Below are positions 1 to 51,329 of a stretch of DNA of 51,329 nt, one piece after another. The DNA comes from Gammaproteobacteria bacterium (GTDB taxonomy: Bacteria > Pseudomonadota > Gammaproteobacteria > Pseudomonadales > Azotimanducaceae). Both the position numbers and the translations under genes were made by a program. The notes under the pieces were generated by a model. It ran no database searches, was not told where the DNA came from, and saw only the letters and a program-made list of their open reading frames with translations. Position 1 is the first letter of the stretch. Every line of letters starts with the position of its first letter. The stretch spans positions 1-51,329 of the forward strand of contig VXYL01000052.1 in the NCBI GenBank assembly GCA_009846005.1, written 5' to 3'.

Positions 1-2
1 GG

Positions 3-47
3 GACGGCGACGGGGACGGCGACGGGGACGGCGACGGAGACGGCGAC
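3..47 (+). repeat. 12-bp tandem repeat encoding Asp-Gly
   Basis: Units of GACGGCGACGGG repeat from base 3 (3-14, 15-26, 27-38 with one change, 39-47 partial) and encode alternating Asp and Gly. The array runs off the window edge, so its full length is unknown. It is a coding repeat of the flanking surface protein and is likely to vary in copy number. Confidence 0.85.
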
Positions 48-2084
48 CAGGGCGGCCGTGGCGACCAGGGTGGGAACCGTTCGCCGCAGACGGCGCAGAA
101 GCTCGAAGCCCAGACGGTTGCCGCGGGCGCCACCCTGACGCTGGACATCGCGGCCGCCTTCCGTGATCCGGACCGAGACGGCCTGAACTACGAGGCATCG
201 TCGTCGGACGCGACGGTGGCGGCGGTGGAGTTGGACGGCACCGTCCTGACCGTGCACGGCTTGGTGCGCGGTGCGGCGGAGGTCACCGTGACTGCGGCGG
301 ACGGAAAGGGCGGAACGGTTTCGCAGACGTTCGCGGTGACAGTGACAGGTCCCGAGGTCGTGTGGTTCCTACCGTCGGCGTCGGACTCCTTGCGGGAGGG
401 CTTCGTGCGCGTGGTGAACCACTCGGAAGAGACCGGCGAAGTGGCGGTGACGGCGACCGACGACGGTGGCCAGGCATACGGGCCGCTGACGCTGGTGCTT
501 GGCGCGCGGCAGGTCGCGCACTTCAACTCCGACGATCTGGAGACGGGTAGCCCCGCCAAGGGCCTCGCCGGGAGTACGGGTCCGGGCACAGGAGACTGGC
601 GGCTGGAACTATCGAGCGCGACCCTTGACATCGAAGCACTGGCGTACGTGCGCACGCGCGACGGGTTCGTGACGGCGGTCAGTGCCACCGCACCGGCCCG
701 CGTCGACGGTGTACGGGAGCTGGCGACCTTCAATCCGGGCAGCAACGTCGACCAAGTGAGCATGTTGCGGCTCGTGAATCCGAACGCCGAGGACGCGGAA
801 GCGACGGTCTCGGGCGTGGACGATCTCGGCGACTCGGCCGACGTGCCCGTTCGGTTGACGGTCCCGGCAAGGACCGCATGCACGGTGGATGCCGCGCAGC
901 TGGAGTCCGGCGTCGGACTGGCTTGCGGAGCGTCGCAGTCCGGCTTTGGCGACGGTGCCGGACAGTGGCGCTTGACGGTGGACTCGGCACAGCCGCTCGT
1001 GACGCTCGGCCTGTTGTCGAGTCCGACCGGACTCCTCGCGAATCTGTCCGAGGCGGGTGCTGCGGAGCCGGATGGGACGCGACGCGTGCATCTGTTCCCG
1101 GCGGCCTCAGACCCAACAGGACGGCAGGGGTTCGTGCGGGTGGTGAACCGTTCGAACCGGGCCGGGGAGGTACGCATCGCGGCATTCGACGACACCGATG
1201 GGCAGTACGAGACACTCGTGCTGGCGCTCGCGACGGACGCGGCGGCGCACCTCGACTCCGACGACCTGGAGCTCGGCAACCAGGCTAAGGGGCTGGTCGG
1301 CCGCACAGGGTCCGGCACGGGCACATGGCGGCTCGACCTCTCCAGCGCGAACATCGAGTTCGACGCCCTGGCCTACGTGCGCACGGCGGACGGATTCCTG
1401 ACGCCGATGCAAGCCATCGCGCCGAAGGCGGACCGGGTGCACAGGGTGGCGTTCTTCAATCCCGGGAGCAATGTGGAGCAGCAGAGCGTGCTGCGGCTGG
1501 CGAACCCGGGAGCGAGCGATGTGCAGGTGCAGATAACCGGAACCGACGACCTAGGGGTGCGCCCCGGTACGACGGTGCGGCTGACGGTCACCGCCAGCGC
1601 CGCGCTGGAGCTGACGGCAGCGGAGCTGGAGTCCGGCGAGGCCGATGCGATCGCCTCGGGGGCGCTTGGCGATGGCACCGGCAAATGGCGGCTGCGCATC
1701 GAGGCGGACCAGGACATCGCGGCAATGAGCCTGCTGTCAACCCCGGATGGGCGCTTGGCGAACCTGTCGCGGGCGGACGGGACGCGAGGGTTCGAACGCA
1801 CGCCGGCGGCACTCCTGCCACCCCCGGCCCAGGCATCGCTCACGAGCCCGGGTGCGCGCCGGCTACGCGGCCGTTGGAGCGCGGTGTCGGGTGCCCGCTA
1901 CGATGTCGACCTACTGCGCGACGGAGTCACATACAGGGACCGCTCGTTGCGGCGCTCGACGCGGACCTCGTTCGACTGGTCAAGCCTCTCCTCCGGAACC
2001 TACGCAATCCGCGTTCGCTCTGTGAACGAGGACGGCAACCCGGGGACATGGGGCCGGACCTCGGCCGAAGTGGTACTGGACTGA
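3..2084 (+). CDS. Large repetitive surface/secreted protein, C-terminal part (5' end outside window)
   Basis: The frame is open from the window edge to TGA at 2082-2084, giving 693 visible residues without a start. It begins with an acidic Asp-Gly run (residues 1-15, DGDGDG type, as in calcium-binding linkers). A cadherin/Ig-like domain follows (about 28-115; the segment AADGKGGTVSQTFAVTVTG is typical). Then come two long tandem repeats, about 120-355 and 361-595. Each has FVRVVN, DSDDLE or NSDDLE, a GTG.WRL.LSSA stretch, YVRT.DGF and FNPGSNV. The last 90 residues (PPPAQASLTSPGARRLRGRW ... GTWGRTSAEVVLD) look like a fibronectin-III-like domain. The repeats are probably extracellular beta domains, but I do not recognise the family. 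Function is unknown; adhesion or matrix binding is only a guess. Confidence 0.8.
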   Translation, partial: DGDGDGDGDGDGDGDQGGRGDQGGNRSPQTAQKLEAQTVAAGATLTLDIAAAFRDPDRDGLNYEASSSDATVAAVELDGTVLTVHGLVRGAAEVTVTAADGKGGTVSQTFAVTVTGPEVVWFLPSASDSLREGFVRVVNHSEETGEVAVTATDDGGQAYGPLTLVLGARQVAHFNSDDLETGSPAKGLAGSTGPGTGDWRLELSSATLDIEALAYVRTRDGFVTAVSATAPARVDGVRELATFNPGSNVDQVSMLRLVNPNAEDAEATVSGVDDLGDSADVPVRLTVPARTACTVDAAQLESGVGLACGASQSGFGDGAGQWRLTVDSAQPLVTLGLLSSPTGLLANLSEAGAAEPDGTRRVHLFPAASDPTGRQGFVRVVNRSNRAGEVRIAAFDDTDGQYETLVLALATDAAAHLDSDDLELGNQAKGLVGRTGSGTGTWRLDLSSANIEFDALAYVRTADGFLTPMQAIAPKADRVHRVAFFNPGSNVEQQSVLRLANPGASDVQVQITGTDDLGVRPGTTVRLTVTASAALELTAAELESGEADAIASGALGDGTGKWRLRIEADQDIAAMSLLSTPDGRLANLSRADGTRGFERTPAALLPPPAQASLTSPGARRLRGRWSAVSGARYDVDLLRDGVTYRDRSLRRSTRTSFDWSSLSSGTYAIRVRSVNEDGNPGTWGRTSAEVVLD

Positions 2085-2121
2085 GAGTGAGAACCACGAC
2101 CGCAAACTTGCCCAGATCAAC

Positions 2122-2150
2122 TTGCGCCCAACTGTCGCGGCCATGACAAT
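2122..2150 (+). promoter_or_regulatory. Candidate sigma70-type promoter before the DsbD-TlpA gene
   Basis: TTGCGC at 2122-2127 and GACAAT at 2145-2150 are separated by 17 bases, in the gap after the surface-protein gene. The -10 box matches 4 of 6 and the -35 box is weak. It sits about 55 bases before the chosen start codon. Confidence 0.3.
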
Positions 2151-2204
2151 CCCACGATCACATACATGCCGAGAGGCCCGGTGACCAATCGGTCCGGTCA
2201 TGCA

Positions 2205-5200
2205 ATGACACCTAGATTCAAACGCTTATCGATCTGCGCCGTCATGGCGATACTGGCGACGCAATACGTCCTTGTGTCGGCGGCGGAACGGCGCACGGAA
2301 TACTCCACCGTCGACCTGATCGCCGAAGCCGCGAGCCTGCCGACGGATGGCGGAGCCGTCACTCTCGGCATCTACCTGAAACCGGATCCCAAGTGGCACG
2401 CGTACTGGATCAATCCGGGCGATGCGGGCAAGGAAGTGTCGATCCGCTGGTCGTTGCCCGAGGGTTTCGACGCGGGCGAGCTTCAGTATCCCGCGCCGCA
2501 CGTCATTCCCTTCGATATCTTCAACACCTACGGGTTCGACGAAGCCATCCTCCTGCTCGCGGACATCACGGTGCCGGCCCTCGACGCGGCCGGCGATGTC
2601 GAGTTGAAGGGCCGCGCCAGTTGGGTCGTCTGCGACGACGAGCTTTGCGTTCCCGAGCGGGCCGAGTTGTCGATCACCCTGCCCGCGGGCGACGGTGGCA
2701 TCGATCCCGACAACGCGCCGCGTTTCGAGGCGGCACGCGCGAAGCAGCCGAAAGCCGTCGATTGGCCGGCACGATTCGAGGTCGTCGATGGCAACGTCAA
2801 CATCGGTGTCGCCCTGCCCCATGCGGCGATGGAGCCGTACCTGTTCGTTGCCACCAAGCGCTTGGTTCGCTACGACGAACAGTCGAGCGCCGAGACGCCG
2901 TTCGGGCTGCAATTCTCTGCGGCGGCCGGGACCAAGGCGGATCGGATCGAGGGGACCAAGGCCGTATTGAGCTATCGCGACGCGGACGGTGCGGACCGCA
3001 GCGTGCTGCTCGACATCGCCAGGTCGGATGGCGCGCTTGGGGATGCAATGGCGGCCGCGGGACCGGTCTCGTCGGGCGGCGCCGGAAACGTCGGCGGAAT
3101 GGGTGGCATCGAGACCGCCGGCATGGGACTCGTCACGGCGATCTTCTTCGGTCTGCTCGGCGGGATCATCCTGAACCTGATGCCCTGCGTGTTTCCCATC
3201 CTCAGCATGAAGGCGCTCGGCCTCGTGGAACTGTCCGGCGCGGATCGCAAGACGGCCCGATCGAGCGGCGTCTACTACACAGTGGGCATTCTCGCCGCCT
3301 TCGCCGCCATCGCCATCGCGTTGATCGTCTTGAGGGAGGCCGGTAGCGCCGCAGGCTGGGGCTTCCAGATGCAGTCGCCGCTGGTCAACCTGGGCTTGGG
3401 CCTGCTGATGGTCGCCATCGCGTTGAACCTGGCCGGCGTGTACGAGTTCGGCCTGCGCTTCATGGGCCTTGGCCAGTCGTTGACCACCGACGGTTCCAGC
3501 GGCGAACGCAAGAAGGCGTTCTTCACGGGATTGCTGGCGGTCGTCGTCGCTACACCCTGTACCGCTCCTTTCATGGCAGGGGCACTGGGCTACGCGTTGG
3601 CGCAACCCGCTGCGGTGGCCCTGGCGGTGTTCCTCGCGCTGGGTCTGGGGCTCGCGCTGCCGTACCTGTTGCTGTCGTTCGCACCGGGCCTCGGGCGGAT
3701 ATTGCCCACGCCGGGACCGTGGATGGCGAAGCTGCGGGGGGTGCTTGCATTTCCGATGCTGCTGACAGCGCTGTGGCTGTTCTGGATCGTCGGCCGCCAG
3801 CTTGGCGCGTCGTCCATGGCCGTCGCCCTGCTCGCAGCACTTTCGCTCGCGTTCGCGCTATGGGCCTACGGCCAGGCCGCCGGTGCCAAACGGCGACCGG
3901 CGTGGCACGTCACGGCTCTCGCCGGGCTCGTTGCGTGCGTTGTCGCCAGCGTCAGCGTAGAGGACTACCGCGTCGAACCCCAACTGGCCAGCGATGCCTC
4001 GGCCGGCATGCTCGGCAAGCTGGAGCTCGAGAATTTCAATCCCGATCGGGTTCTCGGCTATATCGGCGAGGGGCAACCGGTCTTCGTCTATTTCACCGCC
4101 GACTGGTGCCTGAGCTGCAAGGCCAACGAACGGGCCGCCCTGGCGACGGACGCGGTGGGCGACGCGATGAACGAACGCGGCATCAAGGTCGTGGAAGCCG
4201 ATTGGACATCGGAAGACCCGAAAATCACCGAATGGCTCGAGAAGTACGACCGCGTGGGTGTGCCGCTATACCTTTATTTCCCGACCGGGTCGACGGCCGA
4301 GACCGCCGCGGTGCTTCCGCAGCTTCTGCTGCCCCAGATCGTCATCGACGCCATCGACGCCGCCGACAACGCGGCCACGGTAGCGCTCGCGGACTACGGG
4401 CCCCTGCAGACATACCTCGATCTTGACAAGGTGTGGCACGAAATCGAGGACGAGATCCGAGCATCGGACGATTCCAAAGAGGAGAAGGACCGGCGCCGGG
4501 AGGAAGAGCGCGGTCCCCATCCCGACATCGCGCCGGCGACCGCGGCGGCGAAGGCAATTGTCGCCTTGGAAGGTGAACACGAACGAACCGTGGATGCGGC
4601 CGTGTTTCTCGTCGAACAGACGGCCAACGCCGACGACATGGAAATCGGCGCCTTGGCGCTCATGCAACACGCGCCCGACCACGAGGACTGGCCGCTTTTG
4701 CTGTGGAATCTCGACTTCCGCGCCGACCCGGGCGAGAAGGAAAGTATCGACGCGCTCTTCGATTCGATCGCGAAGGACGCGTCGGACCCGGTCCACCGTG
4801 CTGCCGCCCGGTACTTCCTGGCATCGCGCAAAATGCGCCAGGTCAACGACATCAAGACGGCACCCGAGGACCGGGAACGCTACCGCGACGCAGCTTTCGC
4901 CCTCGCCGAGGGACTGAGCACGGGCGTCGCAGACGAACCCTTCAAGACGCGGCGGGACCGCGAACCCCTCACCTTGGCCGAAGCCGAGAGGAACCTGCTC
5001 AACAGCTTCAAGTTCGCAGTGGGCGGCACCTTGCCCGACGTAACCGCAGTGCGCCTGGACGGCACCGAGGAGAGCTTCTCCGCTTACGCCAACGAGGTCG
5101 TGCTGCTCGACTTCTGGGCGACCTGGTGCGGTCCGTGCGTCAAGTCGCTGCCCGCCCTGCGCGAGTTGGACGAGTCGCTACCGGATGATGGCTTCGAGAT

Positions 5201-5441
5201 CCTCTCGATCAGCGTCGACGACCGACTCGACACGGTCACCGAATTCCAGGTGGATGAGCCGATGCCGTGGGCGAACTGGCACGTCGGCCCGAAGAGCGAG
5301 ATTTTGAGGACCTGGGTAGTTCGCGGCTATCCAACATACCTGTTGGTGGACGCCGACGGCATCGTCCGTGCCAGGACCCACGACCTGGACGACGATCTGA
5401 CGGCGCTGATCGAACGCACCGTCAACGGAATGGCCGGCTAG
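2205..5441 (+). CDS. dsbD: DsbD/ScsB-type protein-disulfide reductase fused to a C-terminal TlpA-like thioredoxin
   Basis: This protein should carry electrons across the inner membrane to periplasmic disulfides. The start ATG at 2205 gives a clear signal peptide (MTPRFKRLSICAVMAILA...); ATG 2166 or GTG 2181 are alternatives. Domains, numbered from 2205: periplasmic DsbD-N-like domain (about 30-170) with C143 and C148 in VCDDELCVP; CcdA-like membrane region with C328 (LMPCVFP) and C452 (TPCTAPF); thioredoxin domain with WCLSC (C635, C638). After an Arg/Glu-rich linker and a helical region comes a second thioredoxin of TlpA type with WCGPC (C975, C978). At 1078 residues it is nearly twice a normal DsbD because of this extra C-terminal part. 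It ends 26 bases before yejB. Its position in the TTQ block suggests a role in forming the Cys-rich light chain, which is inference. Confidence 0.9.
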   Translation: MTPRFKRLSICAVMAILATQYVLVSAAERRTEYSTVDLIAEAASLPTDGGAVTLGIYLKPDPKWHAYWINPGDAGKEVSIRWSLPEGFDAGELQYPAPHVIPFDIFNTYGFDEAILLLADITVPALDAAGDVELKGRASWVVCDDELCVPERAELSITLPAGDGGIDPDNAPRFEAARAKQPKAVDWPARFEVVDGNVNIGVALPHAAMEPYLFVATKRLVRYDEQSSAETPFGLQFSAAAGTKADRIEGTKAVLSYRDADGADRSVLLDIARSDGALGDAMAAAGPVSSGGAGNVGGMGGIETAGMGLVTAIFFGLLGGIILNLMPCVFPILSMKALGLVELSGADRKTARSSGVYYTVGILAAFAAIAIALIVLREAGSAAGWGFQMQSPLVNLGLGLLMVAIALNLAGVYEFGLRFMGLGQSLTTDGSSGERKKAFFTGLLAVVVATPCTAPFMAGALGYALAQPAAVALAVFLALGLGLALPYLLLSFAPGLGRILPTPGPWMAKLRGVLAFPMLLTALWLFWIVGRQLGASSMAVALLAALSLAFALWAYGQAAGAKRRPAWHVTALAGLVACVVASVSVEDYRVEPQLASDASAGMLGKLELENFNPDRVLGYIGEGQPVFVYFTADWCLSCKANERAALATDAVGDAMNERGIKVVEADWTSEDPKITEWLEKYDRVGVPLYLYFPTGSTAETAAVLPQLLLPQIVIDAIDAADNAATVALADYGPLQTYLDLDKVWHEIEDEIRASDDSKEEKDRRREEERGPHPDIAPATAAAKAIVALEGEHERTVDAAVFLVEQTANADDMEIGALALMQHAPDHEDWPLLLWNLDFRADPGEKESIDALFDSIAKDASDPVHRAAARYFLASRKMRQVNDIKTAPEDRERYRDAAFALAEGLSTGVADEPFKTRRDREPLTLAEAERNLLNSFKFAVGGTLPDVTAVRLDGTEESFSAYANEVVLLDFWATWCGPCVKSLPALRELDESLPDDGFEILSISVDDRLDTVTEFQVDEPMPWANWHVGPKSEILRTWVVRGYPTYLLVDADGIVRARTHDLDDDLTALIERTVNGMAG

Positions 5442-5467
5442 CTGCCTTCGGCTGGGCGGCGAGGACG

Positions 5468-6514
5468 ATGACCAGCTACTTCATCCGCCGTTTCCTGCTC
5501 ATCATCCCGACGTTCATCGGCGTCACCATTCTCGTGTTCACGCTCACCCGCCTCGTGCCGGGGGGGCCCATCGAGCGGATGCTGAGCGAAGCGGCGCAGG
5601 CGGGAGCAGGCGAGACCAGCACGATTTCGGACTACGACGGCCGCGGCGGCAGCATGCTCTCGGACGAGCAACTCGAGGACCTGAAGGCATATTACGGGTT
5701 CGACAAGCCGGTGATCGTCGGCTACTTCGAGTGGCTCGGCAAGGTGCTCGTCCTCGACTTGGGCCGCTCCACACGCTACAACGACCCGGTCTGGGAGACC
5801 ATCCGCGACCGCCTTCCGATATCGATCTTCTACGGCGTCTGTACGCTGATCATCACCTACGGCGTGTGCATACCGCTCGGCATCTTCAAGGCGATACGCC
5901 ACAAGTCGGTCTTCGACAACCTGACCTCGGCCGTCGTCTTCGCGGGTTACGCCATACCGAGCTATGTCGTGGCGATCTTCCTGTTGACGGCTTTCGCCGC
6001 CAATCTTGAATGGTTTCCCCTGGGCGGCTTCGTGAGCGACGACTTTGCCGACTTCACGCTGATGGAGAAGATTGCGGACCTGTTCGATCACGCCGCCCTG
6101 CCCCTGATCGCCTACGTCGCGGGCTCCTTTGCCTTCACCACCATGCTGATGAAAAACTCGCTGATGGACAACCTCGCCGCCGAGTACGTGCGCACCGCCG
6201 TCGCCAAGGGACTGGACTTCAGGGGCGCGATCTTCGGGCACGCATTCCGCAACAGCCTCATTCCCATCGCCACCTCGTTCGGGAACAACATCACGCTGAT
6301 CATCACGGGTTCGTTTCTCATCGAGAAGATCTTCAATATCGACGGCTTCGGGCTGCTCGGCTTCGAGTCCCTCGTGGAGCGCGATTATCCGGTGGTGATG
6401 GGCATTCTCGTGATCTCGGCCCTCCTGTTCCTGATCGGCAACATCCTCTCCGACATCTGCGTCGCGATCGTCGACCCCCGGGTCAAATTCGGCAGCGGGG
6501 AGTCCGGCCAATGA
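5468..6514 (+). CDS. yejB: ABC importer permease, YejB-like (peptide/microcin C type)
   Basis: Inner-membrane subunit of a peptide-type ABC importer, 348 residues. The start MTSYFIRRFLLIIPTFIGVT is the classic first helix of the DppB/YejB family, followed by TRLVPGGPIERM. The long periplasmic stretch with DEQLEDLKAYYGFDKP is typical of YejB. The EAA loop that contacts the ATPase is near EYVRTAVAKGLDFRGAIFGH. The stop codon overlaps the next start as ATGA at 6511-6514, so both permeases are probably translated together. The family imports peptides or peptide-like compounds; the substrate here cannot be read from sequence. Confidence 0.92.
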   Translation: MTSYFIRRFLLIIPTFIGVTILVFTLTRLVPGGPIERMLSEAAQAGAGETSTISDYDGRGGSMLSDEQLEDLKAYYGFDKPVIVGYFEWLGKVLVLDLGRSTRYNDPVWETIRDRLPISIFYGVCTLIITYGVCIPLGIFKAIRHKSVFDNLTSAVVFAGYAIPSYVVAIFLLTAFAANLEWFPLGGFVSDDFADFTLMEKIADLFDHAALPLIAYVAGSFAFTTMLMKNSLMDNLAAEYVRTAVAKGLDFRGAIFGHAFRNSLIPIATSFGNNITLIITGSFLIEKIFNIDGFGLLGFESLVERDYPVVMGILVISALLFLIGNILSDICVAIVDPRVKFGSGESGQ

Positions 6515-7590
6515 ACGCCGTGCTAGCCCGCCTGAAGGAGAAACTCGCGCTCGACCCGCTCACCGTCAAGCAGTTCAAGCGGTTCCGGTCCATAAAGCGG
6601 GGCTACTACTCGGCCGTCGTTCTCGGAGTAATGATCGCGCTGTCCTTCGGCGCCGAGCTTCTCGTGAACAGCCGTGCTCTCGTCGTCTCCTACCAGGGAG
6701 AGCTTTTCTTCCCGACCTACGGCGACATCATTCCGGGCCGGACGTTCGGTCTCGACTACGACTACGAGACAGACTATCGGGAACTCGACCGCCTTCTCGA
6801 AGAACGTGGCGGCGCCGAGGGCTGGGTCCTGATGCCACCCGTACCGTACGACGCGCTGGAGAACGACTTGAGGGCCGGGGTGTACCCGCCCTACCCACCG
6901 TCCGTCGAGAGTGGACACTATCTCGGCACGGACTCGACCGGCCGCGACGTGCTGGCCCGGTTGATCTACGGCTTCCGCATTGCCTTCGCGTTTTCGTTCC
7001 TGCTGCTGCTCTGCAACTACCTGATCGGGATTGCCGTGGGCTGCGCCATGGGATTCTGGGGCGGCCTGTTCGACCTGATCTTCCAACGGGTGATTGAGAT
7101 CTGGAACATGGTGCCAACGCTCTACGTCATCATGATCGTCGCGAGCATCGTCGTCCCGACCTTCTGGACCCTGGCCGCCGTGATGGTGCTCTTCGGCTGG
7201 ACCGCGATGACCTGGAACATGCGCACATCCACCTACAAGGAGAAGTCTAGGGAGTACGTGCTTGCGGCACGGGCGCTAGGCGCATCGAACCCGCGCATGA
7301 TCGGCAGCCACGTCATCCCCAACACGATCTCGGTTATCGTGACCTTCATCCCGTTCTCCATCGCCGGCGGAATCACCTTGTTGACGGCGCTGGACTACCT
7401 GGGCTTCGGCCTTCCGCCGCCAACTCCGAGTTGGGGCGAACTTCTATCCCAGGGGACGAGCAATCTCGGATCGCCGTGGATCGTGTATTCGGTCGTCACC
7501 GCCATCGGCCTGGTACTGGTGATGGTGAACTATATCGGCGAGGCGATCCGTGAAGCGTTCGACCCCAAGAAGTTCACGTACTACGAGTAG
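6511..7590 (+). CDS. yejE: ABC importer permease, YejE-like
   Basis: Second permease of the importer, 359 residues, starting at the ATGA overlap with yejB. An N-terminal cytoplasmic stretch with KQFKRFRSIKRGYYS leads into the first helix. The long first periplasmic region (FPTYGDIIPGRTFGLDYDYE) and the GTDSTGRDVLARLIYGFR motif are hallmarks of YejE/DppC proteins. The EAA loop is EYVLAARALGASNPRMIGSH. The C-terminus FDPKKFTYYE is usual for YejE. The lipoprotein gene follows after 9 bases. Confidence 0.92.
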   Translation: MNAVLARLKEKLALDPLTVKQFKRFRSIKRGYYSAVVLGVMIALSFGAELLVNSRALVVSYQGELFFPTYGDIIPGRTFGLDYDYETDYRELDRLLEERGGAEGWVLMPPVPYDALENDLRAGVYPPYPPSVESGHYLGTDSTGRDVLARLIYGFRIAFAFSFLLLLCNYLIGIAVGCAMGFWGGLFDLIFQRVIEIWNMVPTLYVIMIVASIVVPTFWTLAAVMVLFGWTAMTWNMRTSTYKEKSREYVLAARALGASNPRMIGSHVIPNTISVIVTFIPFSIAGGITLLTALDYLGFGLPPPTPSWGELLSQGTSNLGSPWIVYSVVTAIGLVLVMVNYIGEAIREAFDPKKFTYYE

Positions 7591-7599
7591 GGAGGCGAC

Positions 7600-9594
7600 A
7601 TGGGCAAAGCAGCAGGAGATCGACATCGTTCGGGCGAGAACAAGGGGCGCCTCTACGGGTGGTGGCGCGGCTCGTGCAGCGCGCAGGCCGGTGTCGTCGT
7701 CGGGATGCTCCTCGTCGTGGGATGCGGCACCGAAACGCCGGCGGTCTTCCAAGCCCCGGTCGAGTCCGAGCAGGCACCCGTGCGAACCGGCGTCGTACTG
7801 CCGCCCGTCGAGGTGCAGGAAGGCGACGGCCTGCCCGGAATCCTCCCCGACGATCTCGTCTGGCTGACCAACGAAGACGATCCCGTCTACGCCTCGCCAC
7901 AGGCCAAGCGCGGGGGCACGCTACGTACAACGATCATTAGCTTTCCGCTCACCCTGCGCCGCGTAGGCCCGGACTCCAACGGATCGTTCGCGGGCTATAT
8001 CCGCCCCAACCAGTTCGGCCCGGTCGCACTCCATCCGCAAACACGGCGGGCAATCCCCGCGCTCGCCACGCATTGGGCCTTCGGCGCGGACGGACGCAGC
8101 ATCTACTACAAGCTGAACCCCGAAGCCCGCTGGTCCGACGGTGTGCCGGTCACCGCGGACGACTTCGTCTACGCGGTCCAGTTCATGCGTTCGAAGGAGA
8201 TCGTCGCGCCCTGGTACAACAACTTCTACACCGAGCGCATCCGGGACGTGAAGCGCTACGACGATCTCACCTACGGCATCCAAGGCGCGAGCCCCATGCC
8301 CGGGACCGAGATGCACGCCACCTACGCGTTCGGCCCCCAACCCAGGCACTTCCACGTTCTCACCGACGACTGGGTCGCCGAGTTCAACTGGAAAATCGAG
8401 CCCAACACGGGCCCCTACGAGATCACCCAGGTCCGCAAGGGCAAGTACATTGTCATGGAGCGAAAGGACGACTGGTGGGGAGACGATCTCAAGTACTTCA
8501 AGCATCGGTTCAATCCGGACAGGATCCACACGAAAGTGATCAGGGACAACAACGTGGCTTTCCAGCACTTCCTGAAGGGCGAGTTGGACACGTTCGGCCT
8601 GACGCTCCCCGTCTACTGGCACGACAAGGCCACCGGAGTGGCGTTCGACAAGGGCTATATCGCCAAGTACTGGTTCTACAGCGAAATCCCCGCTGCGTCC
8701 GGCATGTACCTCAACTCGGAAGATCCACTGCTCGCCGACGAACGCATCCGTTTCGGCCTGGCGCATTCGATGAACTTCGACCGCGTCATCGAGACCGTGC
8801 TGCGCGGCGACTACGAACGTCTGCCGACGTTCCAGATCGGCTTCGGCGAGTACGACAACCACGACATCAAGGCGCGGGCGTTCGATCTCGAGAAAGCCGA
8901 CGCCCACTTCAACGCCGCCGGCTTCGATGTTCGGGGCGGTGACGGCATTCGCGTGCGCGAAGACGGCCAGCGGCTGTCCTTCAAGGTGACCTACGGGTGG
9001 CCCGATCACACGGAACGCCTGGTGGTCCTCCAGGAGGAGGCCAAGAAGGCCGGCGTGGAACTGAAGCTGGATCTGCTCGACAGCGCGGGTTCCTTCAAGA
9101 AGATGCGCGAGAAGAAACACCAGATCGCGTGGTCGGGGTGGGCGGCCGGCGGATTGTCCCCGGGCTACTGGGAACACTTCCACTCGGTGAATGCCGGCAA
9201 GCCCCAGACCAACAACCTGACCAACCACGCCAATCCGGAGATGGACCCGCTGATAATGGCCTACCGGGTCTCGCCGAGCCTCGAGGAGCGCGTGGCGCTG
9301 GCACGACGCCTAGAGCAGATGGTTCACGACTCCGGCGTCGTGATTCCGACCTTCCGGGTGCCCTACACCCGCGCGGGCGCGTGGCGCTGGGTCAAGCTGC
9401 CGGAATGGCTGGGCACACGCACCGCCGCCTCGCTGTTCAGTCCCTTCGCCGACACCGGCGGCTTCTCCGGAGGTGGTCTGTTCTGGATCGACGTCGACGA
9501 AAAACGGCGCATCCGCGAGGCCAAGGACGATGGCCGGGTGTTCGAACCCGTCACCATCGTCAACACCGACTACCGGCGCGAACAGGCGAGCTAA
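7600..9594 (+). CDS. Extracellular solute-binding lipoprotein, family 5 (YejA-like), copy 1
   Basis: Substrate-binding component of the importer, 664 residues. The ATG at 7600 follows a GGAGG ribosome site (7591-7595). A long hydrophilic N-terminus precedes the hydrophobic stretch, and the lipobox VVGC places the lipidated Cys at residue 42, so the protein is membrane-anchored. The family-5 core is clear: RGGTLR, FPLTLRRVGPDSNGSF, LNPEARWSDGVPVTADDFVY, NTGPYEI and MNFDRVIETVLRGDYERL. It is closely similar along its whole length to the next gene, so the two arose by tandem duplication. They may differ in substrate, or one may supply higher capacity. Confidence 0.92.
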   Translation: MGKAAGDRHRSGENKGRLYGWWRGSCSAQAGVVVGMLLVVGCGTETPAVFQAPVESEQAPVRTGVVLPPVEVQEGDGLPGILPDDLVWLTNEDDPVYASPQAKRGGTLRTTIISFPLTLRRVGPDSNGSFAGYIRPNQFGPVALHPQTRRAIPALATHWAFGADGRSIYYKLNPEARWSDGVPVTADDFVYAVQFMRSKEIVAPWYNNFYTERIRDVKRYDDLTYGIQGASPMPGTEMHATYAFGPQPRHFHVLTDDWVAEFNWKIEPNTGPYEITQVRKGKYIVMERKDDWWGDDLKYFKHRFNPDRIHTKVIRDNNVAFQHFLKGELDTFGLTLPVYWHDKATGVAFDKGYIAKYWFYSEIPAASGMYLNSEDPLLADERIRFGLAHSMNFDRVIETVLRGDYERLPTFQIGFGEYDNHDIKARAFDLEKADAHFNAAGFDVRGGDGIRVREDGQRLSFKVTYGWPDHTERLVVLQEEAKKAGVELKLDLLDSAGSFKKMREKKHQIAWSGWAAGGLSPGYWEHFHSVNAGKPQTNNLTNHANPEMDPLIMAYRVSPSLEERVALARRLEQMVHDSGVVIPTFRVPYTRAGAWRWVKLPEWLGTRTAASLFSPFADTGGFSGGGLFWIDVDEKRRIREAKDDGRVFEPVTIVNTDYRREQAS

Positions 9595-9598
9595 GGCC

Positions 9599-11515
9599 GT
9601 GATCGCTGTCAGGTTCGCCGTCGCGGGTCTTGCCTTTGCAATCGCCGGATGCGGTGTCGAGTCCGACGTCTACAAGGAACTTGGCGAACCCGTCGAGGGT
9701 CCCGTGGAGGTCGGGGTCGAACTGTCGCCCATCGAGGTACAAGAAGGCGACGGCCTGCCGGACGAACTGCCCCCCGGCCTGGTCTGGGTGACGAATGAAG
9801 AGGATCCCGTGTTCGCGTCCGCCAGCGCGAAGCGGGGCGGCACGTTCCGCACCTATATCGACGGTTTTCCGCTCACCCTGCGCCGCGTCGGTCCCGACTC
9901 GAACGGATCCTTCGCGGGCTATCTGCGCCCCAACCATTTCGGTCCGGTTGCGCTCCATCCCGGCACCCGGCGCGCGATTCCCGCCCTCGCCACGCACTGG
10001 GCGTTCGGCGACGACGGGCGCAGCATCTACTATCGGCTGAATCCCGAGGCGCGCTGGTCCGACGGCGTGCCGGTCACCGCGGGCGACTTCGTGTTCGCCG
10101 TGCAGTTCATGCGCTCGGCGGAGATTGTCGCGCCCTGGTACAACGAGTACTACACCGAGCGCATCCGGGACGTGAAGCGCTACGACGACCTAACCTACGG
10201 CGTCCAGGGGGCGAACCCCAAACCCGGTGCCGAGATGCACGCCACCTACGGGTTCGGGCCCGTCGCGCGACATTTCCACGTGCTGACGGACGATTGGGTG
10301 GCGGAGGCCAACTGGGAGATCGAGCCGAATACCGGCCCCTACCAGGTCGGCGAAGTCCGCAAGGGCAAGTACATCGTCATGGAACGCAAAGACGACTGGT
10401 GGGGCGACGAGTCGAAATACTTCAAGCACCGGTTCAATCCGGACCGGATCCGCGTGCGGGTGATCCGCGACCCCAACGTGGCGTTTCAGCATTTCCTGAA
10501 GGGCGAGTTGGACACCTTCGGACTGGTCCTGCCGCAGTACTGGCACGACAAGGCCACCGGCGAGGAGTTCGACAAGGGCTACATCCGCAAATACTGGTTC
10601 TACAGCGAGCTGCCCGAGTCCGCCGGCATGTACCTGAACACGGCTGACCCCGTCCTTGGCGACGAACGTGTCCGCTTCGGCCTTGCCCACGCCATGAACT
10701 TCGACCGCGTCATCGCCACCGTTCTCCGCGGCGACTACGAGCGACTGCCGACCGTTCAGGCGGGATTCGGCGACTACGACAACCTCGACATCCAACCCCG
10801 GGAGTTCGACATCGACAAGGCTGGCGCCTACTTCGATGCCGCCGGTTTCGACAGCCGGGGTGGCGACGGCATTCGGGTCAAGGAGGGACAGCGCCTCACA
10901 TTCAAGATCACCTACGGCAATCCGCTACACACCGAACGGCTGGTGGTGTTGCAGGAAGAAGCAAAGAAGGCGGGTGTGGAACTCAGCCTGGACTTGCTCG
11001 ACGGCCCGGGATCCTTCAAGAAGATGCGCGAGAAGAAGCACCAGGTCGCCTGGACGGGATGGGGCGTCGGCGGACTGGCGCCGACGTTCTGGAGCTTTTT
11101 CCACTCCTCCGGGGCCAATGTGCCCCAGCGCAACAACTTCGCGAACTTTGCGAGCCCTCGAATGGACGCCTTGATCGACGCCTACCGGGCATCGGCGACC
11201 AAGAACGAGCGTGTTGAACTGGCGCGCGCCATCGAGCAGGTGGTCTACGATGCCGGCATCGTGATACCGACCTTCCGTGTCCCCTATACGCGCGCCGGGG
11301 CGTGGCGCTGGATCAAGCTCCCCGAGGGGCTCGCGACCCGTACGTCCGGTTCGTTGTTCAGCCCGTTCGCGAGTTCCGGCGGTTTCTCGGGGGGCGGACT
11401 GTTCTGGATCGACATCGAGGCAAAGCGGGAGACCCGGGATGCCAAGGAGCGGAACCGCCCCTTCGAACCGGCCACCATCGTCAACACGGACTATCGCGTC
11501 CGCTCTGGCGGCTGA
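9599..11515 (+). CDS. Extracellular solute-binding lipoprotein, family 5 (YejA-like), copy 2
   Basis: Paralogue of the preceding gene, 638 residues. The GTG at 9599, 4 bases after the upstream TAA, gives a short signal peptide (VIAVRFAVAGLAFAIAGC) with lipobox Cys at residue 18. This leader is unlike that of copy 1, while the mature parts align almost without gaps from EVQEGDGLP through to TIVNTDYR near the C-terminus. Differences cluster in small stretches, such as PVYWHDKATGVAF versus PQYWHDKATGEEF and the region before NNLTN/NNFAN, where pocket residues could differ. It ends 3 bases before the first ATPase gene. Confidence 0.9.
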   Translation: MIAVRFAVAGLAFAIAGCGVESDVYKELGEPVEGPVEVGVELSPIEVQEGDGLPDELPPGLVWVTNEEDPVFASASAKRGGTFRTYIDGFPLTLRRVGPDSNGSFAGYLRPNHFGPVALHPGTRRAIPALATHWAFGDDGRSIYYRLNPEARWSDGVPVTAGDFVFAVQFMRSAEIVAPWYNEYYTERIRDVKRYDDLTYGVQGANPKPGAEMHATYGFGPVARHFHVLTDDWVAEANWEIEPNTGPYQVGEVRKGKYIVMERKDDWWGDESKYFKHRFNPDRIRVRVIRDPNVAFQHFLKGELDTFGLVLPQYWHDKATGEEFDKGYIRKYWFYSELPESAGMYLNTADPVLGDERVRFGLAHAMNFDRVIATVLRGDYERLPTVQAGFGDYDNLDIQPREFDIDKAGAYFDAAGFDSRGGDGIRVKEGQRLTFKITYGNPLHTERLVVLQEEAKKAGVELSLDLLDGPGSFKKMREKKHQVAWTGWGVGGLAPTFWSFFHSSGANVPQRNNFANFASPRMDALIDAYRASATKNERVELARAIEQVVYDAGIVIPTFRVPYTRAGAWRWIKLPEGLATRTSGSLFSPFASSGGFSGGGLFWIDIEAKRETRDAKERNRPFEPATIVNTDYRVRSGG

Positions 11516-11518
11516 CCC

Positions 11519-12523
11519 ATGGCGCTCCTCGAAATCGACGAGCTTTCCGTCGCCTTCGACACCGAGGGCGAAACGGTGACCGTGGTCGACAAGGTGGGTT
11601 TCGAGGTCGAGCCCGGCGAGACGCTCGGCATCGTCGGCGAGTCGGGTTGCGGCAAGAGCGTCACCGCGCTGTCGATCATGGGACTGCTGCCCAAGCCATC
11701 CGGCCGCGTTCAGGGCGGCGACATCCGGTTCAGGGGCGAGAGCCTGCCGAGCCTCCCACCCGAGCGCATGCGCGAGATCCGCGGCAACCGCATCGCGATG
11801 ATCTTCCAGGAACCCATGACCGCGTTGAACCCGGTTCACCGCGTGGGGCGTCAACTCGCGGAGACCTACGCCTTGCACCAAGGCGACCTGCCCGACGAAG
11901 CCGTTTACCGCCGGACGCTCGGACTGCTGGAGCAAGTGGGTATTCCCGCCCCCGAGCAACGTCTGCGCGAGTACCCGCACCAACTCTCCGGCGGGATGCG
12001 GCAGCGCGTGATGATCGCCATGGCCTTGGCAAGCAAGCCGGATATCCTCATCGCCGACGAGCCGACCACGGCCCTCGACGTCACAATCCAGGCGCAGATC
12101 CTCGAACTGCTACGCGATCTGCAACGCGAAACCGGCATGGCGATCATCTTCATCACCCACGATCTCGGCGTCATCGCCGAACTCTGTTCGCGTGTCGTGG
12201 TCATGTATGCCGGCCGGGTGGCCGAGCAGGCCCCGATTGAACGACTCTTCGCCCATCCCGTGCATCCTTATACGCGGGGCCTCCTGGCGTCGATCCCCCG
12301 TCTCGAGGACGAGCCGAAGACGATGTTGACCACGATCCCCGGCGTCGTCCCCAGCATCGAGGAACTGCCGAGCGGCTGCCGATTCGCCAACCGTTGTCCG
12401 TACGTCAAGGATCTGTGCAATCGGGACGCACCGGAACTGGTTTCGGCTGCGCGGGGACACCAGGTTGCCTGCCATCGCTGGCGGGAAGTCGACGCCGGTG
12501 CCTTGGAGCAGTGGGGAACATGA
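11519..12523 (+). CDS. ABC importer ATPase, DppD/OppD type
   Basis: Cytoplasmic ATPase of 334 residues that powers the importer. Walker A is GESGCGKS, the signature is [15 protein letters not shown], Walker B is [12 protein letters not shown] and the switch His is in ITHDLG. The C-terminal oligopeptide-transporter extension carries four Cys ([14 protein letters not shown] ... ACHRW), as is usual in the family. The two ATPases are separate genes here, while the Yej system of E. coli has one fused YejF, so this is a hybrid layout. The stop overlaps the next start as ATGA at 12520-12523. Confidence 0.92.
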
Positions 12524-13506
12524 CCGCGCCTCCCAGCGAGCCGCTCTTGCGCGTGCGAGGACTCACCAAGCACTTCCCCGTGCGCGGCGGCATCTTCCTG
12601 CGCACAACCGGCCACGTTCACGCCGTGGACGACGTGTCCTTCGACCTCGACGTCGGCGAGACCATCGGTCTGGTCGGCGAGTCCGGGTGCGGCAAGAGCA
12701 CGGTCGGCAAGACCCTGCTGCGCCTCCACGAACCCACTGCCGGCGAGGTATTGTTCGAGGGCCGCGACATCACCACGATGGGACGAACGGAGCTGCGCCA
12801 GCTACGGCGCGACATCCAGATCATCCTGCAGGATCCGTTCGAGTCCCTGAACGCCCGGCACACAGTCGGCAAGATTCTCGAGGAACCGTTCGTGATCCAC
12901 CGTATCGGCACGACGCAGGAACGTCGTCGCTGGGTCGGCGAGCTACTCGAACGGGTAGGCTTGAGCCCGGCTGCGGCGAGTCGGTTCCCACACGAGTTTT
13001 CGGGCGGCCAACGCCAGCGCATCGGCATCGCCCGTGCGATTGCGCTCAGACCGAAACTCATCGTCTGCGACGAGGCGGTTTCCGCCCTCGACGTCTCCAT
13101 CCAGTCGCAGATCATCAACCTGCTGCTCGACCTGCAGCGCGAGATGCACCTCGCGCTCATCTTCATCGCCCACGATCTCGCCGTCGTCAAGCATGTCTCC
13201 GACCGCATCGCGGTGATGTACCTCGGCGAGGTGGTCGAAGCCGCCACCGCGAAAGACATCTATGCAGCGCCGCGTCATCCCTACACCCAAGCGTTGATCT
13301 CCGCCATTCCGCTACCCGATCCCACCGCCGACCGGGACCGCATCGTCCTGGTCGGCGACGTGCCCTCCCCAATCGATCCGCCCAGCGGCTGCCGCTTCCA
13401 CACCCGTTGCCGCCACGCCCGAGAGGACTGCAGGCGGAGTAAACCGACGCTGGACACGGTGCGGGGCGGTTCCGTGGCGTGCCACTACTGGCGCGGCTTG
13501 TCGTAG
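12520..13506 (+). CDS. ABC importer ATPase, DppF/OppF type
   Basis: Second ATPase, 328 residues, translationally coupled to the first. It has the OppF/DppF-type opening [20 protein letters not shown]. Walker A is GESGCGKST, the signature [15 protein letters not shown], Walker [13 protein letters not shown] and the switch His is in IAHDLAVV. The C-terminal Cys cluster is [14 protein letters not shown] ... ACHYW. Together with the upstream ATPase and two permeases it makes a complete four-part translocator. Confidence 0.92.
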
Positions 13507-13507
13507 G

Positions 13508-14753
13508 GTGAAGCGAACGTCAAGTCGCCGAGACTTTGTCGGCCGGCTTGGCGGTTTCATGGTCGGTGCTGGCGCACTGCCGTTGCTGCCCGCGTGCCGT
13601 GCGCCCCGTCCCGCCCCGGACACACAGGGGGATCCCGCCGGGCTCGCCGCGGCAGCCGTCGCGCCCGGGTTCTCAACGTCCAATTGGTACTGCGTCAGGC
13701 GCAACGGTACTCCGCAACAGCGCGGCTGGACCGACGAGCAGGATCCCGTTCGAATCGCGGCGAACACCGGCGCGGGTCGCGGCGATGTCGTGGAGGTTTG
13801 CGTTTCGGGCACCCCGCGCGACGTGCCACCAAATCGGTTCTCGCGGTCCTTCTACAACCGTGGCGCGGAGATCCGCGATGCCGCGCGACGCAATCTGCGC
13901 TACAACCTGAACCGGTACTTCCATCCCCTCGAGGACGGACGGGGGGTGATTGTCGAATCGACGGGGGCGAAACTAGGCGCCGCCGCGCTCGCTGCGCTGG
14001 CGATCCTAGAAAACCCCGCCCGAGGCGAGTTCTCAACCGCATTGGGCATGCTGGCGAAGGGCGTGAACTCGATGTTCGACGAGCAGCGCGGCTTCCGCAC
14101 CTTCTTCTTCCCTCCCGAACGCGACGGCCAGAACTGGAACTTCTACTCCGGCGAGGCGCTCTTGTTCTGCGCCGAGGCACTGCGCCGGCGTTCGCCTTCG
14201 GCACCGCCGTTGGACAAGTGCATGAGAGCGTTCGAGGCTTGCCGCGACCGGCACCGCGAGCCAGCGCAATCCCGCGTTCGTGCCGTGGCATACCCAGGCC
14301 TGTACCGCGCTCTACGCGGTTACCCGGGAGCGCCGATTGGCCGATTGGGTCTTCGAGATGAACGACTGGCTGCTGCCCATGCAGCAATGGGATGGAATCG
14401 ACGACGACGTGCGTGGGCGTTTCTACGACCCGAACCGCAGGCATTTTGGCCCGCCGCATGCGTCCTCAACCGCGGTCTACTGCGAGGGCCTCGCCGATGC
14501 GGCCGCGTTGGCCCGCGAAGTTGGGGACAGTGCGCGAACGGCGCTCTACGAACGAGCAGTCGACCGGGGCATGCGTTCGCTACGCCAACTGCAGTTCCGC
14601 GACGAGCGGGACGCCTTCTATGTCTCGCGAAGGCATCGCGTGATGGGCGGCTTGCGTACCACGGTCTACGACAACGCGGTTCGCGTCGACTCCGCCGGCC
14701 ACGCCCTCGCGGCGGCCTTGAAGGTGTCGCATCCGATAGGGTTCGGCGGCTAA
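13508..14753 (+). pseudogene. Tat-exported, helical (alpha/alpha-toroid-like) protein, interrupted by a frameshift
   Basis: Reading starts at GTG 13508, one base after the ATPase stop. A twin-arginine leader (SRRDFVGRLGG ... GALPLLPAC) may end in a lipobox Cys. The first frame is convincing up to about 14260 (NWNFYSGEALLFCAEALRRR ... FEACRDRHRE). The sense then moves to another frame (NPAFVPWHTQACTALYAV ... VDSAGHALAAALKVSH) and ends at 14753. One extra base between about 14225 and 14270 would explain this; a sequencing error or a real mutation are both possible. Paired helices rich in aromatic residues recall glycosidase/epimerase-like toroids, but I do not recognise the family. Its leader closely resembles that of the TTQ light chain (SRRGFIGRVG ... 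GALPLLPV), so a role with that enzyme is plausible. Confidence 0.65.
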
Positions 14754-14780
14754 CGACATCGGCATTTCCGCTGCGGCGTG

Positions 14781-14808
14781 TTGACAGCCGAGCACTGAAG
14801 CTAAACAT
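14781..14808 (+). promoter_or_regulatory. Candidate promoter before the amine dehydrogenase genes
   Basis: A perfect TTGACA (14781-14786) is followed 16 bases later by AAACAT (14803-14808), a weak -10 box. It lies in the gap after the frameshifted gene and about 230 bases before the large-subunit start. It could give the mau-type genes their own transcript. Confidence 0.35.
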
Positions 14809-14861
14809 GGCTCGCATGGAGAAGTCCATAACCCCTTGAATCACATGATTAATTGAGCCAT

Positions 14862-14945
14862 GGGGACGTCCCCACGGCGCCCGGTCGCCGTGCCGGGGTT
14901 GCGGGCTCCTTTGGCAACGGGACGGGACAAGCCCGTCCCCTACGG
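14862..14945. repeat. Two intergenic palindromes (GGGGACGTCCCC and the CCCCTACG-ended element)
   Basis: GGGGACGTCCCC at 14862-14873 is a perfect 12-base palindrome. At 14918-14945 a longer imperfect palindrome has the arms GGGACGGG and CCCGTCCC around ACAAG and ends in CCCTACGG. The second element is the same family as those near 21575, 29038 and 30248, here in the opposite orientation. The gap 14754-15039 holds no convincing gene. Confidence 0.75.
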
Positions 14946-15039
14946 CTCGTTGTCCCTATAGCTACGTCCGCGACGCGCGGTTGCCGTCCGGCGCGCAACC
15001 CGACACACTCATGTGGATCGTACGCTTCGGTCCAGCTTG

Positions 15040-16143
15040 ATGCGCCACACCCATTCCCGCTGTGGAGTCACGTTCCTTGCCTGCCTGCTTGCGTCTACCG
15101 CCTCGGGCGCAGGCGTGGCGACCGAGACAATCTCGACGACGGAATTGGGCCCCGCAGCCCCCACGTGGTTCGTGGTGAAGGCCGCGCTCGGGGCCGGCTA
15201 CGTCTTCGATGCCGCCGACGGCGAGATGATCGGCACACTGTCCCTGACGCCATGGACACCCACGGTGCGCCGACATGCCGAGCGCGGTGAGATCTACGCC
15301 GCTGAGACTCACTACTCCCGCCGACACGACGGCGAACGCACCGATGTACTGCGCATCTATGCCCACGAGACGCTCTCGCCCGCGGGCGAGATCCCAATCC
15401 CGAAGAAGATTGCCGCCCTGCACGCGCACTACTTGGGGATCCTGTCCGGCGGACGCTTCGTCACGGTCTACAACATGACACCGGCGCAGTCCGTGTCGGT
15501 GGTGGATGTCGAGAACCGGCGCTTCGTCGGCGAGATCTCGACGCCCGGTTGCGCGGTCACGTTGCCGACGAGCGAGCCCGGGTTCCTGATGATGTGCGGC
15601 AACGGAACGCTGCAATGGATCGGGCTCGACGAGAACGGCGGCGAGGCCAACCGGGTGCGCAGCCCGTCGTTCTTCTCGGTTGAGGACGATCCCCTGTTCG
15701 ACCAACCGACACGCACGCCCGCAGGCTGGCAGTTCCTGAGCTTCGCCGGTCAGACCATGGAAGCCCGCGTCGAGAACGACGACATCGTCATCGGCGAGTC
15801 CTGGTCGATACTGGGCGAGGACGACGAAGGATGGCGCCCGGGCGGCGGCCAACCGGCCACTTTCCATGCGGGCCACGATCTGCTGGTTGTCCTGATGCAC
15901 CAAGGCGGTGTCGATACGCAGGACCAGGACGGTACCGAAGCCTGGGTGCTCGACCGCGGCACCCAGCGTCGGATCGGTCGCATCACCTTCGAGGCGCCGG
16001 CCTCCGGGTTGCTGGTGGTGGAAGGCGATGAACCGCTGCTGCTCGCGTCGATCGGCGGCAGTGTCCATGTCTTCGAACTGGCCACCGGTATTCGGGCGCG
16101 CGTCGTCCAGACGAACCGCGGCGGCTCGCTGCTGCGGTATTGA
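15040..16143 (+). CDS. mauB: TTQ amine dehydrogenase, large (heavy) subunit, MauB/AauB-like
   Basis: Beta-propeller subunit of a periplasmic methylamine/aromatic-amine dehydrogenase; it holds the TTQ-bearing light chain and shapes the substrate channel. ATG 15040 gives a signal peptide (MRHTHSRCGVTFLACLLASTASGA); GTG 15013 is an alternative. Repeating propeller-like blades (YVFDAADGEMIGTL, VSVVDVENRRFVGEI, WVLDRGTQRRIGRI, VHVFELATGIRARV) match the family. At 367 residues it is near the usual length. The gene order B-E-D-A and the trailing cytochrome match the aromatic-amine dehydrogenase (aau) operon as I know it. The substrate amine cannot be fixed from the sequence. Confidence 0.88.
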   Translation: MRHTHSRCGVTFLACLLASTASGAGVATETISTTELGPAAPTWFVVKAALGAGYVFDAADGEMIGTLSLTPWTPTVRRHAERGEIYAAETHYSRRHDGERTDVLRIYAHETLSPAGEIPIPKKIAALHAHYLGILSGGRFVTVYNMTPAQSVSVVDVENRRFVGEISTPGCAVTLPTSEPGFLMMCGNGTLQWIGLDENGGEANRVRSPSFFSVEDDPLFDQPTRTPAGWQFLSFAGQTMEARVENDDIVIGESWSILGEDDEGWRPGGGQPATFHAGHDLLVVLMHQGGVDTQDQDGTEAWVLDRGTQRRIGRITFEAPASGLLVVEGDEPLLLASIGGSVHVFELATGIRARVVQTNRGGSLLRY

Positions 16144-16165
16144 GGGCCACGTGGAAGGTTCTCCG

Positions 16166-16690
16166 ATGCTTGCCGCCGCCCTGGGGTTCGCGCTGCTCCT
16201 CGGTACGGGTTCATGGCGCAAACTCCGCAGTCTGGACGAGTTCCGGGCCGTATTGGCGGACTACCGGCTGGTGCCGGCACGTGCGACCAAGCCTGCGGCG
16301 TTCGTGGTTGCATTGGTCGAGGGGGTGCTTTCAGGGTTTTGGCTGGTCGCACCGTGGCGCGTCGAAGCAGCCGTCCTTGCGAGTGTCGGCACGGCGCTGT
16401 TGATGGCCGCATACGGCGGCGCGATCACCGCCAACCTGCTACGGGGGCGATCCTGGATCGATTGCGGCTGCGGTGGCGGCGAGCAGCTCTCCTGGTTCCT
16501 GGTCGTCCGCAACCTCGTGCTGACCGGCTTCGCACTCATGCCCCTCGCACTCATCGACGCACTACCGCGGTGGAAAGACCTCGCCGTATCGGTGCCGGTC
16601 TTCGCGGTCGCCGCGCTGCTGTACCTCGCGACCCGCACATTGCTCGAAAACGCAGCGGCTATGCGTGTTTTCACCGAACCAACACGATGA
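16166..16690 (+). CDS. mauE: MauE-like membrane protein for TTQ enzyme maturation
   Basis: Integral membrane protein of 174 residues with about four or five hydrophobic segments (MLAAALGFALLLG, AFVVALVEGVLSGFWLV, AAVLASVGTALLMAAYGGA, FLVVRNLVLTGFALMPLAL). The CGC motif (C100, C102, in IDCGCGGGEQ) is typical of MauE and probably handles electrons or disulfides together with MauD. A GGAAGG ribosome site at 16153-16158 supports ATG 16166. The stop overlaps mauD as ATGA (16687-16690). MauE is known to be needed for a stable light chain. Confidence 0.88.
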   Translation: MLAAALGFALLLGTGSWRKLRSLDEFRAVLADYRLVPARATKPAAFVVALVEGVLSGFWLVAPWRVEAAVLASVGTALLMAAYGGAITANLLRGRSWIDCGCGGGEQLSWFLVVRNLVLTGFALMPLALIDALPRWKDLAVSVPVFAVAALLYLATRTLLENAAAMRVFTEPTR

Positions 16691-17313
16691 CCGCCGGTGT
16701 GGTGCTCGACGTCGTGCTCTGGCTGCTCGTCGGCGTGTTGACGATCGCCGTGCTCGCTCTGGCTCGCCAGGTGGGCGTGCTGAGCCAGCGTGTCGCACCG
16801 GCCGGTGCATTGACGCCGAAGACCGGGCCGAAGATCGGCGAACTCACCGAGGTGCTGGAGACCGATGACCTCAACGGCACGCGACAACGAATCGGCGGCC
16901 CCAAGTCGGAACGAACCGTCTTGGTGTTATTCATTTCCCCGACCTGTCCCGTCTGCAAGGCGCTGCTGCCCGCCGCGAAGTCGTTGGCAACGACGGAACG
17001 ACTCCGTCTCGTCTTCGCAAGCGACGGCTTCGACCCGGGGCGGCATCGTGCGTTTTCGAAAGATGTCGGGATCCAACACTATCCGTACATAGTTTCGCAG
17101 GAACTTGGCCTCCGATACGGGGTGAGCCGATTGCCCTTCGCGGTGCTGATCGGCGCCGACGGCGTGTTGCTCGGGCGCGCCCTGGTGAATACCCGCGAGC
17201 ACCTCGAGAGCTTGATGGAGTCCTGGCGCAGCGGTGTCGCCACGCTGCAGGACTTCGTTCAGTCGGCCACCGTGCACGAGGTTGCGGACAAAGAGACGAA
17301 GGAGACTTCATGA
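16687..17313 (+). CDS. mauD: MauD-like membrane-anchored thioredoxin for light-chain disulfides
   Basis: 208 residues with an N-terminal membrane anchor (VVLDVVLWLLVGVLTIAVLA) and a periplasmic thioredoxin fold. The active site is CPVC (C87, C90) in SPTCPVCKALLPAAK, and the cis-Pro region is GVSRLPFAVLIG. In methylamine dehydrogenase systems MauD supports formation of the many light-chain disulfides. It is coupled by ATGA overlaps to mauE upstream and to mauA downstream, so the dose of maturation factor and enzyme is linked. Confidence 0.9.
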   Translation: MTAGVVLDVVLWLLVGVLTIAVLALARQVGVLSQRVAPAGALTPKTGPKIGELTEVLETDDLNGTRQRIGGPKSERTVLVLFISPTCPVCKALLPAAKSLATTERLRLVFASDGFDPGRHRAFSKDVGIQHYPYIVSQELGLRYGVSRLPFAVLIGADGVLLGRALVNTREHLESLMESWRSGVATLQDFVQSATVHEVADKETKETS

Positions 17314-17930
17314 TGGGCACCGACCGTGGCACCTCCATCGCGCGGTGGTTCGATGCGGCAACGAGACGCACCACAACGGGCCTCGCCGAGCGAACGTCTC
17401 GGCGCGGGTTCATCGGTCGTGTCGGTACACTGCTCGCCGGTTCCGGGGCGTTGCCACTGCTACCCGTCTCCCGCGCGTTCGGCGCGGAGGACGCCGCCGA
17501 AACCACCGCCGCAGTCGGCGACACCGTCGAAAACCTAACCGAGTTCGGCGATCCCAAGTCCTGCGACTACTGGCGCTATTGCGCCTTGGGCGGCAGCCTG
17601 TGCGCCTGCTGCGGCGGCGGTCCGAGCAAGTGCCCGCCGGGCGCCGAACCTTCGCCGATCACGTGGATCGGTACCTGCCGCAACCCCGTCGACGGCAAGC
17701 AGTACCTAATCTCCTACAACGACTGCTGCGGCAAGGAAGTCTGCCCGCGCTGCTTCTGCCATCGCACCGAGGGCGCGAAACCGGTCTATTTCCCGAGCAA
17801 GAGCAGCAATGTGCTGTGGTGTTTCGGCGTCGACAGCAACGCATACCACTGCACGCTGGCCACGGTAATCGGCGACGCGCCGGACGAGGCCCCGACCGAG
17901 AGGAAAGAGGCATCGACCGCCGACCCATGA
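17310..17930 (+). CDS. mauA: TTQ amine dehydrogenase light chain, MauA/AauA-like, with Tat signal
   Basis: Catalytic subunit that oxidises a primary amine with tryptophan tryptophylquinone. An AAGGAG ribosome site precedes ATG 17310. The Tat leader is SRRGFIGRVG ... GALPLLP. In the mature part, W119 (PSPITWIGTC) and W170 (SSNVLWCFG) are 51 residues apart, the same spacing as the two TTQ tryptophans in known enzymes. D138 (SYNDCCGK) matches the catalytic Asp. There are 14 Cys, as expected for many disulfides. The odd point is G94 (CALGGSLC): known methylamine and aromatic-amine enzymes have a second active-site Asp exactly 25 residues before the first TTQ Trp. Overall it looks nearer to the aromatic-amine type. 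No mauG is in the window. Confidence 0.93.
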   Translation: MMGTDRGTSIARWFDAATRRTTTGLAERTSRRGFIGRVGTLLAGSGALPLLPVSRAFGAEDAAETTAAVGDTVENLTEFGDPKSCDYWRYCALGGSLCACCGGGPSKCPPGAEPSPITWIGTCRNPVDGKQYLISYNDCCGKEVCPRCFCHRTEGAKPVYFPSKSSNVLWCFGVDSNAYHCTLATVIGDAPDEAPTERKEASTADP

Positions 17931-18403
17931 CGCGCACCCGGCGTTCGCCGCGCTCTTGGACGATTTTCCTAGCGGCGCTCGGATCTGTTGCCCTCGCCTA
18001 TGCGGCCGACACCGCTCAACATGACACGGACGACAATCTCGGCGCGCGTGCGAACGACGCAGCCCGGTTCGACTACCTGCTCCACTGCTCCGGATGCCAC
18101 CGCCCGGACGGCACCGGAGCGGCACCCGAGGTCCCATCTCTACGAGACGCGGTGGGCTCATTGGTGGCCACGCCCGAAGGCCGCGATTACATCGCCCGTG
18201 TCCCTGAAGTCGCCCAATCGCCCCTCGACGACGACGATCTCGCAAGGCTTCTGAACTGGATCCTGCAGGAGTTCAACGCCGACACCTTGCCGGACGGATT
18301 CCGCCCACTGGAGGGTGCCGAGGTAGGAGCAGCCCGTGCACGCATCCTCGCCGACCCGATACGCGCCCGGGAGAAAATCGTCGGCGCCTACCAGGAAGAG
18401 TGA
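17927..18403 (+). CDS. Periplasmic monoheme cytochrome c of the amine dehydrogenase operon
   Basis: Small cytochrome of 158 residues, the likely electron acceptor or next carrier after the TTQ enzyme. A signal peptide (RSWTIFLAALGSVALAYAA) precedes the heme site CSGCH (C54, C57, H58). It shows the late segment of this subfamily (YIARVPEVAQSPLDDDDLARLLNWILQEF). The mature protein contains no Met at all, so the usual Met sixth ligand is missing; the LNW-M position that one expects in relatives reads Ile here. It starts on the ATGA overlap with mauA and is the last gene of the operon. Confidence 0.88.
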   Translation: MTRTRRSPRSWTIFLAALGSVALAYAADTAQHDTDDNLGARANDAARFDYLLHCSGCHRPDGTGAAPEVPSLRDAVGSLVATPEGRDYIARVPEVAQSPLDDDDLARLLNWILQEFNADTLPDGFRPLEGAEVGAARARILADPIRAREKIVGAYQEE

Positions 18404-18405
18404 TC

Positions 18406-18424
18406 AGGGGACGTGCCCCTACGG
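18406..18424. repeat. Short palindrome AGGGGACGTGCCCCT
   Basis: AGGGGACGTGCCCCT (18406-18420) followed by ACGG lies directly after the cytochrome stop codon. It carries the CCCCTACGG end of the dispersed palindrome family and may end the operon transcript. Confidence 0.55.
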
Positions 18425-18441
18425 CGCAAGCGTCGTTCTTG

Positions 18442-18470
18442 TTGACTCGCCAAGTCCTCGTCCAGATAAT
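18442..18470 (+). promoter_or_regulatory. Strong sigma70-like promoter for the DUF5916 outer-membrane gene
   Basis: TTGACT (18442-18447) and GATAAT (18465-18470) are separated by exactly 17 bases, each with 5 of 6 consensus matches. It is the best promoter-like site in the window. It lies 128 bases before the start at 18598. Confidence 0.6.
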
Positions 18471-18597
18471 CGCGCGCCTTTGGTTGCGGACCACGGCGGC
18501 AGATCCGCAGGGCAGACCTTCCAGCGTATCCTTTCCGATGCCGCGAGGGTCTTGCCATCAAGCGACGTGAACCTTTTGTCGCGCGTTCCCGCCTTGG

Positions 18598-20715
18598 ATG
18601 GACACCATGCAGTTCCCGCGTTCGTCATTCGTCGCCATCATGTTTCTCGTAGGTGCCGCAAGCGCTGCGGAAACGAGCAATCCTCCACACGGTCAGGCGA
18701 CGCCCCTAACCCGGGTGCCAACGCTGGACGGGAACGTGGCCGACGACCCGGCGTGGGAGGGCCTCACGCCCTTCACCGGGTTTACCCAACTGCAGCCCGA
18801 CAACGGCGCGCCCGCATCCCAGCGCACCGAGGTCTACTTCGGTTTCACCGAAGACGCGCTCCACATCGGCGTGATCTGCTTCGAGACGGACCCTGCGGCC
18901 ATCACCGTCTCCAACGACGGGTTCCAATCCGATTCGTTCTCGATGGTCCTCGACACGTTCTCTACGGGATTGGCCGGCATGGTGTTCGGCACCAATCCCG
19001 TCGGGGCGGAGTACGACGGCCAGGTAGCGGACGAGTTCGCGGACTGGAACTGGAGCACGCTCTGGCAGGTGCGCACGCGGACCCACGAGGCGGGCTGGAG
19101 CGCCGAGCTGGCGATCCCGTTCCAGTCCCTGCGCTACGGGACGGGCGACGTTCAATCCTGGCGTGTCAACTTCGCCCGCGTGATCCGGCGCAACAACGAG
19201 ATCTCCTACTGGTCGCCGGTACCTAGACAATTCAGCATGTTCCGGCTGTCGCTCGCCGGGCGGATCGACGGCATCCACGTACCCCGTCAGCGCCGGAATC
19301 TCGAAGTCACGCCGTACTTGCTGGGGCGGGCCAACCGGGGTGGCAGTCTGAGTAGACCTCGACAGGACGACGACTTCGGTTTCGACATGAAGTACTCGAT
19401 CACGCCGAGCCTCACCCTCGACCTGACCTACAACACGGACTTCGCGCAGGTGGAGTCGGATCGGCAACAGGTCAATCTCGGGCGTTTCAGCCTGTTCTTT
19501 CCGGAGACGCGCCCCTTCTTCCTTGAGAACGCTGGATCATTCAGTGTGGGCACCCAGGAAACCCAACTGTTTCACTCACGGCGGATCGGGATTGCCCCGG
19601 ACGGTCGCCGCCTGCCGATCGAGGCCGGCGTACGGGTCTCGGGCAAGGTCGGCGCCGCAACGAATCTCGGCTTCCTGCACATGCGCGCCGAGGCGGTCAC
19701 CGGGATAGACAGCAACGACTTCACGGTGGCCCGGCTGAGCCGGGATCTCAGCAACCGTTCCTCGCTGGGGTTCATCGCCACCGACCGGCGCGGCCCGGGT
19801 TCGAGCAGGCAGACCTACGGGCTCGACGGCAGCTTGGGGCTCGGCGCAAACGGGCAACTGCGCGCAATCGCCGCGCGGACGCGGACGCCGGGCGTCGAGT
19901 CCGACGACCACGCCGTCTCGCTGTTCGGCACCTACAACTCGACCGAGTGGACTCTCGACAGCAGCTACGCGGAGGTCGGCGCCGGCTTCGATCCGGCTGT
20001 GGGTTTCGTGGGTCGACGCGACTACCGCAGCACCGGGTTCTTCGCGATGAGGAAGTTCCTGGATGCCCAGACGTTGCGCGAATGGCGTCCGCTCGTCGCC
20101 TACCAGGGGTATTGGGATTTCGAGGGCTACTACGAGAGCGGCAACCTCCACCTCGAGAGCTGGTGGGTGTGGAAGAGCGCCGCGGACGTGTGGCCGGCGG
20201 TGAACTTCTCCCACGAGGGCGTCAAGCATCCGTTCACCATCGCAGGCGTTACCGTCCCAGCTGGGGACTACGAGACCCGCGACTTCGAGATGGGCATCAA
20301 TTCGGCACCCAACAAGACCTGGAGCGGTGGTGCGCACATGACGGCGGGCGGGTTCTACAACGGCAAGCGGCACGCCATCTCGCCCTACATCAACTATCGA
20401 AGGGACGAGACCCTCTCTGCCTGGGCGGGCTGGGACCACAACACCATCGACCTCGGCAGCGAAGAGGGGTCGTTTACCGTCAACCTGGCGCGGGCGGGTC
20501 TCTCCTATTCGTTTACGCCGAAGATCGGCCTGCGCGCCCTGATCCAGTACAACGACGCCGACGACGTGTTCGCCGCCAACGTCCGGTTTTCCTGGCTACG
20601 TTCCGCGAACGCCGGCCTCTACGTGGTCTACAACGAAATCGATGCCCGGACCGGGCTGGGGAAACCCGGTCGCGAACTCGTGCTGAAATACAGTCACATC
20701 TTCGATGTGCTTTAG
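18598..20715 (+). CDS. DUF5916-type outer-membrane protein with N-terminal CBM9-like domain
   Basis: 705 residues with a signal peptide (MDTMQFPRSSFVAIMFLVGAASA). The N-terminal domain (about 35-215; VPTLDGNVADDPAWEGL, VYFGFTEDALHIGV, WSAELAIPFQSLRY) has the sandwich pattern of carbohydrate-binding-module-9-like domains that open DUF5916 proteins. The rest is rich in alternating beta strands (LTLDLTYNTDFAQVESDRQQ, RFSLFFPETRPFFLENAG, PKIGLRALIQYN) and fits an outer-membrane barrel ending in HIFDVL. The family has no firm role. It is separately promoted from the amine dehydrogenase block. Confidence 0.85.
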   Translation: MDTMQFPRSSFVAIMFLVGAASAAETSNPPHGQATPLTRVPTLDGNVADDPAWEGLTPFTGFTQLQPDNGAPASQRTEVYFGFTEDALHIGVICFETDPAAITVSNDGFQSDSFSMVLDTFSTGLAGMVFGTNPVGAEYDGQVADEFADWNWSTLWQVRTRTHEAGWSAELAIPFQSLRYGTGDVQSWRVNFARVIRRNNEISYWSPVPRQFSMFRLSLAGRIDGIHVPRQRRNLEVTPYLLGRANRGGSLSRPRQDDDFGFDMKYSITPSLTLDLTYNTDFAQVESDRQQVNLGRFSLFFPETRPFFLENAGSFSVGTQETQLFHSRRIGIAPDGRRLPIEAGVRVSGKVGAATNLGFLHMRAEAVTGIDSNDFTVARLSRDLSNRSSLGFIATDRRGPGSSRQTYGLDGSLGLGANGQLRAIAARTRTPGVESDDHAVSLFGTYNSTEWTLDSSYAEVGAGFDPAVGFVGRRDYRSTGFFAMRKFLDAQTLREWRPLVAYQGYWDFEGYYESGNLHLESWWVWKSAADVWPAVNFSHEGVKHPFTIAGVTVPAGDYETRDFEMGINSAPNKTWSGGAHMTAGGFYNGKRHAISPYINYRRDETLSAWAGWDHNTIDLGSEEGSFTVNLARAGLSYSFTPKIGLRALIQYNDADDVFAANVRFSWLRSANAGLYVVYNEIDARTGLGKPGRELVLKYSHIFDVL

Positions 20716-20744
20716 GCCATACATTCCCGACACTGGAGCAACAG

Positions 20745-21368
20745 ATGACCAATTCCCTAACCTTCTACACGCACCCGAGGTCCCGCGGCCGTGTTGCGCG
20801 CTGGATGCTCGAGGAAGCGGGGGCGCAGTACGACACCGTGGTGATGCAACTCGGCAAAAAGATCACCGACCCGGCGTTCCTCGACTTGAACCCCATGGGC
20901 AAGGTGCCGGTGATCGTCCACGACGGCGTCGTCGTCACCGAGTGCGCCGCCATCTGCGCCTACCTCGCCGACGCGTTTCCGGACAAGGGCCTGGCACCGC
21001 GGCCCGCCGAGCGAGGTCCCTACTACCGCTGGCTGCTGTTCGGTGCCGGTTGCCTGGAACCGGCAGCCATCAACCACGGTCTAGGCGTCGAGATCGCACC
21101 CGAACAGGAAGGCATGGTGGGCTACCGGACACTCGCCGCAACGTTGGACACGCTCGAATGGCAACTCGAAAGGTCACCCCACATCTCGGGTGAGACGTTC
21201 ACGGCTGCTGACGTCTACGTGGCCGCGCAACTGGGGTGGGGTATGCAGTTCGGATCGATCAAGGATCGACCGACCATCTCGGATTACGTCGAACGGACCC
21301 ACGCCCGCCCCGCCCACAAGCGGGCCGTGGAACTGGACGAGGCGCTGGCGGCCACCTTGGCGGGCTAG
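20745..21368 (+). CDS. Glutathione S-transferase family protein
   Basis: Cytoplasmic protein of 207 residues. The thioredoxin-like N-terminal domain (LTFYTHPRSRGRVARWMLEE, NPMGKVPVIVHDGVVVTECAAICAYLAD) has the usual cis-Pro VP and the E-C/S glutathione-contact turn (TECAAI). An all-helical C-terminal domain follows (GETFTAADVYVAAQLGW). The ATG at 20745 lies 29 bases after the outer-membrane gene, so they may share a transcript. The likely job is conjugation or reduction of electrophiles with glutathione; the substrate is unknown. Confidence 0.88.
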   Translation: MTNSLTFYTHPRSRGRVARWMLEEAGAQYDTVVMQLGKKITDPAFLDLNPMGKVPVIVHDGVVVTECAAICAYLADAFPDKGLAPRPAERGPYYRWLLFGAGCLEPAAINHGLGVEIAPEQEGMVGYRTLAATLDTLEWQLERSPHISGETFTAADVYVAAQLGWGMQFGSIKDRPTISDYVERTHARPAHKRAVELDEALAATLAG

Positions 21369-21402
21369 GCCGTTGCACCGAACAGATGTCTATTGGCGGC
21401 GA

Positions 21403-21603
21403 CTGCGCGCCTTCGGGCGCGTGGATCCGTTCCAATGAGCCTGCGCACACGCCAATGCGGGCGACCACATAGGTCGCCCCTACGGGCCTGCGCCGCGCAG
21501 ACACCTCATCGGCGGGTGACCGCGCGTCCTTGCGGGCGCGTTAGGGGTCGCCCCACGAGTCCGCACCGCAGAATCCGTAGGGGACGGGCTTGTCACGTCC
21601 CGG
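21403..21603. repeat. Cluster of intergenic palindromes between convergent genes
   Basis: The gap 21369-21638 has no gene and is packed with hairpins. GCGCGCCTTCGGGCGCG lies near 21406. GGGCGACCACATAGGTCGCCC with CCTACGG spans 21459-21486. A GCGCGTCCTTGCGGGCGCG-type hairpin near 21523 is followed by TTAGGGGTCGCCCC. At 21575-21603 is a CGTAGGGGACGGGC...GTCCCGG element. The glutathione transferase and homocysteine methyltransferase genes converge here, so transcript ending or mRNA protection are possible roles. Confidence 0.75.
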
Positions 21604-21638
21604 AACACGAGCCAGTGCCGTTGGTCGTTGCGGTCGGC

Positions 21639-22514
21639 CTACGCAAGCTGCTCCGCCAAGGCGCGGATGTCCGACGGGCCGATGCCGCAGCAGCCGCCGA
21701 CCAGGGTGGCACCCGCCTCGATGCTGCGCAGCATCGACGCCACGTACAAGTGCTGCGGGAGGTCGCCGCGCAGCCCCGTGGTGATCTCGTTGTCCAGCGT
21801 CCAGCCTTCGGGGACCTTGTTGAGTCGATTGGGGTAGCAGCCGATGGGCTTGGCGGTCAGCGTCTTGAGTTCGCGCAGTCCCGCCTCGATGGCTTCGGGG
21901 TGCGTGCAATTGAACAGGTAGCCATCGACGGCGAACCCGGCCAACGCGTCCACGGCTTGCTTGACGGTTTCGCCGCTGCGCAACCCGCAACCCGGGGTCT
22001 CGTCAAGGGTCCACGAGACGTACACCGGCTTGCCTTGGCCATGTGCCAGCGCGGCGCCGGCCGCGGTACGCGCCTCGACCGCCGAGGACATCGTTTCGCA
22101 GATATAGAGGTCGACATCGTCGCGGAGCGCTTCGACGACGCCCTGGTAGATTGGCTGCGCGGTCTCCGGCGGCGGCACGAGATCGGCCCGATAGCTCTCT
22201 TCGAGGGGCGGCAGCGACCCGGCCACCGCGACATCCTTGCCACTCTCGCGCACCGCACGGCGCGCCAGCGTCGCGGCAAGTCCGGTGAGCTCCCGGTACC
22301 GGCCCTGCATGCCTGCCTTGCCGAGGTAGCTGGGTATCGTCGAATAGTTGTTCGCGGTGATGACGAGGGCGCCTGCGTCGATGTATTCGCGGTGAATCTC
22401 CACGACGAGGTCCGGTTCGTCGAGGAGCACACTGGCGGACCAGAGGCCCTGCGCGGCTTGGGGTCGCCGTTCCTGGATCTCCCGGCCCATGCCGCCGTCG
22501 AGCAACGTCACCAT
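21639..22514 (-). CDS. Homocysteine S-methyltransferase family protein
   Basis: 291 residues. The family opens with LLDGGMG and has the ITANNYSTIPSYLGK segment. Zinc-binding Cys are in FNCTHPEAI (around residue 200) and in the C-terminal VGGCCGIGPSDI (C275, C276). Such enzymes move a methyl group from S-methylmethionine, betaine or a similar donor to homocysteine; the donor is not clear here. It follows the oxidoreductase gene by 25 bases on the same strand, so they are probably co-transcribed. Confidence 0.9.
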   Translation of the reverse strand: MVTLLDGGMGREIQERRPQAAQGLWSASVLLDEPDLVVEIHREYIDAGALVITANNYSTIPSYLGKAGMQGRYRELTGLAATLARRAVRESGKDVAVAGSLPPLEESYRADLVPPPETAQPIYQGVVEALRDDVDLYICETMSSAVEARTAAGAALAHGQGKPVYVSWTLDETPGCGLRSGETVKQAVDALAGFAVDGYLFNCTHPEAIEAGLRELKTLTAKPIGCYPNRLNKVPEGWTLDNEITTGLRGDLPQHLYVASMLRSIEAGATLVGGCCGIGPSDIRALAEQLA

Positions 22515-22539
22515 GTCCGCCTCCGATCAGCCTCGGGGT

Positions 22540-23523
22540 TCATCGACGCACCTTCACGGGCCGGCGCTCGTCGGCCGCCCGATAGGCCGCTTCCGTGAGC
22601 CTTGCGACCTGCAAGGCGAAGTCCTGCGGCTCGTAGCCCGCAAGACCGCTGCGCATCCACCGGAACAAAGCCGCATCGGGCGTGGATGGTTTGATGCGTT
22701 TGGGAAGCTCGACGACTTCGTCGTTGAGTAGCATCGAGCGCACTCGCCACCGGTGCAGATGAAGTACCAAGCTACCTTCGCTGCCACTGATCGCCAACCG
22801 TTCGTCGTGATGCAACGCGTTGCCCGTCGTGGTCAGCGTGCCAATGGCATCGTTGGAAAACTCCACAACCACACCGCCGTTCACGTCGACGGCGCGACCG
22901 ATGTTGTCGAACGAGGCCGAAACGACCTTGGGCTGCAGGCCGGTTACCCACAGCATCGCGGCTAGCAGATGGCTGCCGGTGTCCATGAACATCCCGCCAC
23001 CGGCCAGGTCCGGGTCGAGGCGCCAACCGCCAACCCGGAGCCAGTTCTGCGTCACATACGCCACGACACCGCGAATCGCCCCCACCGCGCCGCGTTCGAC
23101 GAGTTCCCTGGCGTAGGCGAAATGCGGCATCCAATGGCGCTGGTAGGCCACCACCAGGGCGAGCCTTCGCCCCGCGGCCAGCGCCAATAGCCGCTTAGCG
23201 TCCTCCGGCCGGATGACCAACGGCTTCTCCACCAGCACATGCCGACCGCGTTCCAGGCTTGCCTTGGCCTGCCGGTAGTGCTCCCGGTGCGGTGTGCTGA
23301 TCAGAACGCCATCCACGTCGACGTCGTCGAGCATCCTCCGCCAATCGGGAAAATACGGGAGGTCCCGTCGGGCGCGCTCCATCAGCAACCGCGCTTGCGA
23401 CTCGACCGGGTCGGCCACCCCGGCGATCTCTACGGCCCCGTCGGCGGCGATACGCGCCATGTGGGCGTTGCGCATGTTGCCGCCCGCGCCAATGAGCGCG
23501 ACGGAAAGTCGTTTCTTGGGCAT
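22540..23523 (-). CDS. Gfo/Idh/MocA-family NAD(P)-dependent oxidoreductase
   Basis: 327 residues from ATG 23523. The Rossmann start is KRLSVALIGAGGNMRNAHM, then IAGVADPVESQA. The family signature HVLVEKPLVIRPEDAKRLL contains the conserved EKP. The second domain has GGGMFMDTGSHLLAAMLWV, with the usual D..SH. These enzymes act on sugars, inositols or biliverdin-like molecules; the substrate is not readable. It lies in a - strand group between the transglutaminase-like gene (84 bases upstream) and the methyltransferase. Confidence 0.9.
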   Translation of the reverse strand: MPKKRLSVALIGAGGNMRNAHMARIAADGAVEIAGVADPVESQARLLMERARRDLPYFPDWRRMLDDVDVDGVLISTPHREHYRQAKASLERGRHVLVEKPLVIRPEDAKRLLALAAGRRLALVVAYQRHWMPHFAYARELVERGAVGAIRGVVAYVTQNWLRVGGWRLDPDLAGGGMFMDTGSHLLAAMLWVTGLQPKVVSASFDNIGRAVDVNGGVVVEFSNDAIGTLTTTGNALHHDERLAISGSEGSLVLHLHRWRVRSMLLNDEVVELPKRIKPSTPDAALFRWMRSGLAGYEPQDFALQVARLTEAAYRAADERRPVKVRR

Positions 23524-23607
23524 GGTCGGCCTCGGCTGGTCCCGGGCGTGGCTACGCTGTTCGCCTATCTTCCACGAAAACAACCGCGAAAGCGCCCCAT
23601 GGTCGGG

Positions 23608-25524
23608 TCACGGGGGACTCGACAAACTCGCATACATCGACAGGCGCCCCTCGTCGCGCAACACCCTGGCGAATTCGCTGAAGCGATCCGCTTCGTCCTT
23701 CGTCACCCACCGGGCCGGCAACTCCAACACCGTCGAAAACCGCACGCTCCCCGCGTCGGTCCGGACCTCCCTGCGCATCGTGCCGTACTCGAACTCGAAG
23801 TTAAGAGAAGGCCCGGCCCATTCGAAGCGCCACGTCGGCGGTATCGCGAAACGATGTTCGCTGCTCACCCTGAGACCGGGGAAGAACGAGCGATAGCGCT
23901 GATTGTCCAGGATGGCGCTATTCAACTCGTCCATAAGCCAAACGGACATCTCCGAGTAGTCGAGATCGGCGTCCGCATCCACCAATCCTGGATAGGAGGC
24001 CGTGGAATGCACGGAAAACGGCTCGGAGACGTCGTCCATACCCGAAAACTCGAAGGTCGCCTCCGGCAGGTTTCCAGACACTCGCTCGTACTCGTCCCGG
24101 GCCCAACGCATAGCCTGGTCGGCGGATCGGTTAGCCAGGAAACTACGCATGACGCCCGCGTACGCGCCCAGATACGACCGGACGGTGGTCTCCGTTTGGC
24201 CACCCTGGGCATCGAACGCGATCGACGTGTCAACGTCGACCTGCCAACGATAGCGATCATGGGGTATCAACGTCGGCTTGCTTCCAGGCACGAGTTCGAG
24301 TGCCACCCGCCCTTGAACCCAATAGGCGGGGCGCGAACTATCTGTGTACGAATCCACGGTGTCTACACAGCGTCGGCGCGCACCGTCCTCGAAACACACC
24401 AATGCGTGATCGAAGTACGTCATCGCCGGGATCTGCAAACGGTCGACGGCCAGACGTCTCGTCGCAACCAGTACGGGATAGGCATCGACCCCAGCGAGTC
24501 TGAGCAGCCGCGTCAGCAGCACGGACTTGTCCTTGCAGTCGCCGTAGCGCCTGTCCAGGGTTTCGTCGATCGCGTGCGGCGTGACACCGTGGCCTCGTTC
24601 CGACACGGCAACGTAGCGAATCTCCCGCGACGCGAACGCATGCAGCCTGGCGATCACGGCCTGGCGCGACATGCCATCATCGATCAGCTCACGATAAACG
24701 TGCGACGCGCTCGCGCTTCTGCGCGCTGCCTTGGCAAAGGCGTCCGACGCGACGCCGATGACGTGGTCCCAGTCCCTGTATTCGCTGATGACCATCTGGC
24801 CTATTTCGTCGCGCCAGTTCATCCCGGAGTCGAACTCGGCCGCGAGAATGTTCCGAGCGACGCAGTGGATGGACGCCTCGCCGGCCTCGCAGTTCACGTG
24901 CACCGAGTCGTTGGACCACTGCACTTCGCGCCCTGGCTCCCAGCTTGCCGTCAACTCGAAGTGGTCCCGGGGGAACGGTTGCTGCGGGTACAGCGCGTGG
25001 GACCAGGGCACTTCCATGGCGGCACGATCCGTCGCCACCTCGAAATGGAGAACCGCCAGCGATCCCGGCTCGAGGCCGGGAAACAGGATGACGGCCTCCT
25101 TCGTGTCGGAGAATTCATCGTAGGTATCCGAGTCCACGACCTGCACGTCCTCAGGATCGAATCGAACCACGTCGCCGCTCGGCAACAACGTCGCCGCTTC
25201 CCTCACGACGACACTATCCGTGCGACCATCGAACCTGATGGTGTCCGACCCATACTCCTGCGCACTTGCGACCGTCGGGAAGTACCACACACGTCGGACC
25301 TCCTTGGCGATACCCTCGGCCCGGATGTCGACATGTACGGAGTACAAGAACTGCCGCGGCGGTTCGCGGTCTCCACTCGGTGCATTGCCAACAAGCCCTC
25401 GGCTGCGCTCCAGAATGTCGCTATCACCATCAAGTTCCCAGGAGATGGCGAACTCATCTGCCGCCAAGAGGCCGCCCCCGCCCAAGACCAGGGCCCCTGC
25501 GATGCACCCGACGCGGCTTTTCAC
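23608..25524 (-). CDS. DUF3857/transglutaminase-like domain exported protein
   Basis: 638 residues. The GTG at 25524 overlaps the upstream stop in GTGA, which fixes the start and gives a signal peptide (VKSRVGCIAGALVLGGGGLLA). A DUF3857-like beta domain comes first (FLYSVHVDIRAEGIAKEVRR ... VVDSDTYDEFSDTKEAVILF). The transglutaminase-like core has Cys330 in RYGDCKDKSVLL, His in YFDHALVCF and Asp in CVDTVDSYTDSS, a complete triad. A C-terminal beta region follows. These proteins are thought to sit in the periplasm or outer envelope; the substrate is unknown. Confidence 0.87.
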   Translation of the reverse strand: MKSRVGCIAGALVLGGGGLLAADEFAISWELDGDSDILERSRGLVGNAPSGDREPPRQFLYSVHVDIRAEGIAKEVRRVWYFPTVASAQEYGSDTIRFDGRTDSVVVREAATLLPSGDVVRFDPEDVQVVDSDTYDEFSDTKEAVILFPGLEPGSLAVLHFEVATDRAAMEVPWSHALYPQQPFPRDHFELTASWEPGREVQWSNDSVHVNCEAGEASIHCVARNILAAEFDSGMNWRDEIGQMVISEYRDWDHVIGVASDAFAKAARRSASASHVYRELIDDGMSRQAVIARLHAFASREIRYVAVSERGHGVTPHAIDETLDRRYGDCKDKSVLLTRLLRLAGVDAYPVLVATRRLAVDRLQIPAMTYFDHALVCFEDGARRRCVDTVDSYTDSSRPAYWVQGRVALELVPGSKPTLIPHDRYRWQVDVDTSIAFDAQGGQTETTVRSYLGAYAGVMRSFLANRSADQAMRWARDEYERVSGNLPEATFEFSGMDDVSEPFSVHSTASYPGLVDADADLDYSEMSVWLMDELNSAILDNQRYRSFFPGLRVSSEHRFAIPPTWRFEWAGPSLNFEFEYGTMRREVRTDAGSVRFSTVLELPARWVTKDEADRFSEFARVLRDEGRLSMYASLSSPP

Positions 25525-26564
25525 AGTGGTTCGAAGCCCCGAGCGACCTGCCGGAAGTCGACGGCCAATCGATTGAAACTCGCGAGAGGGACGCTGAGCC
25601 AGCCAAGCATCTCGTATGCGCTGCCGTCGACCTCGAATACCGTCACCGTCTGCATCGACGGATCGCCGAAAAGGCGGCCCCTGCACTCCGTGTACGACAC
25701 CACAATGGGTTGATTCCGAACGAATGACCTCGACTCGTTGCACGACCCGCCGGCGAGTTGGTCCCGACTCTCCGCCATCCGCTGGGACACCACGTCGTTG
25801 ATCGCAACGCCACGTCCATGCTCGAACACGAGAAAGTACATCGTCGAGCCGGCGCCCTCGATTTCGAGCGCGGCATCACCGTTGGAATACTTGCCAACCT
25901 CGACGCTGCGCCACCCGCGCCCCACCACGGGAAACGAAAAAGCGCCATTCACATCCGCATACCTGCTGTCCGCGGGCAGGTCCTCAACGACGCCGTAGAT
26001 CAGATCATCGATGGCCCATGCGGCGATCACCAGCAACGTCAACGGCGAAAAGCACGCCAGCAGCGTCCACTCGGGCACCGTGTACGCGCGTCCCTTGCCC
26101 GAGAATTCGACGTTCGCAACATAGCGCTTGATCCGGTTTACACGTGCATCCAGCCCCGAGAACAACCCGGCCCAGCACAACAACCAGACGAGCAGGAACG
26201 CCTCGAGGCCGACCACCTCGGGAAACACGTTGTGCATGGGCACGGCTGTGGAGAGCAATGCCATGGCGAGCGTTATCGGGATCGTCCATTTCGACCACCT
26301 GCCTTGACCTAACGGCGCGCCGACGGCGTCCCACCCCTTGACGAACCTCGGTATGGCCACGAGTTGGGCCGGCATGAGCAAAGGCACGGGCAGCCAGAGC
26401 CACGGTCGCAGCCGCCTGCCCGTCAACATTCGGAGTTCGCGGACCCTCGCAACCAACCAGAACATCGAATAGACGCCGAAGGTGGCGAAGTGGAGTACGA
26501 ACTCCATCCACCACGGTCGGGGTGCTCTGACGCCGGGATCCCTGGCCGGTTCGTCCTTGTTCAC
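25521..26564 (-). CDS. Multi-pass membrane protein of unknown function
   Basis: 347 residues. A basic N-terminus is followed by an aromatic first helix (PWWMEFVLHFATFGVYSMFWLVARV), which resembles DUF4234-type helices. More helices follow (LWLPVPLLMPAQLVAI, ITLAMALLSTAVPM, VVGLEAFLLVWLLCWAGLF, WTLLACFSPLTLLVIAAWAI). The last 140 residues are soluble and beta-rich. It is coupled by GTGA overlap to the transglutaminase-like protein, so the two probably work together. I do not recognise a specific role. Confidence 0.75.
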   Translation of the reverse strand: MNKDEPARDPGVRAPRPWWMEFVLHFATFGVYSMFWLVARVRELRMLTGRRLRPWLWLPVPLLMPAQLVAIPRFVKGWDAVGAPLGQGRWSKWTIPITLAMALLSTAVPMHNVFPEVVGLEAFLLVWLLCWAGLFSGLDARVNRIKRYVANVEFSGKGRAYTVPEWTLLACFSPLTLLVIAAWAIDDLIYGVVEDLPADSRYADVNGAFSFPVVGRGWRSVEVGKYSNGDAALEIEGAGSTMYFLVFEHGRGVAINDVVSQRMAESRDQLAGGSCNESRSFVRNQPIVVSYTECRGRLFGDPSMQTVTVFEVDGSAYEMLGWLSVPLASFNRLAVDFRQVARGFEPL

Positions 26565-26630
26565 GTAGATCCTGGCTACTGCGCGTGGTCGAGGTCACGA
26601 TAGCAGCCTACCGGTGCGCAATCACGGCGA

Positions 26631-26636
26631 TAGAAT
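26631..26636 (+). promoter_or_regulatory. Candidate -10 box (TAGAAT) giving a leaderless transcript
   Basis: TAGAAT matches 5 of 6 of the -10 consensus and ends only 6 bases before ATG 26643. Transcription from it would start at or next to the start codon. No clear -35 box is present. Confidence 0.3.
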
Positions 26637-26642
26637 CCGCCC

Positions 26643-28268
26643 ATGACCGACTGGTATCCCAAACGCCGCTTCGGCGACCTGCCCGACGAGATGGCACGCA
26701 AGTTCGGAAGCCGCGAAGCCCTTGTCTTCCAAGACGCGCGCTACACGTTCCAGGAGTTGCAGGCCGAAATCGACCGGGCGGCCAAGGCGTTGATGACCCT
26801 TGGGGTCGAGCGCGGCGACCACGTCTCCCTGTGGCTCAACAACCGCGCCGAGTGGGTCTTCCTGATGTACGCGCTCGCAAAGGTGGGTGCAGTGCAGGTG
26901 CCCGTCAACACGCGGTTCCGCACCAACGACCTAGAGTACGTACTGCACCAATCGGACAGCGTCATGCTGATCACCCATGACGTCTCCGGCCCCATCGACT
27001 ACCTGGCAATGGTGCGAAAGGTGGTCGACCTACCAAACGAAGGTATCGATGTCGCCGACGCCTCCTACCCGGCACTCAGGCGGGTCGTCATCGTGGGCGA
27101 CGGGGAGAACGAAGGTACGGTTTCCTGGGCGGCGGCACTCGCACGGGCGGAGACTGTTTCCGATGCCGATCTCACCGCCCGCGCCGACGCGGTGGATCCC
27201 GACGACCCCGTGTTCATGATGTACACCTCCGGCACCACCGGCTTTCCCAAGGGCGTGCTCCACGACCATCGGCTGATCCGCAACGTGGAGGAACGCGCGT
27301 TCCGCATGGCGGTCACCGAGAACGACACCATCATGAGCTACCTGCCGTTGTTCCACGCCTTCGGCTACTCGGAAGCGGCCATGATGTCCATGGCGACGGG
27401 TGCCAGGCAGGTTCTCACCGAGACCTTCGACGCGGACGAAGCCCTCGATCTCATCGAGCGCGAGCGCGCCACCATCGCGCATGGCTTCGAAGCCCACATG
27501 CAGATGCTGTGCGATGCCCAGGAGGCCGATCCCCGCAACTTGAGCAGTCTGCGCACCGGCTTGTTCGCGGCCGGCATGCACAGCGCAACACCCGTGGCCC
27601 GGCGCGGGGAACGGGTGATGACCCCGTTGAAGGCACTCTCCGCCTACGGGATGACGGAGGTGTGGGTCGGCGCGGCACTGTCGGCCTTGGACGACGACCC
27701 GCCGCATCGCCTCGAGACCTCGGGCTACCCGGCGCCGGGCTACGAGTTCAAGGTGGTCGATCCGGACACCGGCGAGCAACTGCCGGACGGCGTGCCCGGC
27801 GAACTGCGCGTCAAGAGCTACGCCCTGATGAAGGGCTACTACAAGAAGCCCAAGGAAACCGCGGAGTCCTACGACGCCGACGGTTGGTTCTGCACCGGCG
27901 ACATGGCCGAACGCCACGCCGACGGCTACATCCGCTTCCTCGGCAGGTTCAAGGACATGCTGAAGGTCGGCGGCGAGAACGTGGATCCGATGGAAGTGGA
28001 GGGGCTGCTCCTCGAACATCCCGCCGTGCAGCAGGTCGCCGTGGTCGGGTTGCCGGATCGACGGCTATCGGAAGTGCCGGTGGCGTTCGTCGAGCGGAAA
28101 CCCGACGCCGACATCGAAGCCGACGACGTATTCGCCTACTGTCGCGGCAAGGTCGCGAGCTTCAAGATTCCCCGCCACGCGATCTTCATCGACGAGTTCC
28201 CAATGACCGCGTCGGGGAAAATCCGCAAGGTGGAATTGCGAGAGAAGGCGAAGCAGTTGCTGCATTAG
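26643..28268 (+). CDS. AMP-forming acyl-CoA synthetase (FadD-like)
   Basis: 541 residues of the ANL adenylate-forming family. It activates a carboxylic acid with ATP and joins it to CoA. Visible motifs are MYTSGTTGFPKGV (near 192-204, phosphate loop), YGMTEVW (A5), GDMAERHADGYIRFLGRFKD (A7/A8), and the catalytic Lys526 in TASGKIRK. Length and HDHRLIRNVEER fit medium/long-chain or aryl acid ligases. It is divergent from the membrane-protein operon and has its own short upstream region. The acid substrate is not determined. Confidence 0.9.
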   Translation: MTDWYPKRRFGDLPDEMARKFGSREALVFQDARYTFQELQAEIDRAAKALMTLGVERGDHVSLWLNNRAEWVFLMYALAKVGAVQVPVNTRFRTNDLEYVLHQSDSVMLITHDVSGPIDYLAMVRKVVDLPNEGIDVADASYPALRRVVIVGDGENEGTVSWAAALARAETVSDADLTARADAVDPDDPVFMMYTSGTTGFPKGVLHDHRLIRNVEERAFRMAVTENDTIMSYLPLFHAFGYSEAAMMSMATGARQVLTETFDADEALDLIERERATIAHGFEAHMQMLCDAQEADPRNLSSLRTGLFAAGMHSATPVARRGERVMTPLKALSAYGMTEVWVGAALSALDDDPPHRLETSGYPAPGYEFKVVDPDTGEQLPDGVPGELRVKSYALMKGYYKKPKETAESYDADGWFCTGDMAERHADGYIRFLGRFKDMLKVGGENVDPMEVEGLLLEHPAVQQVAVVGLPDRRLSEVPVAFVERKPDADIEADDVFAYCRGKVASFKIPRHAIFIDEFPMTASGKIRKVELREKAKQLLH

Positions 28269-28312
28269 GCACATCCCCAAGCTGCCGTTGCCATGCCAAG
28301 CGCCAAATAATT

Positions 28313-28325
28313 GTCTAATATAGAC
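28313..28325. promoter_or_regulatory. Perfect palindrome GTCTA-ATA-TAGAC, candidate antitoxin operator
   Basis: GTCTA (28313-28317) and TAGAC (28321-28325) are exact inverted copies around ATA, 25 bases before the antitoxin ATG. The site overlaps an AT-rich -10-like stretch (TAATAT). Phd/YefM antitoxins usually bind short palindromes at this place to repress their own operon. Confidence 0.6.
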
Positions 28326-28350
28326 GTTTTGGACAGTTTGGCACACAACC

Positions 28351-28596
28351 ATGCGCTACGTATCGGCCTCCGAAGCAAAACAACGGCTGGCAACCGTTCT
28401 CGATGCCGTTCAGCGGGAACCCGTAACCATTCGCCGCCAAAACCGCGAGGTTGCCGTCGTCATTTCTCCCTTGGACTACCGACGGCTAGTCTCGACTAAC
28501 GTCGCGGAGTTTCAACGCTTCTGCAACCGCGTCTCCGCAGCCGCCCAGGCCCGAGGACTGACCGAGAACGAACTGGAAAAGTTGCTTGACTCCTAA
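28351..28596 (+). CDS. Type II antitoxin, Phd/YefM family
   Basis: 81 residues with the Phd/YefM N-terminal DNA-binding fold: MRYVSASEAKQRLATVLDAV, then EPVTIRRQNREVAVVISPLDYRRL. The C-terminal tail (FCNRVSAAAQARGLTENELEKLL) would wrap the toxin. It ends 5 bases before the toxin gene. It should neutralise the PIN nuclease and repress the operon through the upstream palindrome. Confidence 0.9.
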   Translation: MRYVSASEAKQRLATVLDAVQREPVTIRRQNREVAVVISPLDYRRLVSTNVAEFQRFCNRVSAAAQARGLTENELEKLLDS

Positions 28597-28601
28597 AAAC
28601 C

Positions 28602-29000
28602 GTGCGCGTCGTCATCGACACGAACGTCTGGGTCAGCCGGCTGTTGCTCGCGGACTCCATGGCGGCACGAGCCGTCGATGCGGCGCTCTCGTCATCCGAA
28701 GTCGTGGTGTCCGAACGCCTAGTCGAAGAATTGGCCGATGTGCTGGCGCGGGAGAAGTTTGACCGTTACGTATCTCTGGCGGATCGCGAGGAGTTCCTGC
28801 GTCGTGTTCTGCAAGTCGCCACGACCTTTCCGGTTCTCACCGAGGTGGCCGATTGCCGTGACGTCGACGACAACCAGCTACTGGCTCTGGCGTTGGATTC
28901 CGAAAGCGACGACATCCTGACCGGCGATCAAGACCTGCTCACCATGAATCCATGGCGGGGAATCGAGATCATCTCGCCGCGGGCATTCCTCGCCGTATAG
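28602..29000 (+). CDS. Type II toxin, PIN-domain ribonuclease (PIN_3-like)
   Basis: 132 residues beginning at GTG 28602. The PIN acidic site is seen as VIDTNVWVS (first Asp), VSERLVEELADVL (Glu) and DVDDNQLLALALDS with ILTGDQDLL (Asp residues). Such toxins cleave RNA with Mg2+ or Mn2+. The GTG start 5 bases after the antitoxin stop would keep toxin yield low. Both catalytic and structural motifs look intact. Confidence 0.9.
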   Translation: MRVVIDTNVWVSRLLLADSMAARAVDAALSSSEVVVSERLVEELADVLAREKFDRYVSLADREEFLRRVLQVATTFPVLTEVADCRDVDDNQLLALALDSESDDILTGDQDLLTMNPWRGIEIISPRAFLAV

Positions 29001-29037
29001 GTAGCGAGACTCCGCCTCAGACCGAACGACCCATGGT

Positions 29038-29115
29038 CGTAGGGGACGGGCTTGTCCCGTCCCGGCAGGGACCACGGCTCCCGATTGCGGGCGAGGACAA
29101 GCCTCGCCCCTACGG
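29038..29115. repeat. Compound inverted repeat of two CGTAGGGG-type palindromes
   Basis: The left unit (29038-29065) starts CGTAGGGGACGGGCTTGTCC and closes with CGTCCCGG. The right unit (29089-29115) reads GGGCGAGGACAAGCCTCGCC and ends CCCTACGG. Each is a hairpin, and the two face each other across 23 bases, so the outer ends CGTAGGGG and CCCCTACG also pair. It sits between the convergent toxin and isomerase genes and could stop transcription from both sides. Confidence 0.8.
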
Positions 29116-29177
29116 CGCCTTGGCAGAATGCAACCTGACCGTGAACACCGAGCCCGCTCAAGGAACCCGGCAGGGCA

Positions 29178-30233
29178 TCACCCAAGCCCCAGCACCTCCC
29201 GGTTCCCCGCCTCGTCGGAACCCGACGCCGCGAAGTCGTCGAACGCCTTGTCGGTGACCCGGATGATGTGGTCGCGGATGAACTCGGCGCCTTCCCGGGC
29301 ACCGTCCTCCTGGTGCTTGAGGCAGCACTCCCACTCCAGCACCGCCCAGCCGTCGAAGTCGTGGGCGGCGAACTTCGAGAAGATCGAGCGGAAATCGATC
29401 TGGCCGTCGCCGAGGCTGCGGAACCGGCCTGGGCGGTCCACCCAGTCCTGGTAGCCGCCGTACACGCCGGCTCGACCGTTCGCGTTGAACTCGGCATCCT
29501 TGACGTGAAACATCTTGATGCGGTCGTGGTAGATGTCGATGAACGCCAGGTAGTCGAGTTGCTGCAGGATGAAATGGCTCGGGTCGTAGAGGATGTTGGC
29601 GCGCGGATGGCCGTCCACCTCGTCGAGGAACCGCTCGAAGGTGATGCCGTCGTGCAGGTCCTCGCCGGGATGGATCTCGTAGCAGCAGTCGACGCCCGAG
29701 TCCTCGAACACATCCAGGATCGGCCGCCAGCGTGCGGCAAGTTCCTTGAAGCCGGTGTCCACCAAGCCCGCCGGACGCTGCGGCCACGGGTACATCATGG
29801 GCCAGAGCAGGGCGCCGGAGAACGTGACGTGCGCCGAGAGACCCAGGTTGGCGCTAGCCCTCGCCGCCAGCTTGCACTGCTCGATGGCCCACTCGGTGCG
29901 TTCCGCCGGCTTGCCGTGGAGCTCGGCGGGCGCGAAGCCGTCGAAGAGGCGGTCGTACGTGGGATGTACGGCCACCAACTGGCCTTCGAGGTGGGTGGAC
30001 AACTCCGTGATCTCCACGCCGCACTCGCGCACCCGTCCGGCCAACTCGTCGCAATAGTCCTTGCTCTCGGCCGCCTTGGCGACGTCGATGAAGGCCGGGT
30101 TGCCGATGGGGACCTGGATACCCACGAACCCGAGGTTCGCAGCCCATTTCGCCATCGACTCGATGTTGTCGAAGGGATCCTCGTCGGCCATGAACTGGGC
30201 CAGGAAGATCGCCGGTCCTTTCAGTGTTTTCAT
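29178..30233 (-). CDS. TIM-barrel sugar phosphate isomerase/epimerase family protein
   Basis: 351 residues from ATG 30233. Xylose-isomerase-like TIM barrel features are clear: IESMAKWAANLGFVGIQVPI, ELSTHLEGQLVAV, CCYEIHPGEDLHDGITF, ILYDPSHFILQQLDYL, MFHVKDAEFNANGR and FDGWAVLEWECCLKH. The Glu, Asp, His and Glu at strand ends form the usual metal site. It is downstream of the Gfo/Idh oxidoreductase with a palindromic repeat in the 55-base gap. Such pairs often oxidise and isomerise sugars or inositols; the substrate is not known. Confidence 0.9.
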   Translation of the reverse strand: MKTLKGPAIFLAQFMADEDPFDNIESMAKWAANLGFVGIQVPIGNPAFIDVAKAAESKDYCDELAGRVRECGVEITELSTHLEGQLVAVHPTYDRLFDGFAPAELHGKPAERTEWAIEQCKLAARASANLGLSAHVTFSGALLWPMMYPWPQRPAGLVDTGFKELAARWRPILDVFEDSGVDCCYEIHPGEDLHDGITFERFLDEVDGHPRANILYDPSHFILQQLDYLAFIDIYHDRIKMFHVKDAEFNANGRAGVYGGYQDWVDRPGRFRSLGDGQIDFRSIFSKFAAHDFDGWAVLEWECCLKHQEDGAREGAEFIRDHIIRVTDKAFDDFAASGSDEAGNREVLGLG

Positions 30234-30247
30234 GTCGTGTCTCCTCT

Positions 30248-30295
30248 CGTAGGGGACGGGCTTGTCCCGTCCCGCGTCGAAATCGCCCCTACGGG
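30248..30295. repeat. CGTAGGGG palindrome in the gap between two - strand genes
   Basis: CGTAGGGGACGGGCTTGTCC starts at 30248 and its hairpin closes with CGTCCCG. A second end, GCCCCTACGGG, lies at 30286-30295. The outer CGTAGGGG and CCCCTACG ends are inverted. The right end supplies the TAG stop (30289-30291, - strand) of the oxidoreductase. Confidence 0.75.
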
Positions 30296-31458
30296 ACTGC
30301 GTAGTCTTTGAACGCGAGCCATTGGGCGCCGGCCTCGGCACTCGCAACCACCGTCTCGATAAACGCCATACCCCGAACGCCGTCGGCGATGGTGGGGAAG
30401 TCCAGGTTTTCCTCCGTCGGCTGCCGCCCTGCCCGCTTCGCTTCGAGGGTGTCGGCGAAGTTGCGATAGAGCAGGGCGAACGCCTCAAGGAAACCCTCGG
30501 GATGGCCGGCGGGCAAACGCGTTGCGCCGGTAGCGGCATCGCTGACCCCTGGGCCGCCCGTACGACGAACCTCGTAGGGGCGATCCGGCCAGCGAACGAC
30601 GAGCGAGTTCGGTTCCATCTGAGACCATTCCAGCCCGCCGCATTCGCCGTAGACCCGAAGTTTCAGGCCGTTTTCCTCGCCCACGGAGATCTGGCTGGCG
30701 AACAGGACGCCCTTGGCGCCGTTGTCGAAGCGCAGCAGAACGTTGCCGTCGTCCTCCAGTTGCCGGCCCGGTACGAAGGTCGTGAGATCGGCACACAGCG
30801 ACTCGATCTTCAAACCGGTGACGTACTCCACGAGGTTCTCGCCGTGGGTGCCGATGTCGCCCATGCAGCCCGCCGCGCCGGAACGTGCGGGATCGGTGCG
30901 CCACTCGGCCTGCTTGTTGCCTTCCCCTTCCAGCCGATCGGACAGCCACCCCTGGATGTACTCCACCACCACCCGGCGGATGTTGCCGAACGCGCCGGTC
31001 CGAACGAGGTGACGGGCTTCCTTGACCATCGGATAGCCCGTGTAGTTGTGCGTAAGGCCGAACACCAGCCCCGTCTCCTCGACAAGCGCAGCAAGTTCCT
31101 TGGCCTCGTCTAGGTTGAACGTCGCGGGTTTGTCCGACATCACGTGAAAGCCCGCATTGAGCGCCGCTTTGGCGATCGGATGATGGGTGTGGTTCGGCGT
31201 CGCGATGACCACGAAGTCCATGCGGTCGCGCTCGGGCCGCGCAGCCTCCGCCTCCATCAGTTCGGCATAGGTGCCGTAGCTCCGGTCGGGATCGATGCCG
31301 TAGAGCGCGACGCCCGCCGCGCGGCTCTTCGCCGGGTCGCTCGAGAAGGCGCCGCAGGTGATGGCTATCCGACCATCGAGTTCCGCCGCCATGCGGTGCA
31401 CGGCGCCAATGAACGCGCCCTCGCCGCCACCGACCAGGCCCATCTGGAGTTTCGCCAT
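30289..31458 (-). CDS. Gfo/Idh/MocA-family oxidoreductase
   Basis: 389 residues from ATG 31458. It opens LQMGLVGGGEGAFIGAVHRM, a Rossmann NAD(P) loop. MDFVVIATPNHTHHPIAKAAL and HVMSDKPATFNLDEAKEL hold the family's DKP motif. LTHNYTGYPMVKEARHLV and AGCMGDIGTHGENLVEYVTG complete the catalytic domain. It belongs with the TIM-barrel gene downstream. The last codons run into a CGTAGGGG repeat, so the C-terminus was probably set by the repeat insertion or a change near it. Confidence 0.92.
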   Translation of the reverse strand: MAKLQMGLVGGGEGAFIGAVHRMAAELDGRIAITCGAFSSDPAKSRAAGVALYGIDPDRSYGTYAELMEAEAARPERDRMDFVVIATPNHTHHPIAKAALNAGFHVMSDKPATFNLDEAKELAALVEETGLVFGLTHNYTGYPMVKEARHLVRTGAFGNIRRVVVEYIQGWLSDRLEGEGNKQAEWRTDPARSGAAGCMGDIGTHGENLVEYVTGLKIESLCADLTTFVPGRQLEDDGNVLLRFDNGAKGVLFASQISVGEENGLKLRVYGECGGLEWSQMEPNSLVVRWPDRPYEVRRTGGPGVSDAATGATRLPAGHPEGFLEAFALLYRNFADTLEAKRAGRQPTEENLDFPTIADGVRGMAFIETVVASAEAGAQWLAFKDYAVP

Positions 31459-31587
31459 GAATCGCCCCTTCCCAATTCTGGTGGCATTGAACGGTGACGG
31501 CTGCGCCGAGGTCAATACCAATCTGGCCGGATGCGTCGCAGCGGGGCGCGCAGTACGATTGGATGCGACGAAGACAAGGAGGGCACG

Positions 31588-31845
31588 ATGACAATTATCG
31601 GCTCCGCATCGAGCCTGCCCACGCCGGCACAATCCACCGACGAAACCATCAGGGCCGCGGCGACGGTGGCCATCCGGCTCGCCGGTGCGCTGACGGTGTT
31701 TGCAGGCCTCATTCTCACCACTCAGGCGCTGATCGCCGCCAGTTCAATGATCACCATGGGCTCCGCGCTGGTGGTCGTGGTCTGGGGCACGTTGCTCACT
31801 GCCTTGGCGAGACCGCTGGGACGATTCGTTTGCAGGGATCGTTAG
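31588..31845 (+). CDS. Small two-helix membrane protein, unknown function
   Basis: 85 residues starting at ATG 31588 after a strong AAGGAGGG ribosome site (31577-31584). Two hydrophobic segments (AGALTVFAGLILTTQALIAA and MGSALVVVVWGTLLTALA) are followed by RPLGRFVCRDR. It lies alone between the divergent oxidoreductase and the next isomerase gene. No family is recognised. Confidence 0.6.
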   Translation: MTIIGSASSLPTPAQSTDETIRAAATVAIRLAGALTVFAGLILTTQALIAASSMITMGSALVVVVWGTLLTALARPLGRFVCRDR

Positions 31846-31962
31846 CCGGCGCGACCATGCAACAGGCAACTGGCGGTGCGCTGGACCACAGCAGTGGCCG
31901 TAGTGTTCCGAAAACCCGGCGTCGATGTATGCTCGACCTCGACACACTCGCCAGGATCGCCG

Positions 31963-32715
31963 ATGAAGCCGATTTCAGTGCAACTCTATTCATTGCGCCA
32001 AGAGTCCCAGCATGACTTCGATGCCGTTCTCGAACGGCTTGCTGCCATCGGCTACCAAGGCGTTGAGCCCTTCAACCTGTTCGGCAAGACGCCGCAGTCG
32101 TTCAAAGCCCAGGTCGAGGATCTCGGCATGGTGGTCTCGTCGTCCCACCACCCTTGGGCGAACCGCACCGATACCAGCGAAGTCGTAGACACCGTGAGTG
32201 CCCTGGGACTGACGCGCGCGGCCGGCGGGTTTGGACCGGATGACTTCACCGACCTCGACGCGGTGAAACGTACCGCCGACACCGTCAACTCTCTAATCGA
32301 CGCCCTATTCCCTCACGGCTTGAACCTGTTCCTGCACAACCACTGGTGGGAGTTCGCCGAGATCGAGGGCAAGCTCGGCTATCACTGGATCGCCGAACTG
32401 TGCCCGCAGGTGGAGTTCGAGGTGGATACCTACTGGGCCGCGAATTTCGGGGCCGTGGACGTCGTCGCCGAAGTTGCCCGGATCAAGGACCGCGCACCCC
32501 TCCTGCACATCAAGGACGGCCCCTTGGAACGGGGCAAGGCGCATGTTGCCCTCGGCGACGGCAAGATGGACATCGCTGGAGTCATCGACGCGGCGGATCC
32601 CGATGTGCTGGAGTGGAATGTCGTCGAACTCGACGACTGCGACACCGACACGATGACCGCCGTCGAGCGCAGCTACCGCTACCTCGTCGACAACGGCTTG
32701 GCCGGCGATGCCTGA
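31963..32715 (+). CDS. TIM-barrel sugar phosphate isomerase/epimerase family protein (second, shorter)
   Basis: 250 residues from ATG 31963. Barrel signs are ISVQLYSLRQESQHDFDAVL, LAAIGYQGVEPFNLFG, LNLFLHNHWWEF, VEFEVDTYWAANFG, LLHIKDGPLERGKAHVALGDG and DVLEWNVVELDDCD. The metal-site Glu, His and Asp are in place. It overlaps the aminotransferase start by 8 bases (ATGCCTGA), so the two are translationally coupled. It is much shorter than the other isomerase in the window and not a close copy. Confidence 0.88.
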   Translation: MKPISVQLYSLRQESQHDFDAVLERLAAIGYQGVEPFNLFGKTPQSFKAQVEDLGMVVSSSHHPWANRTDTSEVVDTVSALGLTRAAGGFGPDDFTDLDAVKRTADTVNSLIDALFPHGLNLFLHNHWWEFAEIEGKLGYHWIAELCPQVEFEVDTYWAANFGAVDVVAEVARIKDRAPLLHIKDGPLERGKAHVALGDGKMDIAGVIDAADPDVLEWNVVELDDCDTDTMTAVERSYRYLVDNGLAGDA

Positions 32716-33859
32716 TCGAACCTTCGATTTCGCCACCGGCCGCACCAATCCCGAGACGGTTCCCGTCGGCCGATTGCAGCGTGCGGCGCTCGACGCCATC
32801 GCCAACGAATACGTCGAGCTGACCGACTACCACGGCAAACTCGGCCATCCCGGCCTGCGTGCCGCCATGGCGCGCCGGGAATCGGAACGCGAAGGCGTCG
32901 CCGTGGACCCCGATCAGCTATCCCTGATGAACGGTTCCATGCAAGCCGTCACCTTGGTCGCTGAGGCACTGACCCACCCAGGCGATGCGGTGATCTGCGA
33001 GGAGTTCACCTACTCCGGAACCATCGCCGCCTACCGCGCGCTTGGCATCGACATGGTCGGCCTGCCCGTCGATGCGGACGGCATGTGCGTCGACCTCCTC
33101 GACGCCAAACTCGACGAACTCGGCGAGGAGCGCAAGCCGAAGTTCATCTACGCGCTCACCACCTACCAGAACCCGACGGGCAACAATATGTCCGTCGGCC
33201 GTCGTCGATTGCTCATCGACATCGCCCGACGGCACGACATTCCCGTTGTCGAGGACAACTGCTACGGCGATGTCCACTTCGACGGCGACAAGCCGCCTTC
33301 GCTGTATGCCCTGTCGGACTGGGACGGGATCATCTACATGTGCTCGCTGTCCAAGATCCTGGGACCGGGGTTGCGGCTCGGCTACCTCTATGCGAAGCCA
33401 CCGCTGCTCGACACGATCCTCGCGCGGCGGCACGACGCGGGCGGCAACTATCTCGCCGCGGCCGTGGTGGCAGAACTCTACAAGGACGGCGTGTGGGAGA
33501 TCACCGAGGAATTGAACGAATCCCTCAAGGTGAAGAAGAACCTCGTGGTGGACGGGTTGGCGGACGCGGGATCCGACGTCTGCGTGACCTCCAACCCGCC
33601 CGGCGGTCTGTTCGTCTGGGTGCGGTTTCCGGACGATGTCGATCAGGACAAACTGCTCCACCTCGCCGCCGAGCGGAACTTCCGCTATGCGTCTGGTGCG
33701 AACTTCCACATCCACGGTGACCGGGTTCCCTATTTGCGGCTCGCCTTCGGGCATGTCCCGGACGACGTCATTCGCGACGGCATGCCCGTGCTCGCCCAGT
33801 GCCTGCGGGAAGCGCGGACCACCAACGAGCCACGGAGCTTTAACGGCTTGTTCGACTGA
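32708..33859 (+). CDS. PLP-dependent aminotransferase, class I/II (MocR/2-aminoadipate-like, without HTH)
   Basis: 383 residues. PLP-fold type I motifs include YHGKLGHPGLRAAMARR, MNGSMQAVTLVAEALTHPGD, ALTTYQNPTGNNMS, VVEDNCYGDVHFDG, and the catalytic Lys216 in CSLSKILGPGLRLGYLY. Arg in the C-terminal part (YLRLAFGH) binds substrate carboxylate. It lacks the GntR-type HTH of MocR regulators, so it is an enzyme. It is coupled to the isomerase gene upstream and is followed after 14 bases by the solenoid protein. Confidence 0.9.
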   Translation: MPDRTFDFATGRTNPETVPVGRLQRAALDAIANEYVELTDYHGKLGHPGLRAAMARRESEREGVAVDPDQLSLMNGSMQAVTLVAEALTHPGDAVICEEFTYSGTIAAYRALGIDMVGLPVDADGMCVDLLDAKLDELGEERKPKFIYALTTYQNPTGNNMSVGRRRLLIDIARRHDIPVVEDNCYGDVHFDGDKPPSLYALSDWDGIIYMCSLSKILGPGLRLGYLYAKPPLLDTILARRHDAGGNYLAAAVVAELYKDGVWEITEELNESLKVKKNLVVDGLADAGSDVCVTSNPPGGLFVWVRFPDDVDQDKLLHLAAERNFRYASGANFHIHGDRVPYLRLAFGHVPDDVIRDGMPVLAQCLREARTTNEPRSFNGLFD

Positions 33860-33873
33860 CGGAGGGCAACATC

Positions 33874-35688
33874 GTGCTGAAGTGGCTGGGTGGCATTGCG
33901 ATCGGAGCGGTCCTTGGCGCCGGAACGGTGTTGTTGTTGTTGAGGCTTGAGCTACCCGTGGTCGAACACGCGACCCCCGCGCCGGCCCCGACCGAGGAGC
34001 CGCATCCAACCGAGCAACGGATCCCGTTGCGCGTGCCAACCGTGCATCAGAGCGCCCCTCCGGAAGCTCCGGCGACCCTTGCCGATACCCGCCGCCTGGC
34101 GAGCCGGTCCCAGCAGCAGATCGCGCTTCTCGAGGTGTTGCGGTCGTCAGACCCCCGCACCATGGAAGCGCTGCTCGATGAAGCCGGCACGCTCGACCGG
34201 TTCTCCCCGAGTCGCGAGTTCGCGGAACACGCGATCTACACGCGATATGCCGAACTCGATCCACAGGGTGCCCTCGGCCGCATGGTCGCCGACGAGGTCA
34301 GCTGGTGGGGCCTCCGGGAAGTGATCGCGCTGTGTGCCATGACCGACCCCGACGGCGTGCTGGACTACGTGGATGCCCTGGACGAACCGCACCGCAAGAT
34401 GCTGGCCGGGATAATCCTCAGGGAGGTGAAGGGACGAAGTGACATTCAGAACGCGTTTGCGGCGAGGTTCTCGCTGCACCGGGAACTCGACCGGGCGCGG
34501 ACGTTGGAGGCCGCCGACACCGATCCGGCGGGCGCCTGGCACGCCGCCTTGTCGCTGGACGCCAGATCCCGACCCGGATCGCTCAACCTCATCGCAACCG
34601 ATTGGGCACGGTCAGATCCCGTGGCAGCCTTCGAGGCTGCGGGCGCCCTCGCGGACTCGCAACTTCGCGAGAACGTGGAACGCGCCGTGGTGTCGGAATG
34701 GATGCGCAACGACCCCGATGCCGCGCTGAATTGGGTACTGGCCCTGCCAACCTCAAGCCACCGGGAGGCGATCGCGACCGCGTTGAATACCCTGGCACGA
34801 ACCGACTACAAGGCTGCCTTGGACACCCTGGTCGACTTGGGCGATCGCATCCTAGTCGAGCGGCTTAGCTTGCGCATGGCCTGGAACTGGGGAACCTCCG
34901 AACCGCGAGCAGCATTCGACTGGGCGGTCGCGGAAACCTCGTCGCAGATGCAGGTCGAGTTGATCCACCCCGTTATGTCTACGATCGCCCGTACGGCACC
35001 GGAAGACGCCATTTCGCTCGCATCCCGCCTCGACGACGCGCTGCAGCGCGCCGCCGCGTTCAGGAGCGTCTTCGCGACCTGGGCGCAGAGCGATGTGCGC
35101 GCCGCCGCCCGATGGATAGAGGCATCGCCCCAACCACCAAGTGACGCCGCCTACCAGCTCATCCCCGCATATGCCAAGCTGGATCCGGAAGAAGCGTTCG
35201 ATTGGCTCATGTCCCTGGATGCTTCCCAACACTGGCACGTCGATCGGCTGATCACCGAAACCGCCAAGGAGTCGCCCGGCCGGGCGAGGCAGCTCTTTGG
35301 CCGCATACCCGATGGGCCTACCAAGGAAAGAGCCGCCAAACAACTCGTAACCGGATGGATCAGGGTGGATCCGCAGGCCGCCGTGGGCGTGATTCCACGT
35401 CTGGGAGTGGACGAGACGGACGCCCTATTCAAAAACGCGTTTCGGACCTGGTGCGAATCCGATCCCGAGGCGGCCACCGCATTCCTGGGTCGGGTACCCA
35501 ATGCGTCACGGGACTCGGCCATCATGGGAATCATCGACCATGCCCTGTCGCGCGGCAACGACGTGGCGTTGGCGGAGCGGATGTACAACCGCCTTACGAG
35601 CGACGACATGCGGCGAGAAGCTGCGGCAACCTTGCACTCGAGGTTGCGTGTTGTCGATCCCGAACGGGCGAAGCGCTACGGGGGGTGA
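33874..35688 (+). CDS. Membrane-anchored alpha-solenoid repeat protein, unknown function
   Basis: 604 residues from GTG 33874, after GGAGGG at 33861-33866. An N-terminal helix (LGGIAIGAVLGAGTVLLLL) anchors or exports it, and a Pro/Glu-rich linker follows. From about residue 85 to 580 helical repeats of roughly 33-36 residues occur, each with a core like W...DP.AA..W. Examples are WARSDPVAAF, WMRNDPDAALNW, NWGTSEPRAAFDW, WAQSDVRAAARW, YAKLDPEEAFDW, WIRVDPQAAVG and WCESDPEAATAF. The pattern suggests a TPR- or HEAT-like scaffold in the periplasm. Partner and role are unknown. Confidence 0.85.
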   Translation: MLKWLGGIAIGAVLGAGTVLLLLRLELPVVEHATPAPAPTEEPHPTEQRIPLRVPTVHQSAPPEAPATLADTRRLASRSQQQIALLEVLRSSDPRTMEALLDEAGTLDRFSPSREFAEHAIYTRYAELDPQGALGRMVADEVSWWGLREVIALCAMTDPDGVLDYVDALDEPHRKMLAGIILREVKGRSDIQNAFAARFSLHRELDRARTLEAADTDPAGAWHAALSLDARSRPGSLNLIATDWARSDPVAAFEAAGALADSQLRENVERAVVSEWMRNDPDAALNWVLALPTSSHREAIATALNTLARTDYKAALDTLVDLGDRILVERLSLRMAWNWGTSEPRAAFDWAVAETSSQMQVELIHPVMSTIARTAPEDAISLASRLDDALQRAAAFRSVFATWAQSDVRAAARWIEASPQPPSDAAYQLIPAYAKLDPEEAFDWLMSLDASQHWHVDRLITETAKESPGRARQLFGRIPDGPTKERAAKQLVTGWIRVDPQAAVGVIPRLGVDETDALFKNAFRTWCESDPEAATAFLGRVPNASRDSAIMGIIDHALSRGNDVALAERMYNRLTSDDMRREAAATLHSRLRVVDPERAKRYGG

Positions 35689-35760
35689 ACTGCCAGGGGC
35701 GATGGCATGATCCGGTGACCAAGGGGGCGACCAATCCGCCAGCGCCGACCCGACCAGGCG

Positions 35761-36132
35761 TTACTTGTCCTGGCTCATCATGAAGGCGTTGCCTTCGGGG
35801 TCCGTGAGGTCGGCCAGGTAGATGCCCTCGTCCCCTCGGTCTTCCGGTTCCGAACGGAGAATGCCACCGCCGCGCACGACGGCCGCGCACGCCGCGTTGA
35901 TGTCCCGGACGGTGAACGAAAGGCCCGTCGCCCGGAACTCGCCCGAGCCGCCCCCGTGAAGCGCCACAATCGACGTCCCGTAGGAAAGTTCACTCCACCA
36001 CGGCGACTGCACCCGCACTTCGAGCCCGATCACGTCACGGTAGAAGGCAACCGCCCGTTCCATATCCTGAGCTGAAATCAGGAACTTGGTTCCCAACAGC
36101 CCGCACTGTCCGGTTTCGTCGCGAGACGCCAT
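35761..36132 (-). CDS. VOC/glyoxalase-fold protein
   Basis: A single-domain vicinal-oxygen-chelate protein of about 123 residues from ATG 36132 (ATG 36150 or 36168 are alternatives). It shows FLISAQDMERAVAFYRDVIGLEV, SIVALHGGGSGEF, LSFTVRDINAACAAVVRGGG and LADLTDPEGNAFMM, with a metal-site His and the late Glu typical of the fold. Roles range from glyoxalase or dioxygenase to resistance proteins; none can be chosen here. It is divergent from the TonB receptor gene. Confidence 0.85.
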   Translation of the reverse strand: MASRDETGQCGLLGTKFLISAQDMERAVAFYRDVIGLEVRVQSPWWSELSYGTSIVALHGGGSGEFRATGLSFTVRDINAACAAVVRGGGILRSEPEDRGDEGIYLADLTDPEGNAFMMSQDK

Positions 36133-36249
36133 AGCCTGTACCTCGAACATCGCAAACACCAACAACAATACTCAAGCTCGCCCGTATCAACCAAGGTCCG
36201 CTAGCGGTTTCGCCGGCTTTGTGCAGGCCTTCCCGAAGTCCCATATTCG

Positions 36250-36278
36250 TTGACTTGGCAACACCCAAGGTCTACGTT
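36250..36278 (+). promoter_or_regulatory. Candidate promoter of the receptor/haloperoxidase operon
   Basis: TTGACT (36250-36255) and TACGTT (36273-36278) lie 17 bases apart, 61 bases before ATG 36311 counted from the -35. The nine bases TTGACTTGG also occur before the other TonB receptor at 48350. A GGGGGG stretch at 36298-36303 is the likely ribosome site. Confidence 0.35.
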
Positions 36279-36310
36279 CAGGTTAGACATCCGCATCGGG
36301 GGGATGCGAC

Positions 36311-39052
36311 ATGGAACACACTCTAGGAAAAGCACGCTACTTCTCACTTCTCGCAACAGCCGGTACCTTCGCCGGCCTACTCTGCACGATGGCCGCACGG
36401 CCCGCCATCGCTGAACAAGAATCCGGGGACGATTCCCGCATCGAGGTCATCATCGTGACCGCGGAAAAGCGCGAGGAGTCCGTTCTCGAAGTACCGCTCA
36501 CGATGACCGCGTTCAGCTCGGAGATCATCAGGGAACTCGGCATGACCGGCGAGGAGGACCTCGAGCAACTGGTGCCGGGTTTGCAGTTCGGCTACGACTC
36601 CGAGGGCTATGGCGTCGCGATGCGCGGCATCGGCACGCAGGTCGCCGTACAGAGTCAGGCCGACCAGGCCGTCGCCTTCTACGTGGACGGCGTGTACAGC
36701 TACAAGACCTACGGCACGGCGCTGAACATGTTCGACTTGGAGCGCATCGAGGTCGCCCGGGGACCCCAGGGCACGTTGAACGGTCGGAACTCCATTGCGG
36801 GTTCCGTCAGTTTCGTGAACAAGCGGCCCTCCGACGAGCCGGACATGAACGTGTTGGTGGAATACACGGACCAGGTGACGCAGCGCTACGCCCTCGCCTT
36901 CGGCGGCCCGATGAACGAGAACGTAAGCTACCGGTTGACCGCCAGCTACTACGAGGGCGACGGTACCCAGGAGAACCTCGGCAGCGGCGGCGACTACGGT
37001 GCGCCCGACCAACTCCAGTGGTCTCCGCAGCTTCGCTTCACGAACGACAAGGTCGACGTCAACCTGCGCTATTCGTCCCTGCGCGATCAAGGCTCCGCGC
37101 GATCCCGCGTCTCGGTTACCGAAGAGGACCGCAGCGTCGCCAAGGTGCTGCTGTTCGGCTTCTGGGAACAGCCGAACGACTGGTTCCTGTACGACAAACC
37201 CGTGCCTTCCGTAGCGGATTGCCCGCCCGGGCAGTACACGGAGTTCGGCGGCATCTGCAGCGAATTGAGGAACAAAGTGCTGAGCAACCGCGCCAGCAAG
37301 CAGGACAGCAGCGCGAAACGCTGGTCCTTGAATGCCGACTACGAGCTGACCGATGACCTCACGCTGCGCTACACCTACGGAGAGAACGAGTCGCACACCT
37401 TCGGCACGCAGGACCGGGACGGTACGGACCGCGTACCGAGTGCCGCGGATCCCTCGATTCCGGCAGACCTGACCGATCCGGCCGACATCCAACGCTGGGT
37501 CGACGAGGGCGGCGAGTTCCGGGACCTCGAAGACGGCTGGCTCGAAGACGACGTCGAGTCATCCCACGAAGTCCAGGTGTTCTCGAGCTTCGACGGCCCG
37601 TTCAACTTCGTCGCCGGCATCTACACCTACGAGAACGACTCCAGCTGGCGGGACCGCCAGCACGACTGGGCCGATCCGTTGTTCACGACCGACGCCGACG
37701 AGGCGGCAACGTCGCTCGACCTGAACCGGGACGGCGTCGCCGACTTCAGTTCCTGCCAGGATTTCCTGGACAACTTCGTGTTGGCCGAGGACGACGAATC
37801 GACCCCCGACCTCGTCGAGGGCCTCGGTGAAAGCCCGACGGTATGGACGCACTGTCCACCCGGCAACGATCATACTTTCGACCGGGGCGGCGGCGCGGGA
37901 TCCACTCAGGGCACCGACGCGGTGTTCGTCAACGCGGAATACCGGTTGAACGCGAGTTGGCAGGTCTCCGGTGGCCTGCGCTGGACCAAGGACGAGAAAG
38001 CGGTGATTCCGTCGATCAGCGGCGACCACGGCGTCGGCGGCCTGCTCGACGACATCGAACGCGACCAGCGTCTCACCGACATGCCGTGGGGCGGCGTTCC
38101 CGTGTACTTCCAGTACGTACTCACGGCTCGGGACGCCAGCTGGAGCCAGACCATCGGCCACGTCAGCGTCGAATACACGCCGCGCGAGAACCTGCTCTAC
38201 TACGGTCGCATCTCCACGGGATTCCGGGCCGGCGGCTTCAACCAGATCGAGGACGAGGACACCGAGGAGTTGATCGCCCTCGGTGCGATTCCCAAGGACT
38301 TCCCCGGTTCGGAACTCGTCAACTACGAAGTGGGCATCAAGGGCCTGTTCCTCGACTCCCGGCTGCTGTTGACCGCGGGTGCGTATTTCGACGACTACGA
38401 CAAATACCACCTGAAGGCGACGCAGTACATCGGCGCGGGCGCACGGGGAAACCGCGAGGAGCCCTTCACCGACTACACGGACGCCTTCGACGGCACGGAG
38501 ATCTGGGGTTTCGAGGCCGAGTGGACCTTCCAGATGAACGAGAACTGGCGTGTGTCCGGGTTCTACAACTACCTGGATTCGTCGGTGGGTCCGCATTCCG
38601 CGTTCTTCCAGGACGACCGCGACGAAGAACGCGAGACCTTCATCCACACCTACATCGACCGCGACACCGGCATGCAGATGACGTCGGAACTGGAGCTGCC
38701 TCGGGATGTGACGGGCAACACGTTGCCCCAGCAGCCCGCCCACAAGATGGCGATGACCCTGATGTTCTCCGACATGACGGGCATCGGCCCGGTGACGGCG
38801 CTGACCACCTGGAGCTACACCGGGAGCCGCTGGTCGGACATCGGCAACGTGCCGTACCAGAAGATCCACGGGTACGACCGCTGGGATGCGCGCATCAGCT
38901 GGGAGCCAAAGCCGGACTGGGAGATCACCGGCTACGTGCAGAACATCATGGACGAGATCGGCATCCAGGAATTCGCCTACGCCAACGTCTGGCTCACCGA
39001 GCACCGCCAGATCGGCGTGCAGTTCCGGTGGCGCCCCGACATGACGCGATAG
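36311..39052 (+). CDS. TonB-dependent outer-membrane receptor
   Basis: 913 residues. A signal peptide (MEHTLGKARYFSLLATAGTF...AIA) precedes a TonB-box/plug opening IEVIIVTAEKREESVLEVPL. The plug has DLEQLVPGLQFG, MRGIGTQVA, VAFYVDGVY and LERIEVARGPQGTLNGRNSI. The barrel includes NLLYYGRISTGFRAGGFNQIE and LVNYEVGIKGLFLDSRLLL, and ends in IGVQFRWRPDMTR. It imports a large ligand with TonB energy; the ligand is unknown. The haloperoxidase fusion gene starts 34 bases later, which suggests joint use of an organic or halogenated compound, or of a siderophore-like product. Confidence 0.93.
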   Translation: MEHTLGKARYFSLLATAGTFAGLLCTMAARPAIAEQESGDDSRIEVIIVTAEKREESVLEVPLTMTAFSSEIIRELGMTGEEDLEQLVPGLQFGYDSEGYGVAMRGIGTQVAVQSQADQAVAFYVDGVYSYKTYGTALNMFDLERIEVARGPQGTLNGRNSIAGSVSFVNKRPSDEPDMNVLVEYTDQVTQRYALAFGGPMNENVSYRLTASYYEGDGTQENLGSGGDYGAPDQLQWSPQLRFTNDKVDVNLRYSSLRDQGSARSRVSVTEEDRSVAKVLLFGFWEQPNDWFLYDKPVPSVADCPPGQYTEFGGICSELRNKVLSNRASKQDSSAKRWSLNADYELTDDLTLRYTYGENESHTFGTQDRDGTDRVPSAADPSIPADLTDPADIQRWVDEGGEFRDLEDGWLEDDVESSHEVQVFSSFDGPFNFVAGIYTYENDSSWRDRQHDWADPLFTTDADEAATSLDLNRDGVADFSSCQDFLDNFVLAEDDESTPDLVEGLGESPTVWTHCPPGNDHTFDRGGGAGSTQGTDAVFVNAEYRLNASWQVSGGLRWTKDEKAVIPSISGDHGVGGLLDDIERDQRLTDMPWGGVPVYFQYVLTARDASWSQTIGHVSVEYTPRENLLYYGRISTGFRAGGFNQIEDEDTEELIALGAIPKDFPGSELVNYEVGIKGLFLDSRLLLTAGAYFDDYDKYHLKATQYIGAGARGNREEPFTDYTDAFDGTEIWGFEAEWTFQMNENWRVSGFYNYLDSSVGPHSAFFQDDRDEERETFIHTYIDRDTGMQMTSELELPRDVTGNTLPQQPAHKMAMTLMFSDMTGIGPVTALTTWSYTGSRWSDIGNVPYQKIHGYDRWDARISWEPKPDWEITGYVQNIMDEIGIQEFAYANVWLTEHRQIGVQFRWRPDMTR

Positions 39053-39086
39053 GGTCACCCGCGCTCCCTCGAGCGCAGGGGCCGAC

Positions 39087-42000
39087 ATGAGGGTGTTGCG
39101 CTGGCTTGTCTGGCTGCCAGCCCTCGTTGTCGGTTGTGGCGGCGGCGGGTCGGGGTCCGCGCCGCCACCACCGCCGTCGCCGACGGCCCCCGTGACGCCT
39201 CCACCCGTAGCCGAAGGCGACGGGCTTGTCTTCGAGCGCTACACGGCGACCCCGTTCAGCCGCTCGTTCGGCAACGTGGTCACGCAGATGTCCGACTCGG
39301 AGCTCTTGAGCGGTGGCCTCGCGGCCGCCGACGTGGACGCCGACGGCGACGTGGACTTCTACGTCGTCGGCGGCAACCAGGCGCCCAATCACTTCTACCG
39401 CAATCGCGGCGACGGCACGTTCAAGGAGGTCGGCAGCGAACTCGGCCTCGACCTCATCCACTGGGGAAGCGGCCCGGCCTTCGGCGACATCGATGGCGAC
39501 GGAGACCTGGACCTGTTCGTCGGCGCCGTCGTCGGCGACCCGCACCACGTTTTCGAGAACCGGCTCGACGAGTCCGAAGCGCAATTCGTCGACATCACCG
39601 AGACATCCGGCATCCGGTTGACCTCGATGAACACGGTCTCCGCGACGTTCTTCGACTACGACCGGGACGGATTCGTCGACCTCTTCCTCACCCACTGGAG
39701 CAACCACTACGACGCGGGCGCGGACACCGAGACCGTCTGGCGCAACAACGGCAACGGCACGTTCACGAACACCAGCATCGAGACCGGAATCGCCGCCGCC
39801 CTGGTCGAACAGAACACCGATTGGACGTTCACCCCGAACTTCAGCGACATCGACGACGACGGCGACGGCGACCTCCTGATGGCGTCGGATTTCGAGGAGA
39901 GCCAGATCTTCCTCAACAACGGCGACGGCACATTCAGCAACATCACCGATCAGGACGTCATCATCGACCAAGCCGGCATGGGTGCCGCGGTCGGCGACTA
40001 CGACCGGGACGGCGACATGGACTGGTTCGTCACCTCCATCTACAACCTCGACGTGGATGGGGGGCGCGAGTTCGGCAACCGTCTCTACCGCAACGACGGC
40101 GACGGGGTGTTCCGGGATCTAACCATGCCAGCCAAGGTGGACGATGGCGGCTGGGCATGGGGTGCCTGCGCGGCGGACTTCGACAACGACACGAACGTCG
40201 ACATCCTGCACGTCAACGGCTGGGACGTCGTGGAAGGCAAGGACTACCGCAACGACCCCATACGGTTTTTCTACAATACCGGCCCCGGCAACGTCATCTT
40301 TCGCGAACGCGCCCGCGACGTCGGCCTGACCAACGCCTCCCAGGGCCGGGGCGTCGCCTGCTTCGACATGGACCGCGACGGGGATGTCGACGTGTTGATC
40401 TCCAACAACTCGGGCGCGAACGTGGTGCTCTACCGGAACGAGTCGACGAACGACAACCACTACCTCGGCATTCGTCTCGAGGGGGCCGCCCCCAATCACC
40501 TCGGGATTGGGGCACGCATCACCGTGACCACGGCGGACGGCACTCAGATCCGCGACCTCGGCGGACGCAACAACTACGTTTCGCACGATCCCCTCGAGGT
40601 TCACTTCGGGCTCGCCGAGGCAACCGCGGCCGATGTCGAAGTGCGCTGGCCCGATGGCACCACGTCAACGATGACCGGTGTGTCGGTCGACCAGCTACTC
40701 ACGATTCGCCAGCAGGCGACCAACCTCCGCCTCGTCGTGCTGCACGGTGACGGCGACGGCGTCTACGATGCCGGCGACGACGTCACGGTGGACGCGTCCG
40801 CAGCCGCCGAGGACTACTACTTCTCCCATTGGTCGAGCAGCGGCGGCGGACTTTTCGCGAACGCTCGCGCCTCGAACACCACGTTCACGATGCCCGCGTC
40901 GACCGTCACCGTCACGGCACACTACCTGCCCGGTGTGTCGCCCGACGCCGAGGTTTCCGCTGCCCGGCGCTGGATCGAGGTGCTGCTGCAGGCGATCCGC
41001 AACGATTACGCGCGACCAACTGTGCACGCCCGCAACCTGTTCCACGTGTCCGCCGCCATGTACGACGCCTGGGCCGCCTACGACCAATCCGATACCGCCG
41101 CAAGCCCCTGGTTGCTTGGCCGAACCCGGGCCGGTTCACGATGTGCCCTCGACGATTTCCCCACCCCCGCGGACGTCGAAGCGGCGCGGCGCACGGCTTT
41201 GAGCTATGCGGCGCACCGGTTGATCCGGCATCGGTTCGACGCATCGCCCGGGACCAGTGCAATCCGCCGCGACGCGACTGCCTTGATGGGCCACTTCGGC
41301 TACGACGTGGACTACGCCGAGACGGATCTCGACTTCGGTGCGGCCGCCCTCGGCAACCACCTCGGCCAGTGCTACATCGACTTCGGCCTCGTCGACGGCG
41401 CCAACGAGGCAAACGACTACGCCAACATCGCCTACGAACCCGTCAACGCGGCCCTCGAACCCGAAAAGCCGGGCAACCCCAATATCACGGATCTGAACCG
41501 TTGGCAGCCCCTCGCGCTCGCCGAGTTTGTCGATCAGGCCGGCAACCCCGCCGACTCCGAACCCCAGTTCCTGAGCCCCGAGTGGGGTTCGGTGGTGCCC
41601 TTCGCGCTCGTCGAAGAGGATCTCACTCTCCATGAACGCGAGGGCTTCGAGTACCGGGTCTTCCACGACCCGGGACCGCCGCCGATGATCGGCGCGGACG
41701 GCGCGGAACACTACAAGTGGTCCCACGCGTTGGTGGCCGTGTGGTCGTCCCATCTCGATCCCGCCGACGGCGTGACCTGGGACATCTCCCCGGCACGCGT
41801 CGGCAACATCCAGTCCTACCCCGATGGGTTCGAGGACCATTCGGCTTTCTTCGCCATCGAAGGAGGTGACACCGGCCGGGGCCACACGACGAACCCCGCG
41901 ACGGGCGAGGCTTACGAACCCCAAGTCGTGCCGAGAGGCGACTACACACGCGTGCTGGCGGAGTTCTGGGCCGACGGCCCGGACTCCGAGACGCCACCGG

Positions 42001-42821
42001 GACACTGGTTCGTGATCCTGAACGAGGTCAACGACCACCCGCTGCTGGCGCGCCGATTCCGGGGCGAAGGTCCCGTTCTCGGTCTGCTGGAGTGGGACGT
42101 GAAGGCCTACTTCGCGCTCGGCGGCACGATGCACGATGCCGCCATCGCGGCATGGGGCGTCAAGGGTTGGTACGACTACGTCCGGCCCATCTCTTCGCTG
42201 CGCGCCATGGCCGACCGGGGCCAAGGCACCGATCCAGCGCGCGCTTCCCACCACGTCGACGGGATTCCCTTGCGAGAGGGCTACATCGAGTTGGTGGAAG
42301 CCGGCGACGCCCTGGCGGGAACCGACGACGAACACGTGGGCAAGATCAAACTGTTCGCCTGGCGCGGGCCGGAAGCCGTCGCGGATCCGGATACAGACGT
42401 GGCCGGCGTCGGCTGGATCCTCGCGGAGAACTGGTGGCCCTACCAGCGACCCACTTTCGTCACGCCGCCCTTCGCCGGCTACGTGTCGGGCCACTCGACC
42501 TATTCCCGGGCGGCGGCGGAAGTGCTGACCGCGCTGACCGGCGACGCGTACTTTCCCGGGGGCATGAGCGACTTCGAGATCCGGGCCGACGAGTTCCTGG
42601 TCTTCGAAGACGGTCCCTCCGTGGACATGACCCTGCAATGGGCCACCTACCGCGACGCTTCCGACCAATGCAGCCTGTCGCGCATCTGGGGCGGCATCCA
42701 TCCGCCGGCGGACGACATCCCGGGCCGCCTGATCGGCATCGAGGTCGGCAACGACGCATTCGCACACGCCCAGCGGTACTTCGAGGGCCGCGCCGATTCC
42801 GTTCAAGGTCGCATGCCATAA
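39087..42821 (+). CDS. Lipoprotein fusion: FG-GAP/VCBS repeats, ASPIC/UnbV, InlB-like repeat and vanadium-haloperoxidase domain
   Basis: 1244 residues. The lipobox LPALVVGC sits before a GGGGSGS and proline linker. FG-GAP/VCBS calcium-binding blades (DVDADGDVDFYVVGG, DIDGDGDLDLFVGA, DYDRDGDMDWFVTS, DMDRDGDVDVLISN) fill about 70-445. An ASPIC/UnbV domain (GIGARITVTTADGTQIRDLG, VEVRWPDGTTSTM) follows to about 550, then an InlB-type repeat to about 610. The C-terminal part has the haloperoxidase/PAP2 vanadate site: K1026 to R1033-P1034 (KGWYDYVRP), S1134-G1135-H1136 (YVSGHSTYS) and SRIWGGIHPPAD with R1199 and His1205. The spacing fits KX6RP and SRX5HX3D. Val replaces the usual Pro of PSGH. It could halogenate with peroxide or act as a phosphatase. 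Confidence 0.92.
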   Translation: MRVLRWLVWLPALVVGCGGGGSGSAPPPPPSPTAPVTPPPVAEGDGLVFERYTATPFSRSFGNVVTQMSDSELLSGGLAAADVDADGDVDFYVVGGNQAPNHFYRNRGDGTFKEVGSELGLDLIHWGSGPAFGDIDGDGDLDLFVGAVVGDPHHVFENRLDESEAQFVDITETSGIRLTSMNTVSATFFDYDRDGFVDLFLTHWSNHYDAGADTETVWRNNGNGTFTNTSIETGIAAALVEQNTDWTFTPNFSDIDDDGDGDLLMASDFEESQIFLNNGDGTFSNITDQDVIIDQAGMGAAVGDYDRDGDMDWFVTSIYNLDVDGGREFGNRLYRNDGDGVFRDLTMPAKVDDGGWAWGACAADFDNDTNVDILHVNGWDVVEGKDYRNDPIRFFYNTGPGNVIFRERARDVGLTNASQGRGVACFDMDRDGDVDVLISNNSGANVVLYRNESTNDNHYLGIRLEGAAPNHLGIGARITVTTADGTQIRDLGGRNNYVSHDPLEVHFGLAEATAADVEVRWPDGTTSTMTGVSVDQLLTIRQQATNLRLVVLHGDGDGVYDAGDDVTVDASAAAEDYYFSHWSSSGGGLFANARASNTTFTMPASTVTVTAHYLPGVSPDAEVSAARRWIEVLLQAIRNDYARPTVHARNLFHVSAAMYDAWAAYDQSDTAASPWLLGRTRAGSRCALDDFPTPADVEAARRTALSYAAHRLIRHRFDASPGTSAIRRDATALMGHFGYDVDYAETDLDFGAAALGNHLGQCYIDFGLVDGANEANDYANIAYEPVNAALEPEKPGNPNITDLNRWQPLALAEFVDQAGNPADSEPQFLSPEWGSVVPFALVEEDLTLHEREGFEYRVFHDPGPPPMIGADGAEHYKWSHALVAVWSSHLDPADGVTWDISPARVGNIQSYPDGFEDHSAFFAIEGGDTGRGHTTNPATGEAYEPQVVPRGDYTRVLAEFWADGPDSETPPGHWFVILNEVNDHPLLARRFRGEGPVLGLLEWDVKAYFALGGTMHDAAIAAWGVKGWYDYVRPISSLRAMADRGQGTDPARASHHVDGIPLREGYIELVEAGDALAGTDDEHVGKIKLFAWRGPEAVADPDTDVAGVGWILAENWWPYQRPTFVTPPFAGYVSGHSTYSRAAAEVLTALTGDAYFPGGMSDFEIRADEFLVFEDGPSVDMTLQWATYRDASDQCSLSRIWGGIHPPADDIPGRLIGIEVGNDAFAHAQRYFEGRADSVQGRMP

Positions 42822-42857
42822 TGCCCTGATGGTCGACTTCGGGCGAAATGTAATCGT

Positions 42858-44840
42858 GTGTTCCGCTTGACTGAGGCCCGCGAAAAAGGCGAACCCGCCG
42901 CACCGGGTCCCGGTCCCGACCTCGACGCACGGGAACTCGTTCCCCCGGAACCACTGTCCGTCAAGGAAATCGCCCGATTGCTCCTGCGTACCTGGCCGCA
43001 CCTCAAGCCCGTGGCGTGGCACGTCGTCGGTTGGTTTTCGCTCGCCATGGTGATCGGGTTGATCGTCGGGTACGTGACGATCACCGGCGTTGACCTGTTG
43101 ACCAATGCCGTCCTGAACGCCCAAGCCATTGCGCCGCTGCAGCAGCTCGTTCTGATCCTCGACCCCAGCTACGTCGAGGCAGCGGAGCTGACCGCCGATC
43201 AGCGTACGACCATTCTCGTCCGCCTCATCCTCTACGGCGTGGCCTTCACGATCCTCATCCGCATGCTGGCGGACGCCCTCGGGGTCGTCTATTGGGAGAC
43301 GTGGATCGCCCAGGCCATCAACCAGCACCTGCGCGTCAAGATGATCGAGAACGCGGAGCACCTGTCGCTGCGCTACCAAAGCCACGCGCGCACCGGGGAC
43401 GCGATCTACCGGGTTTTCCAGGACAGCCGCATGATTAGCAACGTCATCTCGACCATCATCCTCGATCCGCTCGAGCAAGGCGCCGCGATGCTCGGCGCGT
43501 TCGTGATCATCTGGTTCTTCAGCCCGGTCCTTGGGACCGTCTTCACCATCGCGGCGATACCGATCTTCCTCGTCGTCGTATGGTGGACGCCGCGCATCCA
43601 GCGGCTGTCGTGGCTGTCCCGCCAGTCGAACAGCGATGTCACATCGCGCATCCAGGAGGTGGCGGCGAGCATCCGCGTGCTGAAGGCCAACCAGGCGGAG
43701 GACCTCGCCGAGGCCCGGTTCGACCGGGACTCGCGCGCGGCTCTGGACTACGCCTACCACCTGCGCCTCGAGATCATGCTGTTGCTAATCGTCATCACGA
43801 CGATCGCCGCCGTCACGCTGATCGGGGCGGACTACCTGATGGCAGACTGGACGGTTGCGGGCGATCCCACGTTCCTGGGCGGCGTCTTCGCATTCATCCT
43901 CACCTTCACGATCTGGAACTTCGGCGCTTTCGAAGCCGCCCGGGAGAACAACGAGGAGTTGATCGGCAAGTACAACTTCCTGTTCGTGACCTGGGTGCGG
44001 GCCATCGACATGGCGATGGGCCTCAACCGCGCCTTCTACCTGCTCGATCTGAAGCCGGGTGTGGCGGAGCGGGAAGACGCCGTGCCCATGCCGGCGCCCA
44101 TCGACGAGATCCGCTACGAGGGGGTCTCGTTCGCCTACGATGCCGACGTCCCCGTACTCACCGACGTGAACATGACGGCCCGCACCGGAACGATCACCGC
44201 CATCGTGGGTGCCACCGGTGCCGGCAAGTCGACGCTGATGTCGTTGCTGTTGCGTCTATACGATCCCGATGCCGGCAGCATCCGCATCAACGGCACCCCA
44301 CTCGACGATCTCACGATTGACAGCATCCGCGCCAACACCGCCATCGCGCTGCAGCAGAACGTCCTGTTCGCGACGACGGTGGCGGAGAACATCAGCTATG
44401 CGACGCCAGGCATCACCCGGGAGGACATTCGACGCGCCGCCGAGGTTGCCTGCGCCGACGCCTTCATCGCCGAGATGGCGGACGGCTACGACACCGAACT
44501 CGGGGAACGGGGCGGCAAACTGTCCACGGGGCAGCGCCAGCGGCTGTCAATCGCCCGGGCTCTCGTTCGCAACACGCCCATCCTGATCCTCGACGAACCC
44601 ACCGCCTCGTTGGATGCCGAAACCGAACACGAGGTGCTGGCCAACTTGGCCGACTGGGGCCGGAACCGGGTGGTGTTCGTCATCACACACCGGCTATCCA
44701 CCATACGCAGCGCGGATCAGATCGCGTTCCTGAAGGACGGCCGGGTCACCGAAGTCGGCACCCACGACGACCTGATGGCCCAGATCGACGGCGACTATCG
44801 GCGTTTCGTGGCCGAAGAGACCCGGAGTACGCCGCCATGA
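42858..44840 (+). CDS. ABC exporter half-transporter, subunit 1
   Basis: 660 residues from GTG 42858, 36 bases after the haloperoxidase gene. A transmembrane domain with about six helices occupies 40-395 (VVGWFSLAMVIGLIVGYVTI and others). It is followed by an ATPase domain with Walker A VGATGAGKST, Q-loop ALQQNVLFATTVAENI, signature LSTGQRQRLSIARAL, Walker B ILILDEPTASLD and His in VITHRLSTI. LSTGQ replaces LSGGQ. The family exports lipids, peptides or drugs. The ATGA overlap with the next gene (44837-44840) indicates a heterodimer with subunit 2. Confidence 0.9.
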   Translation: MFRLTEAREKGEPAAPGPGPDLDARELVPPEPLSVKEIARLLLRTWPHLKPVAWHVVGWFSLAMVIGLIVGYVTITGVDLLTNAVLNAQAIAPLQQLVLILDPSYVEAAELTADQRTTILVRLILYGVAFTILIRMLADALGVVYWETWIAQAINQHLRVKMIENAEHLSLRYQSHARTGDAIYRVFQDSRMISNVISTIILDPLEQGAAMLGAFVIIWFFSPVLGTVFTIAAIPIFLVVVWWTPRIQRLSWLSRQSNSDVTSRIQEVAASIRVLKANQAEDLAEARFDRDSRAALDYAYHLRLEIMLLLIVITTIAAVTLIGADYLMADWTVAGDPTFLGGVFAFILTFTIWNFGAFEAARENNEELIGKYNFLFVTWVRAIDMAMGLNRAFYLLDLKPGVAEREDAVPMPAPIDEIRYEGVSFAYDADVPVLTDVNMTARTGTITAIVGATGAGKSTLMSLLLRLYDPDAGSIRINGTPLDDLTIDSIRANTAIALQQNVLFATTVAENISYATPGITREDIRRAAEVACADAFIAEMADGYDTELGERGGKLSTGQRQRLSIARALVRNTPILILDEPTASLDAETEHEVLANLADWGRNRVVFVITHRLSTIRSADQIAFLKDGRVTEVGTHDDLMAQIDGDYRRFVAEETRSTPP

Positions 44841-46831
44841 GCGACACCGCGTTGGATGCTCGAACACGGACGCCGGAGCGGTTCGACGACCGGGTCGACC
44901 TCAATCCCAGGATCACGAACCGCGAAGCATTCCGCATCGTCGGCCGCTCTCTCGGCTACCTGGCAAGGGTGAAGGGGCTCTTCACCGCCAAGGTCGTGTT
45001 TTCGCTGATCGCCCTGATCCCCGGGCTGCTGGCACCCTGGACCGCGAAGATCCTGATCGACCAGGTGATCCTCCAGGAACCCTTCAACGACGACGAGGTG
45101 CCGTTCCCGCCTTATTTCCAGCCCATCGTCGACTACCTGCGCGACATGGCACCGATGGAGATCATGCTCTCCCTGACCGTGCTGTTCGTCGGACTCCTGG
45201 TGGTCTTCGGCCGCGGCGGCCTCGGCATACCGCTGGAACAGGGGCGGGACAGCGCCACCATCTCGGAGGGCAAGCTGTCCGACGGCGGCAGTGGGATGTC
45301 GGGCCTGCTCGGCGCCATCGAACTCCTGGTCAACATCCGCCTGAGCCAGCGTCTGGCCAACGGTTTCCGCACCCTGCTGTTCCGCCGCCTGACCCGGCTG
45401 CCGATGCAGACCATCGACGACCACCGCATCGGCGACTCCGTCTACCGGGTGATGTACGACGCGCCCGATCTGCCCAGCGTCTGTTATTCGTTCACCCTGG
45501 CGCCTTTGTTCACCGTCATCGGCGCCCTTGCCGCGCTATACCAGATGGCCGCTACCTACAGCACGGTCGCGCCGGAACTGATCTGGGTCTCGCTCGCCAT
45601 GTTTCCCATCGCGCTCCTGGTGACGATTCCGTTCTCGGCCTTCGTGCGCCGCATCCAGCAGTCAAGCCGCGCCGCCGGTACCGCGACCACGAACGCCATC
45701 GAGGAGAGCATGAGCAACCTTCATGCCGTGCAGAGCCTCGGCGGCATGGACCGCGAAACCGAACGCGTAGAGTCCCGCAGCCGCGAGTCGTTCCGCCGTT
45801 TCCGGCACGTGGTGTTGACGGGCATCGGCGTGCGTTTCATCGGTTGGGCACTCGGCGGGGCGCTGTCGATCTACGTGTTGGTGACCGTCGCCATCAACGT
45901 CATCGGCGACATCATGACGCCGGGCGACTATTTCGCCTTGATCGGCCTCGCCGGCACCATCGGCGGTTCCGGTGTCGGCCTCGGCATGATCTGGATCGGC
46001 GTGCAATCGGACGTCGCCGCCGTGCGCCGGGTGTTCTTCTTCCTCGACATGGCGGTGGAGCAACCCGCGCCGGACCGGAAGTCCCTCGCGATCCGCCAGG
46101 GTGTCAGCTTCGAGCGTGCCGGGCTCCGCTATCCGAACGGCCACCGGGCGCTCTCGAACGTCACCTTGTCCCTGGGCCTCGGTGAACTGGTGGCGTTCGT
46201 CGGACCCACCGGTGCCGGCAAGACCAGCCTCGCCTACCTGATCCCGGGCTTCTACGCACCAACCGAAGGCCGCGTGAGAGTCGACGGCCGGGACATCCGC
46301 GACATCGATCTCGAGTCGGTGCGCGCCGAGGTGTCCTACGTCTTCCAGGAGCACCTGCTTCTGAACGAGTCGATTCGCGGCAACCTTCTGCTCGCGAACC
46401 CGGCGGCCACGGAAGCGGACATCCGCGATGCCTGCGATGCGGCCGAGGCGAGCGAGTTCATCGAACGCTTGGCCGACGGCCTCGATACGCGGCTCGGCCA
46501 ATCCGGCGACACCTTGAGCGTTGGCCAAAAGCAGCGGCTGTGCATCGCCCGGGGCCTCATACGTAACACCCGGGTTCTGATTCTCGACGAACCAACGGCC
46601 GCACTCGATCCCGAGACCGAGAATTCGTTGGTCCATGCGCTGCGTCGCGCGACCGAGGGACGACTGGTGATCGTCATCGCGCACCGCCTCTCGACGATCC
46701 GCCAAGCCGACCGAATCGTGTTCCTGGACAATGGCGAGATCCGCGAAGTTGGCACCCACGAGGCGATGATGGCCGACCCGGCGAGTCCCTATCGACGGTT
46801 CGTAGAATTGCAGGGCGGATCGTCTTCATGA
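44837..46831 (+). CDS. ABC exporter half-transporter, subunit 2
   Basis: 664 residues, translated from the ATGA overlap. The transmembrane region has helices such as VVFSLIALIPGLLAPWTA and IMLSLTVLFVGLLVVFG, and a Gly/Ser-rich insert at about 130-155 (RGGLGIPLEQGRDS). The ATPase domain has Walker A VGPTGAGKTSL, Q-loop VFQEHLLLNESIRGNL, signature LSVGQKQRLCIARGL, Walker B VLILDEPTAALD and His in VIAHRLSTI. LSVGQ replaces LSGGQ. With subunit 1 it should form one exporter, possibly for a product of the haloperoxidase or for the ligand of the receptor; that link is inference. Confidence 0.9.
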   Translation: MSDTALDARTRTPERFDDRVDLNPRITNREAFRIVGRSLGYLARVKGLFTAKVVFSLIALIPGLLAPWTAKILIDQVILQEPFNDDEVPFPPYFQPIVDYLRDMAPMEIMLSLTVLFVGLLVVFGRGGLGIPLEQGRDSATISEGKLSDGGSGMSGLLGAIELLVNIRLSQRLANGFRTLLFRRLTRLPMQTIDDHRIGDSVYRVMYDAPDLPSVCYSFTLAPLFTVIGALAALYQMAATYSTVAPELIWVSLAMFPIALLVTIPFSAFVRRIQQSSRAAGTATTNAIEESMSNLHAVQSLGGMDRETERVESRSRESFRRFRHVVLTGIGVRFIGWALGGALSIYVLVTVAINVIGDIMTPGDYFALIGLAGTIGGSGVGLGMIWIGVQSDVAAVRRVFFFLDMAVEQPAPDRKSLAIRQGVSFERAGLRYPNGHRALSNVTLSLGLGELVAFVGPTGAGKTSLAYLIPGFYAPTEGRVRVDGRDIRDIDLESVRAEVSYVFQEHLLLNESIRGNLLLANPAATEADIRDACDAAEASEFIERLADGLDTRLGQSGDTLSVGQKQRLCIARGLIRNTRVLILDEPTAALDPETENSLVHALRRATEGRLVIVIAHRLSTIRQADRIVFLDNGEIREVGTHEAMMADPASPYRRFVELQGGSSS

Positions 46832-46849
46832 ATCGCAAAGGAGCAAGCA

Positions 46850-48223
46850 ATGATTTTTAGCGGATGGGACACCCCTCTGGCTCTCCTGCAAATGGAAGTC
46901 GTGCAACGAGAGTACGAGGGCCATCGCGTGCCCCAAGACCTGAAGGAACGGATTACCGCGCTGGACGTCGAACGAGACGCGATGAACTTCGAAGGGGCGA
47001 ACACTCTCTACGGGGCGCTCGACGAACTGCCGAAGGATCCTGAATTCCCCTACGTCCAGCCCAACGACCTGGAGGGTATCCGTCGGGAACGTCCGGCGGG
47101 TCCGAGGCAAGTCGGCACCGTGGCCGACGCCGACCTCTTGGACCGATTCCATGCCGCGTGGACGGGACGCGCCGCAGGCTGCGCCCTGGGCAAGCCGGTC
47201 GAGGGCATGGGCATTCGCGGTCAACGGGGCATGGGTGGGCGCCAAGCCATCCGAACCTACCTGGAAAACCGACGGCAGTGGCCATTGGACTACTACTTCA
47301 GCGGCACCGACGTGGGCGACAACCTGCGGATTGCCTGCCCCCAGTCCCAGCGCGAGAACATCGCTTTCATGGAACCGGACGACGACATCCACTACACCCT
47401 CATCGCCCTGCATGTACTCGAGGATTACGGTCCCGGCTTCACGTGGCGCAACGTGGCCACCGCCTGGAACAGGAGCCTGCCCTACTACGCGATCTGTACC
47501 GCCGAAGCCCAGGCAATCATGAACTACAACAATGCCGTTCCCAGGAAGGCGCGGTCGGACTGGGTTACACCCGAATACACCAGCACCAACCGGAACCCCT
47601 ACCGGGAGTGGATCGGTGCCCAGATCCGGGCCGACGGCTGGGGCTACGCCTCGGCCGGCAATCCCGAACTGGCCGCGGAATTCGCATTCCGGGATGCCTG
47701 CTGGACACACCGGGCCAACGGTATCTACGGCGAGATGATGTTCGCCGCCATCATCGCTGCGGCATTCGTTGTCCGAGATCCCATCGAGCTGGTCAACATC
47801 GGCCTCTCGGAGATCCCGCAGAACTGTCGACTCGCCGAGGCTTGCCGCGCCGCATTGGCGCAGGTGTCAAGCTGCGACGGTTTCGACGGCTACATGGACT
47901 GGGTCGAAGAACACTACGGGAACCTGAGCGGCGTCCACACGGTCAACAACGCCCTGGTCGTGATCGGCGCCATGATCTTTGGCCAAATGGACTTCCACGC
48001 CTCGACCTGCCGTTCCGTGGAGGGCGGCTGGGACACGGACTGCAATGGCGCCACCTGTGGTTCCATCGTGGGGGCCGCCAACGGTGCCATTGTGCTGAAT
48101 TCCTCCCTGGTGCCACCGTTGAACGACACCATCAAGCCCAAGGTGATCGGGTTCCAGGAAGTCAGCATGACCGAACTGGCGGAGCGGACGTTGGCAGTAC
48201 ACAAGGCAGTCGCGAACGCGTAG
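46850..48223 (+). CDS. ADP-ribosylglycohydrolase family protein
   Basis: 457 residues. A clean AAGGAG site (46838-46843) precedes ATG 46850, 18 bases after the exporter gene. An N-terminal region of about 95 residues is not typical of the family. The core begins LLDRFHAAWTGRAAGCALGK. Metal-binding Asp residues are D177-D179 (EPDDDIHYTLIAL) and D395 and D397 (GWDTDCNGATCGSIVGAANG). Both are the usual Mg2+ sites of ADP-ribosyl hydrolases. The family removes ADP-ribose from proteins or small molecules; here the target may instead be another glycoside or N-glycosyl bond. The operon position beside a haloperoxidase and exporter is unusual. Confidence 0.9.
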   Translation: MIFSGWDTPLALLQMEVVQREYEGHRVPQDLKERITALDVERDAMNFEGANTLYGALDELPKDPEFPYVQPNDLEGIRRERPAGPRQVGTVADADLLDRFHAAWTGRAAGCALGKPVEGMGIRGQRGMGGRQAIRTYLENRRQWPLDYYFSGTDVGDNLRIACPQSQRENIAFMEPDDDIHYTLIALHVLEDYGPGFTWRNVATAWNRSLPYYAICTAEAQAIMNYNNAVPRKARSDWVTPEYTSTNRNPYREWIGAQIRADGWGYASAGNPELAAEFAFRDACWTHRANGIYGEMMFAAIIAAAFVVRDPIELVNIGLSEIPQNCRLAEACRAALAQVSSCDGFDGYMDWVEEHYGNLSGVHTVNNALVVIGAMIFGQMDFHASTCRSVEGGWDTDCNGATCGSIVGAANGAIVLNSSLVPPLNDTIKPKVIGFQEVSMTELAERTLAVHKAVANA

Positions 48224-48579
48224 CTCGGCACCCGGGCGCTGCCTTGGCGCTCCGGTGAACGCGAGCATGACCTGCATCCGCCCCTGGTGCGCGGAACGAC
48301 GCTTCGTAATTCTGGGTGAACTCTCACGTTCAGTCGCGTCGAGTCAGCCTTGACTTGGTGTGTGTGTTTCTTTAGACCAAGCATTAGTCCATGCATCCGT
48401 CTGCCCAACGGTGGCTCCTGCCTAGCGAGCGGAATCGCGTGTCGTGGCAGGGGGGAAGAGAAGCGCTATGCCGGCATGGACATTGGCGAATCCGCCGGTT
48501 ACGCGCCGAACTCCGTGAAGTTGCCGTTCCGTTAGACGGGCAAGGGCGATTTTGGGGAACGCCTACACGGAGAGAAACC
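48224..48579. other. 356-base intergenic region before the second TonB receptor
   Basis: No convincing gene is seen on either strand; the short open frames lack family signs and ribosome sites. It contains the candidate promoter at 48350-48378. No CGTAGGGG palindrome is present. Confidence 0.5.
48350..48378 (+). promoter_or_regulatory. Candidate promoter of the second TonB receptor gene
   Basis: TTGACT (48350-48355) and TAGACC (48373-48378) are separated by 17 bases. The site shares TTGACTTGG and a downstream TTAGAC with the region before the first receptor. It would give a leader of about 195 bases. Confidence 0.35.
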
Positions 48580-51329
48580 ATGAAGAGTCTGCAGATTCTC
48601 GCATCGACGGCGTCGTTAGGGTTCGCACTGGCGCTAGTCGGCTTGCCGGCCTACTCGCAGGACGAGACCGAATCCGACGCCGAGGAAGAAGGCGGCGGCT
48701 ACATCGAAGAGGTCGTGGTCACCGGCGAACGGGGGGAGACCAACGTGCTCGACCGGGCCATGACGGTCACCGGCTTCAACGTGGAGTTGATCCAGAAACT
48801 GGGCATGCAGAACGCCGATGACCTGGAGGTCCTCGTCCCGGGTCTTCAGAAGGGCAACCGGAGCCAGGGTGCCGGCAAGAACGAGGACGGCCACTACGAC
48901 ATGCGCGGTGTCGGCAACGACCGGGCCATCAACTTCTTCCAGGATACCTCCGTCGCCTTCTACGTCGACGGCGTATACACGGACCAGAGCTATTCGACCG
49001 ACAGCATGTTCGACATGGAGCGGGTCGAGGTGGCGCGAGGGCCGCAGGGCACGACCGGTGGCAAGGCGGCGATCGCCGGCGCCATCAGTCTGTGGTCGCG
49101 CAAGCCGACGGACGACTGGGACATGCGCATGAGCGCGGAGGTCACCGACATCTCGACGCAGCGCCTGCAGGTCGCCTTCGGCGGGCCGATCGCGGATTCC
49201 GGGTTCAGCTATCGCCTCGGACTCGAGACCTATACCGGCGACGGGATGATCGAGAACGTCTACGACGGCGCCGAAGCCCGCGATGCCGGCGAATACGATC
49301 GACTGCTCTGGAGGCCGAGTCTGCGCTGGAAGAACGACCGCTTCGACATTACCGCCCGCTATTCCAAGCAGACGGACAAGGGCACGCCCTGGGCATCATT
49401 GCCATTGGGCGCCCGGGACACGGTCAACGAGTTCCTCCTGGATCGCAACGGCAACCCCGCCTTGTGGACGGACCGGCTCACCGGGGAGCAGATACCGCAG
49501 ACGAATCCATTCTACGGTGCCGACGCCGCGCCATCGGTCGCCAACTGTTCCAACATCAACAACGATGGCACACGGGACGAGTTCGGCATCATCTGCGACC
49601 CCGACGAGTTGCAATGGAAGGTGGCGTTCAACGCACCGATCAGGCAGGACAGCTTCGCGGAAAACGCCTCGTTGGAGGCGATATTCGCCCTAACCGACAA
49701 CCTCGATGTGACCTACAAGTTCGGCTATCACGATGTCGTCAACGACAACCTGAACGACGGCGACCAGCTACCCCGCGAGGGCGGCGGGGTTTGCCCGCCC
49801 AATCACCCGAAGGTGTTGGGCGGCATGCTGCAGGCAGGCCAGACCAGCCGGTACTGCGCCCTGGATGGTGGCGGCAACGGCTCGTTCAACGACCAACGAG
49901 TCAACTACATCTTCACATCCGAGCAGACGAGCCATGAAGTCACGCTGACCTCGCACTATGAAGGCCCGTTCAATTTCACGGTGGGTATTACCACCATGGA
50001 AGGCGACGAGCCGAACAACTACAGAAACCTGCAATTCAGTTCGGGCACCCGGGGCGTGCCCACCAACGACTGGCTGTATACGGATAGCTCGGCTGCCTGC
50101 CAGGCGGTGATCGAGTCCCTGTATGGGCCGGGGGGCAGCTTGAGCGGCGGTCAGAACTGGCTGTTTCGCGATGTCTATACCAGCGCCGAAGGGAAAGCTC
50201 GCTCTGCGCAACACCGAACCGTGTTCGCCTGCCCGGGCGACCCGGGACTCGTGAACTATTCGCTCTCCGGTGCCGGGAACTTCCATGCGAATCTGAACGG
50301 CCAACGGAATGCATTCTGGGGATCGATGGAAAGGGAGTCCATCGGGGTCTATTTCAACGGCGAATACATGCTGAACGAGACCTGGACGTTGTTCGGCGGT
50401 GTACGCCACGACAACGACGATAAGGGAATCACCCAGCAGGCCAACGGCACCGCCTTCGGTCTTTCAGGTGTGGATTTCTCGCCCTGCAACCACACCTCCA
50501 CCTGCGAAGATGCGATCGCGTTCGTCCAAGTCAGTGTGCGCGACGCCGAGATCTTTCCCGGCAAAGCCAAAGAGACGTGGAGCGACACGACGTGGAACGT
50601 CGGTGCGCAGTATCGTCCCAATGACGATGTCATGATCTACGCACGCCTCTCCACCGGCTATCGTCCCGGTGGGAACAAGGGGAGCTGGGGCCTGACTCAA
50701 CCGCCCTTCTTCTTCGAATCCGAGCAGGTGACCAACTATGAAATCGGCGCGAAGGGGCTTTACTTCGACAGATCGGTTCAGTTGTCCTCGACGGTTTTCT
50801 ACCAGGACTTCGACAGTTACTGGGTGGTCGCTGGCCGCTTCAAGACCGACGCGGAAATCGAGGCTGATCCGCTTGGCGGCGTGACCACGCGATCGACCAA
50901 CGCCATCGAAGGTACGACGATCGCCGGCGTCGAACTCGAAGGCGCATGGCGGATGACCGATCGCTTCTCCCTGCGCGGGTTCTACAACTACCTGGATACC
51001 AACATCGGCCCCTACCTCTCGATCTACCCCTTCGGGCTCCCCGGCATACAACCCGGGTGGCAGTTCTACGAGTACACGGACGTCAATGGCGAAACCCAGG
51101 TTCACACCTACTGGGGAACGGGTATCGAGATCGAGTTCGACGGCAAGCAATTGCCGAACTCGCCCAAGCACAAGACCTCGCTAACGCTCGCCTACGATGT
51201 ACCAATCGCCGCGGACTGGGGCAGTCTGGAACTGCTGACGATCATGAACTACCGCAGCAAGAAGTACGTGGAACACGGCAACGTCGAGGCGTACGCGGTG
51301 TCCGAGTACACCCGTTGGGACCTGAGGGC
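48580..51329 (+). CDS. TonB-dependent outer-membrane receptor (3' end outside window)
   Basis: Open from ATG 48580 to the last base, 916 codons and still in frame, so the C-terminus is missing. The signal peptide is MKSLQILASTASLGFALALV...AYS. The TonB-box/plug opening is GGYIEEVVVTGERGETNVLD. The plug has DDLEVLVPGLQKG, YDMRGVGNDR, VAFYVDGVYTDQS and MERVEVARGPQGT. Barrel signs include MIYARLSTGYRPGGNKGSW, VTNYEIGAKGLYFDRSVQL and the late SEYTRWDLR. It resembles the receptor at 36311 in plan but is not a near copy. The ligand is unknown. Confidence 0.93.
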   Translation, partial: MKSLQILASTASLGFALALVGLPAYSQDETESDAEEEGGGYIEEVVVTGERGETNVLDRAMTVTGFNVELIQKLGMQNADDLEVLVPGLQKGNRSQGAGKNEDGHYDMRGVGNDRAINFFQDTSVAFYVDGVYTDQSYSTDSMFDMERVEVARGPQGTTGGKAAIAGAISLWSRKPTDDWDMRMSAEVTDISTQRLQVAFGGPIADSGFSYRLGLETYTGDGMIENVYDGAEARDAGEYDRLLWRPSLRWKNDRFDITARYSKQTDKGTPWASLPLGARDTVNEFLLDRNGNPALWTDRLTGEQIPQTNPFYGADAAPSVANCSNINNDGTRDEFGIICDPDELQWKVAFNAPIRQDSFAENASLEAIFALTDNLDVTYKFGYHDVVNDNLNDGDQLPREGGGVCPPNHPKVLGGMLQAGQTSRYCALDGGGNGSFNDQRVNYIFTSEQTSHEVTLTSHYEGPFNFTVGITTMEGDEPNNYRNLQFSSGTRGVPTNDWLYTDSSAACQAVIESLYGPGGSLSGGQNWLFRDVYTSAEGKARSAQHRTVFACPGDPGLVNYSLSGAGNFHANLNGQRNAFWGSMERESIGVYFNGEYMLNETWTLFGGVRHDNDDKGITQQANGTAFGLSGVDFSPCNHTSTCEDAIAFVQVSVRDAEIFPGKAKETWSDTTWNVGAQYRPNDDVMIYARLSTGYRPGGNKGSWGLTQPPFFFESEQVTNYEIGAKGLYFDRSVQLSSTVFYQDFDSYWVVAGRFKTDAEIEADPLGGVTTRSTNAIEGTTIAGVELEGAWRMTDRFSLRGFYNYLDTNIGPYLSIYPFGLPGIQPGWQFYEYTDVNGETQVHTYWGTGIEIEFDGKQLPNSPKHKTSLTLAYDVPIAADWGSLELLTIMNYRSKKYVEHGNVEAYAVSEYTRWDLR

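Follow-up and report, generated by a model that had tools for sequence, protein, structure and literature searches.

Does an amine dehydrogenase light chain with glycine in place of its second active-site aspartate still belong to a working TTQ enzyme? The question is raised by a locus in a 51,329-nucleotide stretch of DNA from a gammaproteobacterium of the family Azotimanducaceae (contig VXYL01000052.1), which was analyzed as a whole and is referred to as the window. A first-pass annotation of this DNA had noted Gly at the position where methylamine dehydrogenase (MADH) and aromatic amine dehydrogenase (AADH) carry Asp. From this residue, it had proposed either changed chemistry or another maturation route, with the rest of the active site kept.

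The Light Chain of the Window Lacks the Second Active-Site Aspartate

Translation of positions 17310-17927 yielded a protein of 206 aa (Table 1). With a score of 163.6 bits against PF02975 (cut-off 25), it matches the profile of the TTQ light chain family, while its score against the MADH equivalog TIGR02659 (184 bits) was below the cut-off of 196.85. The protein carries a twin-arginine-like leader, for which the TAT-signal match was weak and below the cut-off (E = 0.053).

In the translated sequence CDYWRYCALGGSLCACC, Trp119 and Trp170 are 51 residues apart, Asp138 follows Trp119 by 19 residues, and Gly94 precedes Trp119 by 25 residues, exactly as read in the first-pass annotation. Gly94 is flanked by Ala92 and Leu93 on one side and Gly95 on the other. 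HMMER alignments to the PDB light chains of MADH and AADH contained no gap over the site (CDYWRYCALGGSLC aligned with CDYWRHCAVDGFLC), and MauA of Paracoccus denitrificans PD1222 (L203) has Asp in this column, within the motif CSIDG. Therefore, no Asp is concealed by a shifted gap, a possibility that the annotation had left to an alignment with MADH, AADH, and homologs. We regard the absence of Asp at column 94 as confirmed by these alignments. We take this column to be that of Asp32 in MADH and Asp84 in AADH, which fits the 25-residue distance to Trp57 and Trp109, respectively. Thr182 presumably lies near the active site as well, judged by homology. An AlphaFold model (19 rows) was of low confidence (mean pLDDT 46.7, pTM 0.31).

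The remainder of the site is kept, as the annotation had also held. Both tryptophans and Asp138 were invariant in all covered rows of the light-chain set described below (Table 1), through Gly, Ser, and Asp types.

Table 1. Positions of the operon genes and of the active-site codons of the light chain in the window
Feature	Positions	Strand	Evidence
Amine dehydrogenase heavy chain (MauB/AauB-like)	15013..16143	+	Pfam PF06433, E 1.3e-27
MauE-like membrane protein (start codon picked by eye)	16166..16690	+	Pfam PF07291, E 5e-20
MauD-like thioredoxin-fold accessory protein	16693..17313	+	NCBIfam TIGR02661, E 1e-48
TTQ-type light chain (MauA/AauA-like), 206 aa	17310..17930	+	Pfam PF02975, E 2.5e-48
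Gly94 codon, GGC	17589..17591	+	Ungapped alignment; column of presumed MADH Asp32 / AADH Asp84
Trp119 codon, first TTQ tryptophan	17664..17666	+	W in 167/167 covered rows
Asp138 codon, retained active-site Asp (presumably MADH Asp76 / AADH Asp128)	17721..17723	+	D in 167/167 covered rows
Trp170 codon, second TTQ tryptophan	17817..17819	+	W in 168/168 covered rows
Cytochrome c, one CxxCH (residue 54)	17927..18403	+	Pfam PF00034, E 1.7e-5

The Operon Has the Gene Order of aau Clusters

The five genes of the operon are closely spaced, and stop and start codons overlap at the MauD/light chain and light chain/cytochrome c junctions. The heavy chain is nearer to that of AADH than to that of MADH, its best PDB matches (134.5 vs. 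84.3 bits). The MauD-like protein scored 165.4 bits against TIGR02661, below the cut-off of 188.6. The gene order, heavy chain-MauE-MauD-light chain-cytochrome c, is identical to the annotated order aauB-mauE-mauD-aauA-cytochrome c on a Pseudomonas plasmid (L206). Neither of these two clusters has MauG beside the operon, and the aau cluster of Alcaligenes faecalis presumably lacks mauG, too. Judged by its nearest heavy chain and its gene order, the window enzyme appears to be of the aau (AADH) type and may oxidize aromatic or aralkyl amines. It differs from AADH by Gly in place of Asp84 and by residues 151, 153, 169, 172, 182, and 189, which follow the pattern of the clade described below, unlike most Asp-type rows. 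Additionally, a C-terminal tail of some 10-20 residues is found in the window protein and in the closely related L034-L036.

The light chain is 40% identical to MauA of P. denitrificans (L203) over the aligned part, and the Trp pair, the counterpart of Asp138, MauE, and MauD are common to the window and the mau cluster. In contrast, the window has Gly for Asp32 and a cytochrome c where the mau cluster has amicyanin. The mau cluster further contains mauF, mauJ, and MauG; neither mauF nor mauJ was seen beside the window operon. Both hallmarks of amicyanin-type MADH are missing from the window, namely a score above the TIGR02659 cut-off and a cluster with amicyanin and MauG.

Upstream of the operon, positions 5267-13506 hold a peptide-type ABC transporter set, comprising a permease, two family 5 solute-binding proteins, and two ATPase-like ORFs (assigned by eye). 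At positions 13508-14753, we observed a gene that is seemingly divided between two frames (13508 onwards and 14280-14753); by eye, its leader is similar to the light-chain leader. A search of the fetched loci at E 1e-10 yielded no relative, and Pfam no match.

Gly and Ser at Column 94 Recur in Related Light Chains

Light chains were collected from the relatives, class, phylum, and family of the window and from 20 named contigs, resulting in 210 matches and 172 distinct envelopes, of which 171 were counted as rows, as two envelopes had the same name. A residue at column 94 is present in 168 rows, namely Asp in 121, Gly in 36, Ser in 10, and Ala in a single weak fragment (L135), with three further rows gapped; since the sampling was centered on the window's family, these counts are no frequencies for all bacteria. 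Gly or Ser thus occurs in 46 of the 168 distinct rows, which are clustered on the tree, a pattern beyond what chance would give. Asp is absent from the window protein and from 46 further distinct rows, the Ala fragment included, and therefore we do not treat an Asp 25 residues before the first Trp as family-defining. Cys was present in at least 162 rows at each of the 11 cysteine columns examined.

Within the window's family, the Gly/Ser type extends over 13 genera. It also occurs outside this family, in two loci labeled Woeseiaceae (L040 and L042) and, as Ser, in L084, which belongs to a different family of the same order. A light chain was found in 95 genomes of the window's family, 94 of which have a row in the set, and one genome (G102) could not be scored. 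The 93 scoreable genomes comprise 52 with only the Asp type, 35 with only the Gly/Ser type, and 6 with both, an Asp-type light chain being present in 58 of the 93. All eight plasmid reference clusters examined (of 30 plasmid hits), L203 included, have Asp at column 94. Several family genomes (L156, L164, L178, and others) have two Asp-type light-chain genes on the same strand, separated by about 2.8-2.9 kb.

The kind of enzyme is already known. The variant itself, Gly or Ser at this site, was not found in the literature searched, as far as the accessible texts go; most subscription journals were outside the scope of this search, which makes it weak evidence of absence. We know of no purified Gly/Ser member.

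Asp-type light chains of the same bacterial family belong to the same protein family and have the same core neighbors, and differ by Asp in place of Gly/Ser at residue 94. Neighbors were counted for 90 loci with enough flank, with distinct light-chain ORFs in 34 Gly/Ser and 50 Asp loci. ORFs were picked greedily, and the counts are lower bounds: the heavy-chain cluster was near at least 28/34 Gly/Ser and 48/50 Asp loci, MauE near at least 15/34 and 20/50, MauD near at least 17/34 and 34/50, and cytochrome c near at least 21/34 and 31/50. By contrast, two further neighbors, each named by eye from one member, were found mostly at Asp loci: a TetR-like regulator (16/50 Asp vs. 0/34 Gly/Ser distinct loci) and a TonB-receptor-like protein (21/50 vs. 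1/34).

Light and Heavy Chains of the Gly/Ser Type Form Clades

A quick tree was built from 167 rows, excluding L135 and the three gapped rows; on this tree, the distribution of Asp and non-Asp takes four changes. Two long-branched rows, L075 (Gly) and L137 (Ser), fell outside the main non-Asp group. With L075, L137, and most Asp rows left out, a careful tree of 69 rows recovered 44 Gly/Ser rows together with two Asp rows (L029 and L039) as one clade (support 98/93.6). Constraining the 44 Gly/Ser rows together without L029 and L039 was not rejected (p-AU = 0.127). Counter-evidence came from an earlier careful tree (72 rows) that also included L048, L049, and L091: here, the Gly/Ser rows emerged from an unresolved fork shared with 16 Asp rows. 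Overall, the trees support Gly/Ser for Asp as a trait conserved within a clade.

The heavy-chain partners of Gly/Ser-type light chains also form a clade of their own. In a heavy-chain tree of 56 rows, one branch divides the partners of Asp-type from those of Gly/Ser-type light chains (97% SH-aLRT), and a tree of 99 rows contains a group of 33 Gly/Ser rows plus one Asp row, L039 (support 93, a value taken from the re-rooted tree). Since L039 sits in the Gly/Ser group of the heavy-chain tree as well, its Asp is probably a reversal. The nesting of L029 and L039 among Gly/Ser rows suggests that column 94 is able to switch in both directions. Column 94 of the 46-row clade contains Gly (35), Ser (9), and Asp (2) and nothing else, which suggests that small size is important at residue 94.

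The Gly/Ser clade also differs at residues 96, 133, 151, 153, 161, 169, 172, 182, and 189. Residue 96, for instance, changes from mostly Phe/Tyr to mostly Thr/Ser/Ala. With nine further residues altered, the active site of the clade may function differently. Most of these residues are shared by the two nested Asp rows; they are clade markers and need not be tied to the loss of Asp. Two candidate partners of the replacement were considered. The acid at residue 189, which is Glu or Asp in 31 of the 36 Gly rows, is unlikely to be compensating, as the nested Asp94 rows L029 and L039 also have Glu there. The change from Asn169 to Leu was rejected as an obligate partner, since P. denitrificans MauA combines Ile with Asp94 and four rows combine Leu with Asp94.

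Between the window gene and five genus mates (L032-L036), dN/dS was 0.041-0.055 over residues 80-190 and 0.106-0.140 over the whole gene. For L038, the value was 0.084 in the stretch of residues 80-190 (dS 2.1), with saturation across the full gene; the comparison with L037 was saturated. All seven relatives compared have Gly at the site, encoded by GGC, GGG, or GGA. The low dN/dS and the synonymous codon turnover at the site mean that the light chain is under purifying selection and is a maintained protein. A decaying gene, a sequencing error, or a misalignment had been conceivable as long as the observation concerned one site in one genome; with Gly in 36 and Ser in 10 distinct rows, purifying selection, and gap-free alignments at the site, we reject all three as having next to no probability.

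MauG Does Not Follow the Residue at Column 94

In order to follow MauG, we used the protein of the L084 operon as query, which is canonical (357-358 bits to the PDB MauG chains, against 140.5 for the best of the other chains). It was searched in 206 family genomes with cut-offs of E 1e-25 and 250 bits. A match at E 1e-25 or better was found in 25 of the 206 genomes. In 11 of the family genomes, a match exceeded 250 bits, and every other match was below 130. Canonical MauG was present in 3/52 Asp-only, 4/35 Gly/Ser-only, and 4/6 both-type genomes and was not found in G102; the low occurrence may partly reflect draft genomes. The presence of MauG fails to separate Asp-only from Gly/Ser-only genomes, although it is common in the few genomes that have both types. 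A loss of MauG as partner of the loss of Asp is not supported, as MauG is rare in Asp-only genomes, too.

No CCP_MauG match was found on the window's contig, and at E 1e-25 the window's genome yielded no canonical MauG. The genome has three CCP_MauG matches (L196, L197, and L198). L196 is nearest to cytochrome c peroxidases, and L197 to the diheme enzyme of PDB 6e1c (348 bits, compared to 97 bits for MauG). An ORF upstream of L197, which lies on another contig than the window, may encode an MbnP-type partner, as in MbnH/MbnP pairs.

In L084, a Ser-type light chain is followed downstream by a cytochrome c and canonical MauG in the same direction. The cytochrome c had no Pfam match and is 39% identical to that of the window over 110 residues. 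The presence of MauG in this operon is what one would expect if maturation went on despite the missing Asp. Together with the MauG counts and the shared operon neighbors of both types, it leaves unsupported the part of the first-pass annotation that linked Gly to another maturation route. Changed chemistry in the Gly/Ser enzyme, its other proposal, we regard as possible.

A Predicted TTQ Dehydrogenase with One Active-Site Aspartate

We consider it probable that the window encodes a TTQ-bearing light chain of an aau-type enzyme and that it belongs to a subfamily, predicted to be working, with Gly or Ser in place of the second active-site Asp. Such enzymes are most likely TTQ dehydrogenases that work with one active-site Asp, and the conserved clade suggests that the aspartate at column 94 is dispensable. 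The enzyme would be periplasmic, with a TTQ still formed from Trp119 and Trp170 of the light chain. It would oxidize a primary amine with Asp138 as the sole remaining one of the two active-site carboxylates, and we infer that the counterpart in the TTQ enzyme is Asp138, not residue 94. Electrons would then pass to the cytochrome c encoded alongside. The invariance of both tryptophans and Asp138 supports this reading, as do the conserved cysteines, the aau gene order, the low dN/dS, the light- and heavy-chain clades, and the MauG of the L084 operon. Counting against it, a 2005 paper reportedly describes the active-site aspartates of MADH as critical for TTQ biogenesis, all eight plasmid clusters examined retain Asp, and the clade differs at nine further residues.

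The loss of the acidic side chain could have changed the choice of substrate, with a wider or less negative pocket accepting other amines (e.g., anionic or bulky ones) and the same TTQ chemistry. The separate heavy-chain clade, the co-occurrence of both types in 6 of the 93 scoreable family genomes, which suits a division of labor, and the altered residue 96 all point in this direction, whereas the covarying residues are clade markers, most of them shared with the two nested Asp rows. We hold this idea tentatively, as a serious contender short of an even chance; it is compatible with a working enzyme that has one active-site Asp.

A further possibility would be an incomplete TTQ, that is, a partly oxidized or other Trp-derived group, or a light chain that serves only as an electron carrier. 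The reported role of the MADH aspartates would favor this, as would the window's genome, with no canonical MauG at E 1e-25 and two of its three CCP_MauG matches nearest to 6e1c and cytochrome c peroxidases. However, both Trp and Asp138 are invariant, 49 of the 52 Asp-only genomes are also without canonical MauG at the same threshold, and one Ser-type operon (L084) retains it. Therefore, we consider an incomplete TTQ unlikely. The most far-reaching version of the working-enzyme reading is similarly improbable as a whole: a widespread and so far unrecognized subfamily of TTQ dehydrogenases that dispenses with one of the two Asp regarded as critical for TTQ biogenesis, matures mostly free of MauG, and accepts a novel class of amines in its less negative pocket.

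The Gly/Ser light chains represent a natural set in which one active-site Asp is absent from a whole clade and the other never varies, and which could separate two roles, Asp138 being essential and Asp94 replaceable. With related Asp-, Gly-, and Ser-type enzymes in genomes with and without MauG, this set would allow asking what the formation of TTQ needs.
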